Below are positions 1 to 30,861 of a DNA stretch of 30,861 nucleotides, piece by piece; positions within the stretch are counted from its first letter, which is position 1; each line of letters starts with the position of its first letter. This DNA is from a virus. The stretch is from IMG/VR virus record IMGVR_UViG_3300008114_000091, positions 1 to 30,861 of that record; one strand, written 5' to 3'. The position numbers and the translations under genes are program-made. The notes under the pieces are model-generated. The model was not told the origin of the DNA, did not search any database, and saw nothing but the letters and a program-made list of their open reading frames with translations.

Positions 1-25
1 GAGACTCAGAGGGATCAACTAATTA
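1..25. repeat. Left copy of 25-bp terminal direct repeat
   Basis: Positions 1-25 are identical to 30837-30861. The same reading frame of the ATPase gene passes through both copies and continues after position 25, so the repeat is best read as the overlap of a circular or circularly permuted genome rather than a biological terminal repeat. Such a short overlap is typical of assembly closure. Confidence 0.9.
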
Positions 26-108
26 AATTATTCCCTGTTTGGAAAAACGAAATCAGTCGAGTATATAATAACCAGCCAAAAAAGGATCAAGAGGAGAGAA
101 TATTTTGA
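1..108 (+). CDS. 3' end of Sak4/RecA-like ATPase (starts at 29877, crosses the contig join)
   Basis: Reading frame 1 from base 1 is open for 35 codons and stops at TGA 106-108. The first eight codons repeat those at 30837-30860, so this is the C-terminal end of the ATPase that begins at 29877. Joined across the 25-bp overlap the full protein would be 355 residues. This tail is polar and lysine-rich, with no recognisable motif. The stop overlaps the TTG start of the next gene (TTGA, 105-108), suggesting translational coupling. Confidence 0.9.
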   Translation, partial: ETQRDQLIKLFPVWKNEISRVYNNQPKKDQEERIF

Positions 109-470
109 ACACCGAAACTAAAACAAATAGAAATCGTTATTGGAGTATCCCAGAAGAGAAATATGTGTTTGGTGAATTTATGTATGGCAATCATAATTTT
201 ATTAGATGCGAATGGACGGGATTAGTAGATCAAGATCTTAATCCAATTTATGAAGATGATATTATACATGTAGTCGAGACAGATAGAGAAGATTACTATG
301 CTATTGCTAGACATGACTACAAGTCTTACAGAGTATTTGACACCTATCCAGTAAGACAACCTTACTCTTCTCTAGGATTGGCATGGATCACAGCATCTAT
401 AGTCAAGTCAGTAAAAGTAGTAGGAAATATCAGAGAAGAGAAATACAAAAAGTACAGGGATATGATATGA
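105..470 (+). CDS. YopX-family phage protein
   Basis: A 121-residue protein with the YopX layout: an N-terminal 'YVFGEFMYG' segment, a central 'WTGLVDQDLNPIYEDDII' block (matching the family pattern TGLxDxxGxxIYEGDIV) near residues 38-54, and a C-terminal 'VVGNIRE' motif. YopX proteins are common in phage early regions and their biochemical role is not established. The TTG start at 105 is chosen because GAGGAG lies at 91-96 and the codon overlaps the upstream stop as TTGA. The 3' end overlaps the next gene by ATGA, so it belongs to the early rightward operon. Confidence 0.8.
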   Translation: MNTETKTNRNRYWSIPEEKYVFGEFMYGNHNFIRCEWTGLVDQDLNPIYEDDIIHVVETDREDYYAIARHDYKSYRVFDTYPVRQPYSSLGLAWITASIVKSVKVVGNIREEKYKKYRDMI

Positions 471-667
471 AACAATACTATGGTTATGCCTTCGCAGGAT
501 TTAACAAAATTGGTGGAACACTAGGAAGTATCACATCTTGCGAAGTAGTACACATTGAACTCTCGGAGGAAGATGCAAAAAATAGAGCAGTCAGACAAAA
601 AAGTCTGATTGCTACTATCGATAAACTATGGAATGAAAGGAATCTAAATGGAAGAAATTATAAGTAA
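467..667 (+). CDS. Small hypothetical early protein (66 aa)
   Basis: The start at ATG 467 overlaps the upstream stop as ATGA, and AGGGA (about 455-459) serves as ribosome site. An in-frame ATG at 383 would overlap the YopX gene by almost 90 bases and is unlikely. The product begins MKQYYGYAFAGFNK and has a polar C-terminal helix rich in charged residues. I recognise no family. Its tight placement in the coupled early gene string makes it a real but unknown gene. Confidence 0.65.
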   Translation: MKQYYGYAFAGFNKIGGTLGSITSCEVVHIELSEEDAKNRAVRQKSLIATIDKLWNERNLNGRNYK

Positions 668-1013
668 ATTCGTAGATCTCAAACCGACTCACAGATATTA
701 CTGTGACAATTGCCAGGACACGGGTAAGATTGAAACTTTGGTCTACACTGGTAAAGATATTGGCTATCTTACTCATGGACAAGTGATTGTATCATATGAT
801 AGATTTGCTCGCATCTGTTGGAACTATCACAGATCATTGTATCCAAGTTTACCAGAGTATAACAAGTTTTTAATGTCTAATAAAGAAGCTATTGAAACGT
901 ATTGCAAGTCGGCAGAGAAATACAATCCATCGGCACACTATGACATACAAAGCCTTGATCCATGTAAATGTAGTCGGGGAAATTGGACAAAGGAGAAACG
1001 CAAATATGATTGA
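648..1013 (+). CDS. Hypothetical protein with Cys pairs, possibly zinc-binding
   Basis: A 121-residue protein with CxxC at residues 19-22 (CDNC) and a late CxC (CKC) near residue 106, plus further Cys and His between them, a pattern that could hold zinc. No family is recognised. The ATG at 648 has a GAAAGG-type ribosome site just upstream and overlaps the previous gene by 20 bases. The 3' end overlaps the next small gene by 8 bases. Probably an early accessory protein; the zinc idea is an inference from residue spacing only. Confidence 0.65.
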   Translation: MEEIISKFVDLKPTHRYYCDNCQDTGKIETLVYTGKDIGYLTHGQVIVSYDRFARICWNYHRSLYPSLPEYNKFLMSNKEAIETYCKSAEKYNPSAHYDIQSLDPCKCSRGNWTKEKRKYD

Positions 1014-1152
1014 TTTGAAATTCAAACTATTCGATTGGATCATCTGGATTAAGCCAGTAGATAGATTGCTATTTAGCGAACGACATGAGATTTCTTGCAA
1101 GGTCTATGTTTTTTGGAACATGGCTATTGTGATTAGAAGAGTTATAAGATGA
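1006..1152 (+). CDS. Small hypothetical protein (48 aa)
   Basis: ATG 1006 is preceded by AGGAG at 991-995 and the frame is open to TGA 1150-1152, overlapping the next gene as ATGA. A longer reading from 892 exists but lies almost wholly inside the upstream gene. The peptide is rich in aromatic and basic residues and carries a WIIWIK stretch near its start, so it might touch the membrane. No family is recognised. Confidence 0.55.
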   Translation: MIDLKFKLFDWIIWIKPVDRLLFSERHEISCKVYVFWNMAIVIRRVIR

Positions 1153-1364
1153 GCATATCACAGATAGAAAGTGAATTAATAACTTTGATCACAGTCGAGG
1201 CATACCTAGAGCGATCCTTGAAAAGTATACTGAGCAAAAAAGAAAAGGATCAGCTAAAACAAACTAGACGATCACTCAATGAGACAAGGAAAACTTTACT
1301 TGAATTGTTGGAGATCTATAAATCAGAAGAGCAAAATAAAGCTTTACAAAATAACACGACATAA
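1149..1364 (+). CDS. Coiled-coil small protein (71 aa)
   Basis: A short, highly charged, Leu-rich protein predicted to be almost entirely helical. Leu and Ile recur at heptad-like spacing through residues 8-58, so a coiled-coil dimer is likely. Its start overlaps the preceding stop (ATGA at 1149-1152). It is the last gene before the structured leader at 1379-1475, so it ends the first early gene group. Function unknown. Confidence 0.65.
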   Translation: MSISQIESELITLITVEAYLERSLKSILSKKEKDQLKQTRRSLNETRKTLLELLEIYKSEEQNKALQNNTT

Positions 1365-1378
1365 CAAACTAGCACTAA

Positions 1379-1475
1379 GCCCGATGCGCCCACATCGGGT
1401 AGATCTTTGGGCGAAGATCACATAGGCAACCTTCCTCATAATATCTACCCCATCGGGACTCAATTTAAGGAGTCC
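1379..1475 (+). ncRNA. Structured leader with kissing loops and hidden ribosome site, possibly C4-like antisense RNA
   Basis: Four elements are visible. Hairpin 1 pairs CCCGATG (1380-1386) with CATCGGG (1393-1399), loop CGCCCA. Hairpin 2 pairs GATCTT (1402-1407) with AAGATC (1414-1419), loop TGGGCG. The two six-base loops are exact reverse complements. Hairpin 3 pairs GGACTC (1456-1461) with GAGTCC (1470-1475) and buries the ribosome site AAGGAG (1467-1472) of the Rha-like gene at 1481. The contiguous stretch 1443-1457 can instead pair with 1397-1404 (8 bp) and 1380-1386 (7 bp), competing with hairpins 1 and 3. That is either a cis-acting switch or a C4-type antisense/target arrangement, as known before phage P1 antirepressor genes. 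Identity as C4 is an inference. Confidence 0.6.
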
Positions 1476-1480
1476 ATGCA

Positions 1481-2221
1481 ATGGAACATTTACAACTAAC
1501 AATAACCAACGGTCAACAAACAATTAGCTCTCTACAATTAGTAGAGTATATCAACCAACACAGACGAGAAGAAGCCGACAATGGTGGAAAAAATTATATA
1601 GAGCTACTTCATAAAAATGTTTTAGCTAAAATAATCGAAGTTTTAGGCGAAAATACAGCGGCTAAATTTTTAGCCACTGATAATTACACAGGAAATAACG
1701 GTGCAAAGCTAGAAAGAAAGATTTATAACTTGCCAGAAAGAGAAGCTTGTCTAATGGCTATGTCTTATTCTTATTCTTTGCAAGCTAAAGTTTATGATGC
1801 TTTTCAGACTGCTAAGGTTAAATTAGCTCAAGTATCTAATCTAGATGCTAGACTTGATAGACTTATAGAATTAATGATCCAAAGTAATTCTAATTTAACT
1901 GCATTAGTCAATAACTTAGCAATCAAGCATGAACCAAAAACCGAAACACCTAAATACTTTCAACCTTCATTCTCAGACAATTCCAACGAAGACATTCATC
2001 TTTACCATAGGATTACTATCTATGGAAAGAAGTTCAGACCAGATCTGGATCAATCTCAGATTAGAGACAGAGCGAAAGAAATAGGGATGATGGCAAGTAG
2101 ACTTTCTAAAGAGAGAAATATCCAGATCATCAAGGAAGACAATTTGGATGGAAGATTTCAGAATAAGATTTCTTACTATCATCAAAATGTATTGAAAGAA
2201 GTATTTGATTTAATATTTTAG
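1481..2221 (+). CDS. Rha-type phage regulatory protein / antirepressor-like
   Basis: A 246-residue protein. The N-terminal third resembles the Rha (pRha) regulatory domain: 'ISSLQLVEYINQHR' start, then 'NYIELLHKNVLAKIIEVLG', and a later 'KIYNLPEREACLMAMSYSYS' block equivalent to the family's 'YxLxxxxxxxLxxS' region (about residues 20-110). A linker with 'NLDARLDRLIELM' precedes a C-terminal basic domain (about 170-246), as in phage antirepressors. Rha-like proteins modulate lysis-lysogeny or early control. The gene follows the strongly folded leader at 1379-1475, whose last hairpin buries its ribosome site, so translation is probably controlled. A second hairpin follows the stop codon. Confidence 0.7.
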   Translation: MEHLQLTITNGQQTISSLQLVEYINQHRREEADNGGKNYIELLHKNVLAKIIEVLGENTAAKFLATDNYTGNNGAKLERKIYNLPEREACLMAMSYSYSLQAKVYDAFQTAKVKLAQVSNLDARLDRLIELMIQSNSNLTALVNNLAIKHEPKTETPKYFQPSFSDNSNEDIHLYHRITIYGKKFRPDLDQSQIRDRAKEIGMMASRLSKERNIQIIKEDNLDGRFQNKISYYHQNVLKEVFDLIF

Positions 2222-2228
2222 AACAAAA

Positions 2229-2253
2229 CCGAGTAGGTACAGAGCCTACTCGG
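2229..2253. promoter_or_regulatory. Strong hairpin between Rha-like gene and replication gene
   Basis: CCGAGTAGG (2229-2237) and CCTACTCGG (2245-2253) form a perfect 9-bp stem with loop TACAGAG. The plus strand has AAAA rather than a T-run after the stem, so it is not a typical rightward intrinsic terminator. Read on the minus strand it is followed by TTTT. The 8-mer GAACAAAA flanks it on both sides (2221-2228 and 2261-2268). It may be an RNA-processing or mRNA-stabilising stem, or a leftward terminator. Confidence 0.55.
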
Positions 2254-2277
2254 AAAACTTGAACAAAAGGATAAGAC

Positions 2278-3600
2278 ATGAATAACACACCAATTGAAAA
2301 GAGCAAGCAAAAAAACGGAGAGTTTATACCAAACTTTACCCAGTATCCGAACGAGATCCTTGACAACTGGATGCCACATTTATCAGGAAACCAAACCAAG
2401 ATTATCAATGTGTTTGTCCGTCAGATTTATGGCTATCATAAAGACTACGATAGGATCTCTATCAGACAGATCTCTCAGAAGACGGGAATATCTATATCTA
2501 AAGTCTTTAAAGATGTGAAAAGTTTGATCTCAATTGGATGCATTAAGATACTCAAAAAAGGAGATAAAAACAATTCTCACCTTTATCAAATCCTAAATAT
2601 TACTGAAGAGTTACCCCAGAGGGAACACTCTAGAAGAAATAAAGGTGTTACCCCAGAGGGAACAGGGTGTTACCCTATAGGTAACTCAGGTGTTACCCCA
2701 GAGGTAACTGAAGAGTTACCCCAGAGGGAACAACAAAAGAAAGAAATAAAAGAAATAAAATGTGAAATAAAGGAAACGATTTCAAATCACAGAGAACAGA
2801 GAACAGATTTAGCTCACACATACATGATGGAGCCTTATTCAGTTGAGAAGCTACTGGACAAATCCTACAACTTCCTACAATACGCAGGATTTGGATTTAC
2901 CAAGAACCCTAGGCATATCCTAGATAGGATCTACAAAATGCTTCCAGCCGATTATCAGGTAAAGGAGGATGCCAAAGATCCCGAGATCATTAAACAAGCT
3001 ATAGAGAAGTTTGAGAGTGGTTCTGGAGGGGATAGGGACGCCATCTCAAAGAAGTTATTTCAGGGAGTGGAAGCAATGGCTAAATTGTACATGATCAAAA
3101 AATACGGAGAGGAATTTAGGGATGTTCTCTATCCTAAGATCTTAAACGATAACTTGATCCTTTACCTGAATTGCAACCCTACGTTAAAGTACTGTTTGCA
3201 GGGATTCTCGAACGATATAGATGGAGTCTACTCAGAGATCATTCGAATTATCAAAAAAAGACAGGAACAAGAAGAGAGAGACAGGATCAAGGAAGAGCAA
3301 AGATACCTTGAAAGGGAGAGGATCAAAGCAGAAGCACAGTCCAGACCACACTACTCAGATGAGGACATTCATGCAATGGGATTGAGGACGGTTCCAGAAC
3401 TCTTACAGGCTATGCAGGACAAAGGAAGTAATATTGATGCACTCGACAAAAAATATCAAGCTACAGACCAGACGATAACCGATATAGAGAGGGAGAGATT
3501 AGGAGAGCTATTGAGGATTAAGATGACCAATGGGAATTTGGATTTGTCAGAGGAGAATGAATATTTGGTATTGAATAGGAAGATGAAGGGCAATGGATAA
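2278..3600 (+). CDS. Replication initiator, lambda-O-like
   Basis: A 440-residue protein. Residues about 15-105 match the phage replication protein O N-terminal domain: 'YPNEILDNWM..LSGNQTKIINVFVRQIYGYHKDYDRISIRQIS..TGIS', a winged-helix DNA-binding fold. Residues about 111-152 are encoded by five DNA iterons, giving repeated peptides TEELPQRE and GVTPE. A Lys/Glu-rich linker and a long helical C-terminal part follow, with a charged coiled coil near 320-350. By analogy with lambda O, the protein would bind the iterons inside its own gene and recruit host helicase. No DnaC/P-like loader is evident nearby. ATG 2278 has AAAGGA upstream. The 3' end overlaps the endonuclease gene by 8 bases. Confidence 0.8.
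   Translation: MNNTPIEKSKQKNGEFIPNFTQYPNEILDNWMPHLSGNQTKIINVFVRQIYGYHKDYDRISIRQISQKTGISISKVFKDVKSLISIGCIKILKKGDKNNSHLYQILNITEELPQREHSRRNKGVTPEGTGCYPIGNSGVTPEVTEELPQREQQKKEIKEIKCEIKETISNHREQRTDLAHTYMMEPYSVEKLLDKSYNFLQYAGFGFTKNPRHILDRIYKMLPADYQVKEDAKDPEIIKQAIEKFESGSGGDRDAISKKLFQGVEAMAKLYMIKKYGEEFRDVLYPKILNDNLILYLNCNPTLKYCLQGFSNDIDGVYSEIIRIIKKRQEQEERDRIKEEQRYLERERIKAEAQSRPHYSDEDIHAMGLRTVPELLQAMQDKGSNIDALDKKYQATDQTITDIERERLGELLRIKMTNGNLDLSEENEYLVLNRKMKGNG
2610..2731 (+). repeat. Five intragenic iterons: probable origin of replication
   Basis: Five 17-bp imperfect palindromes with arms GTTACC and GGTAAC (or GGGAAC) start at 2610, 2647, 2669, 2692 and 2715. Copies 1, 2 and 5 are GTTACCCCAGAGGGAAC. 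Copies 3 and 4 have perfect 6-bp arms. The last four are spaced 22-23 bases apart, about two helical turns. A 26-base exact direct repeat (2602-2627 and 2707-2732) contains copies 1 and 5. Their position in the middle of an O-type initiator gene mirrors lambda ori. Confidence 0.8.
2732..2776 (+). other. AT-rich unwinding element candidate beside the iterons
   Basis: Directly after iteron 5 the top strand is almost pure purine and very AT-rich, with the 8-mer GAAATAAA repeated at 2743, 2752 and 2764. In lambda an AT-rich purine-strand segment next to the iterons is where the duplex opens. The same layout here suggests a DNA unwinding element. The segment also codes for the Lys/Glu/Ile-rich linker of the initiator, which could explain the composition by itself. 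Confidence 0.55.
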
Positions 3601-4480
3601 TTCAGTCGAACTAATTGGAATCTATGGAGACGATGAACTTATAGCATGTAGTGCATGGACAAGCACATCCAGAGATAAATATTATAAATCAGGGGTATAT
3701 GGAATATTTAATAAATTAAATAATAAGATATATATTGGATCATCAATTAATATTTATAAAAGAATAAATACTCATTTAAGACAATTAAAAAATGGGAATC
3801 ATATTAATGAATATTTATTATCATCATATAATAAATATTCAATTAAATCTTTTTATGTAATAATATTAGAATTTTGCAAAGTAGAAAGTTTATTAGAGAG
3901 AGAAAATTATTATATGATAAAATATAATAGTTATGATAGAAATAAAGGATATAATCAAACTATGTCATCATATTCTCCTATCGGTTATAAACACTCGGAA
4001 TTAAATAAATTAAAAATGAGATATATTAAGCTAGGAAAAAAATTATCAAAAAATCATATAAATAAAATAATTAATTCTAGAAAAGGGTATAAACATTCAG
4101 ATAAAACTAAAGAAAAAATATCAATAGCAAATTCAGGTATAAATAATGGTATGTATGGAAAAATAGAAAATCAAGAGCATAAAACAAATAGAATGAAAAA
4201 TTTTATAAAAGCACCAAAATGGAATATTGGAAAAAATAAATTTAATGATAATAAAATGAAATTAATATCAGAAAAATTAATTGGAAGAAAAGTTTATAAT
4301 TCAATAAAATGTAAACTTACAAATAAATTAACTGGTAAAGTATTTACTGCAAATTCATTAATTGAATTATCAAAAATAAATAATGAAATATCTTTACCTA
4401 CAATAAATAGATTAAAAAATAATCAATGTGGGAATAAGATAAATAATAAATATAAACTAGAGATACTAAATGAAAGCTGA
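3593..4480 (+). CDS. GIY-YIG homing endonuclease fused to a ThyX N-terminal remnant
   Basis: A 295-residue protein. Residues 34-104 carry a GIY-YIG nuclease: GVY at 34-36, YIG at 47-49, Arg57, and the catalytic Glu in 'LLERENYY' (about 104). NUMOD3-like DNA-binding repeats follow ('IGYKHSELNK', 'KGYKHSDKTKEKIS', about 130-190), then a C-terminal NUMOD1/HTH-like segment ('LTGKVFTANSLIELSKIN'). Residues 1-29 are different: 'VELIGIYGDDELIACSAWTS' aligns with the ThyX start encoded downstream at 4470 (ELLNIFGDD). Base composition turns sharply AT-rich at about 3677, the fusion point. The nuclease sits directly before an intact thyX and overlaps it by 11 bases, as expected for a mobile gene targeting thyX. 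Confidence 0.85.
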   Translation: MDNSVELIGIYGDDELIACSAWTSTSRDKYYKSGVYGIFNKLNNKIYIGSSINIYKRINTHLRQLKNGNHINEYLLSSYNKYSIKSFYVIILEFCKVESLLERENYYMIKYNSYDRNKGYNQTMSSYSPIGYKHSELNKLKMRYIKLGKKLSKNHINKIINSRKGYKHSDKTKEKISIANSGINNGMYGKIENQEHKTNRMKNFIKAPKWNIGKNKFNDNKMKLISEKLIGRKVYNSIKCKLTNKLTGKVFTANSLIELSKINNEISLPTINRLKNNQCGNKINNKYKLEILNES

Positions 4481-5141
4481 GTTATTAAATATATTTGGTG
4501 ATGATCTTATGATTGTCAATGCTGCACGTGTTTCTTATGGTAAGACAAAATCAGAATTGGATGAAAAGGATATTAAACTTTTAAAATATTTAAGAAATCA
4601 TAAACATACTTCTCCATTCAGACACCCACAATTACAATTTAGATTGCATGTTCCTATATTTGTAGAAAGACAACTTTTTAAACATCAAGTAGGTTTGAAT
4701 GCAAATTCTATAAGCGGTAGATATGTAGATTTTAGCGACAGTTATTATTATCCAGATAAATGGAGATTGCAAAGTAAAGATTCTAAACAAGGTAGTAGTC
4801 TGGATTTATTCCCAGATAATAGCACTATTGAGTTTAATCAATATTATGAATCTTTTATAGATGATTGCAAAAGATTTTATAAAAATATGATTGAAAATGG
4901 AATAGCAAAAGAAATGGCAAGAATGATTCTTCCACTAAGTTTATATACTACTTTTATATGGACGGGTTCATTACAAGCTTATTTACATTTGTTTGAATTA
5001 AGATTAAAACCAGACGCACAAAAAGAGACAAATGAGATAGCAAGTCAGATGTTAGAACTTGTAAGACAGACTGGAAAATTTAATCATACTTTAAATGCCT
5101 GGGGATACGATAGGATAGTAGACAATGGGGACATGATATGA
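4470..5141 (+). CDS. thyX: Flavin-dependent thymidylate synthase ThyX
   Basis: A 223-residue protein making dTMP from dUMP with FAD, NADPH and methylenetetrahydrofolate. Visible ThyX features are the start 'ELLNIFGDD..IVNAARVSYGK', the 'HTSPFRHPQLQFRLHVPIFVERQ' block (46-68), and the dUMP/FAD signature region 71-85, KHQVGLNANSISGRY. Here the usual RHR is KHQ and there is one extra residue before the Ser. The later 'ARMILPLSLYTTFIWTGS' and 'AQKETNEIA' blocks are also typical. The AT-rich style is shared with the upstream nuclease and ends near 5095. It overlaps the following gene by ATGA. The phage thus supplies its own thymidylate for replication. Confidence 0.9.
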   Translation: MKAELLNIFGDDLMIVNAARVSYGKTKSELDEKDIKLLKYLRNHKHTSPFRHPQLQFRLHVPIFVERQLFKHQVGLNANSISGRYVDFSDSYYYPDKWRLQSKDSKQGSSLDLFPDNSTIEFNQYYESFIDDCKRFYKNMIENGIAKEMARMILPLSLYTTFIWTGSLQAYLHLFELRLKPDAQKETNEIASQMLELVRQTGKFNHTLNAWGYDRIVDNGDMI

Positions 5142-5365
5142 AATGGGGAAAAGATTATTTAACCAAAGCGGAAATCCTAGAAAAATATCAGATTAAGAAA
5201 CACCTTTACCAAACTTTAGTAAATAGCGGAAAATTAATTAGAGTAAATTTAGATCGTAAAACAAATTATCATCCGATAGATAATGTAGAAGAAGTTATGA
5301 AAGAAGTTGAGGAGAGAAAAAAGATGAGAGTAAAGAATTGGAAGAATGGGTATAGGTCATGCTGA
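5138..5365 (+). CDS. Small HTH DNA-binding protein candidate
   Basis: A 75-residue protein starting with an ATGA overlap with thyX. The 'LTKAEILEKYQIKKHLYQTLVNSGKLIRV' segment (about 8-36) looks like a MerR/excisionase-type helix-turn-helix followed by a beta wing ('KTNYHPIDNVEEVMKE'). A basic C-terminal tail follows. It may regulate transcription or act as a recombination accessory factor. The family assignment rests on the HTH pattern only. The 3' end overlaps the next membrane gene by 7 bases. Confidence 0.6.
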   Translation: MKWGKDYLTKAEILEKYQIKKHLYQTLVNSGKLIRVNLDRKTNYHPIDNVEEVMKEVEERKKMRVKNWKNGYRSC

Positions 5366-5526
5366 AGGAAATATTGTTTATGATACTTGCGATTGTTTTT
5401 ACAATGGTATTTGGAATTTATACAATTAAACTAGCAATCAGAAATCATAATGGAACTCATAAGATTGAGAGAACAGTTGAACAGATTGATCCTGATTACG
5501 ATAGGAAATACCCAAAGAGGAATTGA
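5359..5526 (+). CDS. Small single-TM membrane protein (55 aa)
   Basis: ATG 5359 overlaps the upstream gene and the frame runs to TGA 5524-5526. Residues about 5-27 form one hydrophobic helix ('ILFMILAIVFTMVFGIYTI'), followed by a polar tail ending DRKYPKRN. The next gene starts two bases after the stop. No family is recognised. The size, tight spacing and neighbour make a two-gene membrane-protein pair likely. Confidence 0.6.
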   Translation: MLKEILFMILAIVFTMVFGIYTIKLAIRNHNGTHKIERTVEQIDPDYDRKYPKRN

Positions 5527-5527
5527 T

Positions 5528-5701
5528 ATGAAGACTGGATCTATTATTGAGTTGATATTATTTGGAGTTATCTCTTTTGCTTTTGGCTATATATCTGGAA
5601 TGATGCCTATTTTGGATGGTATCACATTTGGGGCTACTTATGGATTGTTATTATTTTTATTTATTTTTCATGACCATAAAAAAAATAATAGACTTAATTA
5701 A
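5528..5701 (+). CDS. Small two-TM membrane protein (57 aa)
   Basis: ATG 5528 is chosen because AGAGGA lies at about 5516-5521; an upstream in-frame ATG at 5450 would sit inside the previous gene. The peptide has two hydrophobic helices, about residues 6-24 and 29-48, separated by a GMMP turn, and a Lys/Asn-rich cytoplasmic tail. Holin-like topology is possible, but it is far from the lysis genes. Function unknown. Confidence 0.6.
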   Translation: MKTGSIIELILFGVISFAFGYISGMMPILDGITFGATYGLLLFLFIFHDHKKNNRLN

Positions 5702-5762
5702 AATGATAAATACTATTATCTTACTAATAAAACAAGGAGATAGAAACTATTTATTATGTCTA

Positions 5763-5788
5763 AATAGGGATGGTTGCTCATCCCTATT
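5763..5788 (+). promoter_or_regulatory. Perfect 10-bp hairpin ahead of an AT-rich gene pair
   Basis: AATAGGGATG (5763-5772) pairs with CATCCCTATT (5779-5788) around loop GTTGCT. No T-run follows, so it is a weak terminator at best. It ends 11 bases before ATG 5800, which lacks a clear ribosome site, and may act in translation or mRNA stability. The surrounding gap 5702-5799 holds only a 31-codon open frame (5703-5798) with no ribosome site. Confidence 0.55.
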
Positions 5789-5799
5789 AATTAAATAAA

Positions 5800-6024
5800 A
5801 TGAAAGAATTATTAAAAATATATCAATATGCAAGAAAAAGATTCTTACAATCAGAATTAAATAAATTAACTGATATTGAAAAAGACAGAGAAATATGTTA
5901 TATGATAGCATTTATTACAATAGAAGGAAAGTCAAGAAATTATACAATATTTAAGGATGCTATCGTACAGGCACAAAAAGATAATGAAATTATAAAAGCA
6001 ATGAAGGATGAAATCAATGAATAA
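5800..6024 (+). CDS. Hypothetical helical protein (74 aa)
   Basis: A Lys/Glu/Ile-rich, mostly helical protein without a recognised family. It is much more AT-rich than the terminase and structural genes, and shares that style with its downstream neighbour, with which it overlaps by 8 bases. The start has no obvious Shine-Dalgarno sequence and follows the hairpin at 5763-5788. Probably a recently acquired accessory (moron-like) gene. Confidence 0.55.
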   Translation: MKELLKIYQYARKRFLQSELNKLTDIEKDREICYMIAFITIEGKSRNYTIFKDAIVQAQKDNEIIKAMKDEINE

Positions 6025-6238
6025 AGATTTAAAAAAAGCAATAGAATTATATAGTCAAGCTAGAGATATATTAGATAATATTTTAGATCAGAAATTTATT
6101 CAAAATAATATGTACTACTACCAAAAAAAAGGCATAGGAAGCAATACGCTTCAAAAGTTAAAAAACCAAAGAGAGCATATGCAGATTACTACTTTGATAA
6201 ATATTATTGAAAAAATGGATAAAATAGAAAATGAATAA
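6017..6238 (+). CDS. Hypothetical helical protein (73 aa)
   Basis: ATG 6017 is preferred over ATG 6008 because AAGGA (6004-6008) is then correctly spaced. The product begins MNKDLKKAIELYSQARDIL, an amphipathic helix resembling a TPR-like half repeat, followed by Gln/Asn-rich helices. No family recognised. It overlaps both neighbours by 8 bases and shares their AT-rich composition. Confidence 0.55.
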   Translation: MNKDLKKAIELYSQARDILDNILDQKFIQNNMYYYQKKGIGSNTLQKLKNQREHMQITTLINIIEKMDKIENE

Positions 6239-6398
6239 TCAAAATAAAACAAGTTATAAATTTAATCCTGAATTCCAGTCAGCACTATTTGACTTCATGG
6301 GAACCGTAGATAATGTCTATGAATCGTTAGATTTAAAATTGTCAGACAGAGAGAAAACCAAACTAGAAGAGATCCGGAATAGAAATGCCAAGCAATAA
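6231..6398 (+). CDS. Small hypothetical protein (55 aa)
   Basis: An open frame from ATG 6231 to TAA 6396-6398, overlapping the upstream gene by 8 bases and the nuclease gene by 14. The product is polar, with a central 'FQSALFDFMGTVDNVYESLDL' style helix and a charged C-terminus. No family is recognised. The codon style changes within the gene from AT-rich to the resident style near 6270, so the mosaic boundary may lie here. Confidence 0.55.
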   Translation: MNNQNKTSYKFNPEFQSALFDFMGTVDNVYESLDLKLSDREKTKLEEIRNRNAKQ

Positions 6399-6804
6399 TA
6401 TAAGAAGTAACATTGCTAAAATTAAGAGATCCGAGAACTCAAGTCAGAAAATGAAATACGAGGAACCGTTTAAGAAATTTCTCATAATCAATAATATAGA
6501 TTTTATCCAGGAGTTTTGTCCTATACCGAACAGAAAATTCAGAGCAGATTTCTATCTGAAAAAATACAATGTTCTTATAGAGATAGAAGGAGGGATTTGG
6601 AATCAAGGAAGGCATACAAGAGGATTTGGATACGCAAACGATGTCAGAAAATACAATGACTATATCCTAGCAGGTTATAAGCTTATACGTTTTACGTCAG
6701 ATGACTTTATGGCTATTACTAAATACGATTACTACATTAAAGATTATATTAAAACAACTATCGAGAAAATTACAGGAGAGACAATTGCAAATAGGACATT
6801 ATAA
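6385..6804 (+). CDS. Endonuclease-like protein, PD-(D/E)XK / DUF559-like fold
   Basis: A 139-residue protein with the layout of small phage VSR/DUF559-type nucleases. The core is 'FCPIPNRKFRADFYLKKYNVLIEIEGG' (about 44-70), which supplies the Asp of 'ADF' and the E-x-E of 'IEIEGG'. It is followed by 'RGFGYANDVRKYNDYILAGYKLIRFT' (about 79-104), the conserved KN/KY...GYxLIRF element. A role in recombination-intermediate or DNA-end processing is plausible given the nearby recombination and replication genes. The catalytic residues appear present. Substrate unknown. Confidence 0.7.
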   Translation: MPSNNIRSNIAKIKRSENSSQKMKYEEPFKKFLIINNIDFIQEFCPIPNRKFRADFYLKKYNVLIEIEGGIWNQGRHTRGFGYANDVRKYNDYILAGYKLIRFTSDDFMAITKYDYYIKDYIKTTIEKITGETIANRTL

Positions 6805-7120
6805 GGACGAGAAGATAATACTCTATGTTCCGACGCATCCAGTAGCAGAATTGGAAGTAAGAGAGAATACCCAAAGAAATCAGGATGCACAGCCAGACTT
6901 GAAACTGTACTACAGGGAATTAGAAGTCGGTGCTTTGTGGAATAAACAATCACAGAAAGGACATTCATACGCAACGGGACATTTTTATATATATGATAGA
7001 AAGATACAGATAGTGATATTTAAAACTCAAAACGGGGGAGTGGTTAGGATAGCAGACAAAGTAGATAAGAAAGAACCTGCAAAGCCTTTTGGGGTTTACT
7101 CAGAGGAGAGTGAGTTTTGA
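6785..7120 (+). CDS. Hypothetical protein with DUF736-like beta core
   Basis: TTG 6785 is selected as start because AGGAG (6774-6778) lies six bases upstream; the longer in-frame reading from 6701 falls inside the nuclease gene. The 111-residue product has a central 'LEVGALWNKQSQKGHSYATGHF' style segment. This weakly resembles the 'IGAAWKKxSKxGxxYLS' core of DUF736 and of similar phage single-strand-binding-sized proteins. The assignment is tentative. The 3' end overlaps the next gene as TTGA. Confidence 0.55.
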   Translation: MQIGHYKDEKIILYVPTHPVAELEVRENTQRNQDAQPDLKLYYRELEVGALWNKQSQKGHSYATGHFYIYDRKIQIVIFKTQNGGVVRIADKVDKKEPAKPFGVYSEESEF

Positions 7121-7572
7121 CTCCTTTGGAATGGCTTAGGATAGTTGAAATATTTACTGAGGATAAGGAACTCTATAAGTATTGTGATCCTGATTTTGTC
7201 ATAGATGGGGACAAGGTTAGTGTTAAGATCGTAAAACGTATTCAGAATACTTTGAAGACTTATCCAGATTCCTATTGCGTGATTAGTGAGAAGGACAACT
7301 ATTTCTTTGTGTTTCTTTTTGCTCATGGAGAATGGATCTTGTATTCTTTTGGAGTGCATCCTGATTTCAGGACACATGAAAACTTACAAAGATTTTGGGA
7401 ACACTTAACAAGGGAACATGAGGAGTTTATCTGCTATCTATACGACAACAACACCAGGGCAATCAATTGGCTAAAAAAGATGGGAATGGTCGCAGAGTCT
7501 AAAGTGGTGGAGTCTGCTAAAAAGATAGCAGTAAAATTAAGATTGACAAAACAAGAAATAAGTCTAATATAA
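7117..7572 (+). CDS. GNAT-fold acetyltransferase-like phage protein
   Basis: A 151-residue protein. The middle and C-terminal parts follow a GNAT pattern: strand 'NYFFVFLFAHGEWILYSFGVHP' (about 66-87), a helix, strand 'EEFICYLYDNN' and the typical 'TRAINWLKKMGM' (about 113-129) that pairs with the acetyl-CoA domain end. Similar proteins are common beside terminase genes in podophages and their substrate is unknown. The classical Q/RxxGxG/A loop is not clear, so it may be inactive or divergent. The TTG start at 7117 has AGAGGAGAG upstream and overlaps the previous stop as TTGA. Confidence 0.65.
   Translation: MTPLEWLRIVEIFTEDKELYKYCDPDFVIDGDKVSVKIVKRIQNTLKTYPDSYCVISEKDNYFFVFLFAHGEWILYSFGVHPDFRTHENLQRFWEHLTREHEEFICYLYDNNTRAINWLKKMGMVAESKVVESAKKIAVKLRLTKQEISLI
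7543..7570 (+). promoter_or_regulatory. Promoter candidate with start site at a gene's ATG
   Basis: TTGACA at 7543-7548, a 16-base spacer, then TAATAT at 7565-7570. Transcription would begin about 7577, which is the ATG of the next gene, and that gene has no visible ribosome site. The motif lies inside the end of the GNAT gene, so chance is possible. Confidence 0.35.
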
Positions 7573-7576
7573 ATTT

Positions 7577-7771
7577 ATGGTTTGGTTTAGTTTAGCTTTA
7601 GTTATTATATCAACAGAATTTATTTTAGCAGTGCTCTATTATTTGAGGGAGATCCGAAAACCGATAGAGATTAACATAGACGTAAATAGTATTGAGGATC
7701 GGTTGAAGGCTTTGGAGGATCAAGTAAGCAATATTAGAGTGGCACAAGGCATGAGGAGAAGGGATGGATAA
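7577..7771 (+). CDS. Small TM plus coiled-coil protein (64 aa)
   Basis: Residues 3-23 form a hydrophobic helix. The rest is charged, with 'SIEDRLKALEDQVSNI' looking like a short coiled coil and a basic RRR tail. The layout resembles small phage membrane-anchored proteins that oligomerise through the cytoplasmic helix. There is no Shine-Dalgarno in front of ATG 7577, and a promoter-like pair ends seven bases upstream, so leaderless expression is possible. It overlaps the next gene by 8 bases. Confidence 0.6.
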   Translation: MVWFSLALVIISTEFILAVLYYLREIRKPIEINIDVNSIEDRLKALEDQVSNIRVAQGMRRRDG

Positions 7772-8054
7772 TTGGAAAATAGGCGATAAATGTTTTTATA
7801 TTTACGGTAATAATCCAAAAGAAGGTAGAATTAAAAATATTACTTTTTTCGGACAAAATGGAGAAAATGGTAAAATTGAATTATATAAATATAAAGTAAC
7901 TGTAAATTATTGTTATGGTAGTTATAGCGTTGATACTGATGAACCAGAAGAAATATTTCCAACGAAAGAAGCACTTATGATGCACTTAGATGATTTAATA
8001 GAAAAGAGTATGCATAATTACAAAAGGTATGAAGAAGAATGGATAAGACAATAA
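7764..8054 (+). CDS. Hypothetical protein with SH3/KOW-like start (96 aa)
   Basis: The N-terminus 'WKIGDKCFYIYGNNPKEGRI' has the form of small beta-barrel phage proteins (W.xGDxVxxxx..xGxV). The C-terminus is helical and charged. The gene is strikingly AT-rich compared with the terminase genes downstream, as is its 3' neighbour, suggesting joint acquisition. AGGAGAAGGGATGG precedes and includes the ATG, giving a good ribosome site. Function unknown. Confidence 0.6.
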   Translation: MDNWKIGDKCFYIYGNNPKEGRIKNITFFGQNGENGKIELYKYKVTVNYCYGSYSVDTDEPEEIFPTKEALMMHLDDLIEKSMHNYKRYEEEWIRQ

Positions 8055-8188
8055 ATAAAGATAAAAATAATAAATTAATGGTACAAAATCATAATTTTAT
8101 GATAAAAATTTATTTTGAAAATGAAGAACAATTACAAATTGCTTATAATGATTTAAGAGATATATATAATTGCGAAGTGGACAAGTAA
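8039..8188 (+). CDS. Small hypothetical protein (49 aa)
   Basis: Open from ATG 8039 to TAA 8186-8188, overlapping the upstream gene by 16 bases and ending directly before the next ATG. It is very AT-rich and Asn/Lys/Ile-rich, with an internal 'FMIKIYFENEEQLQIAYNDL' segment that looks like an alternating beta-alpha unit. No family recognised; supported only by coupling and length. Confidence 0.5.
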   Translation: MDKTINKDKNNKLMVQNHNFMIKIYFENEEQLQIAYNDLRDIYNCEVDK

Positions 8189-8449
8189 ATGGATAGGATT
8201 TTGAATAAACCTTTCAGACTGCCTTCTGGATCAGGAAAGAAGTTTGGTGTCTATGTGAAGAACAAGTCTACAGGTAAGATTGTTAAAGTCACTTTCGGAG
8301 ATCCTAACCTTTCAATCAAGAGAGATGATCCAGAGAGGAAAGCTAGTTTTAGAGCTAGGCATAATTGCGAGGATGCGAAGGACAAGACGAGTCCGAAGTA
8401 TTGGTCATGTCGCATGTGGTCGAGCAAGCCAGTGAGTAAGATAGTATAA
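8189..8449 (+). CDS. Phage protein with conserved 'FRARHNC...YWSC..W' domain
   Basis: An 86-residue basic protein. The core 'VKVTFGDPNLSIKRDDPERKASFRARHNC' (about 31-60) and 'YWSCRMW' (about 71-77) is a motif I recognise from small phage proteins, and from domains attached to structural or protease proteins near terminase and head genes. Its function is not established. The paired Cys, with His and Trp, could hold a metal. The resident codon style differs from the AT-rich genes on both sides. It precedes the terminase module, which supports a head or packaging-related role. Confidence 0.7.
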   Translation: MDRILNKPFRLPSGSGKKFGVYVKNKSTGKIVKVTFGDPNLSIKRDDPERKASFRARHNCEDAKDKTSPKYWSCRMWSSKPVSKIV

Positions 8450-8793
8450 TGCTAGAAAACGAATTTCCATCTTTTATCCATACGATTAAATATAAGTTTA
8501 CTTTTGATCCTAAAAGTACAAAAGAGAAAATTGAAAATATTGGATCTTATATTGAGGATATGCAGGAAGAGATAAATCATCATAGAAAATATTATGAACG
8601 TAGATTTGTAAAATATATGGATAAACCAAAATATAATTTTTGGAGTAGAAAGATGAATGATGGAGAATATTATAATCTTAGTAGATTATATTGGTTTGCA
8701 AATTCTTTTAAAACAACAAAGGTCATATATAAAAATTGGTGTAATAATATTATACAATTATGTGAGGATCTGAAGAATGAAAGTCACATCTAA
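8449..8793 (+). CDS. Hypothetical protein (114 aa)
   Basis: An AT-rich gene starting with a TAATG overlap at 8447-8451 and overlapping the small terminase gene by 17 bases. The product is rich in Tyr, Lys, Asn and Trp and is probably helical, with a Glu/His-rich stretch near residues 37-55. I recognise no domain. It interrupts the otherwise GC-richer run between the 8189 gene and the terminase genes, so it looks like an inserted accessory gene. Confidence 0.6.
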   Translation: MLENEFPSFIHTIKYKFTFDPKSTKEKIENIGSYIEDMQEEINHHRKYYERRFVKYMDKPKYNFWSRKMNDGEYYNLSRLYWFANSFKTTKVIYKNWCNNIIQLCEDLKNESHI

Positions 8794-9214
8794 AAAAGAA
8801 AATAATAAAGATGACAAAAGACTTAAAAACTTAGTTCCAATCAAAAAAGGAGAAGTCAGAAACCCAACAGGAAGACCAAAGTTACCTGAAGACATTCTCC
8901 AAATGAAGAGGGCATCAACCGAACAACTAATCAGTGCTTATCATAAATTTGCTTTTACTGAGATCAAAGAACTCAATAATGAAAAACCCAACAATCTAAT
9001 CGAACAAGGTGTAAGACAGACAATTTCAAACTTTGCAAACACAGGAGAGATAGCAGATATAAGTAAACTTTGGGATAGGGTTCTAGGTAAACCTTTGGAG
9101 TCTATTGATATTACAAGCAAAGGTGAAAGTCTTACAAACGACAAGTTAACTCCTGAAGAGAGAAGAGCTATGATAGATAGACTTAGATCCGAGATGGGAA
9201 ACAACAACGCTTGA
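8777..9214 (+). CDS. terS: Terminase small subunit-like protein
   Basis: A 145-residue protein directly upstream of the large terminase. It has the basic N-terminal 'VPIKKGEVRNPTGRPKLP' (about 21-38), the 'KGxxxNPxGRPK' motif seen in DNA-binding phage terminase-associated and DUF5681-type proteins. A helical core follows, then 'LWDRVLGKPLESIDITSKGES', a segment typical of small terminases. A charged C-terminal helix follows. It would recognise phage DNA and deliver it to the large subunit. GAGG upstream supports ATG 8777. The stop overlaps the TerL start as TTGA. Confidence 0.75.
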   Translation: MKVTSKKENNKDDKRLKNLVPIKKGEVRNPTGRPKLPEDILQMKRASTEQLISAYHKFAFTEIKELNNEKPNNLIEQGVRQTISNFANTGEIADISKLWDRVLGKPLESIDITSKGESLTNDKLTPEERRAMIDRLRSEMGNNNA

Positions 9215-10602
9215 ATAATACAAGATACATTAATAATCTGATTGAGGATGGTTGGAAGAATGCAGACTTGTACTACAAACTTAAAGACCATCAAATAGAT
9301 TTGTATAACCAGATCACAAAGGGAAATAATAAAAAGCACGTAGTCAACTGTTCTCGTAGATTTGGTAAGTCTTATACATTATGCCTTATTGCTATTGAGC
9401 ATGCATTGAAAAGTAAAGTTCATGTAAGATTTGCAGCACCGACAAGTAAGCAATTGAAAGAGATCATACAACCTATTATGATTAAGATTCTTTCCGATTG
9501 CCCAGAAGAATTGAAACCAGATTTCAAAAGTCAGGATAATAAATATGTATTCCAAAATGGTAGTGAAATACATATTGCAGGATGCGACAATGGAAACGCA
9601 GAAAACCTTAGAGGGCATGAGTCAGACTTGAATTTAATAGACGAAGCAGGTTTTATAGATGATCTGGAATACGTTCTGAAAGACATTCTCATGCCTCAAA
9701 CTTTGACCACTGGAGGGAGAACCATTGTAAGTAGTACACCTCCAAGGACACCTGCTCATTATTACAATAGACTTTGCACCGAAGCACAACTAGGAAGGTT
9801 CTATTCTCTCTTTACTATCTATGATAATACAAGTATAGACCAAGAGACGATTGAAGAATACTGCCAAGAAGCAGGGGGAGTCAACTCGACCACATGGAAA
9901 AGGGAGTATCTTTGCCAGTTCGTAGTAGATGAGCAGATTGTTGTAGTACCTGAATGGAATGAGAGTTACATAGGAGAACTAGAACTGGACGCATGGAGAA
10001 TGTACTATCACAATTATACAGTCATGGACATAGGCGGACGACATAAAACGGCGGTTCTCTATGGCTATTATGACTTTCGAAAGAGTGCATTACAAATAGT
10101 AGATGAATCGGTCTTTACTGGACAGGATACTACAACAGATTTGATTGCAAAAACAATTCAATATAAGGAAGAAGTACTATTCGATGGAATGGTTGAACCG
10201 AAAAGGATAGCAGACAATAATAATGTGATTTTACTACAGGACATGTCACTCATGCATGGTGTTCACTTTGCCCCAACCAATAAGGATACTCTCATGGCAA
10301 TGGTCAATGAGGTAAGAGTCTTTATCTCACAAGGAAGATTGCGAGTGTCGAGTATATGCAGGGAATTGATAGGATGTCTTACAAGTGCAATATGGAATAA
10401 ACAGAGAACACAATTCGATATATCGGATCTATATGGTCACTTTGATGCATTGGCTGCATTGATATATATGATACGTAACTTGGATCAGTATTCCAATCCA
10501 GTGCCATTTACAGGAACTGCAACTCCTTATACGCATCATATTAATTATCAGCAAGAACAAACTGAAAGAAGCAATTATAAGAAATTATTTGGGAGAAGAT
10601 AA
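9211..10602 (+). CDS. terL: Terminase large subunit
   Basis: A 463-residue packaging motor. The ATPase half carries Walker A 'CSRRFGKS' (47-54), Walker B 'LNLIDEAG' with Asp144-Glu145, and the coupling motif 'TIVSSTPP' near 175. The nuclease half has an RNase-H-like triad: Asp273 in 'VMDIGGRHK', Asp335 in 'IADNNN', and Asp412 in 'GHFDALAALIY'. Length is usual for podophage terminases. The TTG start at 9211 overlaps the small-subunit stop as TTGA and no other start exists near the N-terminus. It cuts and pumps DNA into the prohead through the portal encoded at 11165. Confidence 0.93.
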   Translation: MNNTRYINNLIEDGWKNADLYYKLKDHQIDLYNQITKGNNKKHVVNCSRRFGKSYTLCLIAIEHALKSKVHVRFAAPTSKQLKEIIQPIMIKILSDCPEELKPDFKSQDNKYVFQNGSEIHIAGCDNGNAENLRGHESDLNLIDEAGFIDDLEYVLKDILMPQTLTTGGRTIVSSTPPRTPAHYYNRLCTEAQLGRFYSLFTIYDNTSIDQETIEEYCQEAGGVNSTTWKREYLCQFVVDEQIVVVPEWNESYIGELELDAWRMYYHNYTVMDIGGRHKTAVLYGYYDFRKSALQIVDESVFTGQDTTTDLIAKTIQYKEEVLFDGMVEPKRIADNNNVILLQDMSLMHGVHFAPTNKDTLMAMVNEVRVFISQGRLRVSSICRELIGCLTSAIWNKQRTQFDISDLYGHFDALAALIYMIRNLDQYSNPVPFTGTATPYTHHINYQQEQTERSNYKKLFGRR

Positions 10603-10874
10603 TGTATAAAATAGATGTTACTACAGGATATAAACAAAATAAAAGTATAGTATTTACTGATGATACTTTTATAAAAAATAAAATGAAAGATTTAAATATT
10701 GAATATGAACACTTAGAATATGAATCTATTATAGATGAAACTGATAAATGCATAATGGCATACGATAAGTTATTAATATTTAGGCATTGTGGGAAAAGAA
10801 ATGATACAGGATGGATAATGTATAAATATAATAACCTAAAAGACATGAAGTCAGATTGGGAAAAATTGCAATAA
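10602..10874 (+). CDS. Hypothetical AT-rich protein between terminase and portal (90 aa)
   Basis: Starts in a TAATG overlap with the TerL stop. The product is rich in Lys, Tyr, Ile and Asp, with no recognised domain ('TGYKQNKSIVFTDDTF' near the start suggests beta strands). It and the next gene form a short AT-rich block that separates terL from the portal gene, which usually follow each other, so the pair looks inserted. Confidence 0.6.
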   Translation: MYKIDVTTGYKQNKSIVFTDDTFIKNKMKDLNIEYEHLEYESIIDETDKCIMAYDKLLIFRHCGKRNDTGWIMYKYNNLKDMKSDWEKLQ

Positions 10875-10879
10875 AATAT

Positions 10880-11164
10880 ATGAGAAAAGAATATCCATTG
10901 CATGAATCACGTAGAATAGAAAACGGATGGGACATTGATCTTATGTGGTGTCCATCTCAGATTTATAAAACATTTACGGTTAATGAAAAAGAATATAAAA
11001 TCGATTTAAGATGGAGATTTGATGATCCTTGGGAGATACGTATTAATGGGGAATGGTTAGATATGCTAATAGTTAAAGAATACATAGCAGAAGAATATCA
11101 GGAATTGATGAATTTTATTGATAACAATATAGAGGAAATAATAAAAGAATATGAAGGTAAATAA
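10880..11164 (+). CDS. Hypothetical AT-rich protein between terminase and portal (94 aa)
   Basis: ATG 10880 is preferred to an in-frame TTG at 10856 because it lies just after the upstream stop. The 94-residue product has 'DLRWRFDDPWEIRINGEWL' in the middle, which could be a small beta sheet, and an acidic helical C-terminus. No family recognised. GAAGG near its 3' end serves as ribosome site for the portal gene. Confidence 0.6.
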   Translation: MRKEYPLHESRRIENGWDIDLMWCPSQIYKTFTVNEKEYKIDLRWRFDDPWEIRINGEWLDMLIVKEYIAEEYQELMNFIDNNIEEIIKEYEGK

Positions 11165-13159
11165 ATGTTAACTAAAACAAAATTAGAAAGTGGGGCAACT
11201 TACTACGCCAATCTGCCAGTAGACGAGATAGGTGGAGAGCTACAAAAGAAAGTGGATGATTACTATCAATATGTAAGACTCAATGGGATGTTGGATCTTT
11301 GGCGAAAGTCTTACAGGCAATACTTCAGAGCAGGTTTTCACTTAGGGGACACAGTCAGAGGTGGGGAGTCTGGAGAGTATTCATTTTTGTATGTCAACCA
11401 CTTTAGATCCATCTTACAAGCTATCCTATCTATCACAGTATCACAGAGACCAACATTCGATGCAAGAGCAGTCAACAATGATTACTCTAGTCAAGCACAA
11501 ACCAAACTTGCACAAGGTCTCTTGGATTACTACATGAGAGAAAAACGACTGGAACGGTATGTCGCAGATGCAGTCGAGTTTGCTATCTGGAGTGGTGAAG
11601 GATACTTGGCTTTGAATTGGGATGTGGCACTTGGAAGAGAATATGGTGTAGGACAAAACAATGAGCCAGTGCGAGAGGGAGACATTAAATTTACTTCCTG
11701 TTCTGGAATTGATATTATACGACATCCGTATCTCAGAAAGTTTGAAGATAGAAATTGGCTTATTGTAAGAGAGTTCGTAAACAAATATGAGTTAGCAAAG
11801 AAGTATCCAGACTTTGCAGACGACATTATTAATTCTGAAATGTTTAGTCAAAATCTTAAGAATGACTTTCTAGACTTTTACAAAATCACAGACTCGGATC
11901 TAATCCCATTCTATAGATTCTATCATGACAAAACACAGTCAGTTCCCAATGGTAGATACTCAGAGTTTATCGAAGGTGGAACAGTGATCTTTGACAGTGA
12001 TCTTCCTTATCCTGAGATACCAGTCTATGCACTTCACCCTGGTTCAATATATGCGAGTCCTTTTGGGTATACAGTTTCTTTTGATATGCTTCCTATTCAG
12101 AGAGCTATAGACGGTCTTGCATCTACAATTCAAACTAATCAAGAAGCTTTTGGAGTGCAAAATGTCCTAGTCCCAAAAGGATCAAATCTTGATGTCGAAG
12201 AATTAGTGGGAGGATTAAACATAGTTCAGTATGATGCAAAAATGGGAAAGCCTGAACCAATGAACTTGACTGCAACTCCTGTAGAGATATTCAACCGATA
12301 CAAGGAATTAATCAATGAGATGGAATCTATCTCAGGAATCAATTCTGTAGTACGAGGAAATCCAGAGGCAAGTCTTAAGAGTGGAGCAGCCTTGGCATTG
12401 GTCGCATCACAAGCAATTCAGTTTCTACAATTGACTCAACAGAGATACGTGCAACTATTGGAAGACTCAGGAACTGCTATCATCAATATGCTCAAGAGCT
12501 ATGCAGCAGTTCCAAGAGTAGCAACAATTGTCGGAAAGATGAATACCCCGTACATGAAGGAATTCAAAGGGAGTGATCTCGAGAATGTCCAGAGAGTCAT
12601 TGTTGACATGGGAAATCCTTTGAGTAAGACCACGGCAGGTAAGATCCAAATTGCAGATACTTTATTGCAATACGGTTTTATCAAGAACAGTGACATGTAT
12701 TTCTCAGTATTACAAAACGGACGATTAGACTCAATCCTTGATCCGGTGCAAAGACAATTGATGCTAATAGCACAGGAGAATGAGCAAATGTCCGATGGTA
12801 TTGATCCTCCTGTTCTTGTGACCGATAATCATCCTATGCACATTCAAGAACACAAGCAATTATTAGATAGTCCAGAAGCTAGAAACAATGTGGAATTGGT
12901 ATCTATTGTCTTACAGCACATGCAAACACATATACAACAATTACAGACAGGAGATCCTAATTTATTTGCTATTCTTGGCATTCAATCTCTTCCTCCTGCA
13001 ACTCCTCCACAGGGTCAACCATCAATAGGACAAGTGACACAGGGAGCAAGCACAAACCCATTGGAACAGGCAACAGGAGCTTTACCAAACTTACCAACCA
13101 ATCCGATGACAGGAGAACAATACCAAACACCAAGCGGAGCTAGTGCAGTACCAATTTAA
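11165..13159 (+). CDS. Portal protein (podovirus type)
   Basis: A 664-residue protein immediately after the terminase region and before the scaffold and capsid genes, the standard portal position. Its length fits podophage portals. The N-terminal third contains 'FLYVNHFRSILQAILSITVSQRPTFDARAVNND', the membrane-free wing region typical of these portals. A central 'PVYALHPGSIYASPFGYTVSFDMLPIQRAIDGL' clip/stem region precedes a Gln/Pro/Gly-rich C-terminal tail ('ATPPQGQPSIGQVTQGAS'). It would form the dodecameric DNA channel at the capsid vertex. AAGGT lies before ATG 11165. Confidence 0.85.
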   Translation: MLTKTKLESGATYYANLPVDEIGGELQKKVDDYYQYVRLNGMLDLWRKSYRQYFRAGFHLGDTVRGGESGEYSFLYVNHFRSILQAILSITVSQRPTFDARAVNNDYSSQAQTKLAQGLLDYYMREKRLERYVADAVEFAIWSGEGYLALNWDVALGREYGVGQNNEPVREGDIKFTSCSGIDIIRHPYLRKFEDRNWLIVREFVNKYELAKKYPDFADDIINSEMFSQNLKNDFLDFYKITDSDLIPFYRFYHDKTQSVPNGRYSEFIEGGTVIFDSDLPYPEIPVYALHPGSIYASPFGYTVSFDMLPIQRAIDGLASTIQTNQEAFGVQNVLVPKGSNLDVEELVGGLNIVQYDAKMGKPEPMNLTATPVEIFNRYKELINEMESISGINSVVRGNPEASLKSGAALALVASQAIQFLQLTQQRYVQLLEDSGTAIINMLKSYAAVPRVATIVGKMNTPYMKEFKGSDLENVQRVIVDMGNPLSKTTAGKIQIADTLLQYGFIKNSDMYFSVLQNGRLDSILDPVQRQLMLIAQENEQMSDGIDPPVLVTDNHPMHIQEHKQLLDSPEARNNVELVSIVLQHMQTHIQQLQTGDPNLFAILGIQSLPPATPPQGQPSIGQVTQGASTNPLEQATGALPNLPTNPMTGEQYQTPSGASAVPI

Positions 13160-13171
13160 TAGGAGAATAAT

Positions 13172-14083
13172 ATGGAAGAGACAATAGAATCAAGTGAAAT
13201 AGAAACAAGTTCAGAGCCAATTGAGTTGACAGAAGAAATCGTAGCACAAGAACCAATTGCAATACCTAAACTCAGAGAAGCAAAAGTAGATGTCGATGGT
13301 CATGTATTGCAAATCAATGAAAAGCAATTGAAAGCACTTTGGGGATTGCCAGACAATGAGGATCTTTCCGACAAGGAATTCAAATCTTTGGTCTCAGCAT
13401 ACAAAGCCCAGAAAACAGCAGACCAAAGAAGTTTACATGCATCCAAACAAGAAAAGTTAGTAAAAGAGATTGCAGAGTTAATCCAGAAAAATCCTTTCGA
13501 GCTATTGCAAAGAGCAGGCTATGATCCTAGAGAATTAGCAGAACAGTATCTTGCACAAGCAATTGAAGAAGACATGTTGCCTGAAAGTGAGAAAGAACTG
13601 AAGAGAGTAAGACTGGAAAGGGATGAACTGGAAAGGCAATACAGAGAGGAGATGACACGGAGAGAACAGGAGCAAGTAGATCAAGCACTTGTTCAGGCTC
13701 AACAGGAAATTACTTCTCAGATCATTGAGTCGCTAGAATCTAGCACTCTTCCTAAGTCAGCAGACGTAGTAAGACGAATTGCAAACTATATGCTCATAGC
13801 AGAACAGAGAGGATTGGCAATTCATCCAAAACAGGTCATTCCTTTAGTGGAAGAGGATTTTAAAAATTTGAATTCTCAGATCTTAAAGTCTATGGATTCT
13901 ACCAATCGGATCAATTATATTGGCGAAGATCTTCTTAAACAAATCAGACAAGAAGATCTTGCCAGACTAAAAAAACCTACTAGCAATTCTGTTCAAGCAC
14001 AACCAAGATCATCTAGGGAAACTACTAAGAAGATCACTAAGGATGAGTGGAGAAAGCAGTTGGCGGAAAGAATTAAATCATAG
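13172..14083 (+). CDS. Scaffolding protein
   Basis: A 303-residue, highly charged, Glu/Gln-rich, largely helical protein between portal and major capsid, with a strong coiled coil near residues 140-180 ('EKELKRVRLERDELERQY', 'MTRREQEQVDQALVQAQQE'). The N-terminus is acidic ('ETIESSEIETSSEPIELTEE') and the C-terminus basic ('TKKITKDEWRKQLAERIKS'), the usual scaffold polarity in which the C-terminal helix contacts capsid protein. AGGAG lies before ATG 13172. An intrinsic terminator follows the gene. No sequence motif defines the family, so the call rests on context and composition. Confidence 0.8.
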   Translation: MEETIESSEIETSSEPIELTEEIVAQEPIAIPKLREAKVDVDGHVLQINEKQLKALWGLPDNEDLSDKEFKSLVSAYKAQKTADQRSLHASKQEKLVKEIAELIQKNPFELLQRAGYDPRELAEQYLAQAIEEDMLPESEKELKRVRLERDELERQYREEMTRREQEQVDQALVQAQQEITSQIIESLESSTLPKSADVVRRIANYMLIAEQRGLAIHPKQVIPLVEEDFKNLNSQILKSMDSTNRINYIGEDLLKQIRQEDLARLKKPTSNSVQAQPRSSRETTKKITKDEWRKQLAERIKS

Positions 14084-14094
14084 TTTGGTGTTTG

Positions 14095-14117
14095 TGGGTA
14101 GCAATACCCATTTTTTT
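14095..14117 (+). terminator. Intrinsic terminator between scaffold and capsid genes
   Basis: TGGGTA (14095-14100) pairs with TACCCA (14105-14110) around a GCAA loop and is followed by seven T residues (14111-14117). It ends the early/packaging transcript and lies ten bases before a strong promoter. Confidence 0.8.
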
Positions 14118-14126
14118 AAAAATAGC

Positions 14127-14154
14127 TTGACAACTTTTTTATTGTGGCTATAAA
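14127..14154 (+). promoter_or_regulatory. Strong sigma-70-like promoter for the major capsid gene
   Basis: TTGACA (14127-14132) matches the -35 consensus, with a 16-base AT-rich spacer and TATAAA (14149-14154). Transcription should start near 14161, leaving a leader of about 130 bases before ATG 14293. The leader has small inverted repeats (ATAAG/CTTAT near 14183-14199 and TTAATA/TATTAA near 14253-14275) and GAGG at 14282-14285 as the ribosome site. It gives the capsid gene its own high expression. Confidence 0.8.
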
Positions 14155-14292
14155 AGTATCAATGGTCTCATTAGATCTCCTATAAGCGAAAAACTTATCT
14201 GCAATAATACAACAAGGGTCAACCTGATTCGATATACCGAGACAAGCAAAGTCTTAATAAAATTGCATTATTAAATTTATCGAGGTATTCGA

Positions 14293-15804
14293 ATGAGTGC
14301 AAACACACTAGCCACACTGAATGGCTTTTACAAACAAATCTACGGTGACTCCTTAATCAATCTAATCCCAGAGTCTGCAAAATTTATTAAAGAAGTTCCA
14401 TTTGAAAGAAGGAAAAAACTTGGTGATCATTACAATGTGCCAGTGGTTCTCCAAGCAGAACAAGGCTTTACTTATAACGATGGAGATGGAACAGCCTTCG
14501 CATTAAATGGTGCATTGGCAATGGGAACCAAAAATGCTCAAGTTCGTGGAGCGGAAAAAGTTCTACAATCTCAAATTTCCTACAAAGCAGCAGCAGCGGC
14601 AACTTCTAATAAAGAAGCTTTCGCAGATGCTACTTCCACTCTTTTTGAAAACATGGTCGAGTCCATGAGCAATAGATTAGAGTTAAGTTCTTTCTATGGT
14701 GGAGCATCTTTGGGAACAGGTTCCGGATCTCCAAATAACTCTATCGGAACTGCAACTTTTGGAAGAGCTACAACTGTAATAACAGTTACTACTTCTGCTA
14801 ATCATGGTTTAATTGTCGGAGATACAGTAAGTTTTACAGATGATTCTGCATCTAGTGCAGCGTCTACAGGTGTAATTGCTACTCAAGCAAGTGCTACAAC
14901 TTTTACAATTCCAGATACGACAAGTGGAACATTAGCAGCTCCTAAAGCTTGTACTATTGGTCCATTTGTAAAGAGATCATCTACAACTGCTTGGTATTAT
15001 GTAAACAAAGCAGAATGGTCTACAGGTTTGTGGGCAGGAAAAGTGGGAGCTGAATTGCAGTTTTACAAAGATGACAATTCAACTTTGATTTCTTCATCAA
15101 CCGATTCTGTTTTTACTATTTCTTCCATTGATCCAGTTTATAAAAGAATTGGTCTTACAGGAACTGCAACAGGCGTAACTGCATTGATGGCAGTAACACA
15201 AGCAGATTTTAACGGTGGAATTTATGTATATTTCAACGGGACCAAGGGAAAAGATTTTCTAGGTATTGATAAAATCATCACTACTTCAGGATCTCTCTTT
15301 GGTATAACAAACACAACATATACTTTATTCAAGGGTAACGAATATACTGCTAGTGGTGCTTTGTCTTTAAGTCAGATCATTGCAGCAACTGAAAACGCAG
15401 TCGCTCAAGGTTTGATGGAAGATGTATGTGCATATGTTCCAATCAGTGCTTGGAATACATTAGCAGCAACCGAAGCAGGTTTGAGAAGATACGATTCTTC
15501 CTACAAGAACAGTATTGCAGAAAATGGAATTCAGAAACTTGCATTCTACGGAGCAAATGGAAAGATCGAAATCGAACCACACCCAATCGTGAAAGCAGGG
15601 GAAGTATTTATTATTCCTAAGAAGCAATTCATCCGAGTAGGAGCAACAGACGTAACTTTCCAAACACCTGGAATGGATGCAACTGAGATCTTCCTGCAAT
15701 TGCCAAGCAATGCAGGATATGAAGTAAGAGCATACGCAGACCAAGCTTTACTTTGTATGGCACCTGCTAAATGTACAAAAGTTACTGGATTTACAGTAGC
15801 GTAA
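14293..15804 (+). CDS. Major capsid protein
   Basis: A 503-residue protein downstream of the scaffold with a private promoter and a hairpin after its stop. The N-terminus ('LNGFYKQIYGDSLINLIPESAKF..EVPFE') and the 'GRAEKVLQSQISYKA' style segment, followed by 'ALSLSQIIAATENAVAQG' and 'DATEIFLQLPSNAGYEVRAYADQAL' near the C-terminus, fit podophage HK97-fold capsids. Residues about 155-335 are a Thr/Ser-rich insertion with 'VITVTTSANHGLIVGDTVSF', probably a surface beta domain that lengthens the protein. The fold is inferred from context and pattern. Confidence 0.85.
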   Translation: MSANTLATLNGFYKQIYGDSLINLIPESAKFIKEVPFERRKKLGDHYNVPVVLQAEQGFTYNDGDGTAFALNGALAMGTKNAQVRGAEKVLQSQISYKAAAAATSNKEAFADATSTLFENMVESMSNRLELSSFYGGASLGTGSGSPNNSIGTATFGRATTVITVTTSANHGLIVGDTVSFTDDSASSAASTGVIATQASATTFTIPDTTSGTLAAPKACTIGPFVKRSSTTAWYYVNKAEWSTGLWAGKVGAELQFYKDDNSTLISSSTDSVFTISSIDPVYKRIGLTGTATGVTALMAVTQADFNGGIYVYFNGTKGKDFLGIDKIITTSGSLFGITNTTYTLFKGNEYTASGALSLSQIIAATENAVAQGLMEDVCAYVPISAWNTLAATEAGLRRYDSSYKNSIAENGIQKLAFYGANGKIEIEPHPIVKAGEVFIIPKKQFIRVGATDVTFQTPGMDATEIFLQLPSNAGYEVRAYADQALLCMAPAKCTKVTGFTVA

Positions 15805-15814
15805 GACAACAACT

Positions 15815-15837
15815 GAGAGGAGGAAACTCCTCTCTTT
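15815..15837 (+). terminator. Hairpin after the capsid gene (possible partial terminator)
   Basis: GAGAGGAG (15815-15822) pairs perfectly with CTCCTCTC (15827-15834) around a GAAA tetraloop, followed by only TTTG. The short T-run suggests partial termination or 3'-end protection, which would keep capsid transcripts more abundant than the downstream tail genes. Confidence 0.65.
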
Positions 15838-15859
15838 GCAATACTACAAGGAGAATAGA

Positions 15860-15928
15860 ATGTACGGTAAAAAATCAGGCTCTAAGATGCCCATTAAAAA
15901 ACCAGTATCCAAAAAGAAAGGAAAGTAG
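15860..15928 (+). CDS. Lysine-rich mini-protein (22 aa)
   Basis: AAGGAG at 15848-15853 precedes ATG 15860, and the TAG stop (15926-15928) abuts the next ATG. Nine of 22 residues are Lys, with Gly/Ser/Pro between them (MYGKKSGSKMPIKKP start). Tiny basic proteins of this kind are common beside phage structural genes. A DNA- or capsid-binding role is only a guess. Confidence 0.55.
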   Translation: MYGKKSGSKMPIKKPVSKKKGK

Positions 15929-17095
15929 ATGCCACAAACAGTAAATATAAATGGAGTAGCAATATCATACCCAATAATTGGTGATACTGAATGGGGTGTA
16001 GAGGCTACTAAATTTGCTGAATTAGTTGGGGTTGTTTTACAAAAAATAGGACAGGGAAATCAATCAACAACTAATAATATTGTAATAGGGTCAATAAGTA
16101 GCCCAGGCAATCTAACAGTAGCTTCTGGGGATCTTTCCGTTAGTGGCAATACTGCTCTTACGGGGAATCTAACAGCCAATGGAAATACTACTTTAGGAAA
16201 TGCAACAAGTGACACAATAGCAGTTACTGGAATACTAAATGTAGACTCAGGAACTTTATATGTCAACCCTACTGATAACAGAGTGGGAATTAATGATTCT
16301 AGCCCATCTGAAGCATTAGATGTTGTTGGAAATGCTTTAGTCAGTGGAACTCTTGGAGTAACTGGAGCTATAACTGGAGCATCTGCAACACTAACAGATT
16401 TGACTGTAGATACTAATTTAATTAAAACTAATTCTACAAGTAATTTTGTTGGTATTAATACTACAAGTCCGACTGTTGCATTGGATGTAACTGGAGATAT
16501 AAAGCAATCTGGAGTTTTATTAAATTCAGATGGAACTGTATCTGCTCCAAGTATTTCATTTACTAATGATGCTAACACTGGTTTATATCGTATTGGATCT
16601 GATAAAATTGGCATTGCAACTAATGGAGCAAGAGTCGGAGAAATTGGTGTAGATTATGGTGGTTTTACTGGAAATATTATTCAGGTAGTTTCTGCAACAA
16701 CAACAAATTCAACAGCAAATTCAACAAATACTTATGCTGATATTTCTGGATTGACTGCATCAATTACGCCTAAATATAATACATCAAAAATATTAGTATT
16801 AGTAACAACATTAATTGGACTAGATGCAACAGTATCATCAAGTGGAAGATTATATGCAATAAATTTACTTAGGGGCGCTACTCAAATTGCAATATATGAT
16901 AATCAAACAATAAGTGTTAATGCATCAGGTACTGGTGGGTATACTTTTGTTTGTGCATTTTCTTATTTAGATAGTCCTGCTACTACTTCTTCAACTACGT
17001 ATAAATTGCAAATTAAAAATAACAATACCCAAAGAGTCACAGCAGGTTTAGGATCAAGCACATCATCAATTATTTTATTAGAGGTGCAACAATAA
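15929..17095 (+). CDS. Tail or head fibre protein
   Basis: A 388-residue Thr/Ser/Asn/Gly-rich protein. The N-terminal 60 residues likely attach to the virion. Residues about 60-200 are fibre-type repeats ('LSVSGNTALTGNLTANGNTT', two copies of VGIN-xx-SP-xx-ALDV). 'SISFTNDANTGLYRIGSDKIG' (about 205-227) is a motif seen before fibre tips. The C-terminal 140 residues ('YADISGLTASITPKYNTSKILV') look like a beta-sandwich tip domain. The C-terminal part is more AT-rich, consistent with swapping of receptor-binding tips. Being next to the chaperone-like gene, a tail fibre is favoured over a head fibre. Confidence 0.7.
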   Translation: MPQTVNINGVAISYPIIGDTEWGVEATKFAELVGVVLQKIGQGNQSTTNNIVIGSISSPGNLTVASGDLSVSGNTALTGNLTANGNTTLGNATSDTIAVTGILNVDSGTLYVNPTDNRVGINDSSPSEALDVVGNALVSGTLGVTGAITGASATLTDLTVDTNLIKTNSTSNFVGINTTSPTVALDVTGDIKQSGVLLNSDGTVSAPSISFTNDANTGLYRIGSDKIGIATNGARVGEIGVDYGGFTGNIIQVVSATTTNSTANSTNTYADISGLTASITPKYNTSKILVLVTTLIGLDATVSSSGRLYAINLLRGATQIAIYDNQTISVNASGTGGYTFVCAFSYLDSPATTSSTTYKLQIKNNNTQRVTAGLGSSTSSIILLEVQQ

Positions 17096-17439
17096 TGAAT
17101 ATTTATATTGATGCATTAGAAAAATTAGTACCAAACGCTAAGTTTGTATGGATTAATTATGATTGGGATGGATTGGAATGGTATGATACAAGACCAAAAC
17201 CTAAAAAAGAAGATTGGGAAATAGAAAAAGAAAAAATTATAAAATATCAACCAAAACAAAATTGTAAAGATTTAGCTAAACAACTAATTTCTGCTTGTGA
17301 TTGGTCAGTATTGCCAGATGTCAACTTGCAAAATAAATCAGATTTTGAAAACTATCGTTCTATACTAAGAAATCTTATTCTAAATCCAATAGAAGATCCT
17401 ATCTTTCCTATGGAACCAACACCAATATGGAGTAATTGA
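17095..17439 (+). CDS. Tail assembly chaperone-like protein
   Basis: A 114-residue protein whose C-terminal half carries 'LAKQLISACDWSVLPDVNLQNKSDFENYRSILRNLILNP' and 'PMEPTPIW' (about 60-112). This is the 'xLLxxTDWxxLPDVxLxNxxEFxxYRxxLRxIxxNP...W' pattern of the Phage_tail_APC/XkdW-type fibre-assembly proteins. It directly follows the fibre gene (TAATG junction) and shares its AT-rich 3' style, so both may be exchanged as a unit. Confidence 0.75.
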   Translation: MNIYIDALEKLVPNAKFVWINYDWDGLEWYDTRPKPKKEDWEIEKEKIIKYQPKQNCKDLAKQLISACDWSVLPDVNLQNKSDFENYRSILRNLILNPIEDPIFPMEPTPIWSN

Positions 17440-17440
17440 A

Positions 17441-17599
17441 ATGGAACAAAAAAAAGGTTTGTATGACAATATACATGCAAAGAGAAAACGTATAGAAGCA
17501 GGTTCAGGGGAAAGAATGAGATCAGCTAAGAATCCAAATTCTCCTAGTGCCAAAGACTTTAAACAAGCAGCCAAGACAGTTATTAAGAAAAAAAAGTAG
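17441..17599 (+). CDS. Small basic phage protein (52 aa) of the 'NIHAKRKRI' type
   Basis: The protein begins MEQKKGLYDNIHAKRKRIEAGSGERMR and ends KTVIKKKK. The 'GLYxNIHAKRKRIxxGSGERMR...FKxAAKT' pattern is a recurring small phage protein family of unknown function, often near structural genes. GGAG at 17429-17432 serves as ribosome site. It is strongly basic, in contrast to the acidic protein encoded next. Confidence 0.7.
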   Translation: MEQKKGLYDNIHAKRKRIEAGSGERMRSAKNPNSPSAKDFKQAAKTVIKKKK

Positions 17600-17608
17600 G
17601 AGATTAAA

Positions 17609-17905
17609 ATGCCTGGAATAATGAAGCAAGCTAAACTTAAAGCAATCATGGATATTATATCACAGATGGACGATCTTGAGATGGATCGTATGATGCCAAA
17701 AGAGATGGAACAAGAAAAAATGTATGACATGGAAGAGAAACCAGTCAAGAAAGGCATTACAATAATGAAGCTAGAATCTTCTAAAAAGCCTGAAATAGAA
17801 GAAGAGGGAGAAGGCGAAGAGATGGAAGAAGAAGACGATGAGGAAATTGATCCTCTTTCTTCGCTTGCCAGACTTAAAGAGAGATTGAAAAAAGGTAGAA
17901 TGTAA
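17609..17905 (+). CDS. Acidic structural-region protein (98 aa)
   Basis: A Met-rich N-terminal helix ('MKQAKLKAIMDIISQMDDLEMDRMM') leads into a Lys-rich segment and a strongly acidic stretch of Glu/Asp near residues 60-80, ending in a basic tail 'RLKERLKKGRM'. No family recognised. AGGAG before ATG 17609 gives a good start. The position between the basic mini-protein and the adaptor suggests a minor virion or assembly factor. Confidence 0.6.
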   Translation: MPGIMKQAKLKAIMDIISQMDDLEMDRMMPKEMEQEKMYDMEEKPVKKGITIMKLESSKKPEIEEEGEGEEMEEEDDEEIDPLSSLARLKERLKKGRM

Positions 17906-17909
17906 TTAA

Positions 17910-18791
17910 ATGGATTTTACGTCTACAGGTCTGATTGCACAGATTAAAAGACGTGCATTAATTCCAACTTCTCAGAATTTATTTAGCAATTCAGATTTTA
18001 TTGATATGCTAAATGAAGAATTACAAAATAGAATCGTGACATACATAATGTCCGTTAGAGAAGATTATCTCCTGAAATACAATGATATATTACAAGATGG
18101 ATCTACTAAGGAATTTACTATTCCTTACAATGCCATAGGAAATAAATTAAATTCAGTATCATTATACGACAATAGAGATCCAAATAGTTTTAACATTAGC
18201 CATGTTCCAAGACTTGCACTTTCTCAAATCAATGAGATGGCAGGATACTACCTAGAGGGAAACAAAATTAAAGTTACCCCACAGGCTTTTAACAGTGGGT
18301 ATTTAAGAGTGTACTACTACAGAAGACCATCGGACATAGTTCCATTGACATCGGTTGGTCTAATTAGTTCTATTGTCGCCAATACTTCTATCACTTGTGC
18401 ATCTCTTCCTAATACAATCACGACAGGGACAGAGATTGACATAGTAAGTAATGATTCACCATTCCAGACGATCAAGTCAGTCACAGCAGGGACAGTGGCA
18501 GGTAGTGTAATTAATCTTTCAAATACTAGCGACATAGAGACTGGATTCTACGTATGCCTTAGAGATCAATCTCCTTATGCACAAATAGTTCAAGACGTGA
18601 TTCCTTTATTGATACAAGCAGTAGTAGTGCGTATTATGGAGTACATGGGCGATAATAATGGACTACAGGCATCATTATTGACTTATGCACAGATGGAAAG
18701 TGACAATAGAAATCTTATCTCTCCTCGTGTAGATGGACAACCTAAAAAAATAGTATCATCAAAGAGACTGCAAAGGCATCTAGTATGGTGA
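17910..18791 (+). CDS. Head-tail adaptor (connector) protein
   Basis: A 293-residue protein placed between the capsid block and the 818-residue nozzle, the usual adaptor position in podophages. The N-terminus ('IAQIKRRALIPTSQNLFSNSDFIDMLNEEL') and the 'LRVYYYRRPSDIVPL' segment (about 132-146), followed by a beta-domain insertion (about 150-225) and a C-terminal helical pair with 'QDVIPLLIQAVVVRIMEYMGD', fit P22 gp4/T7 gp11-like adaptors. It would join the portal ring to the tail. Family call by context and pattern. Confidence 0.7.
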   Translation: MDFTSTGLIAQIKRRALIPTSQNLFSNSDFIDMLNEELQNRIVTYIMSVREDYLLKYNDILQDGSTKEFTIPYNAIGNKLNSVSLYDNRDPNSFNISHVPRLALSQINEMAGYYLEGNKIKVTPQAFNSGYLRVYYYRRPSDIVPLTSVGLISSIVANTSITCASLPNTITTGTEIDIVSNDSPFQTIKSVTAGTVAGSVINLSNTSDIETGFYVCLRDQSPYAQIVQDVIPLLIQAVVVRIMEYMGDNNGLQASLLTYAQMESDNRNLISPRVDGQPKKIVSSKRLQRHLVW

Positions 18792-18795
18792 CTCT

Positions 18796-21252
18796 ATGCA
18801 AGTTTTAAATCTTAAAATAGCAGGGCTCTTTACCAATCCTAACCAGTTTTCTGAAATACCAGAAGGAGCATTGATCCAAGCAGACAATATCCAAATTGAC
18901 AAAGGATCAGTAGCAGAACCAAGAAGAGGACAAGCAAAATACGGTCAAATGCCATCTTCTTATACTGGAGTTATTGATGCACTCTTTGAATATAATGATA
19001 GACTTCTTTCTAGTTATAATAATAAAATTGCGTATGACAATGGTAGTGGAACATTTACAGCTTATACAAATTCATATTCCGCACAATCTGGATATAGAAT
19101 TAAGTCAACCAAAGCCAATAAGAATTTCTATTTTACTACTACTCAGAATATTAAGAAAATCTCAGTCTTAACAGACGAACCAATCTCGGCAGGTGTACCT
19201 AGGGCATTGGATGCAAGTCTTTCTGTAGTAGCAGGAAGTTTTCTTCCTAACAATAAATCAGTATGTTATCGATTCCTATGGGGTTACAGGGATGCCAATG
19301 ATAATTTACTTTTAGGGGCTCCAAGTGGAAGAGCAGTAATAGTCCATGATTCAGGCGGAACAAAAGACGTTAGTGTTATATTATATATTCCAGATCCTGT
19401 ACTAGAAGGATACTTTTTCCAAGCTTATAGATCTGCAATTGTAGACAAGACAATAGAACCGTCGGACGATTTACAATTAGTTTATGAAGGAGTAGCAACA
19501 TCTACAGACATTACTAATGGCTACGTAACTTTTACAGATATAACTCCAGACGATTTAAGAGGAGCTGCCTTATATACAAACCCAACACAGGAAGGAATCT
19601 TGCAGGCTAATGATGAGCCTCCTTGTGCTATTGATATTTGTACTTTTAAGAATATGACTTTCTATGGGAATACAAAAGGAAAGCAAAATATATTTATTAC
19701 ACTCATAGCAGTATCATCAACTCCATCTTCTCCTAGTACTACAAAATTAGTATATGACGATACGATAACTATCAATGGAATTACATATACAGCTAAGGCA
19801 ACAGAGAATTCAGGTAGTGGTCACTTTGCAATACCAAGCACTGGAACCGATGCAAGCAGAATAGCAGACACGGCAAAGAGTCTTGTTAAGATTATCAATC
19901 TTAGGCAGGCAAATGTGAGTGCTTATTATATTTCTAATTTTGGAGATTTGCCAGGTAAAATACAAATTATAGCAAATGATTATTCTTTGCCACAATTTGC
20001 AGTGGTATCATCCAAGGCTCAATGTTGGAATCCTGTTTTACAATCAAGTGGAACAGACAATTCATCTACTAATGACGTAAATCCAAATAGAATATATTTC
20101 AGTAAGACACAGCAACCCGAAGCAGTTCCAATACTTAATTATCTTGATGCAGGAGTTGCAACAGATCCTATATTTAGAATCATTCCCTTGAGGGATTCTG
20201 TTTTTGTTTTGAAGGGAGCAGCAATTTTTAGAATAATAGGCGAAGATCCTACTTCTCTTAGGATCTCTTTATTTGATAATACTGTTTCCCTTATTGCTAC
20301 AGAGTCAGCAGTTGAAATGAATAATCAAATTTATTGCTATACAGATCAAGGGATGTGTGCAGTTAGTGACAATGGAATACAAATCATATCCAGACAGATA
20401 GAAGATCAAATCCAACAAGCAGAAATATTAACCAATTTTCAAACTCTCTCTTTCGGTGTGAGTTATGAAGTAGACAGGAAATATATATTCTATTGCAAGA
20501 AAATAGAGACCGATACTTATCCGACTCATGCCTATGTTTTTAATTTCTTCACCAACGCATGGACTAAATATATTAATAATCGTTCATGTGGTATCACATT
20601 TGATAATAGACTGTACATGGGTGGAGTAGATGGATATATCTATAAAGAGAGAAAACAATTAAACTCTTCAGACTATGTAGATGATGTTTACAGTGTAACT
20701 ATTAATAGTATCTCAGGAAATGTCATAACCTTGGCAAGTGCTTCTAATGTAACAGTAAATATGGTATTATCTAAAGGCAATATATACTCAGTTATCACTG
20801 CTAAAAATGGAAACAATATCACAGTAGAATCAGGCGTAGGATTTACTGCAGGGGCAGCATTTGTTTATGAGGCTATCGAGTCTATAATTCAATGGTCTCA
20901 AAACAGTATTCAGAACCCAGGTATTTTAAAACATTTTAGAGAAGTGACAATGCTGTTTAGGACAGCAGACTTTAGCTCCATTGAACTTGGATTTTCATCA
21001 AACTTTGATCCTAACCCAGAGTATACCGAGGTCTCTCCTTTGAGATCCGATCAATGGGGGTCTTTCCCTTGGGGGACCATACCATGGGGTTTTGGTTCTG
21101 GTTTGGCTTATCCTATAAGAACGTATGTCCCATTGCTGAAAAGGCGTGCTTCATGGATATTTTTTAAGGTCAGATCCAAAAAAGCACAATCCTATTTTGC
21201 AATACAAGGTCTTAGTGTTCAATACGAAAACATGTCCGAGAGGTTCAAATAA
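18796..21252 (+). CDS. Tail nozzle / tail tubular protein B-like
   Basis: An 818-residue protein, the largest in the genome. It starts 'NLKIAGLFTNPNQFSEIPEGALIQADNIQIDKGSVAEPRRG', the N-terminal pattern of podophage nozzle proteins of the P22 gp10/T7 gp12 type. The remainder is beta-rich, as expected for a propeller or jelly-roll, with a likely inserted domain near residues 640-690 ('SVTINSISGNVITLASASNV'). The C-terminus contains 'WGSFPWGTIPWGFGSGLAYP'. It would form the tail tip through which DNA and ejection proteins leave. Confidence 0.8.
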   Translation: MQVLNLKIAGLFTNPNQFSEIPEGALIQADNIQIDKGSVAEPRRGQAKYGQMPSSYTGVIDALFEYNDRLLSSYNNKIAYDNGSGTFTAYTNSYSAQSGYRIKSTKANKNFYFTTTQNIKKISVLTDEPISAGVPRALDASLSVVAGSFLPNNKSVCYRFLWGYRDANDNLLLGAPSGRAVIVHDSGGTKDVSVILYIPDPVLEGYFFQAYRSAIVDKTIEPSDDLQLVYEGVATSTDITNGYVTFTDITPDDLRGAALYTNPTQEGILQANDEPPCAIDICTFKNMTFYGNTKGKQNIFITLIAVSSTPSSPSTTKLVYDDTITINGITYTAKATENSGSGHFAIPSTGTDASRIADTAKSLVKIINLRQANVSAYYISNFGDLPGKIQIIANDYSLPQFAVVSSKAQCWNPVLQSSGTDNSSTNDVNPNRIYFSKTQQPEAVPILNYLDAGVATDPIFRIIPLRDSVFVLKGAAIFRIIGEDPTSLRISLFDNTVSLIATESAVEMNNQIYCYTDQGMCAVSDNGIQIISRQIEDQIQQAEILTNFQTLSFGVSYEVDRKYIFYCKKIETDTYPTHAYVFNFFTNAWTKYINNRSCGITFDNRLYMGGVDGYIYKERKQLNSSDYVDDVYSVTINSISGNVITLASASNVTVNMVLSKGNIYSVITAKNGNNITVESGVGFTAGAAFVYEAIESIIQWSQNSIQNPGILKHFREVTMLFRTADFSSIELGFSSNFDPNPEYTEVSPLRSDQWGSFPWGTIPWGFGSGLAYPIRTYVPLLKRRASWIFFKVRSKKAQSYFAIQGLSVQYENMSERFK

Positions 21253-21666
21253 ATGGCATCCCTTCCAACACTCACAAGAATCCAAAAAGAGGATCTTGGC
21301 AAGGATGCTCCTGAATGGATCAATGGCATACTCTCAGTCATGAACCAATTTATGGAAGAGATCTATCAATCTTACAATAGAAATCTTACCATACCAGAGA
21401 ACGTATCCGGACAGATTAAGACATTGGATATAGCCACTACTAACAATTACACGAGCGGAAACTTTGCTGAAATAAGATTCTCTTCAGAGCTAAAAAGAAG
21501 AATGACCATCCTATTAATAGGTCAGGTAGTACAGAGTGATGATCCAACAGTAAAGTATGATTATTGTTTTCCTTCATGGGAAGACAATAACGGGACTATT
21601 GTAGTCAGATTTATTTCTGGACTAGCAGACAGTAAGAAATACAAAATAACATTTTTAGGAATATAA
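21253..21666 (+). CDS. Tail-associated protein, unknown (137 aa)
   Basis: Starts immediately after the nozzle stop. The N-terminus is helical ('RIQKEDLGKDAPEWINGILSVMNQFMEEIY') and the C-terminal part beta-rich ('KRRMTILLIGQVV', 'NNGTIVVRFISGL'). Proteins of this size and layout regularly follow podophage nozzle genes and are probably part of the tail or its fibre base. No catalytic motif is visible. Confidence 0.65.
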   Translation: MASLPTLTRIQKEDLGKDAPEWINGILSVMNQFMEEIYQSYNRNLTIPENVSGQIKTLDIATTNNYTSGNFAEIRFSSELKRRMTILLIGQVVQSDDPTVKYDYCFPSWEDNNGTIVVRFISGLADSKKYKITFLGI

Positions 21667-21667
21667 T

Positions 21668-22909
21668 ATGGCAATAATAAAACCAGAAGAAATAGATCAG
21701 AACGTAGCACAGGCTCCAACGCTAGGAAGACAGGTAGGGTCAATCTCTCAAGGTGGAGGGATGCAACCACAGAGAAGGAATGTATCCCAAAGAGGTAGTG
21801 GCTTTACCAATCTACAACAGTATGTCACAGCCAATGAGAATAATGCCAATCCAGAAATAGTAAGACAAAGAACAGCACAAGCAGGGACTGGATTACAACA
21901 AGCACAAACTGGATTTGAAAACGTAGCAACACAAGCCAGAGCAGGATTACAAGGCATTCAGGGAGTCAATACTTTCGTTGGAAATGTTCTAAGAGACCCA
22001 ACAGCAGCAGCATCAAACCAAGCTAATTTACAAAGATTCCAAGCACTCAGAACTGGAACAGAAAGAATTGCCAATCCAACAGATGTATATCAACCATTCG
22101 CACAAGCACAAGCAGGATTTGGATCGCAAAGAGAACAATTAGCAAGTGGTCTTAGAGCAGACACAACTGGATCAGGATTGCAGGATTATATAAGATCACA
22201 AAGGGCAAATCCATCACTTGCAACACAGGGAGAGAATGTTTTAGATAGATTTCTAACAGAGTCAACAACAGCAGGTAAGACAGCACTCCAGCAAGCACAA
22301 GAAAGAGCAGGTCAAATACAGGCTACTCAAATCCCAGGCATTTCAGGAGAAGTCGAGGCACTAAGGCAACAAGTTGAACCATTGCAATTTAGAACACAAC
22401 AAGGAATACAAACTGGAATTAACCCATTAGCCAAAGAACAGGAAAATTTTTTAACAGGTCTTAATAATAATGTTTATTTAGCACGACAATTAGGAATAAA
22501 TAATGTTGAAGAAGCACAGAAATTAAAAAATCAAGCAAATGAAATTTCACAAAACATTAATCAATTTGAACGTAATATTGATTCTGGACTTAAAGCATTG
22601 CAAGATTTAAGAAATCAAAGAGGAATGTATTTTGATCAAGATACTTCTAGTTCAGCTAATGAATTGCGAGAAAAAATAAAAGAAAGAGAAGCAGCCGTTA
22701 ACAGAGATTTAGAAATTAGGGATTCTCAAAGAAAATTTTTTATAAATAATAAACCATTACTAGATAAGATAGATGCATACAACCAGAGAGCGATGAGATC
22801 AAGGCAAGAATTATTACAAGAATACGATCCTAATAGGCTTGCAAGAATAAATGCACTATCTCAATTATCAGGACAAAGTTTTCAAGACTTACTAAATAGA
22901 GGAATATAA
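21668..22909 (+). CDS. Ejection (internal virion) protein 1, Gln-rich
   Basis: A 413-residue protein very rich in Gln, Ala, Gly and Arg, almost wholly helical, with a disordered N-terminus and heptad-like segments. It is the first of four consecutive Gln/Ala-rich genes between the nozzle and lysis genes, matching the P22 gp7/gp20/gp16 and T7 gp14-16 position. Such proteins leave the capsid first to form a channel across the envelope. The part coded by about 22430-22760 is visibly more AT-rich than the rest, pointing to internal mosaicism. No enzymatic motif seen. Confidence 0.65.
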   Translation: MAIIKPEEIDQNVAQAPTLGRQVGSISQGGGMQPQRRNVSQRGSGFTNLQQYVTANENNANPEIVRQRTAQAGTGLQQAQTGFENVATQARAGLQGIQGVNTFVGNVLRDPTAAASNQANLQRFQALRTGTERIANPTDVYQPFAQAQAGFGSQREQLASGLRADTTGSGLQDYIRSQRANPSLATQGENVLDRFLTESTTAGKTALQQAQERAGQIQATQIPGISGEVEALRQQVEPLQFRTQQGIQTGINPLAKEQENFLTGLNNNVYLARQLGINNVEEAQKLKNQANEISQNINQFERNIDSGLKALQDLRNQRGMYFDQDTSSSANELREKIKEREAAVNRDLEIRDSQRKFFINNKPLLDKIDAYNQRAMRSRQELLQEYDPNRLARINALSQLSGQSFQDLLNRGI

Positions 22910-22910
22910 T

Positions 22911-23951
22911 ATGCCAGTTACAACAGCAGCCATAATCGGAGGGTCAACATTAGCAGGTGGTCTACTAGGAAACGTCCTAGCAGGTCAGCAAGCACAAGCA
23001 TTAGCAGGGTCTAATAGGCTACAACAATTGTCTGCATTGGCTCAATTGGCAAATCGTCCTCCTGAGATTGGAAATATAACATACCAACAATACGCAGCAC
23101 CGATTGACTACGAACTCGCAGGCACTCTCAACCCTGAACAGTTACAAGAAACAGAGCTAAGAAACATCCTAAGAAACGAACAGGCACGACAAGCACAACT
23201 AGACGTTTTAGGAGAATACCAAGATCTTTCTCAAACTGGATTGACGGCAGTAGACAGGGCAGCTTTGACCGACATACAAAACCAGATTGCAACACAAGAA
23301 AGAGGACAAAGAGAAGCCATACTCCAAAATATGGCACAAAGAGGTTTGGCAGGATCAGGGACAGAATTGGCAGCTAATCTTCTAGCAGGGCAATCTGCAG
23401 CACAGAGAGCAAGTCAGATGGGTATGGATCAAGCAGCACAAGCACAGCAAGCACGATTGCAAGCACTTGGAAACGTAGCACGAATGGGTCAAGGGCTAGA
23501 AGAGACAGACTTCCAAAGAGCAGCACGAGAAGCGGAAGCTAGTGATGTAATTAATCAATTTAATACTAGAAACAAAATTGTTGCAGAAGCTGAAAACTTA
23601 GCCAATAAACAAGATGTTATGAATCTTACAACTCAACAAAGAAATAGACTTAGAGAAGCAAATACGGATCTTATTAACCGAGCATTGACAGAAAATGTAA
23701 TCAATAAACCCAAAGCACAATATGGTCTACAGACCCAATACACTTCAGGAGTAGCAGGTGGTCTACAAGACGTAGCAGGGTCAAGAGAGAGACAGGCTAC
23801 TAATAGATACAATACTCAATCTCAATTGCTGGGAGCAGGTCTGCAAACAGGTGGAACATTAGCAGGGGCTTATATGAATAAACCTGCAAGCGGAAAACGA
23901 CCTACATCAAATAGTTTTCTTGATTCTTTAGAATATCCATCGACTACATAG
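22911..23951 (+). CDS. Ejection (internal virion) protein 2, Gln/Ala-rich
   Basis: A 346-residue helical protein. The first 25 residues are a Gly/Ala-rich membrane-like helix ('AAIIGGSTLAGGLLGNVLAG'), followed by Gln/Ala-rich repeats ('LARQAQLDVLGEYQDLSQTG' style) with coiled-coil tendency and another 'LLGAGLQTGGTLAGAYM' segment near the C-terminus. Membrane-prone helices at both ends fit a protein inserted into the host envelope during ejection. The bases 23540-23660 are AT-rich relative to the flanks. Confidence 0.65.
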   Translation: MPVTTAAIIGGSTLAGGLLGNVLAGQQAQALAGSNRLQQLSALAQLANRPPEIGNITYQQYAAPIDYELAGTLNPEQLQETELRNILRNEQARQAQLDVLGEYQDLSQTGLTAVDRAALTDIQNQIATQERGQREAILQNMAQRGLAGSGTELAANLLAGQSAAQRASQMGMDQAAQAQQARLQALGNVARMGQGLEETDFQRAAREAEASDVINQFNTRNKIVAEAENLANKQDVMNLTTQQRNRLREANTDLINRALTENVINKPKAQYGLQTQYTSGVAGGLQDVAGSRERQATNRYNTQSQLLGAGLQTGGTLAGAYMNKPASGKRPTSNSFLDSLEYPSTT

Positions 23952-23960
23952 GAGAATAGT

Positions 23961-25055
23961 ATGCCAGTAAAGAAAGTTACATTAAGTAAGACAAGAAATC
24001 CATTATTTCCAAATACAGATAGAATGTTAAGTCGGAGTGCATATGACGAAATATTAAATGTAGATCCTATGTATTTTGGATTAGAAAATGCAAGAGGTGT
24101 AGAACAACAACGTCAAAATATTAAAAAAAATATTCCATTAGGATTAAGTACTGCACAACCTACTCCAAGACCATCAATGCCAATGAATATGCCTGTAATT
24201 GAAGAACCACAGCCAGAACAAGACAGCACAAACTTCCTCGGATCTCTTCTTGCTCAAGGTACTGCAATGTTGGGAGCAGGCATCCAAGGTGGGGACGTCG
24301 GGCAAGTAGGAAGATCATTCGAGGCAGGTAGACAGAGAGCAGAACAGGACAGGAAAGCAAAGGCTCTGGTTGATCCTAACAGTGCGGAGAGTAAACGTCG
24401 TAGAATGGTATTCGAGAAAGCACTAGGCTCTTCTATCCCAGAGGAGTACAGTGCTACTGATCTGAATGATCCTGTAGTATTGCAAAGTATACGAGATAAG
24501 AAGATGCAAGAAATGGCTCCAAAAGGTGGGATTGGAATTGGTGGTGTTCGTGGTGGTGTAGCACAGGTAAAGCCAGAGAAGGAAAGTAAAGAACAAAAAG
24601 ATTTAGATGAATATACATCACAAGCTGAAGCTTTAAAAAGACAATTAGAAGACTATAGGAAGGTACTTAAGCAAATACCTGTATTAGGTGGAGCAGCAAT
24701 AAAAGAAAAAGCTAAAACACTCGGAAAAGGTTTATTGCTTAAAATGAAAACTGTTGAAAAGACAGGATCATTAGATCAAGGATCTATCGATGTAATTGAA
24801 GGCATAATAGGAACACCAGACTATACTAGACCAGAGGTAGTAGATTCTAAAATAGATCAAGCTTTACTAAACATTAATAGAAATGTAGAATTTGAAACTA
24901 TGGGAAAAAATGGATTAAATAGAAAATATAAACCATTTATACCATTCAAAGCTAATGAACAAGAAAATCAAATTATTAACAATTATTTTAATAATCCTAA
25001 TGATCCCAATTATAGCAAATTATATAATGATTTAATAACTAAAAAAGGGTTTTGA
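23961..25055 (+). CDS. Ejection-region virion protein 3
   Basis: A 364-residue polar protein with a Pro/Met-rich linker ('TPRPSMPMNMPVIEEPQPEQ', about 69-88), a Gly-rich segment 'LLAQGTAMLGAGIQGGDVG', and a C-terminal helical part rich in Lys, Asn and Ile. The second half (about 24590-25055) is markedly AT-rich. GGAG (near 23951-23954) precedes ATG 23961. Its role is inferred from position among the ejection genes only; it could also be a scaffold-like or core protein. Confidence 0.6.
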   Translation: MPVKKVTLSKTRNPLFPNTDRMLSRSAYDEILNVDPMYFGLENARGVEQQRQNIKKNIPLGLSTAQPTPRPSMPMNMPVIEEPQPEQDSTNFLGSLLAQGTAMLGAGIQGGDVGQVGRSFEAGRQRAEQDRKAKALVDPNSAESKRRRMVFEKALGSSIPEEYSATDLNDPVVLQSIRDKKMQEMAPKGGIGIGGVRGGVAQVKPEKESKEQKDLDEYTSQAEALKRQLEDYRKVLKQIPVLGGAAIKEKAKTLGKGLLLKMKTVEKTGSLDQGSIDVIEGIIGTPDYTRPEVVDSKIDQALLNINRNVEFETMGKNGLNRKYKPFIPFKANEQENQIINNYFNNPNDPNYSKLYNDLITKKGF

Positions 25056-25062
25056 GGTATAT

Positions 25063-26805
25063 ATGCCTAAAGAATATTCAATAGAAGAATTAAATGAATA
25101 TGTTTCTAATTTGAAATCATCTTCTCAACCTACTCCTACCACTCCATCCGATAAACAAAGATCTCCACTACAATCTGGATTGATGGGTATATCACAAGGT
25201 GCAACTTTTGGACTGGCAGACGAAGCAATAGCTAGACTAGAGTCAATCCGATCAGGTAGACCATATGAAGATGTACTACAAGAAGCCAGAGGAATGTACA
25301 GGTCAGCATCTGAACAAAACCCTGCATCGTATCTCACAGGAGAAATAGGGGCAGGTGTAGTGGCACCAATAGGACCATCGGCAAGTTTAGTTAAAATGGG
25401 TAGATCAGGTCTTGCGGCACCAGTAACCAGTCTAGGCAAGCTTGCAACCATAGGAGCAGGAACAGGAGCCTTGTCTGGTCTAGGATATTCAGAAGGAAAA
25501 GACGTCGGGCAAGTGGCAAAGGATGTTGGGATCGGTGGGTTATTGGGTGGATCTTTGCCAGTGTTGGGAAGAGGTATTGCAAAAGGTGTACAATCTTTAA
25601 AACCAGCAGCAGACGAAGCAATTAAGACGAGTCTTACTGGATTTACAGGTAAGACTAGAGCATTTTTAGACCAAATAGAAAAGAATCCAGAACAAGTAAA
25701 ACGAATTGAAAGCAAATTTGCAGGTGACATACAACAAGAAATATTGCCAGAAATCAATGCAAAGATTAATGATTTTATGGCTAAAAATCCATATAAACAA
25801 AGAGCAATACAGGGAAGCCAAAGAGCAATAGAATCAATACCAGACGATGTAACAATATCAAGAAATACTGGAGAAAAAATATTAGGAGACTCTTTAAAGG
25901 AATTAGAAAAAGATACTGTTTCCGCAACTGCACAAGATGCCAAAGCAATACTAAATGATTATCTTAAAAGATTTGAAAATACTAAAGAACAGATACCAGG
26001 TAGGGAAATAAAAAGAATTCTTCAGAATTTAGATGGAGACATAGAGAAAAAATTTGGAGGATATGGAAATCCATTTTCTAATGATGAGGCATCTAAGGCA
26101 ATTAAAGGATTACGATTTGCATGGGACAATGAATTAAAAACAAAAGTTCCAGACTATGAAAAGATAATGAAAAAAGTTAGACGTGATGCATCTGCAAGTG
26201 AAAGTCTTACAAATAGATTTGCTACTAAAGAAGGTGTTTCTTCTGGAAAAATATCTGCATTTACTGATAGATTACTAAAACAACAAAATAAAATAATGAA
26301 TACTCCTGAAATAAAAACAGATCTTCAAAGAATAGAAGCCATTTCAAGAATGCCTCAATCTGATATAGGATTGCAAACACTTAGACAGGATATACAGGAT
26401 ATAGGTTTAAAAAAAGCAATAGAATCACGAGGAAATCAAGGATCTAATATTGCTACTCCAGTCACGATAGCAATGACTGCATTAGGAGGTGGATTAGGTC
26501 AATCAATTGGAGGTACTACAGGAGGATTTTTAGGTGGAGGTTTAGGAGGTTTTCTCGGAAACGTGGCATCTAGACAATTAGAACAAAGAGGCGGAAAAAT
26601 TGCAGAATCCGTACTAAGAGGAACCAAAGGCATCCGAACACCAACAGCAATACCAGAAGCTACCCAAAGAGGATTCCAAGCACAGCAAGGTCTACAGAGA
26701 GGATTACTTGATCAATTCTTGACAGAAAATGCAGGCGAGGTAAGACGTAAGAGAGAGATGGAATCAAAGTTCCAACAAGATAATCAAAATAGGGTAGGAA
26801 AATAA
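25063..26805 (+). CDS. Ejection (internal virion) protein 4, Gly-rich membrane-active
   Basis: A 580-residue protein. Residues about 40-180 contain 'GISQGATFGLADEAIARLES' and several Gly/Ala-rich hydrophobic segments ('TIGAGTGALSGLGYSEGKDV', 'GIGGLLGGSLPVLGRGIAKG'). A long helical middle follows, then a second Gly-rich hydrophobic block near 470-505 ('TIAMTALGGGLGQSIGGTTG'). Hydrophobic glycine-zipper-like helices at both ends suit a channel-forming ejection protein such as P22 gp16. No lytic transglycosylase signature is seen. It is the last large virion gene before lysis. Confidence 0.7.
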   Translation: MPKEYSIEELNEYVSNLKSSSQPTPTTPSDKQRSPLQSGLMGISQGATFGLADEAIARLESIRSGRPYEDVLQEARGMYRSASEQNPASYLTGEIGAGVVAPIGPSASLVKMGRSGLAAPVTSLGKLATIGAGTGALSGLGYSEGKDVGQVAKDVGIGGLLGGSLPVLGRGIAKGVQSLKPAADEAIKTSLTGFTGKTRAFLDQIEKNPEQVKRIESKFAGDIQQEILPEINAKINDFMAKNPYKQRAIQGSQRAIESIPDDVTISRNTGEKILGDSLKELEKDTVSATAQDAKAILNDYLKRFENTKEQIPGREIKRILQNLDGDIEKKFGGYGNPFSNDEASKAIKGLRFAWDNELKTKVPDYEKIMKKVRRDASASESLTNRFATKEGVSSGKISAFTDRLLKQQNKIMNTPEIKTDLQRIEAISRMPQSDIGLQTLRQDIQDIGLKKAIESRGNQGSNIATPVTIAMTALGGGLGQSIGGTTGGFLGGGLGGFLGNVASRQLEQRGGKIAESVLRGTKGIRTPTAIPEATQRGFQAQQGLQRGLLDQFLTENAGEVRRKREMESKFQQDNQNRVGK

Positions 26806-26806
26806 T

Positions 26807-26938
26807 ATGCCAGCAAAATCAAAAGCACAAGAAAAACTAATGCAAGCCGTAGCACACTCACCAAAGTTTTCTAAGAAAGTAGGAATTCCTGTAAAGGTAG
26901 GAAAAGAGTTTATAAAGCCAGTTAAGAAGAAAAAATGA
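26807..26938 (+). CDS. Small basic phage protein (43 aa) of the MPAKSKAQ type
   Basis: Begins MPAKSKAQEKLMQAVAHSPK and ends in a Lys-rich tail. The 'MPAKSKxQxxLMxAVAHSPKFxKKVGIP' start is a recurring small phage protein (DUF3008-like) of unknown function. GTAGGA lies before the ATG. The stop overlaps the next start as ATGA (26935-26938), coupling it to the lysis genes. Confidence 0.7.
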   Translation: MPAKSKAQEKLMQAVAHSPKFSKKVGIPVKVGKEFIKPVKKKK

Positions 26939-27138
26939 AATTCAGCTTTGACTTCAAAGACATCATAACATACGGTTCGTTTATCGTATCACTAACAGTA
27001 GCATACTATACCCATGAAGTCAGACTTGTAAAACTGGAATCCGAAACATTACAAGATCGTTTAGTAGTACAGGAAATCAAGTTAGAACTCAGAGAGATCA
27101 AAGCAGATATAAAAGAATTATTGAAACATACTAAATGA
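26935..27138 (+). CDS. Single-TM coiled-coil protein at start of lysis cassette
   Basis: A 67-residue protein. Residues about 9-27 are a hydrophobic helix ('DIITYGSFIVSLTVAYYTHE'), followed by a heptad-rich helix ('LESETLQDRLVVQEIKLELREIKADIKEL'). ATGA overlaps on both sides join it tightly to the preceding small gene and the holin-like gene. It may be an accessory holin, antiholin, or membrane anchor for lysis timing. No family is certain. Confidence 0.6.
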   Translation: MKFSFDFKDIITYGSFIVSLTVAYYTHEVRLVKLESETLQDRLVVQEIKLELREIKADIKELLKHTK

Positions 27139-27359
27139 AAATTAAATTCAAAGTAAAATCATACTATCAACCAACTCCTAAAAAGATGCGTAAAATTGGT
27201 GATGCACTTCTAGGATCATCTCAATTTCTAACAGGCTATTCTATTGTCATGGATGAAAAATGGTTGGCTTTCACTTGTATTGCAATCGGTACTATAGGAA
27301 AGTTTATGACCAATTTTTTTGTCGAGGAAGAAGAAACACAGGACAAGGGTTTCACTTGA
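27135..27359 (+). CDS. Holin-like protein
   Basis: A 74-residue protein with two hydrophobic stretches, about 20-39 ('KIGDALLGSSQFLTGYSIVM') and 43-63 ('WLAFTCIAIGTIGKFMTNFF'), and an acidic C-terminus. The 'TPKKMRKIGDALL...GKFxTNFF' arrangement resembles two-TM phage holins. It precedes the peptidase gene, the expected holin-endolysin order. Holins set the time of lysis by opening holes in the inner membrane. The stop overlaps the next TTG start (TTGA). Confidence 0.7.
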   Translation: MKIKFKVKSYYQPTPKKMRKIGDALLGSSQFLTGYSIVMDEKWLAFTCIAIGTIGKFMTNFFVEEEETQDKGFT

Positions 27360-27955
27360 AAAAGATTCTCGACATACAACAGAACGATCAAATAGATAAC
27401 AAGCTACTTGGAAGAATTAAGCCAAGTGGTCAATGTGGCTATACATCGGCGGCAATGTTATTGTCATCAGTATATGAAAAAGCTAAAACAGATGAATTCA
27501 TTGTTGAATTAATCATGACAATGGATAAGGCTTTTGTCGATAATAAGTCGGACGTCCGGAACGGTGCATTTCTTGCCAAGTATCCAGACTATCTGAATGC
27601 AATACTTAAAAAGAATAACATTCTAAAAAAAGCAAAATTCCTTCCTCACTCAGGAACTAACCAAGATATAATAAATGCAATAGATAAAGGATCTCCTGTA
27701 ATGTGTTCTACTATGATAACTAAAGACGGTCATTATATTTGTATCATAGGCTATGATAATGAACGGAAGGTTTGGATAGTCAATGATCCTTATGGACATT
27801 ATTCTTTTGCAGACTCCAAATACGCAATCATTGGAAATAATTCAGGTCACAAAGTGGAGTATCCATATACTCTTCTAGGAAATGTAATGGTCGCATCTAG
27901 TAGGATTGCATCGGGTGGGTCTAAGTCTGGGTATCGTTTACTATGGTTAGAATAG
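27356..27955 (+). CDS. C39-like papain-fold peptidase, probable endolysin
   Basis: A 199-residue protein. Papain/C39-like catalytic residues are visible: Cys27 in 'SGQCGYTSAAMLL', His126 in 'KDGHYICIIGYD', and Asn143-Asp144 in 'WIVNDPYG'. It lies between the holin-like gene and the spanin, so it probably cleaves peptidoglycan cross-bridges for lysis. No signal peptide is seen, consistent with holin-dependent export. TTG 27356 is chosen because it overlaps the upstream stop and AAGGG lies before it; a longer frame from 27260 falls inside the holin gene. Peptidase substrate is inferred. Confidence 0.75.
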   Translation: MKKILDIQQNDQIDNKLLGRIKPSGQCGYTSAAMLLSSVYEKAKTDEFIVELIMTMDKAFVDNKSDVRNGAFLAKYPDYLNAILKKNNILKKAKFLPHSGTNQDIINAIDKGSPVMCSTMITKDGHYICIIGYDNERKVWIVNDPYGHYSFADSKYAIIGNNSGHKVEYPYTLLGNVMVASSRIASGGSKSGYRLLWLE

Positions 27956-28305
27956 TACTATTAATCTTACTACTTGGATGTGCTACAGATAACCAGATCA
28001 ATAAACCAATAGATACGACACAAGCAATAGAAGATTTACAATCAATCGAGATATCTACTATAAAAGATTCTGCTATCAGAGAAAGAGTAGTGAGAGTCTT
28101 ACAAGATTGCGGAGAGTATGGAAAAGAAGCTTATAAGAGTGCTACTGTTTTACAGAGTCGAGTATCCGAACTAGAAAAGCAATTGCTAGAACTAGAAGAA
28201 GAAATAAAACCATACAGGTATTTTAAGCGATTCCTTTTAGTTACTATAATTGCTTTCTTGTTATTTTTTGGAATTAAATTTTATCTTAAACTAAAACCAA
28301 TCTAA
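27943..28305 (+). CDS. Unimolecular spanin (u-spanin)
   Basis: A 120-residue protein with an N-terminal lipoprotein signal ('VLLILLLGC', lipobox LLGC with Cys13), a periplasmic middle with coiled-coil heptads ('LQSRVSELEKQLLELEEEIK', about 65-85), and a C-terminal inner-membrane helix (about 95-114, 'FLLVTIIAFLLFFGIKFYL'). One protein thus spans both membranes, the u-spanin layout known from phage T1 gp11. It would fuse or disrupt the outer membrane in the last lysis step, implying a Gram-negative host. The start overlaps the endolysin gene by 13 bases and its end overlaps a convergent gene by 4. Confidence 0.85.
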   Translation: MVRIVLLILLLGCATDNQINKPIDTTQAIEDLQSIEISTIKDSAIRERVVRVLQDCGEYGKEAYKSATVLQSRVSELEKQLLELEEEIKPYRYFKRFLLVTIIAFLLFFGIKFYLKLKPI

Positions 28306-28496
28306 TAATTTTTAGCGTGCTTAATAAACTTAGCAGGTTGAACTTGCAATCTATCTTGCCATTCCAATCTAATTAATTCCAGATCCTCAGAGTTAACCGT
28401 CCCATCTGCTAGGGTTCTAAGTTTTTTTTCTCTCATGAGTCTCCTGATTGTTGATTGGTCACAATTCAAATATCTTGATGCATCTTGTATTTTCAT
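28302..28496 (-). CDS. Small HTH (excisionase/MerR-type) DNA-binding protein
   Basis: A 64-residue protein read on the minus strand. The start is taken at 28496 because AGGAGAGAAT lies directly before that ATG; the longer reading to 28556 would run through the hairpin at 28518-28546. Residues 2-32 ('IQDASRYLNCDQSTIRRLMR') form a helix-turn-helix of the HTH_17/MerR/excisionase class, followed by a wing and a C-terminal helix. No integrase is present, so a regulator role is favoured over excision. It is one of only two leftward genes. Confidence 0.8.
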   Translation of the reverse strand: MKIQDASRYLNCDQSTIRRLMREKKLRTLADGTVNSEDLELIRLEWQDRLQVQPAKFIKHAKNY

Positions 28497-28517
28497 ATTC
28501 TCTCCTATAAAATAAAA

Positions 28518-28546
28518 TGAACTATTCGGAAATACCGAACAGTTCA
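28518..28546 (-). promoter_or_regulatory. 12-bp inverted repeat before the HTH gene
   Basis: Arms 28518-28529 and 28535-28546 pair fully in minus-strand RNA (one G-U) around a five-base loop. The stem lies between the membrane gene stop and the HTH gene start and is followed in the leftward direction by a U-rich run (TTCATTTTATTTTAT). It may be a partial terminator or attenuator, or an operator for the HTH protein. Confidence 0.65.
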
Positions 28547-28558
28547 GTGTAATCAATC

Positions 28559-29059
28559 TTAATCTAATTTAATATCATGCCAACTATTTTTATACGTTTC
28601 ATTTATATTTTTTATCTCTCTATCATATTGTTGCACAGCCAATTCAGTTAGATAAACTATTATTGCAATCGGTAGCACGCTCATAATGAGAGCTTGACTA
28701 AATGCGAGTAGTGTTCCCGGATCATCAATTGGTTGTTTACATGCTCCTGCACAAACAAGGAATGAATTAGTGTTGGCAGTCGTCGAGATTAAAAACGCCA
28801 GTATCACGCTACCCCACATCAATGCATAAGTTCTCATCAAGTGAAATACGATAATAGCTATGTCTAGTGCTAGTGATATTCCTAGAGCATAGATTGTGAG
28901 AGTAGTCTCAGATTGGATCAGATCCATCCTAGTCTGTAATAAATAATACTTAATAGCTGAGTAGTTTGATATTATTCCTACTGTCCCGAAAAAGATTGCT
29001 ATACTTAATTTGAGTCTTTTGGTCTCGAAAAATTGAAAGAATTTTGATTGGTTTGTCAT
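28559..29059 (-). CDS. Four-TM membrane protein, leftward module
   Basis: A 166-residue protein with four hydrophobic helices, at about residues 17-35, 53-74, 77-95 and 116-140, and charged ends. The loop between the third and fourth helix contains two Cys ('LVCAGACKQPIDDPG'). AAAGGAGA precedes ATG 29059. It is transcribed away from the early rightward promoter region and is followed by the HTH gene. Its position opposite the early operon suggests a superinfection-exclusion or lysogenic-state protein, but no family is recognised. Confidence 0.7.
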   Translation of the reverse strand: MTNQSKFFQFFETKRLKLSIAIFFGTVGIISNYSAIKYYLLQTRMDLIQSETTLTIYALGISLALDIAIIVFHLMRTYALMWGSVILAFLISTTANTNSFLVCAGACKQPIDDPGTLLAFSQALIMSVLPIAIIVYLTELAVQQYDREIKNINETYKNSWHDIKLD

Positions 29060-29123
29060 GTTGTTATGTCTCCTTTTGTGTTTATCGAATTTTTAGAAAA
29101 AAACTTAAATGAAATAAAAATCA

Positions 29124-29150
29124 TTTTTTTTCTTTTTTTTTCTTTTTTTT
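29124..29150. promoter_or_regulatory. Phased A-tract segment upstream of early promoter
   Basis: Three T-tracts of 8, 9 and 8 bases separated by single C residues at 29132 and 29142, ending at G29151, so interruptions come about every ten bases. Helically phased A-tracts bend DNA and can act as an UP-type element for the promoter directly downstream. Confidence 0.6.
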
Positions 29151-29180
29151 GTTTACTTTTTCGGATGGGTAAACGATAAT
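29151..29180 (+). promoter_or_regulatory. Early rightward promoter with overlapping inverted-repeat operator
   Basis: TTTACT (29152-29157) and GATAAT (29175-29180) are 17 bases apart and make a plausible promoter, with transcription near 29187. The inverted repeat GTTTAC (29151-29156) and GTAAAC (29169-29174) covers the -35 and abuts the -10, a typical repressor site. The first gene starts at 29204 after AGAGAGGAAA. Confidence 0.6.
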
Positions 29181-29203
29181 AAATATATAGAGAGGAAATT
29201 GAG

Positions 29204-29446
29204 ATGAACAGAAAACACCAACTAACATTCGATATTACAGAAAAAACAACAGTAATCAGAAACGCTTTTAATACTGCATATTATATAAGAAATGACCAAA
29301 CTGGAATGATAGAAGAAAAAAAGACAGGAAGTATGTTTTTAGTAAACATAACAGAAGATGGTAAATATACTTTAGAGGACAATCACCACAGAACAGGTTT
29401 TGGTATGTCCAATATTTTGAAGAAAAAAACGGTAGAATTTTTATGA
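29204..29446 (+). CDS. First early protein, hypothetical (80 aa)
   Basis: An 80-residue polar protein starting at ATG 29204 after an AGAGAGG ribosome site, the first gene behind the early promoter. It has alternating beta-like segments ('QLTFDITEKTTVIRNAF', 'GSMFLVNITEDGKYTLED') and a basic end. No family recognised. A terminator-like hairpin begins inside its last codons, so it may be expressed more than the genes behind it. Confidence 0.65.
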   Translation: MNRKHQLTFDITEKTTVIRNAFNTAYYIRNDQTGMIEEKKTGSMFLVNITEDGKYTLEDNHHRTGFGMSNILKKKTVEFL

Positions 29447-29454
29447 CCGTTTTT
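29425..29454 (+). terminator. Terminator-like hairpin after first early gene
   Basis: AAAAACGGT (29425-29433) pairs with ACCGTTTTT (29446-29454) around a 12-base loop; the right arm ends in five T. The stem is mostly A-U so strength is uncertain. A 17-codon open frame (29443-29496) begins within it by an ATGA overlap and may be a leader peptide or chance. Confidence 0.5.
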
Positions 29455-29499
29455 GATGAAAAAAAATATAAAACAGTAGGAGGAGGAAAATCTTAAGAA

Positions 29500-29564
29500 C
29501 TAGCCTGAAGATGGGGAGCTTGCTACTCCCCGAAACCCTTTTTGGGTCGCTAGAAGCAAAGGAG
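29500..29564 (+). ncRNA. Structured leader: three-way junction with loop pairing beside the ribosome site
   Basis: CTAGC (29500-29504) closes with GCTAG (29549-29553). Inside lie GGGGAG (29513-29518)/CTCCCC (29526-29531) with loop CTTGCTA, and ACCC (29535-29538)/GGGT (29544-29547) with loop TTTTT. The loop bases TTGCT (29520-29524) are complementary to AGCAA (29555-29559), which touches the ribosome site AGGAG (29560-29564) of the gene at 29571. The pattern is that of a pseudoknot able to control translation. No known riboswitch class was matched. Confidence 0.55.
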
Positions 29565-29570
29565 ATCAAA

Positions 29571-29747
29571 ATGTCAGATCAAGATTACTATCTATATATT
29601 AAAACCAAATATCAGTTGGACCATCACGATTTAACAGATAAACAAAAACAAGAATGCAAATGGATTATCGAGGAAATCGAAGCATATTATAAAGGAGATC
29701 ACAATGAGCAACAATACAACAATCAGAGTAAGCAAAGAGCTAATTGA
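29571..29747 (+). CDS. Small early protein (58 aa)
   Basis: ATG 29571 follows AGGAG (29560-29564); an in-frame ATG at 29511 lies inside the structured leader and is rejected. The product is acidic and aromatic-rich at its start ('DQDYYLYIKTKYQLDHHDL') with a helical middle and a polar Gln/Asn tail coded by the 44-base overlap with the next gene. No family recognised. Likely translationally controlled by the folded leader. Confidence 0.6.
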   Translation: MSDQDYYLYIKTKYQLDHHDLTDKQKQECKWIIEEIEAYYKGDHNEQQYNNQSKQRAN

Positions 29748-29880
29748 AGCAGCAATCGAAAAGCACAAACAAATCAAGAAACTAAACCCAGAAGAAAAGA
29801 TCTTCATTCAGGGATTTATTGCCAGTCTATTGGCTAAATATGCGGCAGGGACACTCATTGAGAAGGAGACTAAAAAATGA
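29704..29880 (+). CDS. Small helical protein before recombination ATPase (58 aa)
   Basis: AAAGGAG just upstream supports ATG 29704. The product has 'TIRVSKELIEAAIEKHKQIK' at the start, reminiscent of a ribbon-helix-helix strand and helix, and 'KIFIQGFIASLLAKYAAG' further on. The stop overlaps the ATPase start as ATGA. It may be a small DNA-binding partner, but the evidence is weak. Confidence 0.6.
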   Translation: MSNNTTIRVSKELIEAAIEKHKQIKKLNPEEKIFIQGFIASLLAKYAAGTLIEKETKK

Positions 29881-30861
29881 CAGGATTTAAAAAAGCAGAT
29901 AAAAAGCAGGCTAAATTAAGATGTAGTGTATTTGGCCCATCTGGAGCAGGCAAAACAATGACAAGCTTAAGGATTGCTAATGGGTTTTTAAAAGCAGGTT
30001 TGGATTCTAGAATTGCATTTATTGATTCTGAACGTGGATCTGCTAGTAAATATGCAGACAAATTTGATTTTGATGTTTTAGAATTAGACAAGAAAACAAT
30101 TTTAGATTATACTAATGCAATTAAAATAGCAGCAGAGAATAAATATCAAATATTAATTATTGATAGTTTATCTCATGCATGGCAAGAACTAATAGAAGAA
30201 GTTGATAAGATTGCAAAAATTAAATACAAAGGAAATACTTGGGGAGCATGGAGCGAGGGAACTCCTAAGCAAAGATTATTAATAGATTCTATTATTAATT
30301 ATCCTGGTCATATAATTGCTACAATAAGATCTAAAACTGAGTGGGAAATAGGAGACGATAAAAAACCAAGAAGAATTGGTTTATCTCCAGAGCAAGGAAA
30401 AGGCATAGAATATGAATTTGATATGCTTATGGAAATGTCTGTAGAACATTATGGCACTATTATAAAAGACCGAACAGGTAAATACCAAGATGCTATAATA
30501 AAAAATCCAGATGAGACGTTTGGAACAGAGTTGATTAATTGGCTTAATTCTGGATCAGCTATTTCACTACCAATAGCCGAGGTCAAAAAACAAGAGATAC
30601 AATCACAAAAACAGCCAATAAAATCAGGCATAGAAGAGACATTTTCTAAGTTTAAAACAGCTATATCTGAATGCCTTATCACTTTGAATCTGGATAGATT
30701 TATCAAGGCAAGCCAGACTTTTGATAAATATGTGGAGACTTTGCCAGAGGAGATCTTTGAGGAATATAGCCACTACATGACTAAAACTCTAACTCAGATT
30801 ACAGAGCAAATCGAGTCAGGAGATTTTGTCACAAGCGAGACTCAGAGGGATCAACTAATTA
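29877..30861 (+). CDS. Sak4/RecA-like phage recombination ATPase (5' part; continues at 1-108)
   Basis: The frame runs off the contig end and resumes at base 1, giving 355 residues in total. It shows Walker A 'GPSGAGKT' (20-27) and Walker B 'ILIIDS' (Asp96), then 'NTWGAWSEGTPKQRLLIDSI' and 'HIIATIRSKTEW', the pattern of phage P-loop proteins of the Sak4 / AAA_24 RecA-like group. 'GIEYEFDMLMEM' (about 181-192) and 'KDRTGKY' are also typical. Such proteins support single-strand annealing recombination and replication restart. The ATGA overlap couples it to the small gene before it. The middle of the gene is more AT-rich than the ends. Confidence 0.85.
   Translation, partial: MTGFKKADKKQAKLRCSVFGPSGAGKTMTSLRIANGFLKAGLDSRIAFIDSERGSASKYADKFDFDVLELDKKTILDYTNAIKIAAENKYQILIIDSLSHAWQELIEEVDKIAKIKYKGNTWGAWSEGTPKQRLLIDSIINYPGHIIATIRSKTEWEIGDDKKPRRIGLSPEQGKGIEYEFDMLMEMSVEHYGTIIKDRTGKYQDAIIKNPDETFGTELINWLNSGSAISLPIAEVKKQEIQSQKQPIKSGIEETFSKFKTAISECLITLNLDRFIKASQTFDKYVETLPEEIFEEYSHYMTKTLTQITEQIESGDFVTSETQRDQLI
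30837..30861. repeat. Right copy of 25-bp terminal direct repeat
   Basis: Identical to 1-25 and in the same reading frame of the ATPase gene, marking the place where the contig closes on itself. Confidence 0.9.

Follow-up and report, generated by a model that had tools for sequence, protein, structure and literature searches.

The window, which denotes here the whole stretch of DNA analysed (30,861 nucleotides, IMG/VR record IMGVR_UViG_3300008114_000091), begins and ends with an exact 25-bp terminal direct repeat (1-25 = 30837-30861). This repeat, together with the existence of relatives of 30-32 kb, suggests that the genome is probably complete at about 30.8 kb. A leader with several short complementary segments precedes an antirepressor gene and a replication gene on the + strand, and its features are the following.

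1343-1348, + strand: -35-like hexamer TTTACA, invariant in the alignment, unique in the window and 30 nt 5' of the first hairpin
1379-1419, + strand: two-hairpin block of 41 nt, the putative antisense module, which belongs to one of four discrete types
1379-1400, + strand: hairpin H1, in which 1379-1386 pairs with 1393-1400 with a G-U closing pair; loop CGCCCA at 1387-1392
1402-1419, + strand: hairpin H2, stem 1402-1407/1414-1419; loop TGGGCG at 1408-1413
1387-1413, + strand: loop-loop complementarity, 1387-1392 against 1408-1413 (candidate alternative stem, dimer contact or kissing)
1397-1404, + strand: segment a', GGGTAGAT, which bridges the H1/H2 joint and can form 8 pairs with 1443-1450
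1430-1435, + strand: conserved CCTNCC (CCTTCC in the window), predicted partner of loop 2 and the 3' arm of H2 in fold B
1443-1450, + strand: target site a, ATCTACCC, complementary to a'
1451-1457, + strand: target site b, CATCGGG, able to form 7 pairs with 1380-1386; its final two G are also part of H3
1456-1475, + strand: hairpin H3, GGACTC 1456-1461/GAGTCC 1470-1475, overlapping the Shine-Dalgarno sequence AAGGAG at 1467-1472
1481-2221, + strand: first gene, pRha/Ant-like antirepressor of 246 aa (PHROG 63, anti-repressor Ant, E 7.8e-11; Pfam pRha, E 3.6e-4, a match that falls below the curated cut-off)
2278-3600, + strand: second gene, O-like replication protein (Phage_rep_O, E 1.8e-11)

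Four direct repeats of about GTTACCCCAGAGGGAAC lie within the O-like replication gene (2611-2732) and recall the iterons of lambda-type origins. In the region 3593-5141, a GIY-YIG homing endonuclease ORF (3593-4480), the start of which corresponds to the N-terminus of the ThyX-like protein of two relatives (L004 and L217), is followed by a ThyX-like ORF with a different N-terminus (4470-5141). The terminase (9211-10602) is closest to that of a Silvanigrella aquatica phage (28% identity over 97%) and provides the sole hint of the host group.

From position 1379 the + strand reads G CCCGATG (CGCCCA) CATCGGG T A GATCTT (TGGGCG) AAGATC, where the loops are in brackets. Exact searches place the hairpins, the six-base complementary loops and the contiguous 15-base strand a-b (1443-1457), which is complementary to two upstream segments, exactly where a preliminary description of this DNA had put them, and the two loops are exact reverse complements. 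The core of H1 spans 1380-1399, and its 5' arm CCCGATG (1380-1386) doubles as segment b'. H2 is followed by a stretch of 23 nt that holds CCTTCC, and then by ATCTACCC CATCGGG ACTC AATTTAAG GAGTCC ATGCA ATG with the start codon at 1481, so that site b ends about 24 nt upstream of the start codon. That the third hairpin buries AAGGAG, as had been proposed, is correct to the extent that H3 overlaps this sequence, but the stem holds only three of the six bases of AAGGAG, the other three being in the loop. An exact search of the + strand upstream of the block found no further copy of site a or site b.

Using protein searches with the downstream gene and DNA patterns, we found nine further leaders of the same design in IMG/VR contigs: L002, L003 (the same leader is also present in L057), L004 (also in L074), L035, L072, L133, L147, L217 and L218. 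A covariance model of the block detects it once per record in the ten records that were searched in full (E ~3e-17 or better), with one extra match at chance level; as the model was built from these very leaders, only the copy number is informative. No second copy of the block was found elsewhere in the genomes. A search for DNA relatives among named phages and plasmids gave no useful match, and none of the 35 matches in a pattern scan of genome contigs had the two-hairpin design. The blocks fall into four types.

Type I (the window): loops CGCCCA/TGGGCG
Type II (L002, L218): loops CCGTCA/TGACGG
Type III (L003, L004, L072): loops CCCATA/TATGGG
Type IV (L035, L133, L147, L217): loops CCCTCA/TGAGGG

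The genes that follow the leader are more diverse than the leader's earlier assignment to a Rha-like regulator implied. In the window, L002 and L003, a pRha/Ant-like gene comes first (by similarity in the latter two); the leading gene carries Bro-N and ANT domains in L072 and L147, and an ANT domain in L035 and L133. In L004 the first gene encodes a 90-aa protein and the second, from our reading of its translation, presumably a Bro-N-like antirepressor. An antirepressor-type first or second gene, recognised by domain or by similarity to the window protein, is thus present in 8 of the 10 loci, so that the assignment holds for most of them but is too narrow: L217 starts with a 134-aa protein of no known kind, and L218 with what we take, again from the translation, to be a helicase-like protein. 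An O-like replication gene, identified by similarity, also follows in L004 and L217. The constant setting of the leader appears to be an early replication operon that is most often led by an antirepressor.

Comparison of the leaders points to a structured RNA. In an alignment of 9 distinct rows and 20 pairs (H1, H2 and the loop-loop helix), all 180 cells are paired (100%), and nine of the 20 pairs have changes on both sides: three in H1, four of the six in the loop-loop helix and two in H2. For fold A plus the loop-loop helix, none of 500 shuffles scored as high on four of five measures, and every slid control was far lower. For a'-a and b'-b, 92.6% of the cells are paired, four pairs have changed on both sides and none of 500 shuffles scored as high on three of five measures, a count that is flattered since complementarity guided the choice of the a and b sites in the relatives; b'-b is reduced to 4-5 pairs in L002, L004 and L218. 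At 1401, the sole base of the block that is unpaired in fold A, type III has G where types I, II and IV have A, with C and U, respectively, as the matching partner in site a. As the type differences all fall on pairs of fold A, the loop-loop helix or a'-a/b'-b, every variable base of the block is explained by a pairing. Conservation and covariation of H1, H2, the loop-loop helix, a'-a and b'-b are thereby shown at the level of sequence, resting on few independent events given that there are only four block types. The covariation on which the preliminary description had staked its case was found, and the loops are 100% complementary across the relatives.

The design of the leader is far from chance. 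When 1.8 Mb was searched on both strands, adjacent hairpins with perfectly complementary loops of at least 6 nt occurred at three unrelated loci besides this leader and its homologues. The single-sequence folding energy of the leader is only moderately unusual (z -2.1), and we take the strong evidence for the element to be comparative rather than a matter of folding a single sequence. We are highly confident that a conserved RNA element is real.

The block moves as a cassette. Within a type all 41 of its positions are identical, also between phages with divergent flanks: the block of L002 is the same as that of L218, while their upstream 45 nt are 69% alike and their downstream genes differ. 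Conversely, the upstream 45 nt of L002 and L072 are identical and their blocks agree at only 22 of 41 positions. In L072 (6999-7160), the upstream 45 nt equal those of L002, and the block and the part downstream of it resemble L003. The conserved leader thus behaves as a recombination joint at which block types and first genes are swapped. Such a mosaic joint, with block types exchanged against a constant upstream sequence, could be a DNA-level element, either protein-binding inverted repeats or the joint itself, that has no role as RNA. We regard this as very improbable, since the strictly compensated, exact-register changes in H1, H2 and the loop-loop helix, together with G-U pairs on the transcribed strand in both hairpins, fit RNA pairing and not a fixed protein site.

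How could such an RNA act? The reading that we favour, with a probability of roughly 0.55, is that the leader is the 5' RNA of the early antirepressor/replication operon, and that its first 41 nt (H1 and H2) serve as an antisense module that would pair with the a-b strand (1443-1457), just 5' of the first gene's ribosome site, in cis and probably, as a separate copy, in trans. In fold A, H1 and H2 would be closed, the a-b strand free and H3 able to form over the Shine-Dalgarno sequence. In fold B, b'-b and a'-a would be paired, H1 and H2 opened, and site b would take the first two G of H3. When either fold was forced (H1 + H2 or a'-a + b'-b), the ensemble energies, which leave pseudoknots and loop-loop contacts out, differed by at most 3 kcal/mol in 8 of the 10 leaders; the exceptions are L003, which favours B by 6.4 kcal/mol, and L035, which favours A by 3.3 kcal/mol. 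Fold B is mostly predicted as a rod, in which loop 2 and the 3' arm of H2 are paired with CCTNCC. The core of the preliminary description, a leader RNA at a C4-like position that is conserved, covaries and can adopt either of two incompatible folds, is borne out by these results, and we infer that the regulatory event is quite probably an exchange between the closed hairpins and pairing with the downstream strand.

What this exchange does to the ribosome site is less clear-cut. The predicted accessibility of the Shine-Dalgarno sequence is nearly equal between the folds in several to most leaders; it is slightly higher in fold B in most of them, and clearly so in L004 and L218. There is at best a weak trend in these models for fold B to expose the Shine-Dalgarno sequence. 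As the predicted accessibility changes so little, the claim that switching hides or frees the ribosome site is not established.

The mutually complementary loops had been described as kissing loops. Their complementarity is conserved and covaries, but kissing within one molecule is sterically doubtful. With six-base loops fully paired, the two stems and the kissing helix between them would stack almost in line, an arrangement that a linker of 1-2 nt cannot close, and intramolecular kissing of H1 and H2 was set aside on this structural, not computed, argument. Three readings remain. First, 1387-1392 and 1408-1413 may form an alternative stem, which would leave a' in a 15-base loop and b' free on the 5' side; this is the shape that would expose both antisense segments. 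By prediction, H1 + H2 is more stable than this stem alone by 9 to 12 kcal/mol, a cost that the target would have to cover. Second, two molecules may pair through H1 of one and H2 of the other. Third, H1 may form a short pseudoknot with H2 open. We argue that the loop-loop complementarity most likely represents either the alternative stem, with a' and b' on the target, or a two-molecule contact, rather than kissing within a molecule.

The variation among types bears on whether the module also acts on other molecules. No block type pairs better with a given target than the type that belongs to it, and the strongest partner of each loop 1 is its own loop 2. Types I and IV have a' and b' in common and differ only in the loops and H2; if specificity types exist, the loops must therefore matter. 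Exchange of the block as a cassette is, judging from the sequences, as expected of a specificity module. An RNA that remains purely a cis switch, moving from one fold to the other as dictated by translation, the speed of transcription, a protein or a small molecule, would agree with the near-equal energy of the two folds and with the fact that block and target are always adjacent, in one copy per genome, with no terminator and no second target. Yet a cis switch alone explains poorly why types I and IV share a' and b' but differ in the loops and H2, and why the block is constant at 41 of 41 positions within a type and exchanged as a cassette while its own cis target and flanks vary. We consider a pure cis switch rather unlikely. 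Mainly from the loop- and H2-only difference of types I and IV, we prefer an RNA that would also act in trans: a copy of the module, produced by processing or by premature termination, could act on transcripts of incoming or sister phages, as C4, P4 CI and IsrK do. Trans action by a separate RNA is less certain than the exchange of folds, and we would put its chances at close to even. More speculative, and in our view doubtful, is that the leader represents a new phage RNA family in which the complementary loop pair sets the specificity type; by H1-H2 recognition between two copies, or by zipping of the loops once a' and b' hold the target, phages of the same type would cross-control each other's replication operons.

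A possible promoter of the leader is suggested by TTTACA. All leaders carry this hexamer despite compensating indels in the spacer, and its distance to the first hairpin is 29 in L218 and 30 elsewhere. We read it as a candidate promoter element of the leader, with the -10 box not made out: no convincing -10 sequence is paired with it, and a consensus scan, which speaks against this reading, calls no promoter there. No terminator-like site, intrinsic terminator or consensus-matching promoter was found within 1250-1650, which counts against a separate short RNA. The put RNA of phage HK022 shares the layout of two stem-loops side by side close to where an early phage transcript begins (PMC9378689). 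It is conceivable that the two 5' hairpins modify RNA polymerase as an antitermination RNA, with the downstream complementarity being secondary, and the early-operon setting that is kept while first genes vary would suit such a role. However, a put-like RNA predicts neither the loop-loop nor the a'-a/b'-b covariation, and there is no Rfam match whatever, so that we find this improbable. HK022 put is an analogue in layout only, as no loop-loop or downstream complementarity was found in its description (PMC9378689).

Models of tyrosine integrase, serine recombinase, HTH_3, S24 and ParA-type proteins gave no match in the window or its relatives. As no integrase or repressor matched the models tried, the role of the P1 element in lysogenic immunity cannot simply be transferred to these phages, in which classical lysogenic immunity may be absent. 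If the reading of the types as specificity types is true, the phages of the same type that would cross-control their replication operons are phages with this seeming lack of integrase and classical repressor.

A few enterobacterial elements, namely C4, CI and IsrK, are known to control antirepressor and replication operons of phages by antisense RNA. The C4 RNA of phages P1 and P7 is encoded on the same strand upstream of the antirepressor operon; its segments a' and b' are complementary to nearby downstream sites a and b, and small sequence differences set its target specificity (PMC5320573). Like C4, as comparison with the P1 record confirms, the leader described here lies on the same strand before an antirepressor operon and has two separate segments complementary to a site near the ribosome site. 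These likenesses would also be expected of a true C4 member that a too narrow Rfam model had missed. The C4 model (RF01695) scored 68.8 bits on P1 as positive control; in the window, Rfam gave no match of any kind at the gathering threshold and, on 1340-1500, none at E<=10, which was also the outcome of the search with the C4 model that the preliminary description had proposed. Reciprocally, a covariance model of this element (R1) gave no match in the c4 region of P1. C4 has a long closing helix round its two hairpins, a' and b' in loops, and processing by RNase P to a trans RNA of ~77 nt; in contrast, this leader has tandem hairpins without a conserved enclosing helix, mutually complementary loops, and a' and b' in stems. 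Membership in the C4 family was rejected, and that the model was too narrow is hardly credible. The likeness to C4 put forward earlier survives as two-segment complementarity and position, not as family membership.

The closest likeness is to IsrK of the Salmonella prophage Gifsy-1, an antirepressor-operon leader with two folds, the short form of which acts in trans on the leader and switches translation; experiments on it provide a precedent for a bistable leader of an antirepressor operon combined with an RNA acting in trans (PMC4825925). What the two share is a leader whose alternative folds are about equally stable (here predicted to be <=3 kcal/mol apart in 8 of the 10 leaders). IsrK differs by the upstream ORF orf45 and by a Rho-independent terminator of its own; in this leader no terminator was seen, and there is no similarity in Rfam. 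The CI RNA of satellite phage P4, as described in PMC4825925, comes from the leader of a replication operon, pairs with complementary stretches of that leader and controls the operon. P4 CI works through transcription termination and has targets on either side, seqA upstream and seqC downstream, unlike this leader, in which the target is downstream only, with no seqA-like upstream site and no terminator found.

In the open-licence literature we found nothing matching a phage leader with complementary loops. The family is apparently undescribed and new, while its mechanism would be of a known kind, that of C4, P4 CI and IsrK. If our interpretation is true, an uncultured and different group of phages has arrived independently at a solution of its own, built more simply from two hairpins with a loop code that can be read, and the element would make a good test case for an RNA that is both part of a leader and the antisense regulator of that leader.
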